Virus record (IMG/VR): IMGVR_UViG_3300005290_000010
Coordinates: 1-37,871 of that record
Length of the DNA: 37,871 bases
Reading direction: 5' to 3' (one strand)
From: a virus
Shown: positions 1-37,871 of the stretch, in pieces
How positions within the stretch are numbered: the first letter of the stretch is position 1
Layout: each line of letters opens with the position of its first letter
Notes under the pieces: generated by a model
Seen by the model: only the letters and a program-made list of their open reading frames with translations
What the model was told of the DNA's origin: nothing
Databases searched by the model: none
Position numbers and translations under genes: made by a program

Positions 1-5
1 TCGTA

Positions 6-254
6 GTGCGTCGTGGAGAGTTCACCGTAACCATCGAGCCACGTTACGTCCCCGATTTCTCTACACGCCTTCGCAAACTAGATGGTTCTCCATCCACCAT
101 ATACGACCAGCCAAAAGCCAATCCCCTCGATCAAGCGGCCAAACGCCTTCTCGACGATCCAGCGGAAGAAGTGACATATACGGCAGAGCAGCTACGGATG
201 TTGCGGGAAGTCGAAGAACTGCAACGTAGTAAGAAAGGGGGCACCAAAGCCTAA
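6..254 (+). CDS. Unknown small protein, possibly 5'-truncated
   Basis: I do not recognise this product. The frame is open to the left edge, so the GTG at 6 may not be the true start and the gene may begin outside the window. The visible 82 residues are charged, with a helical C-terminal half rich in Glu, Arg and Lys, and show no signal peptide or membrane segment. It is the only gene upstream of the promoter at 301-328, so it belongs to a different transcription unit from the genes that follow. A palindrome directly after its stop could end its transcript. Confidence 0.45.
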   Translation: MRRGEFTVTIEPRYVPDFSTRLRKLDGSPSTIYDQPKANPLDQAAKRLLDDPAEEVTYTAEQLRMLREVEELQRSKKGGTKA

Positions 255-271
255 GCCCCCGGCCACGCCCA

Positions 272-299
272 CAGTTTCCCGCCAATCGACGGGAAACTG
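272..299. repeat. Perfect 10-bp inverted repeat abutting a -35 box
   Basis: The arms CAGTTTCCCG and CGGGAAACTG are perfect complements around an 8-base loop. The repeat ends two bases before the TTGACA of the next promoter. No T-tract follows, so it is a poor intrinsic terminator. The position also fits an operator for a regulator such as the HTH or ribbon-helix-helix proteins encoded downstream, which is inference. Confidence 0.6.
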
Positions 300-300
300 C

Positions 301-328
301 TTGACAATCACCCCCAATCGTGTATAAT
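301..328 (+). promoter_or_regulatory. Strong sigma70-type promoter (P1)
   Basis: TTGACA at 301-306 and TATAAT at 323-328 are both exact consensus hexamers, separated by 16 bases. Transcription would begin near 335 and read the row of overlapping small early genes. The match suggests recognition by host RNA polymerase; no phage RNA polymerase is seen in the window. Confidence 0.8.
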
Positions 329-334
329 GTGTGC

Positions 335-374
335 GGTGCGGCAAGGCGGGACCACCCTGGTCCCGCGCCGCACC
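335..374 (+). promoter_or_regulatory. Long stem-loop at the predicted 5' end of the P1 transcript
   Basis: The outer stem GGTGCGGC (335-342) pairs with GCCGCACC (367-374), and an inner 9-bp stem (346-354 with 358-366) closes on a CCC loop. Only the AAG at 343-345 is unpaired. The hairpin starts almost exactly where transcription from P1 should begin. It ends just before the AGGGAA ribosome-binding site of the next gene. It could stabilise the mRNA 5' end or tune translation; this is inferred from position. Confidence 0.65.
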
Positions 375-389
375 AGGGAACCCCACCCC

Positions 390-641
390 ATGAACCCCAC
401 CATCTCTATCGAAGGCCAGGATTTTGTCCTTGCTATCCCTGGATCGCATACGATCCGCATTCCCCTTGGCGAACCAGCAAAGCTGGTCGCCATCCTGCAG
501 GCCCGACGCAACGGATCGCTGCGTATCGCCGAACCCGGCTCGCCAACCCAGTGGCAAGTGGACCGGGCCACCGAGCGCGCGGCCCAGGAAATCTTTCTTT
601 CCGACCGGCGCGCCACCGCCCTCTCCGAACTTGGCCTCTAA
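390..641 (+). CDS. Unknown early protein, first gene after P1
   Basis: An 83-residue protein with no family I can name. The ATG at 390 is preferred because AGGGAA at 375-380 lies at good distance and because earlier in-frame codons fall inside the leader stem-loop. The N-terminal half looks beta-rich (MNPTISIEGQDFVLAIPG) and the C-terminal half helical. It is the first gene after the strongest promoter in the window and is therefore likely expressed soon after infection. The next gene starts 11 bases downstream. Confidence 0.6.
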   Translation: MNPTISIEGQDFVLAIPGSHTIRIPLGEPAKLVAILQARRNGSLRIAEPGSPTQWQVDRATERAAQEIFLSDRRATALSELGL

Positions 642-652
642 GGAACCCAGTC

Positions 653-886
653 ATGAACCACCCCCTCGACGAAGAAATCGCCTCCCTCATCGCGCAACTA
701 CTACCATTGTTGCGCGAGCGGGGCATCCGCCACACATCCCTTTTCTCGGATGTGCCAACTCGTGTATATATGAGCCACGGTCCCTATAACAGGGAAACTC
801 AGGCGCAGGGCAACACCGTCGCGGAATGCTTTGAAGCCCTGGATGCGGCCATTGACGACAAGCGCCTCCTCGAGACCCTCTACTAG
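653..886 (+). CDS. Unknown small early protein
   Basis: A 77-residue product of unknown function. The ATG at 653 follows AAGGAA at 640-645, which makes longer forms in this frame unlikely. The N-terminal 25 residues form a leucine-rich helix, followed by a section rich in Tyr, His and Asn. No cysteine motif, membrane segment or signal peptide is visible. It lies in the P1 operon between two other unknowns. Confidence 0.6.
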   Translation: MNHPLDEEIASLIAQLLPLLRERGIRHTSLFSDVPTRVYMSHGPYNRETQAQGNTVAECFEALDAAIDDKRLLETLY

Positions 887-925
887 GCGCCCAACGGGCG
901 CACCACAGAGAAGCGGACCCTACCA

Positions 926-1129
926 ATGACCTACACACTCACTATACCCTCTATCGACGACATTCCTACCGCTTTCGCGGACCATCTCCAAAATATGGCC
1001 GACATCGAGCTCGCATACGTCGAGCGTACTACCGGGAAGTGCAACAAAGAGAAGCAACACGCACGCGGCATCGCGCTGCAACTCGCGGCGCAGCATTTCC
1101 GTCACTTCAAAATCATTGTGGCGCCATGA
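926..1129 (+). CDS. Unknown small early protein
   Basis: Encodes 67 residues with no recognised family. The sequence is mixed-charge and predicted mainly helical, with a basic, His-containing C-terminus. The stop overlaps the next start as ATGA, indicating coupled translation within the P1 operon. Confidence 0.55.
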   Translation: MTYTLTIPSIDDIPTAFADHLQNMADIELAYVERTTGKCNKEKQHARGIALQLAAQHFRHFKIIVAP

Positions 1130-1305
1130 GCGCCCCGCGCCTCACCCGCCCCGACCTATCCCAGCTAATCCACCTCGTCCACGAGAAGGTCGCGCGCTTC
1201 AAGCCCCACTCCAATGAGTCCGCCGAGATGTTCGAATTTCGCATCAAGAACTGGCGAGATCTCCTGCAAAAGTTGCAGGTGATCTTTGAGGAGGAAGGAC
1301 GATGA
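1126..1305 (+). CDS. Unknown small helical early protein
   Basis: A 59-residue protein that starts at the ATGA overlap with the preceding gene. It is basic in its first half and ends in an amphipathic helix (KNWRDLLQKLQVIFEEEGR). I do not recognise the family. Its own stop overlaps the next start as ATGA, so it sits inside a translationally coupled chain. Confidence 0.55.
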   Translation: MSAPRLTRPDLSQLIHLVHEKVARFKPHSNESAEMFEFRIKNWRDLLQKLQVIFEEEGR

Positions 1306-1415
1306 AGCCCCCTTGGTGCGACGCGACCGAGGAAGAAATCGCGGAGTTTTGGGCCGGGTACGAGGAATGGCTCGACGCACAGGCCGACGCTTGGGACGAG
1401 GAGACGGACCGATGA
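1302..1415 (+). CDS. Very acidic, Trp-rich 37-residue protein
   Basis: This short frame has 13 Asp/Glu against two basic residues and four tryptophans. It is bracketed by ATGA overlaps on both sides and preceded by GAGGAAGG, which is why I call it real despite its length. The profile could fit an adaptor or a DNA-mimic type inhibitor, but no homology supports either. Function unknown. Confidence 0.5.
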   Translation: MKPPWCDATEEEIAEFWAGYEEWLDAQADAWDEETDR

Positions 1416-1594
1416 TCCAGGGAAGGTACAATCGCACGGCGCCTCTTCCGCTGCGCCAAATCTCGTGTGCCCGCTGCCAGGCGACCGTCACTACCCGCTC
1501 GTCCTTGCGGAAATACTGTGATGAGTGCATCCGGCTCATCAAGATCGAGGCAGCCACCAAGAGGCGGCGAAGGAGGAACGGCCATGCAGTTTGA
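1412..1594 (+). CDS. Small basic zinc-finger-like protein
   Basis: A 60-residue protein with two cysteine pairs (CARC and, about 18 residues later, CDEC), the arrangement of a small treble-clef or zinc-ribbon fold. The C-terminus is strongly basic (KRRRRRNG), consistent with nucleic-acid binding. It starts in an ATGA overlap with the acidic 37-residue gene and overlaps the next start by 11 bases. Binding zinc and DNA or RNA is inferred from composition; the partner is unknown. Confidence 0.6.
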   Translation: MIQGRYNRTAPLPLRQISCARCQATVTTRSSLRKYCDECIRLIKIEAATKRRRRRNGHAV

Positions 1595-1760
1595 CAACCA
1601 CGTCTCCTGGGGAAGCAAACGCCCCCAGGGCCGCTTCTCTCAATGGTGTGAGTGGCACGGCATCGAGCCGTGGAACGACATCAAGGGCTTGATGATCGCT
1701 CTGGCAATCATCGCCCTCCTCTCTATAGCACAAGGGAGTCTTTTCCTTAGAGGTACATGA
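1584..1760 (+). CDS. Small single-span membrane protein
   Basis: Fifty-eight residues with a polar, Trp-rich N-terminus and one hydrophobic segment (GLMIALAIIALLSIAQGSLF) near the C-terminus. AGGAGG at 1571-1576 gives it one of the best ribosome-binding sites in the operon. It ends in an ATGA overlap with the next gene. An early membrane peptide could act in superinfection exclusion or membrane alteration, but nothing in the sequence decides this. The early position makes a holin role less likely. Confidence 0.55.
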   Translation: MQFDNHVSWGSKRPQGRFSQWCEWHGIEPWNDIKGLMIALAIIALLSIAQGSLFLRGT

Positions 1761-1993
1761 TGATCCCTTTCCACGAAACCCCGGAGGGCCGCGCCGCGCT
1801 GTCCCGTGCCCACAGCGCCGAGCTGGTGGGCGTCCTTCGCCTCACCACCGGCAACTTCGCTCTCTACAATCACGCAAAGCACCTCCAGCGCATTGCGGCC
1901 CCGGAAGAGATGGCCGCAATCCTCGCTAATTGGCCCCCATTCCCACCGCTCGCCCGTCCCAAGGTGGACCTGAGCGAACTAGGAATCCTCTGA
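1757..1993 (+). CDS. Unknown early protein
   Basis: A 78-residue product, mainly helical, with a proline-rich stretch (NWPPFPPLARPKVDL) before the C-terminus. The first of two adjacent ATGs overlaps the preceding stop as ATGA. It ends in a TGATG overlap with the next gene. No known family recognised. Confidence 0.55.
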   Translation: MMIPFHETPEGRAALSRAHSAELVGVLRLTTGNFALYNHAKHLQRIAAPEEMAAILANWPPFPPLARPKVDLSELGIL

Positions 1994-2271
1994 TGGATAT
2001 CGAAGACCAAATGGAGCTATCGGCCCTTCTCGGAATCCCAATGGCGGACCTCCTCAGCAAAACAGAGGATTTCCTCGAGAAGGTCCACGCGCTCGTTCGC
2101 AGGGAAACCGACGGCCCGCGCCTCGCCCTCATCCTGATGGCCACGGCCTACCTCTATCACGTTCGATTGGCCGTACCGCAGGGTACTGACCTTCTCGAAG
2201 AGGCCAATAAGGCTATTTGGGTTGCAACTGAACTACTCACGCAAGCACTAACACAGGAGACTCCGGTATGA
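1993..2271 (+). CDS. Unknown helical early protein
   Basis: Ninety-two residues beginning at a TGATG overlap. The upstream half of the longer open frame lies over the previous gene and is not counted. The protein is almost entirely helical, acidic at the N-terminus, with an aliphatic helix in the middle (LALILMATAYLYHVRLAV) that is more likely a buried core helix than a membrane span. Function unknown. It ends in an ATGA overlap with the next gene. Confidence 0.6.
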   Translation: MDIEDQMELSALLGIPMADLLSKTEDFLEKVHALVRRETDGPRLALILMATAYLYHVRLAVPQGTDLLEEANKAIWVATELLTQALTQETPV

Positions 2272-2471
2272 CAAAGCAAGACCGCCAAGATCTGCAAAGC
2301 CTCATCAACGACGCTCAAAATGAGATCGACAAGGTGGTATCGACGGTGCAAGAGATGATCGACGACACCGATGATGACGAAGAGAGGGAGGCGCTTATGG
2401 GCCTCCTCGACGAATTGGACACCCAGCTGCCCTCGGTCGGCGACTATTTCCCTGAGGACAAAAAGCCATGA
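2268..2471 (+). CDS. Acidic helical protein next to the helicase
   Basis: A 67-residue acidic protein with about 20 Asp/Glu against six Lys/Arg and an acidic cluster (DDTDDDEERE) in mid-sequence. Heptad-like hydrophobic spacing suggests a coiled coil. It overlaps both neighbours by ATGA, so it is coupled to the helicase gene that follows. A partner or DNA-mimic role is speculation; the family is not recognised. Confidence 0.55.
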   Translation: MTKQDRQDLQSLINDAQNEIDKVVSTVQEMIDDTDDDEEREALMGLLDELDTQLPSVGDYFPEDKKP

Positions 2472-3928
2472 CTCCCACGCCGGAACAGCTAGAGATCATC
2501 GCCGCGGCCAAAGGGACGAGCGACAATTTGCTAGTCAATGCCCTTGCCGGGGCTGCTAAGACAACTACGCTCGAGATGGTATGCCGTCAGATCACGTCGA
2601 TCCCCATCCTCTCCCTCGCTTTCAACAAGCGGATCGCAGATGAGATGGCAAAGCGCCTGCCCCCGCACGTTGAGGCGCGCACCATGAATGCACTCGGGCA
2701 TCGCGTGTGGATGAAAGCAATCGGCAAGCGCGTCAGTATCGACACAAAAAAGATGCACACCATCCTAACTACTCTCATTCGAGGCCTCCCGAAAGGGAGG
2801 CAGGAGGAAGCATGGGAAGATATGTCAGACACGCTTGGCTGGCTCCGCGCGGCCAAGAGGGACGGCTTCGTGCCAGACAAGTGGCGCGGATCATCGCGTT
2901 TCAACGCCGGTTCCCTTCAGGAATGGCTCGTGCCGTATCCGGAGGAGCCGACGAGCTTGCAGTGCGATCTAATAGAGGGGGCGCTGTGCGCCTCGATAGA
3001 GGCGGCGTACGCGGGAGGCCTCGACTTCGATGACCAAATCTACATGCCTGTCTGCTTCGGCGCCTCGTGGCCCCGATTTCCCCTGGTACTCATAGACGAA
3101 TTTCAGGATCTCAATGCCCTCCAGCATGAGATGCTGGCTAACCTTGCCACCAATCGACTTATTGGGGTTGGCGATCCCTGGCAAAGCATCTACGGTTTTC
3201 GCGGCGCGAAACAGAATGGAATGGCGGCGGCGCGTGAACGCTGGGGAATGCGAGAACTCACTCTTTCGACCACCTTCCGCGTACCGCGTCTTGGGGTAGA
3301 GAGGGCATGGTTTCGAGTACCACATATGCGGTGGAGAGACGGTGCTCCTGATGGCCACATCGCAAGCCTGGAATCATGGGCCGAAAATGATGTTCCAGAC
3401 GGAGCGGCAATTATCTGCCGCAATAACGCGCCTCTTTTCAAAGCAGGGCTACGACTTCTCGCTCGAGGACGGCATATAAAACTGATAGGAATGGACATCG
3501 GCGCCGGCCTCTTGCGTATCCTCAAAAAGTTGGGGCCGCTCGAGATGCCCGACGCCCAAATGGGCACGGCGATCGAGCGTTGGCAAAGCGAGGCGCTGCG
3601 GACGGCCAAGAGCGAGGAGACGGTCTACGAGCGCGCCGAGTGCCTGCGGGTGCTTTGCACTCCACAGCACGACAACTGGACTCTTCGCGCCGCCATCGCG
3701 CGCGCCGAGGGTCTCTTCAAACAGGAGGGGCCGATCCAGCTCATGTCTGGGCACAAGGCCAAAGGCTTGGAGTATGAGACGGTGTTCCACCTCGATCCCT
3801 GGCGCGTGCCCTCAAGGTTCGCGCGCGAGGGCACCGAGGAGTTCGAGCAAGAACTCAACGTCCGGTACGTCATCGAGACACGCTTCAAAGAGAACCTTTT
3901 CTTGATCGACACAGAGGGATGGACATGA
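2468..3928 (+). CDS. UvrD/PcrA-like SF1 DNA helicase
   Basis: Superfamily 1A helicase expected to unwind DNA with 3'-5' polarity using ATP, in replication or recombination-dependent repair. Visible motifs in order: a Walker A variant LAGAAKTTT (K31), motif II DEFQD (210-214), motif III/IV GDPWQSIYGFRGA (235-247), LSTTFR (266-271), motif V GHKAKGLEYETVF (428-440) and motif VI-like NVRYVIETRFK (464-474). At 486 residues it is shorter than cellular UvrD (about 720), so accessory subdomains are reduced. The Walker A has Ala where GxGKT has its second Gly. The preceding and following genes overlap it by a few bases. Confidence 0.88.
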   Translation: MTPTPEQLEIIAAAKGTSDNLLVNALAGAAKTTTLEMVCRQITSIPILSLAFNKRIADEMAKRLPPHVEARTMNALGHRVWMKAIGKRVSIDTKKMHTILTTLIRGLPKGRQEEAWEDMSDTLGWLRAAKRDGFVPDKWRGSSRFNAGSLQEWLVPYPEEPTSLQCDLIEGALCASIEAAYAGGLDFDDQIYMPVCFGASWPRFPLVLIDEFQDLNALQHEMLANLATNRLIGVGDPWQSIYGFRGAKQNGMAAARERWGMRELTLSTTFRVPRLGVERAWFRVPHMRWRDGAPDGHIASLESWAENDVPDGAAIICRNNAPLFKAGLRLLARGRHIKLIGMDIGAGLLRILKKLGPLEMPDAQMGTAIERWQSEALRTAKSEETVYERAECLRVLCTPQHDNWTLRAAIARAEGLFKQEGPIQLMSGHKAKGLEYETVFHLDPWRVPSRFAREGTEEFEQELNVRYVIETRFKENLFLIDTEGWT

Positions 3929-4191
3929 GAGTAGTACGCAACCTATCACATCTCGATCGTGATACCGGGTACCGCTGGACCGATGCCGATCCGATCGTTG
4001 AGTTCCTGCGCAACGACATTACCGATAGCGGGTGGTCCACTGCGTACCTTGCCGAGCGGGCCGGTGTGTCGCCATCTACTGTGCGCAACATCCAGAACGG
4101 CAAGACCCGCCATCCCTACAATAGCACAGTGGAAACCCTTCTCAGCGCGTTGGGATGGGGGAGGCCCATTCGCCGCATCGCCCAAGATTAA
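3925..4191 (+). CDS. HTH (XRE-like) transcriptional regulator
   Basis: An 88-residue protein with a helix-turn-helix (STAYLAERAGVSPSTVRNIQ) in the pattern of Cro/C1-type regulators. The ATG at 3925 makes an ATGA overlap with the helicase stop; an alternative ATG two codons earlier is possible. No other domain is visible. It is the last gene before the P2 promoter, so it could act on P2 or on the palindrome near P1; this is inference. No integrase is seen, so a lysogeny repressor role is not supported by the visible context. Confidence 0.75.
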   Translation: MRVVRNLSHLDRDTGYRWTDADPIVEFLRNDITDSGWSTAYLAERAGVSPSTVRNIQNGKTRHPYNSTVETLLSALGWGRPIRRIAQD

Positions 4192-4216
4192 ATGCGAACA
4201 GTAGTTGCGATTAGGC

Positions 4217-4245
4217 TTGACACACATACCCGCATAGACTATCTT
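4217..4245 (+). promoter_or_regulatory. Sigma70-type promoter (P2)
   Basis: TTGACA (4217-4222) and TATCTT (4240-4245) are separated by 17 bases. The promoter lies in the 93-base gap before the gene at 4285 and would start transcription near 4252. Confidence 0.7.
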
Positions 4246-4249
4246 ACAT

Positions 4250-4267
4250 GGGACCAATCACGGTCCC
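4250..4267 (+). promoter_or_regulatory. Small stem-loop at the predicted start of the P2 transcript
   Basis: GGGACC (4250-4255) pairs with GGTCCC (4262-4267) around an AATCAC loop. The stem can extend by AT/AT if one C is bulged. Like the larger stem after P1, it falls where the transcript should begin and ends just before the AGAGGAG ribosome-binding site. A role in mRNA stability is inferred. Confidence 0.45.
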
Positions 4268-4284
4268 CATAGAGGAGAACAAAC

Positions 4285-4782
4285 GTGGCACAGCTTACCA
4301 TTAAAGGTCAGATCTTCGACATCGCTGACGATCCTTCCATCTCTGTCGGCGTCCCCCTAACCGAAGGAATGGCGGCATCCCTCCAACAGACACGCCGTGA
4401 GAACATTCGCAACAACATGGCGAAGAAGGTCGAAGAGGCCCTGAACGGCTCCGAGGAGCTGCCGCAGGACAAGTTCGCCCAACTTCAGGCACTGATCCAG
4501 GAGTATGCGGACAAATACGAGTTCGGCGTCCGGCAGGCTGGTGCTCCTCGCGTCACTGACCCGGTTGAGAAGGAGGCCCGGCGCGATGTCTCCGAGGCCA
4601 TCAAGGCCGCTTACTTCCGCCGCCACGGGGAGAAGCTCAAGGGTGAGTCCCTCAACGAGGCGGTCGAGCAGGTATTGGCAAGCCCGAAGGGCGACACTTA
4701 TCGGGAACGGGCGCGCGAGCGCATCCGGGAACGGGAAGCGGCTGGCGAGGATGTCCTCTCGGCGACGGGTCTTGCCGCGTAG
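4285..4782 (+). CDS. Unknown early protein, first gene after P2
   Basis: A 165-residue protein beginning at GTG 4285, five bases after AGAGGAGAA. The N-terminus looks beta-rich (AQLTIKGQIFDIADD). The remainder is helical and charged, with a C-terminal Arg/Glu-rich helix (RERARERIREREAAGE) resembling a coiled coil. Its own promoter and strong ribosome-binding site suggest abundant early expression, as for a DNA-binding or host-takeover protein. I do not recognise the family and assign no function. Paired hairpins follow its stop. Confidence 0.65.
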   Translation: MAQLTIKGQIFDIADDPSISVGVPLTEGMAASLQQTRRENIRNNMAKKVEEALNGSEELPQDKFAQLQALIQEYADKYEFGVRQAGAPRVTDPVEKEARRDVSEAIKAAYFRRHGEKLKGESLNEAVEQVLASPKGDTYRERARERIREREAAGEDVLSATGLAA

Positions 4783-4804
4783 AAGCGGCCCCAGAATGTG
4801 TAAA

Positions 4805-4828
4805 GTGGACCCCCTCACGGGGGTCTAC
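4805..4828 (+). terminator. Hairpin after the P2 leader gene (weak terminator or attenuator)
   Basis: GTGGACCCCC and GGGGGTCTAC pair, with one G-T wobble, around a TCAC tetraloop. The stem is strong but no T-run follows, so complete termination is unlikely. Partial termination or protection of the upstream mRNA 3' end would fit, letting the first P2 gene outdo the rest. Confidence 0.45.
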
Positions 4829-4836
4829 CTGCTCCC

Positions 4837-4861
4837 GACGGCCCCATGAATCGGGGCCGTC
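4837..4861 (+). promoter_or_regulatory. Hairpin whose loop holds a start codon
   Basis: GACGGCCCC (4837-4845) and GGGGCCGTC (4853-4861) form a perfect 9-bp stem. The 7-base loop begins with the ATG of the gene at 4846. Folding would sequester initiation unless ribosomes or a protein open it. It stands nine bases after the preceding hairpin. Confidence 0.5.
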
Positions 4862-5070
4862 CTCTCAAGGGCACCACAGCCCCGTCAATCTTGGCGGAAC
4901 TGGTTGCCCTTTGGACGCGCGCTGCAGCTTCGCCACTCGGAATAGTGATCGAGTCCCAGCGACCAAACGCCCTCGCCCAGCACCTCTACGCGGCCCGCCG
5001 GGAAGTCGGAGGTTTCCACGACCTCCGCGTGGTCGAAGACGCCGACAAGGTTTGGATCGTACCGAGATGA
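4846..5070 (+). CDS. Unknown small protein with start codon in a hairpin loop
   Basis: Seventy-four residues with no recognised family. The N-terminal half contains a hydrophobic helix (SILAELVALWTRAA) and the C-terminal part alternates in a beta-like way (LRVVEDADKVWIVPR). No good ribosome-binding site is visible upstream, and the ATG lies in the loop of a 9-bp stem, so translation may be low or regulated. It ends in an ATGA overlap with the next gene. Confidence 0.5.
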   Translation: MNRGRPLKGTTAPSILAELVALWTRAAASPLGIVIESQRPNALAQHLYAARREVGGFHDLRVVEDADKVWIVPR

Positions 5071-5309
5071 AAGACTTTAGGAGCAACGCTTTTAGGGCTC
5101 GGCGCGTCGAAAGAAGTAGACTTCGCCAGGCCGCACTAGCGCGCGCCGATCCAGTTGGCTGGACCATCCACACTCCCTATCACTGGTCACGCCAACTCGA
5201 CGACAAACGCCTCGATTACTGGCCCAGCGCCCACAAATGGCAATTTGAGGGCAGGGTAATGACCGGCAACGTCCTCGAATTTATCAACCGAAGGGAACCC
5301 AAAGCATGA
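5067..5309 (+). CDS. Unknown small basic protein
   Basis: An 80-residue protein starting at an ATGA overlap. Its first 30 residues are strongly basic (about ten Arg/Lys), and the rest is rich in Trp, Tyr and His. This suggests nucleic-acid contact, but there is no recognisable domain. It is coupled to the ribbon-helix-helix gene downstream by another ATGA overlap. Confidence 0.5.
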   Translation: MKDFRSNAFRARRVERSRLRQAALARADPVGWTIHTPYHWSRQLDDKRLDYWPSAHKWQFEGRVMTGNVLEFINRREPKA

Positions 5310-5521
5310 TGAAAAGCCCCGAGAAGCTCACACGGCACCAGATCCTCCTCTTTGAGGGGGATTTCGACAAGCTCTCCGACATCTACCGGCGGCGCCGAGC
5401 CACAGAGGTCATCCGCACCCTCGTCCGCGAACATCTCCGACGGGTCGATAGCCGCTATCGGGAGCGCCTCGCCACACAGCCCCGCCTTGATCCCATCACC
5501 CTTGAGGAAATCGAAGTATGA
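5306..5521 (+). CDS. Ribbon-helix-helix-like DNA-binding protein
   Basis: A 71-residue protein with a short N-terminal strand (HQILLFEGDFDKLSDIY) followed by two helices (ATEVIRTLVREHLRRVD). This is the Arc/MetJ-type ribbon-helix-helix layout in which a dimer reads DNA with a beta-ribbon. It may repress an early promoter; the palindrome at 272-299 is a candidate site, which is inference. It overlaps both neighbours by four bases. Confidence 0.55.
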   Translation: MMKSPEKLTRHQILLFEGDFDKLSDIYRRRRATEVIRTLVREHLRRVDSRYRERLATQPRLDPITLEEIEV

Positions 5522-5703
5522 GCGACCCACAGAAAGAAGAAACCCTCACGGAACTCTTCGCGCGCGACCCCTTCTCCTACTCAAAGCAGGACATCGACCG
5601 CCTCATCACCTACTACCGGGACGCCCGCCGTACCTTCACCCTAACCGGGAAGGGCGTCAAGGAGAAGCAGGTCGTTGACCTTAAAGACTTGGGGATATTG
5701 TGA
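5518..5703 (+). CDS. Unknown small protein
   Basis: Sixty-one residues, polar and helical, with a central YSKQDIDRLITYYRDARR segment. It contains no recognisable motif. Its start overlaps the preceding gene as ATGA and its stop overlaps the next start as TGATG. I do not recognise it; its place just upstream of a nuclease and a recombinase gives only weak context. Confidence 0.55.
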   Translation: MSDPQKEETLTELFARDPFSYSKQDIDRLITYYRDARRTFTLTGKGVKEKQVVDLKDLGIL

Positions 5704-5894
5704 TGGAAGAAGCGCTCAAACTGTTAAGCCTCTATCGACTATCGCTAACCACAGAACAAAAGGAGGCCGTGCAAGTACACTTCGAGAGGCTCTGCATTGC
5801 ATATCCAGAGAAACGGCATCATAAAGGAGGTTACACTGATATGTGGCTTACCGCCATCGAGGACGTAATTAGTGGAGAAAGCCCATGGATGTGA
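5703..5894 (+). CDS. Unknown small protein before the Cas4-like nuclease
   Basis: Sixty-three residues from the ATG of a TGATG overlap; a GTG one codon earlier is possible. Mainly helical, no motif recognised. Its last codons overlap the nuclease gene by 10 bases, so the two are co-translated. Confidence 0.5.
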   Translation: MEEALKLLSLYRLSLTTEQKEAVQVHFERLCIAYPEKRHHKGGYTDMWLTAIEDVISGESPWM

Positions 5895-6775
5895 CCAAAG
5901 TTGAAAGCCAATTCCTGCCCGACGGGCGGCAATGGGCGTGGAATCACTCATCCTTGGAGCCGGCGAAGGCCTGCCCACGCAAATACTACTATATGGTGAT
6001 TGAGGGATGGCGCCCCAAATCCTCCTCCGACGACATGATCTTCGGGTCGCACTACGCTAAAGCACTCGAAATCTACCATCGACAGCGGGCGGATGATATA
6101 TCTCACAAGGAGGCACTGGGTAATGTAGTCGAGCTTACACTTATGTACACGCACGGATGGAACAGCGAGCACAACGCCAAGACCCGCGAGACCCTGATTA
6201 GATCAATCGTGTGGTACCTGGATACTTACGAGAACGATCCGTGCGAGACGGTCACGCTCGCCAACGGCCAGCCAGCGGTTGAGCTATCCTTTCGCTTTCA
6301 GCTTGACGCGGACATCATGCTTTGCGGCCATCTCGATCGCATCGTCTCCTACGGCAATGACTACTATGTTCAGGACCAAAAAACTACGGGCGCAACGCTC
6401 GGCGGCTACTACTTCCGACGCTACAACCCCAACGACCAAATGTCTCTCTATACTATCGCGGCGGAGGTGGTATGGCATCAGCCCGTCAAGGGCGTCATGA
6501 TCGACGCAGCCCAGATCGCGGTCGGGTTCACTCGGTTCGAGCGCGGCTTCACCTTCCGTACCCCCGAGCAGAGCAATAAGTGGCTCCGCGACGCAAAGTA
6601 TTGGATCGAGCGCACTTGGGAGGCCGCGGCCGAAGGCTGGCCCCTCAACGACGCGGCGTGCATGATGTACGGGGGCTGTCCATTCCGCGAAGTGTGCTCC
6701 AAAGACCCCTCCGTACAACCCCAATACCTAGAGACGCTCTTCGAGAAGAGGCCCGACAACCCGTTATCGCGATGA
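5885..6775 (+). CDS. Cas4/RecB-family PD-(D/E)XK nuclease with predicted Fe-S cluster
   Basis: Predicted DNA exonuclease of the Cas4/AddB type (PF12705-like), 296 residues. The catalytic core shows an acidic residue near E133, GHLDRIV (D151), the DQKTT motif (D164, K166) and a following Gln (Q185). Four cysteines, C30 near the N-terminus and C259, C265, C271 near the C-terminus, match the split 4Fe-4S ligand pattern of this family. It lies directly upstream of a Sak4-like ATPase, so end resection feeding strand annealing or recombination is the likely role. It could also degrade host DNA. Confidence 0.85.
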   Translation: MDVTKVESQFLPDGRQWAWNHSSLEPAKACPRKYYYMVIEGWRPKSSSDDMIFGSHYAKALEIYHRQRADDISHKEALGNVVELTLMYTHGWNSEHNAKTRETLIRSIVWYLDTYENDPCETVTLANGQPAVELSFRFQLDADIMLCGHLDRIVSYGNDYYVQDQKTTGATLGGYYFRRYNPNDQMSLYTIAAEVVWHQPVKGVMIDAAQIAVGFTRFERGFTFRTPEQSNKWLRDAKYWIERTWEAAAEGWPLNDAACMMYGGCPFREVCSKDPSVQPQYLETLFEKRPDNPLSR

Positions 6776-6820
6776 GAGGATGCGCATAGTCGGCGAGTCC
6801 CATCATTTTGGAGAAATAGG

Positions 6821-7618
6821 ATGCCATCAGCGGCGGACCATAAATCCTCAACCTTCGTCAAAATGCTCTACATTGGCGACTCGGGGACCGGCAAAACTAC
6901 CAGCCTTGCTTCCCTTGTAGAGGCCGGTTATTACCTGCGCGTCCTCGATTTCGACAACCTTCTCGATCCCCTGATCCAGATGGTCCGGCGCTCGAGCCCT
7001 GCGTGGCTCGACACCATCCAATACATGACCTTCAGGGATAAGTTCCGCACCACTCCCAACGGCCCGATCATCGACGGAGTGCCCACAGCATACATCGGCT
7101 CGATGAAGGCGATAGATTTGTGGGAGGATGGCTCCATCCCATCACATTGGGGCGCGAAGCACATCCTGGTGATCGACTCACTCACCACGATGGCCCGCTC
7201 CGCTTATTGGTGGGCTAAGGGACTGATGGGAGCGGCTACGTTCGCGGAGGGCGTGCCGATCCGGGGTGTCCGCCCCGAGCAGTTCTACCACACCGCACAA
7301 CAAGCCCTGATGAATACCGTCGCCTACGTCACCGCTGAGTCATTCGAGGCCAACGTGATAGTGATCGCTCACGTTAAGTACATGGAGCGGGACGGCCAGA
7401 CCAAGGGGTTTCCGGTAGCAGTCGGCAACGCCATCTCTCCGGAGATACCCAGCTACTTCCCCTCCGTCGCCCTCGCCACCAAGAGCGGGACACGGCGGTT
7501 GATCCGCACCCGCTCGACCTCGATGATCGACCTCAAAAACCCCCGGTCATTCGACATGGCAGATGAGTTCGATATGGAAGATGGCCTCGCCAAGTTCTTC
7601 AAAGCGGCGCTCTCCTGA
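6821..7618 (+). CDS. Sak4-like RecA-fold ATPase (single-strand annealing/recombination)
   Basis: A 265-residue P-loop ATPase with Walker A GDSGTGKTT (19-27) and Walker B HILVIDS (D119), followed by NVIVIAHV, typical of the AAA_24/Sak4 group of phage recombinases. These bind ssDNA and promote annealing, usually with a partner SSB-like protein. Here a candidate partner follows at 7877. The start ATG lies behind AATAGG in a 45-base gap after the nuclease gene. The DNA-repair role is from family knowledge; no catalytic residue is obviously missing. Confidence 0.8.
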   Translation: MPSAADHKSSTFVKMLYIGDSGTGKTTSLASLVEAGYYLRVLDFDNLLDPLIQMVRRSSPAWLDTIQYMTFRDKFRTTPNGPIIDGVPTAYIGSMKAIDLWEDGSIPSHWGAKHILVIDSLTTMARSAYWWAKGLMGAATFAEGVPIRGVRPEQFYHTAQQALMNTVAYVTAESFEANVIVIAHVKYMERDGQTKGFPVAVGNAISPEIPSYFPSVALATKSGTRRLIRTRSTSMIDLKNPRSFDMADEFDMEDGLAKFFKAALS

Positions 7619-7779
7619 TGTACGCTGTGCGGTACGAAGAGGGCCGCGTCAGGGTATTCCACGACTACATTGCCGCCGTCAGGTTCTTCTCGGCGCAGCC
7701 CCGCTCCTACTTCCAAATTCAGCTGTGGATACTACGTACGGGGGGTTGGGGAAGCCTCGCTTGCATTCCAGCATTGTAG
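7618..7779 (+). CDS. Unknown 53-residue protein
   Basis: Starts in a TGATG overlap with the Sak4-like gene and runs 53 codons to a TAG. It is aromatic-rich (YIAAVRFFSAQPRSYFQIQ) with a mildly hydrophobic centre, but too polar for a clear membrane span. No homologue comes to mind. The tight coupling is the main evidence that it is a gene. Confidence 0.45.
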   Translation: MYAVRYEEGRVRVFHDYIAAVRFFSAQPRSYFQIQLWILRTGGWGSLACIPAL

Positions 7780-7815
7780 ATGAAAGGAGAATGTACAGCC
7801 TACACCAAAAACTGC

Positions 7816-7844
7816 TTGCAAAATCACCGAAATTAGTGTATGAT
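7816..7844 (+). promoter_or_regulatory. Sigma70-type promoter (P3)
   Basis: TTGCAA (7816-7821) and TATGAT (7839-7844), 17 bases apart, lie in the 97-base gap before the gene at 7877. Transcription would start near 7851. The gene then has AGGGAAAG as ribosome-binding site. Confidence 0.65.
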
Positions 7845-7876
7845 ACCAGTCCTCACACAGGGAAAGAACACAAACC

Positions 7877-8341
7877 ATGCCAAACCTACACGAAATGATC
7901 GAACAGGAAGCTAAAACGAACCTCGAAGACATCAAGGAAGTGCCGCCGATCCCGGTCGGCTCCTACCTGGCCCAGATCGTAGGGAACTACGAGAACGTCA
8001 CTTCCACTCGTAAGCAGACGGCAGGCATCCAATTCACGGTGCGGCTGATCTCCGCGATGGAGGACGTAGATCGTGGCGCTCTCACCGAATACCTCGATGC
8101 GAGCAACCAGACCCTCCACGATGTGACTATCCGCCACACCATCTGGGAGTCGCCCTACGCGATGTCAACGCTCAAGACATTCCTCCTTAACACGTTGGGG
8201 CTCTCCGGGCCACTTAAGGAGTCGCTCTCTCGGGTGCCGGGACAACAGTTGATCGCCTCGATCACGCACCGCCCGATGCAATCCGATGACGGGACGATGC
8301 GCCTGATGGCACAGATCGGATCAACCGCTCGCGCCACCTAA
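7877..8341 (+). CDS. Putative ssDNA-binding protein (DUF669-like)
   Basis: A 154-residue protein with a short acidic helix, then PVGSYLAQIVGNYENVTST, which resembles the opening strand of DUF669-type phage proteins that accompany Sak4 or ERF recombinases and bind ssDNA. The rest alternates beta strands with a conserved-looking WESPYAMSTLKTFLLNTLG helix. It has its own promoter, as expected for a protein needed in stoichiometric amounts. The assignment rests on context and general pattern; no acidic SSB-type tail is present. Confidence 0.5.
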   Translation: MPNLHEMIEQEAKTNLEDIKEVPPIPVGSYLAQIVGNYENVTSTRKQTAGIQFTVRLISAMEDVDRGALTEYLDASNQTLHDVTIRHTIWESPYAMSTLKTFLLNTLGLSGPLKESLSRVPGQQLIASITHRPMQSDDGTMRLMAQIGSTARAT

Positions 8342-8349
8342 AGGGAGGG

Positions 8350-8367
8350 GGAGGGCGAAAGCCCTCC
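8350..8367 (+). terminator. GNRA-capped hairpin after the putative ssDNA-binding gene
   Basis: GGAGGGC pairs with GCCCTCC around a GAAA tetraloop, an especially stable RNA fold. It stands nine bases after the stop of the preceding gene and just before an AT-rich island. No T-tract follows, so it may protect the mRNA 3' end or terminate only partly. Confidence 0.5.
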
Positions 8368-8377
8368 TACCGTCGCA

Positions 8378-8887
8378 ATGAAAGGATCTATTCTTTATGT
8401 TATGTCCCGACACTGGAATGGTTATGTTCAGTGTCGAATAGGTGAAACTAATAATCTTGCGAGGCGTGCCATAACGGAAAATGCCGATAGTGCCTGGGAA
8501 CTTATGCGCGGCGGTAAGGTGGAGATAAGAATACTTGAAAGTATTTTGTCGGCTAGGTTTGGACTCCCACAAGAGGTTTGGACAGGACCAACTGAGTTTA
8601 CTCAACTCGTACTTGATGCTATATGGGGTCAGATAGAAGATAATTGGAGTAATGGTAGAGAAGCTATAATGCGTATAGGTAGTGATCCTCTACATAAACC
8701 TTCTTGGGAAAACAACTGGAGAGGAAACACACTCGATAGGTTAGCAACAAACAACGCATTGAGATGGATAAAGCATTGTGATGATAACAGTTGTAAACAA
8801 CGAAAGAGATGCAAGCTGTGGAATGATGGCACCTTAGAAGGGTGCAAGGTTCCACGCGATCTGGTTGCTACAGGAATGTTCTCATGA
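8378..8887 (+). CDS. GIY-YIG-like nuclease with Cys-rich tail (putative)
   Basis: The first 35 residues (ILYVM, then RIGETNNLARR) match the GIY...YIG plus N-x-x-R spacing of the GIY-YIG nuclease fold, and a Glu in ILESIL could be the metal-binding acid. The C-terminal part has four cysteines (HCDDNSCKQRKRC and a later C), suggesting a zinc-binding DNA-contact module. Total 169 residues. The gene is AT-rich compared with the phage (8641-8700 has 22 G/C of 60) and coupled by ATGA to a methyltransferase. A homing endonuclease or a restriction-type partner of that methyltransferase are both possible. Confidence 0.4.
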   Translation: MKGSILYVMSRHWNGYVQCRIGETNNLARRAITENADSAWELMRGGKVEIRILESILSARFGLPQEVWTGPTEFTQLVLDAIWGQIEDNWSNGREAIMRIGSDPLHKPSWENNWRGNTLDRLATNNALRWIKHCDDNSCKQRKRCKLWNDGTLEGCKVPRDLVATGMFS

Positions 8888-10119
8888 CATCAGGCATCTT
8901 CCACTCCGTAGCTATAGACAGTATAACTGTCATTGAAGAGCTTAGGCAGCGCAAGAAGAAATCTCCCGATCATATACCAAACCTTGCTCAGTCCATCCAG
9001 ACACATGGACTCATTCATCCAATAGTTATAACTCGTGACCATATTTTGGTAGCAGGTGAGTCTCGTTTAACAGCAGTAAGAGACCATCTCGGTTGGACTA
9101 ACATTCCAGTACAATATCAAGATGAAGTTGAGGAGTGGGTACTATGTGGAATAGAGCTTGAAGAAAATATAGGCCGGGTAGATCTGGATTGGAAAGATAA
9201 AACTAGAGCCATAGCTAGGTATCATGCACTGAGGAAGGCTGCTGATCCTACCTGGAACCAAACCAAGACAGCCGCAGCCATAACTCTATCTAAAGCGACT
9301 GTTACGGAGCATCTTCAGGTAGCAGCTAACTTGAGTAACCCGACGATAGCAAGTGCTACTACCTTTGATACTGCACGCAACACAGCAAAGAGGATAGAAG
9401 AGCTTGCATTCCAAGACACTATGCACACAATTCGCGACGCGAACTATGCGCATCAGTCACCCATCCAAATAGCCGATTTCCATGATTGGGCACCAGTATA
9501 CAACGGTCCTAAGTTTACCATTATACACTGTGACTTTCCTTATGGCATCAATGCAGACGATCATCAAGGCCAAAATTCTCAGCTTCATGCGGAGTACGAC
9601 GACGATCCAGACATTTATTGGGAACTCCTTGGCACTTTGACGCTTTACCTAGACCGCTTTTGTGCAGACCATGCCCATCTATTCTTCTGGTTCTCCCCGA
9701 AATACCATCACCAAACATGGGAAGCTCTTCAACAATTGGAGGGCTTCAAGTTCGACCCTTATCCGCTGGTCTGGTTAAGAGGTGAGAATAGTGGAATCGC
9801 TCCAGACACTGCGCGCCGCCCACGAAGAATTTATGAAACAGCGTTCTTTGGATGGCGAGGGGACCGAAAGATTATCCATACTAAAGCAAACGCATTCACA
9901 GCCCCACCAGACAGAACGCGACACCCCCACGAGAAGTCCGTCGTTGCCCTCCAACACTTCTTTGAGATGTGTGTAGATGGAAACACCCGCCTCTTCGACC
10001 CTACCTGTGGAAGCGGCTCCGCCCTCCGAGCTGCCCGTGCCCTCGGAGCCCGCGACGTCCTCGGCCTCGAGTCCAACCCCGAATACGCAGACGCTGCACG
10101 ACGCGCCCTTGACTCCTGA
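8884..10119 (+). CDS. ParB-domain / DNA methyltransferase fusion
   Basis: Predicted DNA-modifying enzyme of 411 residues. Residues 8-95 are a ParB/Srx-like nuclease-fold domain (GLIHPIVI, AGESRLTAV at 57-65), followed by a KorB-like helix-turn-helix region (124-150). From about 205 a SAM-dependent methyltransferase shows catalytic DFPYG (217-221, variant of DPPY) and then HPHEKSVVAL and SAM-binding FDPTCGSGS (371-379). This order is beta-class, so adenine-N6 or cytosine-N4. It may protect phage DNA from restriction. The first two thirds are AT-rich and the last part GC-rich, suggesting a recombinant origin. The ATG at 8884 forms an ATGA overlap. Confidence 0.85.
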   Translation: MTSGIFHSVAIDSITVIEELRQRKKKSPDHIPNLAQSIQTHGLIHPIVITRDHILVAGESRLTAVRDHLGWTNIPVQYQDEVEEWVLCGIELEENIGRVDLDWKDKTRAIARYHALRKAADPTWNQTKTAAAITLSKATVTEHLQVAANLSNPTIASATTFDTARNTAKRIEELAFQDTMHTIRDANYAHQSPIQIADFHDWAPVYNGPKFTIIHCDFPYGINADDHQGQNSQLHAEYDDDPDIYWELLGTLTLYLDRFCADHAHLFFWFSPKYHHQTWEALQQLEGFKFDPYPLVWLRGENSGIAPDTARRPRRIYETAFFGWRGDRKIIHTKANAFTAPPDRTRHPHEKSVVALQHFFEMCVDGNTRLFDPTCGSGSALRAARALGARDVLGLESNPEYADAARRALDS

Positions 10120-10264
10120 TCGCGTCGTCGTCCGGTGTGGCGAACAAATAGAGGTCATCACCTACACGCAAGAGGGCTTCAGTATGGTAGCCGTCGAGCC
10201 GCGCCGCGCCATCCAGCTTGCCAACGCCCTCATCCGTTACGCTCTTGAGAAGACCGAGCCGTGA
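10109..10264 (+). CDS. Unknown 51-residue protein between methyltransferase and polymerase genes
   Basis: The frame is open further upstream to an ATG at 9977, but that part lies wholly over the methyltransferase and reads as Pro/Ser-rich shadow sequence. The only plausible closer start is TTG 10109, without a clear ribosome-binding site. The product alternates strands (DRVVVRCGEQIEVITYT) and ends with a helix (RRAIQLANALIRYALEK). Its stop overlaps the next start as GTGA. Function unknown. Confidence 0.45.
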   Translation: MTPDRVVVRCGEQIEVITYTQEGFSMVAVEPRRAIQLANALIRYALEKTEP

Positions 10265-11322
10265 CCGTACGCATGGTCCTCTTGGGCGAGGCATGGGGGG
10301 CTAACGAGGCCGAGGCCCGCGCCCCTTTTGTCGGGGCCAGCGGTGCCCAACTAATCAAACTTCTGGCGGAAGCGGGCATCGTACCCAACGGGCGTGACCT
10401 CTCTGCCGCTCTTTGGACCCGCAACTACCGCCGCCGCGACGCCCTCCTTGCCGAACAGGGCATTCGCCTCACCAACGTCTTCAACTTCCAGCCCCCAGCT
10501 AACCGCATCGACGCGCTCTGCGGCCCTCGACATGACGGGCTTCCGCCCATTCGAGCGGGCAAGTACCTTCGAGCCGAGTTCTACCCGGAGCTCGATCGGC
10601 TTCGCGCCGAGCTGGCTGAGTGGCAGCCGAACATCCTGGTCGGCCTTGGAGCCACCGCTCTGTGGTTCGCTACCGGCGCAGGCCAGATCACGCGCAAGCG
10701 TGGCACCATCAGTGACACACCATACGGCAAATTCCTCGCCACATTTCATCCGGCCTACCTGCTGCGCGGCGCAGCGAACATGCGCCCCATCGTCGTTGCT
10801 GACCTAACGAAAGCTCAGCGTGCATCCGCAACACCGGAAGTGTCTCGACCGGAGCGCACGATCTACATCCCTGAGAACCTCGACGACCTCGCCGATGCCT
10901 TCCGACAGATCGAACGGTCACGGCTCTTGGCCGTGGACATCGAGACGGCTAAGGGACAGATCACCTGCATCGGTTTCGCATGGGAGCCAGGACAAGCCCT
11001 CGTCATACCGGTTTGGGACAACACTCAGCCCAACAATTCCTATTGGAGTGAAGTGGATGAGCCTCTCGTGTGGGAATGGGTTCGACGAATTTGTGGACTG
11101 CCAGTGCCTAAAGTCTTTCAAAACGGACTTTATGACCTCCACTATATCTGGCGAGGATACGGTATTACAGTCGCGAATTGCCTTCATGATACAATGCTAC
11201 TCCATCACGCCCTCCAACCTGAAGTGCAGAAGAGCCTTGGATTTCTTGGCTCGCTTTACAGCGACGAACCAGCATGGAAACAGATGCGACACCGTACCAC
11301 CCTGAAGAGGGAAGATGTATGA
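10261..11322 (+). CDS. Uracil-DNA glycosylase-like domain fused to a partial 3'-5' exonuclease domain
   Basis: Residues 5-190 resemble family 4-type UDG: motif GEAWGANEAEARAPFVG (catalytic-position E16), TNVFNFQPPANR, and ATFHPAYLLR (H163). The cysteines that hold the 4Fe-4S cluster in family 4 are absent. Residues 220-353 are the start of a family A polymerase proofreading domain, with Exo I DIE (D226, E228) and Exo II NGLYD (N288, D292). The protein stops after SDEPAWKQ..., before Exo III, which is encoded in the gene at 11644. It likely acts in replication, pairing uracil recognition with proofreading; that is inference. GTG start in a GTGA overlap; ATG 10273 is an alternative. Confidence 0.8.
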   Translation: MTVRMVLLGEAWGANEAEARAPFVGASGAQLIKLLAEAGIVPNGRDLSAALWTRNYRRRDALLAEQGIRLTNVFNFQPPANRIDALCGPRHDGLPPIRAGKYLRAEFYPELDRLRAELAEWQPNILVGLGATALWFATGAGQITRKRGTISDTPYGKFLATFHPAYLLRGAANMRPIVVADLTKAQRASATPEVSRPERTIYIPENLDDLADAFRQIERSRLLAVDIETAKGQITCIGFAWEPGQALVIPVWDNTQPNNSYWSEVDEPLVWEWVRRICGLPVPKVFQNGLYDLHYIWRGYGITVANCLHDTMLLHHALQPEVQKSLGFLGSLYSDEPAWKQMRHRTTLKREDV

Positions 11323-11672
11323 CCGACTTCCGCCGCGTAATCATCGAGTCTCCTTTCCGCGCTCCCTCCCGTCGCTTAGCCCGGCAGAACATCAGTTATT
11401 CCCTCGCATCCATGCGGGACTCGATAAATCGCGGCGAAGCCCCCTTCCTATCGCACCGTCTGTATCCCGGTGCTCTCGACGACAACATCCTCATCGAGCG
11501 GCTCCTTGGCATCGACCTGGGTTATGCATGGTGGCCAGCTGCCGAGGCCATCTGTTTCTATTGCGACCTTGGCTGGTCATCGGGAATGCTCGACGCCAAA
11601 ATGCGTGCCAAAACACAGGGCAAGAAAATAGAGGAGCGTTACCTTGCGAAAGATCGCCACCAGGACCATTGA
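11319..11672 (+). CDS. DUF7768-like protein inserted between polymerase parts
   Basis: A 117-residue protein starting at ATGA with the preceding gene and AGAGGGAAG upstream. The pattern RVIIESPF...NISYSLASMRDS...GEAPFLSHRLYPG...LGIDLGYAWWPAA...YCDLGWSSGM matches the phage and bacterial family I know as DUF7768, which has a nucleoside 2-deoxyribosyltransferase-like look. Enzymatic activity is not established. It sits exactly between the two halves of the exonuclease-polymerase, overlapping the second half by 29 bases. It may process nucleotides or have arrived as the element that split the polymerase. Confidence 0.65.
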   Translation: MTDFRRVIIESPFRAPSRRLARQNISYSLASMRDSINRGEAPFLSHRLYPGALDDNILIERLLGIDLGYAWWPAAEAICFYCDLGWSSGMLDAKMRAKTQGKKIEERYLAKDRHQDH

Positions 11673-13140
11673 TCCAGAGCGGTTATCACACAACGACGCC
11701 CTCTGGGTCTATAACGGGCTCGATTGCTGCATAACGCACGAGGTTCTGGGCGCCCTTTTGCCCCAAGTAACCTCGGTTACGGGGGCAACCTACCGTTTCA
11801 GCCGCGACCTGCAAGGCCCGATCCTCGAGATGAATACCCGCGGCCTCCGTGTCGATCTGTGGCGGCGCGACGAGGTACTAGCTGACTATCGTACCAAGAT
11901 GGTGTTGCTGGAGCAACAACTAGACGGCATCGTGCGCGACGGGATAGGCTTCGCAGAGTGGCGTGCCACTTCATCGTGGCGGTCCAACAAGGATATGTGC
12001 TCCCTCCTATACGATAAGCTGGGGCTTCCGATACAGTGGAAGCGGGGCGGCACCGGCGAGCGCTCTCGCACCGCGGACCGCGACGCCCTCGAGGCCCTCG
12101 AATGCTACATGCTGGCCGAGCCAATCATCCGACATGTCTTCGCCCTGCGGGACTTGGGGAAGAAGGTATCCTTTCTTCAGACAGCGGTCGATCCCGATGG
12201 TCGTCTTCGTACCTCCTTCAACATCGCCGGCACCACAACAGGCCGCCTTGCATCGTCCTATTCGGATTTCGGCACCGGAACCAACCTTCAGAACGTTGAG
12301 AACCTCCTTCGCTCCGTCTTCGTGGCCGATCCCGGTATGAAATTCTGTAACATCGACCTAGAGCAGGGGGACTCCCGTGGTGTCGGCGCGATCCATTGGC
12401 AGCTCTTCCGTGACAGCCGCTACCTCGATGCTTGTGAAAGCGGCGATTTGCATACTCATGTGGCGCGGGGAGCCTTCCGTCACCTCCCTTGGAGTGGTGA
12501 TGCTGCCGCCGACCGTGCATTGGCAGGTGGTAATTTCTACCGTTCCTTCTCGTACCGTGATGCGGCGAAGCGTTTGGGACATGGCACCAATTACCAGGGA
12601 CAAGCCGATAAGATGTCTCGAGCCACCCACATCCCGCTGACCCACATCAAGACCTTCCAGACTAATTACCTCGAACAGTTTCCCGCCTTTCCACTGTGGT
12701 GGCGATGGGTCCAAGAGGCCCTGCGCGATACCCGCCAGATCACCACGCTCTTGGGTCGGCAACGCCACTTCCTCGGTGACTGGCGCGACGCTGAAACGAT
12801 CCGCCAGGCTGTCGCTTACGAACCCCAATCAATCACAGCGGACACAATCGACCGCGGCCTGCTTGCGCTTTGGCGGGCCAACCGCGTCCAACTCCTGCTT
12901 CAGGTCCACGATTCGGTGCTCTTCCAATTTCCCGAGCGAGACGAGGCCGAAGTGGTGCCATGGGCTATCGCCCAGATCGAACAAACCATCCCGCTCCGCG
13001 GGAACCGCGCCTTCGTGATTCCCGGAGACGCGAAGGTAGGATGGAATTGGTCTGACTCTTCATCGGACCAAGATGCGCTCCACAAGTGGAGCGACCAGAC
13101 GCGCCCGCAGCGACGCACACGCAATCCCTCTTTTCCCTGA
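11644..13140 (+). CDS. Family A DNA polymerase, C-terminal part with Exo III motif
   Basis: Phage replicative DNA polymerase lacking the N-terminal exonuclease half. It starts at TTG 11644, seven bases after GAGGAG (11631-11636); no earlier ATG exists. YNGLD (Y23, D27) is the YxxxD Exo III motif. The polymerase domain shows motif A NIDLEQGDSRG (D238), motif B R305-x3-K309 leading to NYQG (Y317) and motif C QVHDS (D423). All catalytic carboxylates are present, so it should be active. The missing Exo I and II motifs are in the gene at 10261, so proofreading would need the two proteins to associate. Confidence 0.9.
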   Translation: MRKIATRTIDPERLSHNDALWVYNGLDCCITHEVLGALLPQVTSVTGATYRFSRDLQGPILEMNTRGLRVDLWRRDEVLADYRTKMVLLEQQLDGIVRDGIGFAEWRATSSWRSNKDMCSLLYDKLGLPIQWKRGGTGERSRTADRDALEALECYMLAEPIIRHVFALRDLGKKVSFLQTAVDPDGRLRTSFNIAGTTTGRLASSYSDFGTGTNLQNVENLLRSVFVADPGMKFCNIDLEQGDSRGVGAIHWQLFRDSRYLDACESGDLHTHVARGAFRHLPWSGDAAADRALAGGNFYRSFSYRDAAKRLGHGTNYQGQADKMSRATHIPLTHIKTFQTNYLEQFPAFPLWWRWVQEALRDTRQITTLLGRQRHFLGDWRDAETIRQAVAYEPQSITADTIDRGLLALWRANRVQLLLQVHDSVLFQFPERDEAEVVPWAIAQIEQTIPLRGNRAFVIPGDAKVGWNWSDSSSDQDALHKWSDQTRPQRRTRNPSFP

Positions 13141-13152
13141 TGGAGCCGCGCC

Positions 13153-14418
13153 GTGGCTGCTGCAACCAATATAGCTCCCTTCTTAATGCCAGATCGCCAA
13201 CTCGCATCGTGGATGGCAGGGTTCCTTGAGTACACGGAGGGCATCCAATCTCCCCTAATACACCGGCGGTGGTCAGCTATCGCTACGGTGGCCGGGGCTA
13301 TGGAGCGCAAGGTGTGGTTGCGGTCCCAGGGCGAGAACATCTACCCAAACGTCTACGTCTTCCTCGTCGGCCCGCCAGGCACCGGGAAGACCCGCGCCCT
13401 CATGGCTTGCTGGCGTCTCTGGAACACTCTTGAGGGCTACCATGTCGCCGAGATCTCCCTTACCAAAGCCGCACTGATCGACCGCCTCGCCGAGGCCAAG
13501 CGCCAAATCTATACGGGCGGCATCGAGGACTATAACAGCCTTCTGATCGCCGCGCCCGAGCTTGGAGCCCTCTTGCCGAGCTACGACAGCGACTTCATGA
13601 ACACCTTAACACACCTCTACGACGGCCACCTTTACACCGAGCGCCGCCGCTCCTCCAGACAGGACTTCCAACCCATCCTCAACCCCAACGTCAACCTCGT
13701 AGCGTGTACCACGCCCGGCTTCCTGACCTCTGCAATGCCCGCGTCCGCGTGGAATGAGGGCTTCCTATCCCGCGTGTGCATTGCCTACTCCGGCGAAGTC
13801 GAGATCAAGGAGTTTGATCTTGCCGAGTCCAACCCTCGCCACGGCAACGCCCGCCTCCGCGACGCCCTGATCCATGACCTGCGCAAGATCAGCGAACGTT
13901 CTGGTAAGATCGGGTGGACTGAGCGTGCCATCGCTACCGCGGAGGATTACAACCGTCGCGAGTTCGACATCGTAACCGACCAGGGCATAGCCCTGTTGCC
14001 GAAGCCCACCCACCCCCGCCTTATGCACTACAACACCCGGCGTCCTGTTCACTTCCTCAAACTTTGCATGATCTGTGCTATCGACCGGGGCACAGAGCAC
14101 ATTGACCTGCCCGACGTTCTATCAGCAATCGACTTAATGATAGAGGTAGAAAAGGCCATGCCAGACGTATTCACCGCTATGTCATCCGGCGGCGATGCCC
14201 AGGTAATCACCGATTGTATCTATTGGGTAATGACTGAGAACATCCGGGCCAAGGATGAGGGGGTGCCAATGCACCTTGTTCACGAGTGGCTGTCGAGCCG
14301 CGCCCCCGCCACCCACGTTCAGCGCATCTTCGAGCTGATGGTTAAGGCCAAGATGATCCGGGTACTGGAGATCCCTGGCGGGTACGTTGTCAAGACAAAG
14401 CCTCAGGCGATTGCGTAG
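13153..14418 (+). CDS. DUF3987-type replicative helicase/ATPase
   Basis: A 421-residue P-loop protein with Walker A GPPGTGKT (73-80, K79) and a following acidic motif region (LLIAAPELGALL), in the arrangement of DUF3987 proteins often found beside phage polymerases. After a winged-helix-like C-terminal section (VPMHLVHEWLSSRAP) it ends in a tail-to-tail overlap of 29 bases with the minus-strand arm. Start GTG 13153 has GGAG seven bases upstream. It probably acts as the fork helicase or helicase loader; no primase zinc finger or TOPRIM motif is visible. Confidence 0.7.
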   Translation: MAAATNIAPFLMPDRQLASWMAGFLEYTEGIQSPLIHRRWSAIATVAGAMERKVWLRSQGENIYPNVYVFLVGPPGTGKTRALMACWRLWNTLEGYHVAEISLTKAALIDRLAEAKRQIYTGGIEDYNSLLIAAPELGALLPSYDSDFMNTLTHLYDGHLYTERRRSSRQDFQPILNPNVNLVACTTPGFLTSAMPASAWNEGFLSRVCIAYSGEVEIKEFDLAESNPRHGNARLRDALIHDLRKISERSGKIGWTERAIATAEDYNRREFDIVTDQGIALLPKPTHPRLMHYNTRRPVHFLKLCMICAIDRGTEHIDLPDVLSAIDLMIEVEKAMPDVFTAMSSGGDAQVITDCIYWVMTENIRAKDEGVPMHLVHEWLSSRAPATHVQRIFELMVKAKMIRVLEIPGGYVVKTKPQAIA

Positions 14419-14752
14419 CCGTCCTGTGCATCTCCTGTCGCACCTTATTGAGCTGACTCTTCTCCATATCTTCGGCATCTATCAATGAGTTGCGCGCTCC
14501 CTCGATGGCGCGCAACAGCTCGTCAAGCTTTACATGGATCGCCATAGTGTCACGCGACTGTGTGGCCTGGATCAGGAACACCATCAGGAAGGTGACGATG
14601 GTAGTCCCAGTGTTGATGACGAGTTGCCAGGTGTCGCTGAACTCGAAGAGTGGGCCGGTCGTGGCCCAAATGAGGACGATCGCGAGGGCTACAAAGAACG
14701 CCCACTGACTCCCGACGGCGCGCTCGACCCGCCTTGCGAGGTCGTCGAACAT
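14390..14752 (-). CDS. Low-affinity iron permease family (PF04120-like) membrane protein
   Basis: A 120-residue protein with two membrane helices (WAFFVALAIVLIWATTGPLF and a second from TWQLVINTG to VFLIQ) followed by a cytoplasmic coiled coil. The segment GPLFEFSDTWQLVINTGTT and the TQSRDT...KLDEL motif are hallmarks of the bacterial family annotated as low-affinity iron permease. ATG 14752 lies in a TGATG overlap with the ejection protein gene. As the last late gene it could serve as a holin-like or superinfection protein instead of iron transport. The family name is secure; the function in a phage is not. Confidence 0.75.
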   Translation of the reverse strand: MFDDLARRVERAVGSQWAFFVALAIVLIWATTGPLFEFSDTWQLVINTGTTIVTFLMVFLIQATQSRDTMAIHVKLDELLRAIEGARNSLIDAEDMEKSQLNKVRQEMHRTATQSPEALS

Positions 14753-17700
14753 CACTTGAGCAACTTCATCTCGTTCAGATACTTGCGGGCGGTCAGGTCG
14801 TGCTCTCCCTGCCCTAACGATCCCTGCACCACCATCTTACGGCCTATGTCTCGAGCTTTCTTAATCTGCTCCCCGATCATCTTTCGTTGAATACCCTCCG
14901 GGAAGTTAGAGAACTGCGGCGTCACCAGCACATCAAGAAACTTCTTGGCCAGTTGGCCTGATATCTGTGCGTACTCCAGGTACTGGTCATCGGTGAGGCC
15001 GATCCCATCTATCTTACGCTGCGGCGGCGCATTGTTCATCCCCAGACGGAACATCGCATTGTCCACCGGGTCGCCCTGGTTAGGTGGTCTCCACCGGATT
15101 TGGCCTACTCCCTGCCGAGGGATCGGCTGGCCCCAGCGATCAATCTTAGGAGGCAATGTCTCTCGGTAGTTAGGCACCTTCGCCAGCATCGCATCGAGCC
15201 ATGTCCGCGTTTCCCGCTCGAATGGGTCCATAGCCACCGCGATTTGTCCAAAGAAGTTGGGAATCAGGGACGACACAGTACTTTCTATGTATGATTGCTG
15301 GGAGGTTTCTGGCGAGTAGATCGCTTCAATCATGTTGGAGAGGCCACGGATCGCCAACTTATCGAAGAGATTGCGCTGTATGGCGAGCGACAATCGCATC
15401 GCTGTCTCGTTCGAGTACTTCTCTTTCTCGTCGATGTCCATATCAGTGAAGTTTTGATGCCACAACCGCTGGGTCAGCTCCATGCCATCCGTTGCGAGCA
15501 TCAAGATAGATGCCCAGGGCTCGAAGGCTTGATAAGAGAAGCTGCCCCACTTTGTATTCATTGCGTACGGCTGTATGCCAACGTTCCGTTGCGTCTCCCG
15601 CTCACCAGCATTGGTTGGCCCGCCATTGGTCAGGAAGCCCTCATAGAAAGCAAACGCTGCTCCCACGAGGACCATATTCCCAATGGCTTGTCGCGAAAAA
15701 GCCATGTTCTGAACCATCGGCCCCTGTGAACCATCCAACTTAAGTCGTTGTTCTCGCGACAGGACGCCAAGCAGGGAGCGCTCGGCAATAGCATATTTGA
15801 AGAGGTTAATCCCGGTTCGCACAACAGGGAAGATGAAAGACATCATCGGGTGGACGTTGACCGCTGCTTGCAAAGAGCGGCCGTACGGACCCAACTCGTT
15901 GGTAAAGGTTTGGTAGCGTTTGTGCTGGCGAACCACAGCCAACATGCTCTCGGTCGGGTTGTTGATGTAGGCGGTCTGGCGCGCAGCTACGTCGTCCTCG
16001 CCAATATATCCCTCGCGCTCAGCATCGCGTCGCGCTACCCGACCAGCCACTCGATGCAACATATCCATCTCGGCGATGCCCTTAAAGAACTCGTCACCCG
16101 TCGCCAGCAACTGGAAGCCTGGATAGCGAAGGGTGTGACCGCCGATAGGCAGCTGTGCTCCGATGTTTTCCCCGAACCAGGTTCCCTCGAGGAATGGGAT
16201 AGGGAGGCGGTAGGTAGGGATCGCAGGTTCGTGTTCTATAGGCCGCACTTCCTCGGAGCGGAACGCATAACCCTCGTCGATGAGGGCGCGGCCAGCCCCA
16301 ACCAATCCCTTTATTGCCCCTGCTTTCAGCGACATAACAGACGTTAACGCCTCTCCTCTATAAAAATCTTGGCCGCGCGCCAGTGAGATACCTCTAGCCA
16401 CCGCCAGCTCCGGAACGTTCATGATCGCCGGCCCCAGATTACCGACAAGGTTGATTCCCTGCGTTACCATACCCGAGAACAGTCCAGATAACCATCCCTC
16501 CATAAAGCCGCGCCCGATTTTGGTGGCTATTCCTGAGGTATTCTGCATCAACTTGGCGGCTTGCGACCTATCCTGAACCCGGAGGCCAAGCGATGCCTCT
16601 CGTGCCAGTTCCTCCGGCGACATCTTAATCGTCTTTTGGAAGAACTCCAGCGCCTCATCCAGCGTTTTGAGGTGTTTCGCGAACTGCAACAGTCGGAACG
16701 CCTCACCCATATTCGAGGCGGTATGGACAATGGTGTCTGTGATGAGGCGGAACCGTTCCTTCTCTATAGCGTAATCAGCAATAGCTTGGACGATTTCAGG
16801 ACTAGTCGCCTTCGCCTCGTCGCGGGACCAGCCTCTTCCGCCTGTCAACGTATCAACTCGTTGCTGTGCAGCACGCACTCGTTCTTGCTGCTTCGATGCA
16901 ATCTCAATGGCAGCTAACACCTGTTTAGGGGTGAATACCGCTCCGATGGTATTTCCGTCGATGTCTCGTGGCGCATATCCGAACTCCCGAGACACATTCA
17001 TCTTCTCGGTTTCGGTCAGCGGCCGCTTGGTGTCTGGCCCTGCCAGCGTTCGCACCGCTTCCGCAACATCTCCCTCATCCATTATGTTCTCGGGAATCGG
17101 TGCTCCGTCAGCGTCTACAAAGGTTCGAGGTTCTGGCTCTCCAACTGGCGTCGCCTTCGCCGCCTTACTTGTATCTCGGCTGACGCCGACCTCTGGAGCC
17201 CCCGCACCTTCTCCACCTCCTCCGGTGTCAGCCCCGGTTTCTTCAAATAATCCTGATAATACGTCATCTCGCGGAGGGCCGCGTCGAGCATCTCTTCGTC
17301 CGGCATCTATCTCTTCTCCCACTTCCGCCGCCGCCTGAGCGCGTTCACCCGCCATCCGATTGGCGGTCCCGATCGACTCATCCAGCCCAACCGTAGCCGC
17401 AGCCGCTTCATGTGCCTCTGCGAGGCCCTGGCGATCCGGTGCTATGATTGCCTCGCGTTCCTTGGACGCCAAGAGGCGACCGTAGACGCCACGCATCGCA
17501 TCGCCCATCTGCGCCGCCCCAGGTATCCCCAGCGCAGACTGGTAGATGTCTGTAAGCCACGCCGAGAACTTCCTAAACACCCCGTCGAGACTCTTAGAGG
17601 GCGCCCGTCCTTCGAGTAAGTAGCGCTCGAAGCCCCGCGCGAACTTTTCCTGGAACGCCGAGTATGCCTTCTTGTACGCCTTATCAGACATGCCCTCCTT

Positions 17701-19752
17701 CTCGGGCATCTTATAGGCGTCTTTGACCGTCTCCCAATCCGCTTTCAGCGAGTCGGGGGCCTCCGGGTGCTCCACGAGGCCCTTCATGTCTTCGAGCCAT
17801 CCGTGGGCCAGCTCGTGCGGCAGGGTGGAGGGATCGGCTCTCTGCGTCAAATCGATAATGTTCCGCATCCGACCTATGATGGTGCGGCCCTGGATAGTCG
17901 TGCCAATATCTGTTGGGCGGATACGTGGGGCCATCTTCTGGTACAGTTGTTCCGCTGTACCCAACTTGCCCTCGAACTTGTCCGCGAGGGTGCGATAGTA
18001 TGCCTGGACCAGACGCCCGACGGCCTGCGCCTCTTCGGCAGGACGCCCTGCCACTTCAGCTTTCTTCGCCGCATCCACCGCAATGCTCGTTGTCCTTTGG
18101 TGAAAGATAGTTACCTCGCCATCCTTCACATCGAGCACGCTCAGCTTATGTCCATCCTCCGTAACCAGTCGATTGCCCTGCACTTCCTTGATCGGCACTT
18201 CCTGGCCGTTGACGAGGGCCGTGACCTCCTTGTTCTCGCCGAGCGCCTTCTCGACTTTGGAGGTCATCTCTTTGTTGGCGACTAGGGCTTCGCCAACGTC
18301 TGCGGGCTTGGGAGCTATTTTTTCGGGAGGCGTGGGGCGGCGGTACATATCCTGGACAAAGGCTTGCAGGTCCTCTGGGCTCTTGATCTTTCCCGCCTCG
18401 AACTCCGGCCGCGCCCGCACGAGGACTGGATCGCGCATTCCAGCATAAGTATCTTTTCCCTCCGTTAGTGCTTGGAATAGCCCTTTGTAGAGGTTTTCTG
18501 ACATACCTCTCGCCATTCCGCCTAGATCTGCTAGGCCCTCAGCGACTGCGGGCGCAGGTACGCGCAGCGCTTCGGATACAGCTGGCAGTGATGGTGCTGT
18601 CTCGGTAGGGGCGGCACGTGCTTCTGGTGAGAACAAAGTCTCGGCGGGGGGCTCAGGCAGAGTGTAGGGATCGCGCGCTGGGATGTCAGGTGGCGGCGGT
18701 ACGGTGACTTCAGGCGGTGGTGTAGTATCAACCGTGATACCCTCTGTCGGCGGTGCCCCTTCCTTCCCAATCTCACTGCCCCTCTTATACGCCTCCAGCA
18801 CTTGCGGGAAGTGCTCGTCCATCCGATGCGCAATTTCCAGCTGTTCCTTGGACAGCTGGGTCATCTCACGCCGGATGCCGCGCATCAGGGCTTCCGCCTC
18901 GTCGGTCTTGCCCGCCGCACGCAGCTCCCGGACGTTCTCCGGCTCGTTCCGTGTAAGCTCGTTAAGCTCGTCGAGGCGACCGGCGATGAAGTCGCTTCGA
19001 GTCACGTCGGCCTCGTACCGCTGCATCACCTCCGGTGCTACGGCCCGCGCCGCCTCATGAATATCCCTCGGCGGCGGCGGCGGTTCCACCACTCCATTCT
19101 CAACATTCTCCTTCCACGCATCGAGCGGTGGCACGCCCTCAATAGCCCCAGCTTCAGCCGCCTTATCCACATTAAGGATGGCCCGCTCCGGCACCCCACG
19201 AGTCCACTCCTTGATCTGGGCCATGCGTGAGGGAATGCCACCGGGATATCCGGCCATATGCCCAGCCGGGAACGCCTCGATCATCCCGAACACGTCTCGC
19301 GGGATGCCCTTCTCAACAGCGACATCTCCTACCGCGTAGAGAATGCCCTGTGGGAGCCGCGCCACCGCGTCCAGCGCCGCCGGTATCCCATAAACACCAG
19401 TTCGTGCCGCGAACTGAGCGGCCTTACCGACGTTTGTCTCTGCATCCTTCAAGAACGGCTCGAGCCCCGCATCCTTTATATACTGTTGATCCTCCCCACT
19501 TAATCCAAGCCCTCCCTCATAAGCACGCAGGAAACCTTTACCCATCCTCCCCAGTTCGTCGAACTGCTGCGAGAACCAGTCCTTCATACCCACGACCGCA
19601 CCTTTCGGCGGCGCCAGGAGGTCCTCGGTAGTCGGAACCGGCTTGAGCAGGTCTTCAGTGTAGATCGGTGGAGTTGGATCGCGGCCGTGGAGGGCGACAC
19701 CAAGAGCACTCTGCGTTGGCGGGAGCGCGACGTTTTCGGGAAGCTCGGACAT
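14752..19752 (-). CDS. Giant internal virion (ejection) protein with HExxH zincin-like domain
   Basis: A 1666-residue protein, probably carried in the capsid and ejected with the DNA, by analogy with the large gp15/gp16-type proteins of podoviruses. It has Pro/Glu-rich linkers (about residues 215-235 and 345-385) and a zincin-like segment with HELAH (646-650) and a downstream E709 in FERYLLEGRAPS, a layout seen in metallopeptidase domains of large polyvalent proteins. Two hydrophobic stretches further on (GWLSGLFSGMVTQGINLVG; GNMVLVGAAFAFYEGF) could insert in the host membrane. No transglycosylase motif was recognised. TAATG overlap with the upstream gene. Confidence 0.75.
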   Translation of the reverse strand: MSELPENVALPPTQSALGVALHGRDPTPPIYTEDLLKPVPTTEDLLAPPKGAVVGMKDWFSQQFDELGRMGKGFLRAYEGGLGLSGEDQQYIKDAGLEPFLKDAETNVGKAAQFAARTGVYGIPAALDAVARLPQGILYAVGDVAVEKGIPRDVFGMIEAFPAGHMAGYPGGIPSRMAQIKEWTRGVPERAILNVDKAAEAGAIEGVPPLDAWKENVENGVVEPPPPPRDIHEAARAVAPEVMQRYEADVTRSDFIAGRLDELNELTRNEPENVRELRAAGKTDEAEALMRGIRREMTQLSKEQLEIAHRMDEHFPQVLEAYKRGSEIGKEGAPPTEGITVDTTPPPEVTVPPPPDIPARDPYTLPEPPAETLFSPEARAAPTETAPSLPAVSEALRVPAPAVAEGLADLGGMARGMSENLYKGLFQALTEGKDTYAGMRDPVLVRARPEFEAGKIKSPEDLQAFVQDMYRRPTPPEKIAPKPADVGEALVANKEMTSKVEKALGENKEVTALVNGQEVPIKEVQGNRLVTEDGHKLSVLDVKDGEVTIFHQRTTSIAVDAAKKAEVAGRPAEEAQAVGRLVQAYYRTLADKFEGKLGTAEQLYQKMAPRIRPTDIGTTIQGRTIIGRMRNIIDLTQRADPSTLPHELAHGWLEDMKGLVEHPEAPDSLKADWETVKDAYKMPEKEGMSDKAYKKAYSAFQEKFARGFERYLLEGRAPSKSLDGVFRKFSAWLTDIYQSALGIPGAAQMGDAMRGVYGRLLASKEREAIIAPDRQGLAEAHEAAAATVGLDESIGTANRMAGERAQAAAEVGEEIDAGRRDARRGPPRDDVLSGLFEETGADTGGGGEGAGAPEVGVSRDTSKAAKATPVGEPEPRTFVDADGAPIPENIMDEGDVAEAVRTLAGPDTKRPLTETEKMNVSREFGYAPRDIDGNTIGAVFTPKQVLAAIEIASKQQERVRAAQQRVDTLTGGRGWSRDEAKATSPEIVQAIADYAIEKERFRLITDTIVHTASNMGEAFRLLQFAKHLKTLDEALEFFQKTIKMSPEELAREASLGLRVQDRSQAAKLMQNTSGIATKIGRGFMEGWLSGLFSGMVTQGINLVGNLGPAIMNVPELAVARGISLARGQDFYRGEALTSVMSLKAGAIKGLVGAGRALIDEGYAFRSEEVRPIEHEPAIPTYRLPIPFLEGTWFGENIGAQLPIGGHTLRYPGFQLLATGDEFFKGIAEMDMLHRVAGRVARRDAEREGYIGEDDVAARQTAYINNPTESMLAVVRQHKRYQTFTNELGPYGRSLQAAVNVHPMMSFIFPVVRTGINLFKYAIAERSLLGVLSREQRLKLDGSQGPMVQNMAFSRQAIGNMVLVGAAFAFYEGFLTNGGPTNAGERETQRNVGIQPYAMNTKWGSFSYQAFEPWASILMLATDGMELTQRLWHQNFTDMDIDEKEKYSNETAMRLSLAIQRNLFDKLAIRGLSNMIEAIYSPETSQQSYIESTVSSLIPNFFGQIAVAMDPFERETRTWLDAMLAKVPNYRETLPPKIDRWGQPIPRQGVGQIRWRPPNQGDPVDNAMFRLGMNNAPPQRKIDGIGLTDDQYLEYAQISGQLAKKFLDVLVTPQFSNFPEGIQRKMIGEQIKKARDIGRKMVVQGSLGQGEHDLTARKYLNEMKLLK

Positions 19753-22700
19753 TAGCGTGCCGGAACTCCCTGTGGAGCAAATTGAGGCTTAGGTACCGAA
19801 AGGCCAAGTCCCTCGAGGATGGCTCTGGCCTTAGCTATTGCCTCAGGAGATGTGCGAGGCCCATACTTTCCGCTTTCAAATGCTTGCACTACTGCTGCCC
19901 TTGCCCTTTCCTGATCGACCGGATTTTCCAACTTGTAGGTCCGCTTCACTGCATCCAGTGTGCTAACATCTGGCCCGCCCTTCGCCGCAGTCGGCAGTGC
20001 CTGCTCGGGCATAAACTCAGCCATGAACTCCGGGCTTCCGATATACTCGCTGTTCCCTGGTTTCGGATCGAAGAGATCTTTAGTGCTCTTGCCCTCTGCT
20101 TTGCGTTCCGCAATAGCATCAGCGACCTTCTCGCGCCAGCCCATCTCCCTCTCCCCAGAGGTCATCTGGCCCTGATCTTGCGCCTGGATGTCCATGAATT
20201 GCTCCATCATTGGACCCATCGCAGCGTGAGGGCGCAACTGTCGCAGCACCATCGACTTCCATATCCGCTCCGTCTTGTCATGGACCTCTTTTTCCCTAGT
20301 GCCAGTTTTAGCTTCCCAACGCTTTTCAAGGAACGTCAAGTTCTGCTCTGTTATCTGTCCGTTAATGAAGGCTTGATTTACTGGGTCCATACTGGTGAGT
20401 CTATCTGTTTCTTTATCGTCCATTCGGCGGTAGAGATCGGCAGTGGTTGCTTTAGCGATGTGCGCAGGTGGGTCCGGCCTCAGTGCCCTTCCGATGAACC
20501 CGATAGTCGTTTCAGCATTCTTCTCGTCGCGGAACCGTTTGTCCGCCGTCACTTCCGCAACAGTCGGCGGGTTGTTGGTTCCCAGCCGCAGCCGATACTC
20601 CCGTTTCAGCTGTTCGTCGTTCGCCTCGTCATCCCGCTTCCGCGCCTGGAGGGCGTGTTGCTGATCGGTATAGGCGGCGTTAAAGATGCGACGCTCTTTT
20701 TGGACGACAGCTTGCCACACTCCCGGTGGCGCATTCGCAGGGATCTTTTGGGCATCGCGCTCGAGGGCGGCTACGAGGCCCGGCACCTCTGCGTCGGCTG
20801 GTTGCCCCGGATCACGCTCCGGTGCGCTGCGCATCAATTCTTGGAGGCGCGGACTTCCGACATTGACCTCGGGGGCGGCGGGCGCTGCTGTTGGAGGCGT
20901 TCCTGTTGGAGTAGGGGCAGGAGGTGCTCCAGTTGTGGGAGTGGGAGGTGTTCCGGGAGCAGTCGGCGTTGCTACCTTGGCGAGCGCCTCTTGTATAGCC
21001 TGCGCTTCCGCCTTCTGATCGCTAGAGTGTATCTTATCCGTTTGTGTTTTGCGCTGCGGTCCCGCAAACACTACGCCTACGCCCGCATTTTGCTCTGCAA
21101 TCTTTGCCAGTGCATCATTTACTCCGGCCAGCTTCGGGTGCGTTCCTACACCCATCAGTATGATACTGGCCGCCTTACGCTCCCGCAGCAGGGCTATTTG
21201 CGCCGGAATCGTCTCTTCAAGGAATTTTTTAGCTTCTGCAGGACTATTGGCGTTCGACACACCTGTTGATAGCGCCACTACCTTTCCAACGATCTTCTCG
21301 TCAGGTATATTTGGTAGTACTGTATCTAGTATCTTTTGGGAGTTCCACCCTGCGACAGCGGTATCTCCCTTGTTGTAGACATCTACCTGACCAGACTCCT
21401 GCCCTCCTCCACCAACACCTAATTTTGGTCGGATCTGATGTCCGGCTAAGCTGTCGCCAGCGTGTGTGATCTCAGCAGCAGGTATTGCTGTTCTTGGAGC
21501 GCCGGGTGGGGTAAGGGTTCCTGGCGCGGGAGGTGCAGTGGTTGTCGGAGTTGGTGCCTCGCTACCGGCGCTGGGCGCTGGTTGGGTCGGAGCAGTCGAT
21601 GATCCCGAAGGGGGATTTTGCATGAATTGACGGGTAGTGTTGAGGCGTCTACCTGCTTGATCGCCTGGACCACGCTTCGGGCGCTCGAACTGGAATTGCA
21701 GCTCCGTCAATTCTTCAGGTGTCTTCGCAGAATTAACCTTTGCTCCTTCTGGCCTACTCCGCAATTCGTTGAGAGCAAATTCTATTTGCTGCGCCGCCGT
21801 AGGATTTGGGCCATATTTGTCTCGCATAGCAGCCAAACGAGAGCCGTTGTGCCCATAGAGGCCGTAACCGATCCCACCATCATGCGTTTTGGTATGGCTA
21901 AAACCTGACTCGGCATCAGCCGCGCTTGTCAGCAGTGCCGCCTCATTTGGGCTCGCGCCGAGCTGAACTGCGGTGCTATAATGATCTGCTGCGCTTTGGA
22001 GCGCCCCGCCGCGCACCAATCCCGGCCCCGGCAACTTCTCCGAGTACCGCGACACATCCTTACCAGCCACAATATCGTCGGCCATCTGCTTAGTGACCGC
22101 CGCATTCGCTCTTGCAAGCAGCTCTGGGTGGTGCGTAGTGAGGATGTCTCCATTCAGATTGATGAACTCCCGCGCTTGAAGCGGGTCCGTTGCGAGCAAC
22201 GCTTCGGCTTTCTCCTTCGCCAGCAGGGAACGTCTTGTCACCACCTCTGCGTCGATGTCGGCCTTCGGCAGTCCCTTATCCGCACCTTGTTTTCTTATAA
22301 GTGCCTCGTCGTTGGCCAGCGATTCTTTGAACCGTGCCATATCGCCGCTGTTCGCGGCCCGCGAGGCATCAGCTCCACTCAGCGTCTTCAATCCTTTATC
22401 GGTTTGGTCTCGCCACCTCGTCATCTCCTGGTCATACTTCCGCCCCATGTCCGTCAGGATATAGTTTCGGAACCGCTGTATCTCGTTGTCGAAGTGGCTT
22501 ACCGCGTACTGATCGCCCAGATTGGCTCGCGCCCCACTAATAATGGCCTCAATTTGCTTGCGGCGAACGGGCATCTCACGCATCGCGTGCTCGCCCTCAA
22601 GCCCAATATACCCACGATCCCCAGGCACATCGGGATCGCCGTACATCAGCTTATTCACCTCAATCTGTGTCTTGAGGCTTTGGTCGGCGGCAGCCGTCTC

Positions 22701-22901
22701 CCGGTAGAACTTGTAAGTGTTCTCGAAGGCACCAGCCGCCTTCTCGAGACTTTGGCCGAAGCGTGACGTAGCATCAGCGGTGAGGCCACCGAACGCCTCA
22801 GGGGTGGCACGGATATCCTGTTTGACTTCCGGTGCGGCAGGGAATGCTTCGATGCTAGGCGCGACGGGAGTATTGTAACCGCTGGCAGGAAGTACCGGCA
22901 C
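19752..22901 (-). CDS. Internal virion protein with lysozyme-like and SGNH hydrolase domains
   Basis: A 1049-residue protein starting at GTG 22901 behind AGGTGA. A Phage_lysozyme2-like domain surrounds SAADAESGF (E331) and GGIGYGLYG. After a Pro/Thr-rich linker comes an SGNH hydrolase domain with block I AGDSL (S484), STGVSN and the DxxH of block V (D622, H625). A second Pro/Thr linker leads to a long helical C-terminus. The protein is probably released into the periplasm at infection, where lysozyme and esterase activity would open peptidoglycan and remove acyl groups. The substrate of the SGNH domain cannot be read from sequence. Confidence 0.8.
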   Translation of the reverse strand: MPVLPASGYNTPVAPSIEAFPAAPEVKQDIRATPEAFGGLTADATSRFGQSLEKAAGAFENTYKFYRETAAADQSLKTQIEVNKLMYGDPDVPGDRGYIGLEGEHAMREMPVRRKQIEAIISGARANLGDQYAVSHFDNEIQRFRNYILTDMGRKYDQEMTRWRDQTDKGLKTLSGADASRAANSGDMARFKESLANDEALIRKQGADKGLPKADIDAEVVTRRSLLAKEKAEALLATDPLQAREFINLNGDILTTHHPELLARANAAVTKQMADDIVAGKDVSRYSEKLPGPGLVRGGALQSAADHYSTAVQLGASPNEAALLTSAADAESGFSHTKTHDGGIGYGLYGHNGSRLAAMRDKYGPNPTAAQQIEFALNELRSRPEGAKVNSAKTPEELTELQFQFERPKRGPGDQAGRRLNTTRQFMQNPPSGSSTAPTQPAPSAGSEAPTPTTTAPPAPGTLTPPGAPRTAIPAAEITHAGDSLAGHQIRPKLGVGGGGQESGQVDVYNKGDTAVAGWNSQKILDTVLPNIPDEKIVGKVVALSTGVSNANSPAEAKKFLEETIPAQIALLRERKAASIILMGVGTHPKLAGVNDALAKIAEQNAGVGVVFAGPQRKTQTDKIHSSDQKAEAQAIQEALAKVATPTAPGTPPTPTTGAPPAPTPTGTPPTAAPAAPEVNVGSPRLQELMRSAPERDPGQPADAEVPGLVAALERDAQKIPANAPPGVWQAVVQKERRIFNAAYTDQQHALQARKRDDEANDEQLKREYRLRLGTNNPPTVAEVTADKRFRDEKNAETTIGFIGRALRPDPPAHIAKATTADLYRRMDDKETDRLTSMDPVNQAFINGQITEQNLTFLEKRWEAKTGTREKEVHDKTERIWKSMVLRQLRPHAAMGPMMEQFMDIQAQDQGQMTSGEREMGWREKVADAIAERKAEGKSTKDLFDPKPGNSEYIGSPEFMAEFMPEQALPTAAKGGPDVSTLDAVKRTYKLENPVDQERARAAVVQAFESGKYGPRTSPEAIAKARAILEGLGLSVPKPQFAPQGVPAR

Positions 22902-22909
22902 AAATCACC

Positions 22910-23440
22910 TCAAGTCGGATATGGTTTGGCGGGCGTTGTATAGCGAGTCCACTTGTCCGCGAAGCTCGATGCCCCACTCAATAACGATCCCGCCGCGGTC
23001 AAGTATCCAGCGCTCGTCGCATCGCTCGCCTTGCGCTCATCCAGCGTCGCTTGTGCCTCGTAATCGGTCGCCTGAGCTTGATACTGGCGGGCGCGCAGGG
23101 CGGCGTTCTGGGCAATGTTCGCTGTATCCAGGCGCAGAACGTTCTCTGCACCCTCGCGCACATCAACCAACGAAGGACTATCGAGCGACAGTCCGCTTGC
23201 ACTTTGCGCCGCCCTGATCTGGCCCATCGTGGCTCGGTTCTTGAACCCTTGAGATTGTGCCGCTGTTTCCCCCGCCTGCGAGGCATACTCCGCGTTCTGC
23301 ATCGCAGATATGGCGTTGTTACGCGCCACTTGTGCCTGATACTTAGCCGCGCTCGATGCGGCTGAGCCTTGGCTAATGCCGCCGATGGTGCTTACCAGAG
23401 TACTAGCTGCCTGCGCACCAAGCATTACCTCAGGACCCAT
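22910..23440 (-). CDS. Small internal core protein (gp14-like)
   Basis: A 176-residue Ala/Gln/Ser-rich helical protein (AASSAAKYQAQVARNNAI, RARQYQAQATDYEAQAT), the usual composition of podovirus internal core proteins encoded before the two large ejection proteins. It would form the outer pore or core layer of the ejectosome. Its start overlaps the 30-residue membrane peptide gene. No enzymatic motif. Confidence 0.7.
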   Translation of the reverse strand: MGPEVMLGAQAASTLVSTIGGISQGSAASSAAKYQAQVARNNAISAMQNAEYASQAGETAAQSQGFKNRATMGQIRAAQSASGLSLDSPSLVDVREGAENVLRLDTANIAQNAALRARQYQAQATDYEAQATLDERKASDATSAGYLTAAGSLLSGASSFADKWTRYTTPAKPYPT

Positions 23441-23517
23441 ACCACCATCCCCACCATAATCACGACTAGCAGCACAACCACCCCAAGCGTGAGGGCATTA
23501 AGCCACTTACCCGTCAT
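23425..23517 (-). CDS. 30-residue single-span membrane microprotein
   Basis: ATG at 23517 overlaps the end of the gp13-like gene by 11 bases and the TAA at 23425-23427 overlaps the core protein start. The product is a short basic N-terminus (MTGKW) followed by a hydrophobic span (LTLGVVVLLVVIMVGMVVW) and a C-terminal Arg. It fills the only gap in this part of the operon. No ribosome-binding site is evident. It could be a pinholin-like or virion-associated peptide. Confidence 0.4.
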   Translation of the reverse strand: MTGKWLNALTLGVVVLLVVIMVGMVVWVLR

Positions 23518-23944
23518 TGCGCAGCACGAACATAAGGTGGCGCTCGTGCGGAGTTATCTCTGCCCCACACCACCGGAGCCAGCGCTGCGACGCCTTGTAA
23601 TCCACCTCGATCTCCCCGTAGAGCACTCGGTAGCGTTGTCGCATCAGCTTTAAAGCGGCCCGCGAGTATCTCAGGAAGTGTATAGGGTAATCTTCAATAA
23701 CGGAGGTACCAAGCATCCATATGTACGCACTGTTGTCGAGAAGTTGGGCCGCCCGCAGTCCCCATATAACCGCTGGAATACCTTCGGCGACGCCCACATA
23801 GTTCGATATACTCGTTGACATTGCCTCGTTAATTACCTCGACCGGATTGCCCTGCCGTGCCAAGTTGAGGCGATCCCGTTCCCGCAGGTAGGGCACTATT
23901 GCGAGGGCATCGTGACGCTCTGCGTTCCTGAAGGTGATGTTCAC
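23507..23944 (-). CDS. GNAT-fold protein similar to T7 gp13 (DUF2833-like)
   Basis: A 145-residue protein with the N-terminal NITFRNAERHDALAIVPYL and C-terminal ASQRWLRWCGAEI of the acetyltransferase-like family that includes T7 gp13, a virion morphogenesis factor encoded just before the internal core genes. The same gene order holds here. The GNAT cofactor loop is not clear, so catalysis is doubtful. GTG start in a GTGA overlap with the nozzle gene. Confidence 0.65.
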   Translation of the reverse strand: MNITFRNAERHDALAIVPYLRERDRLNLARQGNPVEVINEAMSTSISNYVGVAEGIPAVIWGLRAAQLLDNSAYIWMLGTSVIEDYPIHFLRYSRAALKLMRQRYRVLYGEIEVDYKASQRWLRWCGAEITPHERHLMFVLRNDG

Positions 23945-26595
23945 ATCACATCTCCTTGAGCCAGTTCTGGTATGATGCTGATAACAGTGGCAGGGTATGG
24001 ATCATCCTGCTGTACGCACACCCACCCTCCAATCGAGAAGACCTGATCTAACCAAATCCTTTGATCGCCGCTGTAGAGGCCAAGTGCCCAATATGGCAGG
24101 AGTGGCTGCTCATCGGTTGATGATGTGCCCTGCATCCACGGCTGTAGGGAGGTAAAAGATGGGCCATACTTGAGGCCTTGAGTGTTGCGTACGCGGATCG
24201 AGGCCGCGGCGACCTTCTTTCGCTTACCCTGTATAGTAGATGCCTCTGGCGTCTCGATGTATAGCGGCTGCAACTGCGCCTGATACCGATATCCCACCAC
24301 CACCTGCGATCCCGGAGTTGTAAGGGTGATTGCGCCGCCCGCCACCGTGAACGGACCCTGCACCACGCCATCCACCAGCGCGTAGACGGTGGTGCCCTCC
24401 ATATGGCCGAGCCCGGTCACGACGCTCAGCACCGGGTCCAGGCGCCACAGACCCGGATACAGCGACTGCGCAAAGAACGGCCGCGCCGGGTCGATGGCGA
24501 TCCGCACCTGGGTCGGGCTGTCGTACTGCACGATCGTGCCGCGCGAGTTGACCGCGTGGACGTGATAGCCGACATGGCCCAGCGCGAAGATCGCGGCCGA
24601 GGCTATCGCGATCTGCGTCCCGGTCTGTCCTCCAATGTCCAGCTGCGCCGCCGGATAGTTCGAGGCGATCGACAGCGCCCCATCTAGTTGCCAAGCATCG
24701 CTGGCCTGGAAAAGCTGCTGCTGCGCCTGCCGCTCGATCCAGCGCGAGCCAAAGCGCTGCACCGAGAAATAGACCGCGTTGACCTCGCCCTCCTGGATCG
24801 TGGTGATCGACTCGACGATGCCGTTAGGAGTGTCGTGCCGTGCCCAACCGGCAATTTCCTGGTCTTTGACGTAAGTAAGGGATAGAAGGGTTCCTGTGTC
24901 AAGCACTACCCACGCCACCTTACTCGGACTATCTGCGTAAGCCCAATCTAAAACGCGCGCCTCGTTGAAGAAGTGATTGGACAGGATCGTTATATCCTTA
25001 CCCGCGTATATGTTGGCGTAGAAGTTGTAGGTCAGTTCGTTGATGGTGCCCTCAGTACGAACATAGAGGATGTTGTGGTCGATTACAATCGGTTCGACGT
25101 CCGCTGCCCCGAACTGTGACTGTGGTACGATGACAGCGTTAGTTGGTGTAATCGCGACAGGATTTCCAGCAGCAGCACTGCCTCCCGTAAGCTGGACAAC
25201 GTGAGAGTTAGTGCCGATCAAGAGGCCGCCCGGCAGCGAGTGAAGCCAAAAGATGCGTGATACCTGCTGATCGAAGATATCAAGTCGGAAGGCATCGCCA
25301 TCAGTAGTTGGGTTGCTGGTGCGGAAGTCGTCGGGCGCACCAGGACGCGAGGCGGCCAACGAGATCGGCTTCTCATCGCTTGAAGCGTAGATGAGGCGCT
25401 GTTGGAAGATACCGACCGCAGCAGGATCAAGGCCAGTCGAGGGACCGACTGTGAAGGTGGCAGTGAACCCTGTCCCAGCGCCCGTAGCGGTTGCGGTCGG
25501 TGCGGTATAGCCGCTACCAGGATTGGCAATGTAGAGGCCAACAATGCCGCCAGCCACTCCCGCCTTATTTGTATCAAGGATAGGATACACTACCGCCCCT
25601 GATCCAGAGGTATCATTGACGGTGATTAGAGTGCTCTCGGGTATGTAGCCGGTTCCTGGCGCGGTGATCGTGTAACCTGTGAGGGCACCGGGCGCGAAGG
25701 GATCGGCCGCCTGGATCGGTGCCTGTGCAAAATCGGGGACGATGTTCGAGTCGGTAAAGCTGGTTCCGTAGGAGTAGCCCAAGAACCCGAATTGCTCCGA
25801 AGGCGCAGGAACCCGGTTTCCGTGCGCTGGCATCGCCTTCCACACCTTGTAGTGCTGCGCACCACCTACAGGATGCCACAGTACCGTAACAGTTCCAGCC
25901 GTAACCGCGATGTTGATCCCAGCATCGCTCAGAACAGGGATGCTCGGTAGACTTTCGGCGCCATCCACATTTACCGCAGAGACCGCATACATATAGCGCG
26001 TCTCAACCGCAGGGGCTGGTGTCACACCAGTTGGAGCAGCACTCACAACCGCTGAGATCATCGTCGGGGCTGCGATGTCCGGCACCGAGGTCACAGGGGC
26101 AAGAGTCCAGTTGTCGTCGGCAAGTCGCGACAGCTTCTGGCGCGGGTGTCCACGACAGGTAAGCCACATGACATCGGCCATCTGCACATAATGGATGCCA
26201 CGCAGGTCTTCCTCGTCGTAGGGTGTAAACACCTCGTAAGATACGCCACCTGATTGAATAAACCCAGCATTCGATCCGTTTGGATAAGAAGCAGTTCCAG
26301 GGTTCTTAATAAAACGGATGTGGCCGGCGCTGAACACCAGCACATAGCTCTGGCCAACATCCGGCGAGAACTGGAACGGGATCAGCCTAGCGTAGCCAGA
26401 CGTAGCTGGGTAGCCGATGAATTGAGTACCAGGCCGAATCGTGGCCCCGCCGCGAGGATCAACGTAGAAATTCCGTAGTACGGCGCAGCCGCTGCCGTAC
26501 TTCTGTATGTCCTGCCGTCCGTAGAAACCCGGAGAGACCTCGCCAGTAGCGAAGGAGTGTTGTGCTAGGCTGATTGGGGCTTCACGATCAGGCAC
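23941..26595 (-). CDS. Tail nozzle protein (T7 gp12-like, tail tubular protein B)
   Basis: An 884-residue protein whose N-terminus (QHSFATGEVSPGFYGRQD, LRNFYVDPRGGATIRPG) is diagnostic of podovirus tail nozzle proteins that assemble as a hexamer below the adaptor. The rest is beta-rich, with Gly/Thr-rich repeats around 300-380 (GYTITAPGTGYIPES; GLYIANPGSGYTAPTA) that look like a repeated beta insertion. The start is GTG 26595, immediately after the stop of the last adaptor paralogue. Confidence 0.85.
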   Translation of the reverse strand: MPDREAPISLAQHSFATGEVSPGFYGRQDIQKYGSGCAVLRNFYVDPRGGATIRPGTQFIGYPATSGYARLIPFQFSPDVGQSYVLVFSAGHIRFIKNPGTASYPNGSNAGFIQSGGVSYEVFTPYDEEDLRGIHYVQMADVMWLTCRGHPRQKLSRLADDNWTLAPVTSVPDIAAPTMISAVVSAAPTGVTPAPAVETRYMYAVSAVNVDGAESLPSIPVLSDAGINIAVTAGTVTVLWHPVGGAQHYKVWKAMPAHGNRVPAPSEQFGFLGYSYGTSFTDSNIVPDFAQAPIQAADPFAPGALTGYTITAPGTGYIPESTLITVNDTSGSGAVVYPILDTNKAGVAGGIVGLYIANPGSGYTAPTATATGAGTGFTATFTVGPSTGLDPAAVGIFQQRLIYASSDEKPISLAASRPGAPDDFRTSNPTTDGDAFRLDIFDQQVSRIFWLHSLPGGLLIGTNSHVVQLTGGSAAAGNPVAITPTNAVIVPQSQFGAADVEPIVIDHNILYVRTEGTINELTYNFYANIYAGKDITILSNHFFNEARVLDWAYADSPSKVAWVVLDTGTLLSLTYVKDQEIAGWARHDTPNGIVESITTIQEGEVNAVYFSVQRFGSRWIERQAQQQLFQASDAWQLDGALSIASNYPAAQLDIGGQTGTQIAIASAAIFALGHVGYHVHAVNSRGTIVQYDSPTQVRIAIDPARPFFAQSLYPGLWRLDPVLSVVTGLGHMEGTTVYALVDGVVQGPFTVAGGAITLTTPGSQVVVGYRYQAQLQPLYIETPEASTIQGKRKKVAAASIRVRNTQGLKYGPSFTSLQPWMQGTSSTDEQPLLPYWALGLYSGDQRIWLDQVFSIGGWVCVQQDDPYPATVISIIPELAQGDVM

Positions 26596-27399
26596 CTAGT
26601 ACACGCCTCCAGCGTCCTCGACAAACGGAAAATTAGACCAGCCGCTTCCGTACCATCCTCCACGCCATCCATGCGAAGTCCTAACCCTGATCCAATCTGG
26701 GGTGTGATCAGTGATGGTCCATCCCTCGTTGCCGTCGCGCACTCTTGCCTCAATCAGCGAATCCCGTGCAATAGCCAACTGTTCGCTGCGGATGGCGCGC
26801 GCTTGCACCTTATCCTCGATTACTGCCATTGCGAGGCGGGCCGAGAGGGCCGCAACGAATGCCTGCCGAAACACGGCATCCCAGGCGTCCGGGTACATCA
26901 CCAGCCCGGTGTAGACTAATATTGCACCGAGTTCGTTAGTGGCAATAACCTTTGTGGACTCAGGATTGTGCCCTTCAGTTCTATCCCAATCACTCGCGAT
27001 ATCGTTAACCAGCGGTGCGTCGGTCACAATGAATGGGGATGGACGCGCCCACGCCGGAGCAGCGGCCAACGGCGCACCGCTCGCATCCAGCGCATACGCA
27101 TCCAGCCCAAGCACCCATCTCGCGTGTACGCAATCGTTAGGCCACTCGTACATGTATGCCCAGTGCAGCGGCACACTGCGATTGGCATGGTACTGACCGC
27201 TCGCGTCGCCGCGCATGTCGATCTGGCGTTGCCGTCGGGCGAAGTTCCATGGGGCCGCAGCAAACATCGCACGAAGCATTGGGTCATAGGCTCGCCGCGC
27301 CACATTGCTTGTACGCGAGCCCTCGTACAGATCGCCAATCTCCTCGACGCCGATCTGATCCAGGGCCTCGTTAACGATATCTTCAGGCTGCGTTGGCAT
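26596..27399 (-). CDS. Tail adaptor paralogue 4 (PWNFA family), long form
   Basis: A 267-residue member of the gp11-like head-tail adaptor family: DIVNEALDQIGVEEIGDLYEG at the N-terminus, then APWNFARRQRQ and an ALSARLAMAVIED helix. It is the longest of four tandem paralogues. It carries an extra C-terminal section rich in Gly, Trp and Tyr (GWRGGWYGSGWSNFPF). AGGGAGG precedes the ATG. In the family, twelve copies bridge portal and nozzle. Being next to the nozzle gene and having the exact PWNFA signature, this is the best candidate for the canonical adaptor. Confidence 0.75.
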   Translation of the reverse strand: MPTQPEDIVNEALDQIGVEEIGDLYEGSRTSNVARRAYDPMLRAMFAAAPWNFARRQRQIDMRGDASGQYHANRSVPLHWAYMYEWPNDCVHARWVLGLDAYALDASGAPLAAAPAWARPSPFIVTDAPLVNDIASDWDRTEGHNPESTKVIATNELGAILVYTGLVMYPDAWDAVFRQAFVAALSARLAMAVIEDKVQARAIRSEQLAIARDSLIEARVRDGNEGWTITDHTPDWIRVRTSHGWRGGWYGSGWSNFPFVEDAGGVY

Positions 27400-27952
27400 C
27401 GCGCCTCCCTTCCGGTTGGGGCGGTTTGTTCTGGTTGCCGAAGAGACGCTCGAACTTCTTCGCCAGCGTTATTATCATTAGCTCGATGAAATCCTCGTAC
27501 CAGATATCCGGGTCATGGGTATGGGCAATGCAGGTAAGGATCGGCGCCGGGTCGTTGCCCAGCAACACGTAGGTCTGATCTTCACCGGTCTTTACTCGGA
27601 AGCGCATGGGGCGCGGTCGCCAAACCGGCAGCGTGTGCGGCCTCGGTTTGAGGGCCAACGGCACCAGGCAAGCTTCCGGCTGCGCATACTCGTAGAGCCA
27701 CGGCAGATCCGGGTACTTCCCGGCTATCCACGGTGTTTGCTCGTCGTAATAAGGCGGGGCAGTCTTGATTACGGTTAGCGGTATATCCTCGCGCGCCCAG
27801 TCCGGTTGCGTCCGCACCAGCAAGGCATCGCGGGTTTCGCTCCACATATCCCGCGCCACAACCGCCTCGGGTGAGCCGTCCCAAAACGATGCGATGCGCT
27901 GCTCGTGCCCGATGATCTCGAGCGCGTTATTGACTACGTCTTCCGGCTTCAT
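27383..27952 (-). CDS. Tail adaptor paralogue 3 (PWNFA family)
   Basis: A 189-residue paralogue with DVVNNALEIIGHEQRIASFW, DGSPEAVVARDMWSETRD and a degenerate QPDWARED in place of PWNFA. ATG 27952 is chosen behind GGGGAAAAG; a GTG six codons earlier is possible. It overlaps the start of paralogue 4 by 17 bases. It has the C-terminal helix FIELMIITLAKKFERLFGN common to the set. Confidence 0.7.
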   Translation of the reverse strand: MKPEDVVNNALEIIGHEQRIASFWDGSPEAVVARDMWSETRDALLVRTQPDWAREDIPLTVIKTAPPYYDEQTPWIAGKYPDLPWLYEYAQPEACLVPLALKPRPHTLPVWRPRPMRFRVKTGEDQTYVLLGNDPAPILTCIAHTHDPDIWYEDFIELMIITLAKKFERLFGNQNKPPQPEGRRDANAA

Positions 27953-28457
27953 CTTGCTTTTCCCCACCACCGCCGCCGACCAGCGCCCGAGCTAGCTTCT
28001 CGGCGAGGGACTGGATGACGACGTGCGTAAAGTCAGGCGGCCATATGCCGGGGTCCGTGACACGCCAGGTCACGGCTGCCATTGCCGGTGAGAAGCTGGT
28101 CAGGATGCCGTGTTGCCCTTCTTGGATGCCGTCGTGTACCTCGAGCCACCGTGTCGGGGTCGGGTCCAGCGCATCATCCAGCGTAAGGGTGGATGGGAAG
28201 ACATCGAGCAATCGGATCGCCTGCAGCGGCCACTTGTACCGATAGAGCCACGGGTACGGAGGAGGCCCTGTCACCAATTCGAGGGTGGCGAAGTCTCGTG
28301 CAAACGGCCACGGCTTTGCTGCAAGGACCTCGTCCCGCGTCTCGGCATAGGCATTGAGCGCGACCCGTGCCGCTGGCGACCCGTCCCAGATCGAGCCGAC
28401 GTGGCGCTTGTAGCCGATCAGATCGAGCGACTGGTTGACGATGCTCTCGATCGACAT
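27927..28457 (-). CDS. Tail adaptor paralogue 2 (PWNFA family)
   Basis: A 176-residue paralogue with SIVNQSLDLIGYKRHVGSIW, DGSPAARVALNAYAETRD and KPWPFARDFATLEL, closest to paralogue 3 in these blocks. The 3' end overlaps the next gene and encodes a Gly/Gln-rich tail (GGGGGEKQDEAG). It starts directly after the stop of paralogue 1. Confidence 0.7.
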   Translation of the reverse strand: MSIESIVNQSLDLIGYKRHVGSIWDGSPAARVALNAYAETRDEVLAAKPWPFARDFATLELVTGPPPYPWLYRYKWPLQAIRLLDVFPSTLTLDDALDPTPTRWLEVHDGIQEGQHGILTSFSPAMAAVTWRVTDPGIWPPDFTHVVIQSLAEKLARALVGGGGGEKQDEAGRRSQ

Positions 28458-28458
28458 C

Positions 28459-28995
28459 TCACATATCCCGCAGCTTGCCGATACCGGCGAAGCCCAATGC
28501 CTCGTCCAATTTCACCTTGCTGGCCTCGATCCGGTTTTCCAGTGCAAAGGCCAGCGCCGATGCGAGCATCCGCACAAAGGACTGACGAAAGATCGGGTCC
28601 CAGACGTCTTCGATAGCCACTCGCGTATAGTGGAGCGCGTTCATCTCGACGCGGGTATTGATCTGCCGCACGGCGAACGTGTTGGAGATCGACCACTCCA
28701 CCGGGCGCGGGTCGAGCGGATCATAGTCTACAGGAAACAATTGGCGGATACGCAGCGCGTCCAGCGGATAGGAATAAGCGTATATCCACGGTTGCGCGGC
28801 TGTGCCTACATTGGTTATCCCAGTCGCCACAAACGAGAAATCCCAATCGCCATCGGTCAGCAGAAAGTCGCGGATCGGGGCGTAGAGGAGGTTGATGTAG
28901 GTCGCCTCGGCGCTGCCGTCGGTCAGCGATGTGATCTTCGACCGCGTACCGATCTGGGCCAGCGCCTCTTTGGCGACATCGAGCTGTGTAGCCAT
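28459..28995 (-). CDS. Tail adaptor paralogue 1 (PWNFA family)
   Basis: A 178-residue paralogue with DVAKEALAQIGTRSKITSLT, DGSAEATYINLLYAPIRD and GDWDFSFVA in the PWNFA position. The WIYAYSYPLDALRIRQLFPVD segment aligns with WLYRYKWPLQAIRLLDVFP of paralogue 2. It starts in a TAATG overlap with the small secreted protein gene. Confidence 0.7.
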   Translation of the reverse strand: MATQLDVAKEALAQIGTRSKITSLTDGSAEATYINLLYAPIRDFLLTDGDWDFSFVATGITNVGTAAQPWIYAYSYPLDALRIRQLFPVDYDPLDPRPVEWSISNTFAVRQINTRVEMNALHYTRVAIEDVWDPIFRQSFVRMLASALAFALENRIEASKVKLDEALGFAGIGKLRDM

Positions 28996-29195
28996 TACTT
29001 CTCCTTGCAGGGATCACCGCACAGCCGTTTCAGTTCTTCGATGCGCGCCTCGTAGTAGGCTGACAGCGTCTCCAGCCCGGCGCCCATCTGCTGATAGGCG
29101 AGCACGGCGTTGCGCACCGCTGGCGCTACAGGCTTGGCCTCTTGCGCGTATGCCGCGCCGGCCACCAGCACCAGCCCTACGACGATCCACCGCAT
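28995..29195 (-). CDS. Small secreted helical protein with a C-terminal Cys pair
   Basis: Sixty-six residues: a Sec signal peptide (MRWIVVGLVLVAGAAYAQ, likely cut after AYA) and a mature part of about 50 residues forming one long helix that ends in LCGDPCKEK. The two cysteines could form a disulfide in the periplasm. There is no lipobox. It lies between a secreted fibre-like protein and the adaptor genes. It might be a spanin-like lysis factor or a periplasmic partner of the neighbouring secreted proteins; neither is proven. Confidence 0.6.
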   Translation of the reverse strand: MRWIVVGLVLVAGAAYAQEAKPVAPAVRNAVLAYQQMGAGLETLSAYYEARIEELKRLCGDPCKEK

Positions 29196-30679
29196 CAGTT
29201 CGGAACTCGCAGAACCTTGAACCCCGGCCCGGCACTGTCCGCGGCGCCCAGCGTCACCTGCTGAAGAGCGGCGCCGCTGGCATTATTCACTTGCAGCACC
29301 ATTCCAGTTGAACCGGGACCGGCGATAGGCTGAAACACTGCGAAAGTTTGGAGCCCGTCCACGCTCTGAAACTGGTGCAGTGCGTTGCGGTAGACAGTGT
29401 TGGCGGGCGTTCCGCACATCCTCATGCTTGGCCCTGTCCCATTGACCACGTTCATGCAGGTGGCGGCGAAGGTCGCGAGGGTCGTCCCGGCAAGCTGGTA
29501 CGACAGTGATGCATCGACGTGCTGCGCCCGGATGCCGCCGGTGCCAGGGGTCGGGCTGTCGATGAAGTTGAGGAAGTGGTCCTGCAATAGCTGCACCGCC
29601 ATGAAGATCGGCGCCGCCCCGCTGTTGCCTTTCCATGTCAGATACTGGCTGTCGCTCGCCCCGGTCGTGTTCAGTGCGCCGACCGTGATGCCGGTCTGTG
29701 CCGCCCCGTCGTCGGTCTGAAAGCCTACCAGCCAGGGCACATTCAGCCCGATGCCGAAATGTTTGACCTTGACGGCATAGGAGCCGTTGGCCGGGATGCT
29801 CTCGCTGTCGCCGGTAACGAAAAGCCCGACCGCCTGTCCGACCGGCGTCGTCGTCCCGGTCTTGCGCTGATTGAGGTCGATCTCGGCTCCGACGATCGTC
29901 CCGGTACTGAACCCGGACCCGTATGGGCAATTGACCGCCGCGCAGTTGGCCGCGATCACGTTCAACCCGAACGAGGCGCCGCCGTTGTTGGCGGTCTGCC
30001 CGGCAAACCCGAACAGCGAGGCGACGCTCGACTCCGTTGTCGGGTTGGCGTTGGTGATGTAGGAGCTGATCCCGGTATTGGGCCACGGTGCGTTGGTGGC
30101 GCTGGCCGGCACCGCGACCATCACCGACATCCCCTGCACCACAGGGCTTGGGATCTGGCTGGCCTCGGGGAAGCCGCCGACATTCATCTTGCCGACATTG
30201 GTCAGTGAGGGGCTTGCGGGATAGGCGATGTGCGTATCCCGGATCAGCTTGCCGGTGGTGCCGTTGAAGACCGCAATGCCGCCGTCGATTGAGGCTGACG
30301 GACCCGAGGTGTCACCGTTCCCCGCGCCAGGGATCGGGTAGGTCGTGCCGTTGATCTCGAGCGACAGCCCGCCTGCCGGTGTCTTGGTCCCGCCGTAGAC
30401 GATCTTGCCGTTCGCGGCGTCCAGGCAGAGCTTGTAATATCCGTCCGTCGCGTCGGTCGGCGCGCTGTAGTCGCAGCGGCCCCCGACCACCGCATCGCCG
30501 GTCGTGACGATCTGCCCCGAGGGCGCTCCATGCACGGTCGCACCCTGGCGCGCGCGGTTGTTGCCACGGAACATCACCGGCGCGTTCTGGAGGACGGTGC
30601 CCTCCTGAGTGATCGCGTTTTGCGCCGCAAGCGGCCACGGCGCGCACAGGGCCAGTGCGACGGCGAGAACCCTCCTCAT
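29195..30679 (-). CDS. Secreted fibre-like structural protein
   Basis: A 494-residue protein starting at ATG 30679, in an ATGA overlap, with a clear Sec signal peptide (MRRVLAVALALCAPWPLAAQ). The mature part is Gly/Ala/Thr/Asn-rich and beta-like, as in tail fibres and minor virion proteins (QNAPVMFRGNNRARQGATVHG region, later LEINGTTYPIPGAG). Cysteines occur in close pairs (RCDYS...KLCLD; ANCAAVNCP; TCMNVV...RMCG), consistent with disulfides formed outside the cytoplasm. A signal peptide on a virion-operon protein is unusual. Receptor binding or decoration of particles is inferred. Confidence 0.6.
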   Translation of the reverse strand: MRRVLAVALALCAPWPLAAQNAITQEGTVLQNAPVMFRGNNRARQGATVHGAPSGQIVTTGDAVVGGRCDYSAPTDATDGYYKLCLDAANGKIVYGGTKTPAGGLSLEINGTTYPIPGAGNGDTSGPSASIDGGIAVFNGTTGKLIRDTHIAYPASPSLTNVGKMNVGGFPEASQIPSPVVQGMSVMVAVPASATNAPWPNTGISSYITNANPTTESSVASLFGFAGQTANNGGASFGLNVIAANCAAVNCPYGSGFSTGTIVGAEIDLNQRKTGTTTPVGQAVGLFVTGDSESIPANGSYAVKVKHFGIGLNVPWLVGFQTDDGAAQTGITVGALNTTGASDSQYLTWKGNSGAAPIFMAVQLLQDHFLNFIDSPTPGTGGIRAQHVDASLSYQLAGTTLATFAATCMNVVNGTGPSMRMCGTPANTVYRNALHQFQSVDGLQTFAVFQPIAGPGSTGMVLQVNNASGAALQQVTLGAADSAGPGFKVLRVPN

Positions 30680-30885
30680 GGGCGCGATGTCGGTACGAGT
30701 TCGCCAAATGGCGTGGCGATAGTGAACTCCTCGCCGCCCTCCATGACCAGATCGCTCCAGCCTGGATCGTCTCCGCATGGCGATGCTTCCTGTATGTAGC
30801 GGATCGCAATGGCAATCGGCTCGGCGTCCACTACGCCAGTCACAACGCGGTGGGTAAGGATGAACTCGTCTGTTGAAAGGGGCAT
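30676..30885 (-). CDS. Unknown small protein in the secreted cassette
   Basis: Sixty-nine residues from ATG 30885, which directly follows the stop of the secreted gene upstream; a TTG at 30903 would add six residues. It lacks a signal peptide and is acidic, with short beta-like blocks (DEFILTHRVVTGV; AIAIRYIQE; EEFTIATPFGEL). It is coupled by ATGA to the secreted fibre-like gene and could be its cytoplasmic chaperone, by position only. Confidence 0.5.
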   Translation of the reverse strand: MPLSTDEFILTHRVVTGVVDAEPIAIAIRYIQEASPCGDDPGWSDLVMEGGEEFTIATPFGELVPTSRP

Positions 30886-30886
30886 G

Positions 30887-31324
30887 TCACGGAGCCTGTC
30901 CAAAGATTTGAGCGGTAGCTGAGGCGGTAAGTGTGGCGCAGCCGGTCGTGCTGAAGGTGGCCAGGACGCCGGCTGTGAACGACATCGGCGAGTTCCACTG
31001 TTTGTCGATCAAGCCATTCGCAGCCACTGGAGCGCACCACATCAGGCAGGGGCGAGCCGTTGCCGGTCCCGTACACGCCGTCAAAGCACCGTTCGCCGGC
31101 AAGCTGGCCGCGTCGAGCACCAGCACGAACCCGGCGCTGGCCCCGGCAACCACGGTCAGCGATGCCAAAGCCTTGCTCGGGCTATTGAACAAGAAGTTCG
31201 ACGCGCTCGCCGGGCTAACCTGCTGGTCGATCTCCACTTGATTGAGGGGAGCAACGAAGGTCTGCGCCTCGCTGTCGAGCGACCCACCCAGCACCAAGGC
31301 CGCAGCCAGCACGATGTGGCGCAT
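30887..31324 (-). CDS. Secreted beta-rich protein with paired cysteines
   Basis: A 145-residue protein from ATG 31324 (TGATG overlap) with a signal peptide (MRHIVLAAALVLGGSLDSEAQ). The mature domain is small-residue-rich and beta-like, with four cysteines (ACTGPATARPCLMWC and a later TTGCATLT) that could form two disulfides. No family recognised. It is the first of three signal-peptide genes inserted between capsid and tail genes. Confidence 0.6.
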   Translation of the reverse strand: MRHIVLAAALVLGGSLDSEAQTFVAPLNQVEIDQQVSPASASNFLFNSPSKALASLTVVAGASAGFVLVLDAASLPANGALTACTGPATARPCLMWCAPVAANGLIDKQWNSPMSFTAGVLATFSTTGCATLTASATAQIFGQAP

Positions 31325-31701
31325 CACGATTTGTCCTCAACCAAATGCGGCCCTTTCTGTGGACGAGGTACGCCAGGAAAACCAGGGAGGTAGCGGTCGT
31401 CGTAATCGTCTCTTCCACCTGTCAACTGTGCCAACACGACTGGAAGCTGGTCGATAGGGTTCATTGAGGCGTGATTGCGGGATAGCCGTTCCCGCTCTAC
31501 ATTCAACATCGCCTCCGCTTCCGCGTCCAGCGGTAGCATCTCAAGGGTTGCATGGACCACTGGATAGGGGGTGCCGTCGCCAACGAGCGTGCCACGCTCA
31601 TCACCAAGATGCTCCGTTTCCTTATCTCCGAGCAAAAGAACATCGGCTTTGAGGTCGGTATTCCGCAACTGGTGTGCCGCAAGCAATCTAAACTTTGCCA
31701 T
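31324..31701 (-). CDS. Unknown virion-operon protein, N-terminus related to the next gene upstream
   Basis: A 125-residue protein from ATG 31701, five bases after GGAGG. The opening AKFRLLAAHQL...LVGDGTPYPV resembles the KYRLLGPHVL...EVGDDTDVPW of the gene at 31773, suggesting a shared small beta domain. The C-terminus is Pro/Gly-rich and disordered. It may be a minor capsid component. Function unknown. Confidence 0.55.
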   Translation of the reverse strand: MAKFRLLAAHQLRNTDLKADVLLLGDKETEHLGDERGTLVGDGTPYPVVHATLEMLPLDAEAEAMLNVERERLSRNHASMNPIDQLPVVLAQLTGGRDDYDDRYLPGFPGVPRPQKGPHLVEDKS

Positions 31702-31716
31702 CGTATCCTCCAAATC

Positions 31717-31754
31717 GAGTCCGCCCCGCTAGGGACAGGAAACGGGACGGACTC
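31717..31754 (-). terminator. 12-bp imperfect hairpin between capsid-module genes
   Basis: Arms at 31717-31728 and 31743-31754 pair along 12 bases with one G-U wobble around a 14-base loop. In the minus-strand RNA it is followed by GATTTGG, not a proper T-tract. It sits in the only sizeable gap of the capsid block. Partial termination or mRNA end protection, lowering expression of the secreted and tail genes relative to the coat gene, is plausible. Confidence 0.45.
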
Positions 31755-31772
31755 TACCCGCAGGCTGGGAAG

Positions 31773-32336
31773 TTAGCCTTTGGGGTATTGCTCCTCGTTC
31801 GGTTTGGTCGGCCTCACTTCGTCCTTGTCAGGTGCCTTGGGCGTCGCCGGGCCGGGTGCTGGGGCCGTTTGTCCGCTTCGCGTCGTAGAGGCTGCGGAGG
31901 TGTGCGAGGGTTGGCGTGCTGCACCCGGCGGCGAGGTCACGGGTGCCCTTGGAGGGATGGTGGGTGCCATCCCGGCTTCGCCTCGCTTCCCGTCCTTGAA
32001 CTCCTTCTCCCACTCGCGCTCCGCTTTCTGTTGCGGCGACACTGGCTCCGAGCCCTCGTCGAGTTTCCTTTGCTCCTCGGCCTGCTGTTCGTGTGCCTCC
32101 CGCGCAGCCTCCGATTGGCCGCGTTCCCAGCTTGGGCCTTGTCCATAGAGCCGCTGATGCACCTCGCGTACCTTGTCGCGCGAGGCGTCGTCGAGACCCT
32201 CCATCTGCGTGGTCGGCTCCATCTCCTTCCCGTCGATGTCTTTCCACGGAACGTCGGTGTCGTCGCCCACTTCGGTGCCTGCATCTATCATCTGGCCGTC
32301 AGCCAGTACATGCGGTCCCAACAAGCGGTACTTCAT
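31773..32336 (-). CDS. Unknown virion-operon protein with Pro-rich tail
   Basis: A 187-residue protein behind AAGGAG. Residues 1-50 form a small domain (KYRLLGPHVLADGQMIDAGTEVGDD). Residues 60-115 are a charged helix, and the remainder is Pro/Ala/Thr-rich and probably disordered. The N-terminal pattern resembles that of the next gene. Position after the cement protein suggests a capsid accessory. No enzyme motif. Confidence 0.6.
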   Translation of the reverse strand: MKYRLLGPHVLADGQMIDAGTEVGDDTDVPWKDIDGKEMEPTTQMEGLDDASRDKVREVHQRLYGQGPSWERGQSEAAREAHEQQAEEQRKLDEGSEPVSPQQKAEREWEKEFKDGKRGEAGMAPTIPPRAPVTSPPGAARQPSHTSAASTTRSGQTAPAPGPATPKAPDKDEVRPTKPNEEQYPKG

Positions 32337-32348
32337 GGGGAGTTCTCC

Positions 32349-32825
32349 TTAGTTTGGAACTATGATACCTGGCGGATAGCCCACATAATCCGCGCGATCA
32401 AGGACCAGTGCGGCATAGATGCCGCCGGCCCCATGCGTACCGGCACTAACATACTGGAGACGGTAGAAACGCGGCAACGGTGCCCCTGGCGGCGGACGCG
32501 GAACGTCCATCGGCAGCAGGTAGCGGCCCGCAATCAAATCGGCCTCGAGTACTGCCGCCGACTCAGCATAGGTCGTGAAAGTGCCGGGTGTACCGGAACC
32601 GGAGTCGGGTGCGCCCTGGAACTGGACCTGCAAGCTGGTCCCACCTGTAAGTGCCGTCTTGACCACACAAAGAAGCTTGAGGGCCGGATCATCCCCGATG
32701 CCCATATCGCGGGCATTAACGAGGTCGATCACGTTCGTGGACTGTTGGGTACCAGTAGTCGGAAGGTCTACCGACCCAGCCGTTCCCGCCGTCCCTGAAA
32801 ACTGTAGTGCGCCATCAATAATCAT
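32349..32825 (-). CDS. Bbp16-like capsid cement protein
   Basis: A 158-residue beta-rich protein. The opening MIIDGALQFSGTAGTAG, the mid-region VNARDMGIGDDPAL and LQVQFQGAPDSG fit the Bbp16 cement family of Bordetella phage BPP-1, whose jelly-roll-like subunits stabilise the expanded capsid. It immediately follows the coat gene with AAGGAG before the ATG, suggesting high expression. Confidence 0.8.
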   Translation of the reverse strand: MIIDGALQFSGTAGTAGSVDLPTTGTQQSTNVIDLVNARDMGIGDDPALKLLCVVKTALTGGTSLQVQFQGAPDSGSGTPGTFTTYAESAAVLEADLIAGRYLLPMDVPRPPPGAPLPRFYRLQYVSAGTHGAGGIYAALVLDRADYVGYPPGIIVPN

Positions 32826-32836
32826 CTTACGACTCC

Positions 32837-33880
32837 TTAAACAACTCGTGCTTCAGTCGATAGGATGGCATCCACCGTCCTGATTGGGATGCCTCGGAAC
32901 ATTGTCACGACGCGCCCCTGGAACTCTTGCAACGACAACAGAACATTAGTTTTGTTCATCGCCTGGAGATCCAGATACGTCCGCACCACACGGTTGCAGT
33001 AGATCGCGGTATTGCCCATCGACCCCTGAATTTGCGGCGAGTCCGAAGTCTGGATACCAGTTGCCGAGGGCGACGCAGTTGGGAGGCGATAGAGGCCCCG
33101 AACCATCCCGTTGATTAGGTTTGCCGCACTGGCACCGTTAAGGAGTGTCACGTCGATGTTAGCGAGGCGGACATTGTAGCGCCAGTCCCTCACCGCCAGG
33201 CCGATCTCCCACTTGAAGTGATCCCTATAAGCCTGATAAGTGTTGCCAGCAGCATCCTGTACAGGCCACTCACCCATATCGCGGTGCTGTAGACCGGTTA
33301 TCTTGCCTTTAGGGAAAATACCATGAGTGGTATTGGCACCCCAGGTCACGATCCACATAGAGGTGTTTGTGCCACCAGTCCCGCCCATGTCCACCACGTT
33401 CGCGGCACTCTGTGCATTCGCAGCCGTCACCGTTGAGTACCGTGGTGCAAACCCCGTAAAGCGTTCCGGATTAACTGCCTGATTACCGTAAATAATCGTC
33501 GAGGCGATCTGCTGGTTCATGCCTTCCAGAAACGCGACCACCTCACTTGCCCTAAACTCGCTCGAGTTCCCGTTAAGGTCTGCGATGTCCTTATCGACAA
33601 GGGCATACGCCTCAAGATTTCCACAGGTGTCGATGATCGGCGCTGTGGTCGATTTCGAGTTTGGGACACCGTAGTTGAGCAAACGCCATGTTGCGGTAGG
33701 CAAGCCAGTCCTCACGGTCGTTTTGTGGCCCGTAGGCAGGTTTCCTTGCAACGTGAGCATATCAAGCAGGATCTCGTTGGTTTGCGAGAGCAACTCGATG
33801 ATCGTACCGATGCGGTAGCCATCCTCGACCCGTTTCGCCCAATCAGCGTAGGTTAGGACGGTTGTTCCAAGTGTTGCCAT
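32837..33880 (-). CDS. Major capsid protein (HK97 fold, BPP-1-like)
   Basis: A 347-residue coat protein. TYADWAKRVEDG, RTGLPTATWRLLNYGVP and FKWEIGLAVRDWRYNVRLAN are signatures of the BPP-1 type coat family with HK97 fold. The order portal, small gene, scaffold, coat, cement supports the call. GAGGA lies upstream of the ATG. No N-terminal delta domain is obvious; the separate scaffold gene fits this. Confidence 0.9.
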   Translation of the reverse strand: MATLGTTVLTYADWAKRVEDGYRIGTIIELLSQTNEILLDMLTLQGNLPTGHKTTVRTGLPTATWRLLNYGVPNSKSTTAPIIDTCGNLEAYALVDKDIADLNGNSSEFRASEVVAFLEGMNQQIASTIIYGNQAVNPERFTGFAPRYSTVTAANAQSAANVVDMGGTGGTNTSMWIVTWGANTTHGIFPKGKITGLQHRDMGEWPVQDAAGNTYQAYRDHFKWEIGLAVRDWRYNVRLANIDVTLLNGASAANLINGMVRGLYRLPTASPSATGIQTSDSPQIQGSMGNTAIYCNRVVRTYLDLQAMNKTNVLLSLQEFQGRVVTMFRGIPIRTVDAILSTEARVV

Positions 33881-33891
33881 GTATCAAATCC

Positions 33892-34518
33892 TCATTGAAG
33901 TCGTGGTCCGCCAGTGTGTGGCCCGCTTGGACCATAAATGGCTTCGCCAAGTGTTACGGGCTGTCTCGTCGCCGCCGCCGGTGTCCCGCGAACCGGACCA
34001 CCTTCAGATAAGGCTTTAGCCCATCTCGCTAAGGTCCGCACAATCGCTGGATGGTTTCCCGCGCCGGTAAACGCTAACGCCTCGCGAAACTTCGGATCTG
34101 ACAACTCAGGATCGCTTGCAACCTTGGAAAATGTCTGCAAGACTTCTGAGAGCTTGTCGCCCCCGATTTCCTTGTCGGCCCGTACCTCCGCTTGCCAGTC
34201 CGCATTCTGCTTGTCCCAACTCGCTTGTAGCTTTTGGTTGGCAGTTTGGACCTGCTTCGCGGCCAGATCGACCAGGGTTTGTGCTACAGGGCCGGTCAAG
34301 CCGTGCTCCTTTGCAACGTTCGCGAAATCTCCGAAGAGGGCATCGTCCCGCGACAACCCCTCGGGAATAGTGATTTTCTCGATATCGAATGGCTCCGGCG
34401 CCGCAGGTGCCTCAGTACCGAGTACAGATGGCTCAGGCGCCGCTGTCGTCGTCTCCGTGATCTCCGTCGGAGTCGTCAGTACCGAAGCCTCGGGTGCCGA
34501 TTGCGCCTGGTCGCTCAA
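33892..34518 (-). CDS. Capsid scaffold protein
   Basis: A 208-residue acidic, helical protein with a disordered N-terminus (Thr/Pro/Glu-rich) and a central helix (AAKQVQTANQKLQASWDKQN), as in podovirus scaffolds that guide procapsid assembly and are then lost. Start TTG 34518 has AAGGAG seven bases upstream; there is no suitable ATG. Its first 86 bases overlap the gene upstream in another frame. Confidence 0.8.
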   Translation of the reverse strand: MSDQAQSAPEASVLTTPTEITETTTAAPEPSVLGTEAPAAPEPFDIEKITIPEGLSRDDALFGDFANVAKEHGLTGPVAQTLVDLAAKQVQTANQKLQASWDKQNADWQAEVRADKEIGGDKLSEVLQTFSKVASDPELSDPKFREALAFTGAGNHPAIVRTLARWAKALSEGGPVRGTPAAATRQPVTLGEAIYGPSGPHTGGPRLQ

Positions 34519-34771
34519 CTTCCATCTCCTTCAACATCTTGAGGTACATATCGTGATTAGCCTGCATGGCTTCGGCCTGCAGCCGCAGGCCAATGAAGCG
34601 CGAACCCTCACGGAATGCCAAACTGAGGGCGTTGGATACGCCAGCCGTTGTCCACACCCCGCATTCCATCATGAGCTGGTACATCCATCGGCGCCCGGCA
34701 GGTTCGCCTAAAAAACGCCCCAATGCCTGCATCTCCGCGACGCGCTCCGGAGTGAACTTGGTCTTAGCCAC
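34433..34771 (-). CDS. Bbp19-like phage protein
   Basis: A 112-residue protein. GTG 34771 is preferred over GTG 34780 because GGGAGG then sits eight bases upstream. The segment LGRFLGEPAGRRWMYQLMMECGV and FREGSRFIGLRLQAEAM match the Bbp19-type small protein encoded between portal and scaffold in BPP-1-like phages. The acidic C-terminus (DDSDGDHGDDDSGA) overlaps the scaffold gene. Role in assembly unknown. Confidence 0.65.
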   Translation of the reverse strand: MAKTKFTPERVAEMQALGRFLGEPAGRRWMYQLMMECGVWTTAGVSNALSLAFREGSRFIGLRLQAEAMQANHDMYLKMLKEMEVERPGAIGTRGFGTDDSDGDHGDDDSGA

Positions 34772-36437
34772 CGCCGCCACCTCCCAGCATCAGTTGGAGG
34801 GCATTCGCTCCACCACCCACATCCGTCTCCGACAGTGTTTTGGCCCCTTGAGCTGCTGTGGAAGCCATCTCGGCGGCTTGTGCGGCCTGTTGTTGTGTGG
34901 CACGGGCCTCGCGAGCCGCTGCCGCATCCTCGTCGCCCACGACGATCTTCGGCGAGACGCCCAACGCCGCTGCATACTCATCTATTGTCTGATCCGGGTT
35001 CAATTTATCGAGGATATTTGGGATCACCGCGGCCAGATTACCTGCAAAGCCCCACAGCTTCTCGATCCCAGCAGTGGCAATGCCCTTCTGGGCCATCGCC
35101 AACATCGAGATGTAGTCTACCTGGATATTGGTTGGGGCGCCTCTGAGCGAGGCGGGCGGGGGAGGTAGGAGTTGGCCGCGCCACATAATGCCCCACACTC
35201 GATCTATCCCGTTTCCGAGTCCCTCATGGGCCGACTCAATCCTTTCCAGTACCGGCCCCAACAACACTAGCTTCTCTTCGCGGCGCGCGTCGATCTCGGT
35301 CGCCGTCCGCACCGTCTGGAGGTCAGTAATTCCTGTGAACAGGTCATTATGGAACGTGATCTTGATCCGCTGCTGGACTTCGCGGATGTCCTGCATCATC
35401 TCAGCGATGGGAGGCATGATCGTGTAGATAGGACGTGCGCCCTCCCGATCCCGGCCCAGCCCTGATACGTAGGTCATCCCGCCCGGCAAGAGGGACATTG
35501 GCTGGTTTTTGAGTTGGACATCAGCCAGCATGGGAGGGTTTACCATCTTGTCGATGGCCTGAGCCTTACGCAGCGTCTCTTTCTGGAGCTGCTTAATGTC
35601 GCCCAGCGCGTCCATCCCTGGCGAGCGCCCATATGGGTCGTTGCTCTGCACATCCCAGCGCGGAGTCATGCAGGGCCAATCGTAAAAGCCCCGGCTCCGG
35701 AGAAGAGTGTTGTTGGGCGAGCCGATCTCCCAATAAATCTCACGAAACGGGAATTTCTTTGGGACCAGATCGAAATCGCCAGTATTGCGCTCGATGATGT
35801 GGCCGATGCGCTTCTCTTGCGACTTCAGCGATCCCTGCTCATAGCCGCGCCGCACCTCCGGAGATACCTTCTCTTCCCCGAACTCCTCGACCATCTGCCC
35901 ATAGGTCAGGACAAATTCGCGGGCAACGGTCCCGACCTCGAGGTTGTTGTTAAGGTCGAAGAAGAACTCGCCCAAACAGGGGTTGAAACAGTGGATTATG
36001 TTGTCGTAATTCTCGTAGATAATGATGCAGGCTGAGCCGAACACTACCAAGTCGAAGTACATTATTGCCATCGACTGATAGAAGTTAGATGCTTGGAACA
36101 CCGTCAACATGCGGCGTTCGCAATCACTTAACCAGCTTTGGACCTCGTAATCTTCCTCGTAGCCCTCGATACGCAGTTTGAACCATGGCCGGGTCGGGCT
36201 GGTGATCCCGTTCATCATCCCGCTCGCAAGCGTCCTCGCAGCGAGGGTACCGGTAGAGTCGATAATGTTGGTGTTTATGTCGGCACCGCGCGACCTATCG
36301 TTAGCGGAGATGAGCCACTTGTACCGTCTCGGTAGGATGTAGCTCGATAGGTCACGCCAGTGTAAATACCAAGTCGTCCGCACAGTGCGAAGCGACTCTA
36401 TCCGCTCTTGTGCGTATTTACGGTATGCTTCGCTCAT
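34764..36437 (-). CDS. Portal protein (head-tail connector)
   Basis: A 557-residue portal of the podovirus Head-tail_con family (T7 gp8-like), forming the dodecameric DNA gate at one capsid vertex. Recognisable segments: WRDLSSYILPRR, LASGMMNGITSPTRPWFKL, SNDPYGRSPGMDALGDIK and the DLQTVRTATEIDAR block. The C-terminus is Ala/Gln-rich and ends in Gly repeats. It overlaps both neighbours by a few bases. No terminase gene is seen nearby; it may lie beyond the right edge. Confidence 0.92.
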   Translation of the reverse strand: MSEAYRKYAQERIESLRTVRTTWYLHWRDLSSYILPRRYKWLISANDRSRGADINTNIIDSTGTLAARTLASGMMNGITSPTRPWFKLRIEGYEEDYEVQSWLSDCERRMLTVFQASNFYQSMAIMYFDLVVFGSACIIIYENYDNIIHCFNPCLGEFFFDLNNNLEVGTVAREFVLTYGQMVEEFGEEKVSPEVRRGYEQGSLKSQEKRIGHIIERNTGDFDLVPKKFPFREIYWEIGSPNNTLLRSRGFYDWPCMTPRWDVQSNDPYGRSPGMDALGDIKQLQKETLRKAQAIDKMVNPPMLADVQLKNQPMSLLPGGMTYVSGLGRDREGARPIYTIMPPIAEMMQDIREVQQRIKITFHNDLFTGITDLQTVRTATEIDARREEKLVLLGPVLERIESAHEGLGNGIDRVWGIMWRGQLLPPPPASLRGAPTNIQVDYISMLAMAQKGIATAGIEKLWGFAGNLAAVIPNILDKLNPDQTIDEYAAALGVSPKIVVGDEDAAAAREARATQQQAAQAAEMASTAAQGAKTLSETDVGGGANALQLMLGGGGGG

Positions 36438-36634
36438 TGTCCTAACAGGACTTTGTTGCGAACTGTACCACCGCTCGAACCTAGCGGCCCGGTCAGGATC
36501 GTATCACTGAGCGTACCGAAGCGGCCGATGTTAGTATTCGGTCGTACACTCGCCTGCGAGGCATAAGTCGGTGGACTGGCCGGCGGCGGCGGCGGGTCCG
36601 GTGGTCGGGCAGAACCTCCCCCTCCTCCAAACAT
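36434..36634 (-). CDS. Small Gly/Pro-rich protein upstream of the portal
   Basis: Sixty-six residues from ATG 36634, with AGGGGAGGG upstream. The N-terminus is Gly then Pro-rich (MFGGGGGSARPPDPPPPPAS) and the C-terminus reads TILTGPLGSSGGTVRNKVLLG, a low-complexity form common in small phage proteins encoded just before portals. Function unknown. It ends in an ATGA overlap with the portal gene. Confidence 0.6.
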   Translation of the reverse strand: MFGGGGGSARPPDPPPPPASPPTYASQASVRPNTNIGRFGTLSDTILTGPLGSSGGTVRNKVLLGQ

Positions 36635-36635
36635 A

Positions 36636-37871
36636 TCACCCTCCCCTTCGCACAACCGCCCAAGTCGGGTCTTCGTGCCACGGGATCGCTATCCCGCTCT
36701 CCAGCGTCTTCGCCGCAATCGTCTCCTCGCAGCGGGTCCAGGCGTTTTCGCCGCCGGGCTGGTCAACCACAAACGACAGCGCAGTTCGCGCCTCGTTGTA
36801 GTAGTTTGTTCCCATTCCCCAGTAGGTTATTTCGATCTCTCCATTCAGCCGGCCGCTTTGTTTCTGCGCCGACCAGCCGGTCAATGCTTCCTCCCACGAG
36901 ATGAACCATGTAGCGCCGGCGCCCGCTTTCTTAAGGTCAGGTACGACGTATTGTCCTACCAGTTGCGGTGGGTATCCCGTTGTACCGAACTGGCCGATGA
37001 CGTGCGGCGCTGCCCACTCCAACAAAGCATCGACCGGGAAACCAAGCTCGCGGCCCCGCCCAAGAGCGGCGATGACGAACATGTTCATCCAGTGCCCGTT
37101 GGCGCTATAAGCAATCGCAGTGTTGTAGTAAGCCGGGTCGGTGGCGTAGTAACCAGCCGCTCCCGCCCACCACCGGCAAGGCGGCAACCCGTACCCGCTC
37201 CAGCCGTCCCCGGTTGTGCCTATAGCGGAAGCGCCGAACACATGCTGGGCGGTCCCGGCGAACTCGGTCGTATTTATGTGGCGCTGACCTTCGTCCTTTG
37301 CGACGGCCTCGTCGACCATCAGCTCGAACGTCGGACGCAGCGGGTCTGTGTCGGGCAACAGGGCGGCGGCATTGAAAAGTGTCCGGTACATCCAACCCAT
37401 TGCGCGCGGCTGACCATCACCGTAGCAGGTCATGTGATTGTAGTTCCGGTAGCCTGGATTGCCCCACAGCGAATTGCACCCTTGCCACATTTCGAGGCTG
37501 TCGAGAAAGAACGGATCGCCGGTCATCAAGTATGGCACCGAGAACGGGTCGGGGTGATGCGCGATGTCCGACAGCCAATCGTTCGCGACGCCGGGGTTGA
37601 TTATAACGACATCATCCTCTGCTGTCGGCGTGAAGCGGGTGTCGAGAAACCCGTAGGTGCCACGGGTGTGGCAGTGGATGGTCCGCCCGAGATTAGCTTT
37701 TGTTGCGTCGCCCTCGCGTATGTTTCGCCGCCACCAGCCCGCCAACTCCGCTTGACCAAGCATCACCTCGCGGTCGCGATAGTCGCCGCTCAACAAGGCG
37801 GAAACATTCCACGACGGGTTTAACCCTATATCCAGTCTTCCGCCCGTGGTTGGCATCCACGGCTGCCATAT
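36636..37871 (-). CDS. Glycosidase-like helical-barrel protein, 5' end outside window
   Basis: At least 411 residues; the frame stays open to the right edge (WQPW before the internal MPTTGGRLDIGL), so the start is missing. The visible part is helical, with repeated Trp, Tyr and His-containing loops (HHPDPFSVPYLMTGDPFF; MWQGCNSLWGNPGYRNYNHM), the look of an (alpha/alpha)-barrel glycoside hydrolase or polysaccharide lyase. It may be the enzymatic part of a tail spike or capsule-degrading protein. Catalytic residues cannot be assigned. Location just upstream of the portal is unusual for a receptor-binding protein. Confidence 0.5.
   Translation of the reverse strand: MWQPWMPTTGGRLDIGLNPSWNVSALLSGDYRDREVMLGQAELAGWWRRNIREGDATKANLGRTIHCHTRGTYGFLDTRFTPTAEDDVVIINPGVANDWLSDIAHHPDPFSVPYLMTGDPFFLDSLEMWQGCNSLWGNPGYRNYNHMTCYGDGQPRAMGWMYRTLFNAAALLPDTDPLRPTFELMVDEAVAKDEGQRHINTTEFAGTAQHVFGASAIGTTGDGWSGYGLPPCRWWAGAAGYYATDPAYYNTAIAYSANGHWMNMFVIAALGRGRELGFPVDALLEWAAPHVIGQFGTTGYPPQLVGQYVVPDLKKAGAGATWFISWEEALTGWSAQKQSGRLNGEIEITYWGMGTNYYNEARTALSFVVDQPGGENAWTRCEETIAAKTLESGIAIPWHEDPTWAVVRRGG

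Follow-up and report, generated by a model that had tools for sequence, protein, structure and literature searches.

The replicative polymerase of this virus is encoded in two pieces by two genes, and this arrangement is real and well supported, while the DUF7768 gene lying between them is incidental. We consider it very probable that the two products constitute an obligate two-subunit family A replicative polymerase, naturally split and assembling from its products, in which the proofreading site is a composite of both chains. The window, meaning the whole stretch of 37,871 nucleotides that was analysed, is a portion of a 39.9-kb virus record. The features at the locus are given below.

10261..11322, plus strand: g1, GTG start, 353 aa; candidate polymerase subunit 1, with a UDG-like domain and the Exo I/Exo II part of the exonuclease.
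11319..11672, plus strand: DUF7768 gene (passenger), ATG start, 117 aa, with an ATGA overlap with the g1 stop.
11644..13140, plus strand: g3, TTG start, 498 aa; candidate polymerase subunit 2, with the final exonuclease helix, which carries Exo III, ahead of a complete family A polymerase domain.
10936..10944, plus strand: Exo I, DxE (D226 and E228 of g1), invariant in 134/134 loci.
11122..11136, plus strand: Exo II, NxxxD (N288 and D292 of g1), invariant in 134/134 loci.
11710..11724, plus strand: Exo III, YxxxD (Y23 and D27 of g3), with D in 134/134 loci and Y in 132/134.
11977..13050, plus strand: family A palm, fingers and thumb (Pfam, aa 112-469 of g3), with motifs A (D238), B (R305, K309) and C (H422, D423) from motif counts.
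11631..11636, plus strand: GAGGAG, the putative Shine-Dalgarno sequence of g3, read from the sequence, within the DUF7768 gene.
11305..11312, plus strand: AAGAGGGA, a Shine-Dalgarno-like motif in the final g1 codons (..TLKREDV), which on tail statistics may serve whichever gene is next.

Pfam assigns g1 to UDG (PF03167, 1e-14, aa 3-175) and DNA_pol_A_exo1 (PF01612, 8e-7, aa 204-333) and g3 to DNA_pol_A (PF00476, 2e-28), and the sequence matches of g3 in the PDB include Taq, Klenow and Bst. In PHROGs the two proteins match neighbouring stretches of one family, the phrog_17 DNA polymerase, at 550-788 for g1 and 803-1233 for g3. Along with PF00476, g3 has the Asp of motif A, the R..K of motif B and the HD of motif C expected of a family A polymerase, and g1 shows the UDG-like domain N-terminal to the exonuclease domain that is typical of UDG-fused phrog_17 polymerases (PF03167; family 4 UDG and UdgX in Foldseek). 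The DxE, NxxxD and YxxxD motifs of DEDDy PolA exonucleases are all present; however, they are divided over g1 (Exo I and Exo II) and g3 (Exo III), whereas in all fused members they reside on a single polypeptide. The middle gene is a clear member of DUF7768 (PF24963, 7e-18; 65 bits against a cutoff of 26), which also matches phrog_24212 and phrog_355 nucleoside 2-deoxyribosyltransferase and has no sequence match in the PDB; conservation is lacking in the region where we take true transferases to have their catalytic Glu. The main neighbours are a ParB_N and N6_N4_Mtase fusion upstream and a DUF3987 primase-helicase downstream.

The first-pass annotation had described much of this layout, and its residue numbers for Exo I, Exo II and Exo III are exactly those recovered by motif alignment across 134 loci. 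ORFs, Pfam and motif counts likewise agree with its placing of Exo I/II at the end of the first gene and of Exo III with the whole polymerase domain in the third, started by TTG with GAGGAG, and with its view of the middle gene as a complete, overlapping DUF7768-like gene. The overlaps are ATGA at the g1 stop and 29 nt at the g3 start.

As no nucleotide relatives of the window were found in the phage collection, protein searches were needed. A first scan of IMG/VR with g3 provided 31 loci at 93-40% identity, in which g1 and g3 were separate ORFs wherever both were visible. The set was extended by profile scans with alignments of g3 and of g1, plus a single scan of GTDB contigs, and in each locus every stop-to-stop ORF was compared with two profiles, one for the exonuclease part and one for g3. 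Taking the best 80 loci from each scan, a depth at which rarer or more distant forms may be missed, there are 191 split loci (135 distinct) and 9 loci with a single fused ORF, all of which are distant, with polymerase profile scores of 167-254 bits against at least 415 in the clade members listed alongside. Vibrio phage VS-ABTNL-3 was dropped from the 135 on account of an unrelated fission inside its polymerase domain. The remaining 134 distinct loci, consisting of IMG/VR contigs, two MAG contigs, the cultured Caulobacter phage Kuura and the window, have the halves as separate genes without exception, and no fused member was found within the split clade among the best 80 loci per scan.

Kuura (OQ067476), a podovirus, is the only cultured member found in the split group. 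It carries the same split, as Kuura_029 and Kuura_026, but differs in being only about 34% identical and in having two unrelated small genes between the halves. Kuura_029, the first subunit, is annotated in GenBank only as a hypothetical protein, which indicates that the proofreading half is being missed there; the text available of the Kuura paper mentions just one DNA polymerase (PMC9959647). A chance origin of the arrangement was ruled out by its recurrence, with the same residues, in 134 distinct loci, and an artefact of a single assembly by these loci together with the cultured phage.

In a tree of 80 representatives and seven fused homologues, the difference between split and fused forms is accounted for by one change (SH-aLRT 99). 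The rows for EPV3 and Tiera, which in an earlier tree fell inside the split clade on a branch of 2.85 with 32-37% of columns filled, were removed as unreliable, and with their removal fused and split forms separate cleanly. The fission was thus a single event, which separated Exo II from Exo III in the ancestor of a large, mostly uncultured phage clade.

What lies between the halves varies widely. The distance from the g1 stop to the g3 start lies between -4 nt, with no passenger, and 1924 nt. A larger separation, 5.1 kb, is seen in contig G001 (L021), where g1 was located by a search of the whole contig; a DUF1937 gene and two long ORFs without a known family lie within it. At the other extreme, 9 loci (L120, L186, L081, L099, L196, L204, L206, L171 and L169) have nothing in the gap, the genes abutting as ATGA, TAATG or TGATG, or lying no more than 2 nt apart. 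The cargo elsewhere includes DUF7768 (a cluster in 31 loci, in addition to the window), DUF1937-like genes (24 loci), KTSC (19), HNH-type genes (12 ORFs in 10 loci), MazG, a methyltransferase and many unique ORFs.

The HNH-type genes suggest one origin for the split, in which a homing endonuclease of this type made the original fission and was later lost in most lineages, leaving behind a permissive site. Such an origin would be compatible with a two-subunit enzyme, and we regard it as plausible but unproved, its probability falling somewhat short of even. In its favour, the cluster 3 ORFs in the gap match HNH_3, the gap of L155 has a further HNH_3/zf-His_Me_endon ORF, and a weak LAGLIDADG_3 match was also seen in a gap. 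Homing endonucleases favour critical regions of phage polymerase and ribonucleotide reductase genes and have split nrdA of Aeh1 and gene 60 of T4 (PMC2988022). However, the HNH genes have a scattered distribution on the tree and may have come later, to a site that was already split. The cargo-free loci are nested in the tree, which is compatible both with a clean first split and with one that carried an element.

On examination of the junction, it was found that g1 extends 9-17 aa, most often 12-15, beyond the WK of its last helix and closes with a tail of consensus T-I/L-K-K/R-D/E-D/E, and that g3 starts 19-29 aa ahead of the YN..D of Exo III (measured in 132/134 loci), typically with M-K/R-I-I-x-T, both irrespective of the size of the gap. 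In the fused ctMlz233 polymerase the corresponding stretch between WK and the Exo III YN is 17 residues, with Mel-JY34 similar; therefore, nothing is missing in the split form, and the fission appears from these alignments to have added about 20 residues and lost none. Two expectations of the first-pass annotation are borne out by comparison with fused homologues, namely that no exonuclease sequence is lost at the junction and that the junction falls in the loop before YxxxD. As in gp43A/gp43B-type systems, the two genes jointly encode a complete enzyme with no essential segment absent.

Both sides of the divided exonuclease are under constraint. The Exo III Tyr is replaced by R in only two loci (L064 and L070), and the polymerase motifs are intact across the 134 loci. 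Between the window and close relatives, dN/dS in g1 is 0.04-0.15 over its UDG part and its exonuclease part; in g3 it is 0.03-0.10 in the segment with Exo III and 0.07-0.09 in the polymerase, and in DUF7768 it is 0.08-0.19. That Exo III is nearly unchanged although it sits in another protein is understandable if its role is to complete g1. Co-inheritance and selection show that both genes are needed, a pattern that does not by itself imply binding to each other. These observations also bear on the possibility that proofreading has been lost, with g1 acting by itself in repair, as a UDG-like protein, and g3 as a polymerase lacking an exonuclease. The UDG-like domain of g1 accords with this reading, and some family A polymerases, such as Taq, are without proofreading. 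Exonuclease-dead polymerases, however, lose precisely those residues that are near-invariant here in both proteins, and together with the low dN/dS this renders such a loss highly improbable.

That the DUF7768 gene is an invader which split the polymerase, as the first-pass annotation had proposed, is highly improbable. The proposal draws on its presence in the gap of the window and its nearest relatives (L001-L012), where it mostly overlaps both genes. Against this, 9 loci have an empty gap, other cargo occupies the same gap, the DUF7768 gene of L020 is placed downstream of g3 instead, and its distribution requires about 14 changes on the tree (the abutting state requires five) as compared to one for the split; no mobile-element features were found in DUF7768. 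The cargo-free loci, the varied cargo and L020 show that the cargo is secondary to the split, and DUF7768 is a later, replaceable passenger, one of several interchangeable ones. The existence of a split without DUF7768, like the N-terminal UDG-like domain, had been missed in the first-pass annotation. The search it proposed, for an intact form without the gene, gave split loci lacking DUF7768 and no intact member of the clade among the best 80 loci per scan. The other option it had raised, a functional two-subunit enzyme, is the best reading of the junction, motif conservation, dN/dS and the predicted fold described below.

It is most improbable that the pieces are joined around translation into a one-chain enzyme by a group I intron, a split intein, a frameshift or read-through. 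Phage polymerase genes do often carry introns or inteins, and in two inspected short-gap loci (L171 and L105) g3 is in the g1 frame, where stop read-through would join them. However, no Rfam intron match was found in the window region or 11 loci, and the stretches after WK and before YN are too short for intein halves. The gap, of very variable length, contains complete genes that have starts of their own, and g3 is out of the g1 frame in 8 of the 9 cargo-free loci. The abutting forms and the 5.1-kb separation also speak against a general mechanism of splicing or read-through.

Structure prediction offers a view of the assembled form. The AF2 model of g1 alone has a pLDDT of 90, decreasing to about 70-75 for residues 311-340 and lower beyond, a region which would be the contact with g3, and its Foldseek matches are the phiLo family A polymerase (9qhs), family 4 UDG/UdgX and the Klenow exonuclease. 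For L105, in which the genes are in one frame 24 nt apart, a read-through chain of 828 aa with TGA taken as Trp was modelled as one UDG-exonuclease-Klenow fold (pLDDT 94, pTM 0.90), falling below 50 only at residues 326-343, which is the split point and is predicted to be disordered. The equivalent of g1 311-340 scores about 83-97 in this chain, a comparison that is indicative only as the sequence is different. In structural alignment the chain matches Pol I/Klenow across 659 columns (TMt 0.75) and the Pol I of phage G20c across 741. The model represents a tethered chain of a relative and not the two chains of the window, and its alignment held three fused homologues, so that the assembled fold is partly built in. 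Within these bounds the split site is predicted to be structurally harmless; the binding of separate chains lies beyond a tethered model.

Signals for translation were noted at both junctions. A Shine-Dalgarno-like motif is present in the last codons of 98 of 134 g1 tails as against 9% of control windows, and AGG makes up 56% of the Arg codons among the last six codons of g1 but 8% of those elsewhere in the exonuclease part, which together point to the g1 tail being, at least partly, a putative ribosome-binding site for the following gene. Upstream of the g3 start, a Shine-Dalgarno core 4-mer is found in 65 of 134 loci compared to 16% of control windows.

Taken as a two-subunit enzyme, the polymerase goes back to one fission, located in the loop that separates Exo II from Exo III, with g3 gaining a new start and a short IIxT strand. 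Both proteins would be made from one co-oriented cluster with partly coupled translation through the g1 tail, whose conserved codons would double as the ribosome-binding site for the next gene, and the gap would serve as a landing place for small passenger genes, here DUF7768. The g1 product would be a UDG-exonuclease subunit with the metal ligands D226, E228 and D292, and the N-terminal strand and helix of g3 would fill out the exonuclease fold and contribute Y23 and D27. We infer that the two chains assemble post-translationally into one UDG-exonuclease-polymerase particle with an active proofreading site, three carboxylates coming from g1 and the Tyr/Asp pair from g3. A more speculative extension, which we hold to be improbable, is that g3 alone is proofreading-deficient and that the UDG-exonuclease subunit switches proofreading on, fidelity being set by subunit stoichiometry and by the passenger gene in between.

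A whole phage clade thus appears to replicate with a proofreading site common to two polypeptides, in a split fixed long enough for divergence to below 40% identity. It may provide a natural system where proofreading is turned on by adding a subunit, and it shows clearly a gene fission after which passenger genes turned over repeatedly at one site. In the open-access literature searched we encountered neither a family A polymerase described as being cut between Exo II and Exo III nor a clade in which such a cut is fixed.

The fused phrog_17 polymerases, such as those of ctMlz233 (MW202489), Microcystis phage Mel-JY34 (PP438425) and Pseudomonas phage PaBG (gp205), share the domain order and motifs but are one ORF, where here there are two with the cut between Exo II and Exo III. 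ctMlz233 and Mel-JY34 also have similar neighbours, with a methyltransferase upstream and, in Mel-JY34, a DUF3987 protein downstream. The middle gene belongs with the DUF7768/DUF1937/nucleoside 2-deoxyribosyltransferase-like proteins, as a passenger outside the polymerase. In MEP401-type (OM43) phages and Vibrio phage VS-ABTNL-3 the family A polymerase is also two ORFs with a small ORF between; however, the cut lies inside the polymerase domain and leaves the exonuclease intact, representing a separate fission event, and for the MEP401-type an intron is suspected (PMC10580990). Split PolIII is known from jumbo phages (PMC7824862). Another parallel is the T4-like gp43A/gp43B of Aeromonas phages 25 and 44RR, likewise a replicative polymerase naturally in two genes. 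The phage 25 proteins co-purify and polymerise, the cause of the gene 43 split there being unsettled, and the split NrdA of Aeh1 is functional (PMC2988022). The gp43A/gp43B enzymes are of family B, with a seg endonuclease or an untranslated insert, whereas the present enzyme is of family A, characterises a whole clade and, known from sequence and predicted fold, has the exonuclease active site itself divided, unlike gp43A/gp43B. The split enzyme is most likely a family A counterpart of T4-like gp43A/gp43B.

Four genes and domains accompany the account of the split polymerase, whose first subunit is encoded by g1 and whose second, carrying Exo III and the family A polymerase domain, is encoded by g3:

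Window 10261-10785: UDG-like domain of g1
Locus L033 (cultured Caulobacter phage Kuura) 3225-4334: Kuura_029, a hypothetical protein in GenBank
Window 8842-10119: fusion of a ParB N-terminal domain with an N6/N4 DNA methyltransferase
Window 14752-19752, minus strand: 1666-aa protein with similarity to internal virion protein (phrog_6651, phrog_9880)

The UDG-like domain in the window, of uncertain activity, contains only one Cys, so it probably lacks the Fe-S cluster that family 4 UDG has. In Kuura, the split polymerase has Kuura_029 as its UDG-exonuclease subunit. The methyltransferase fusion gene is a neighbour of the polymerase whose position is conserved across the clade. At the start of g3, two loci (L064 and L070) carry Arg in place of the Exo III Tyr (..VRNGID..) with the Asp retained, and proofreading in this sub-lineage may be weaker.

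Two distinct nucleoside deoxyribosyltransferase-like families, DUF7768 and DUF1937, recur in the gap that separates g1 from g3 at many loci (L013, L014, L016 and the window among them), as does MazG, and their recurrence suggests a possible tie to nucleotide metabolism. A KTSC protein gene is also recurrent there, and the cargo includes one ORF with a match to Acb1 (anti-CBASS). The 5.1-kb gap of contig G001 (L054) contains two long ORFs of 697 and 785 aa, which had no match in Pfam and by eye look like tail-fibre proteins.

A related polymerase is divided elsewhere:

Vibrio phage vB_VspS_VS-ABTNL-3 (L038, MF497422) 1921-5055: split UDG-family A polymerase

Here it is the polymerase domain itself that is cut, and a hypothetical gene of 184 aa separates the two pieces. 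The split is an independent event, similar to the MEP401 case of OM43 phages.
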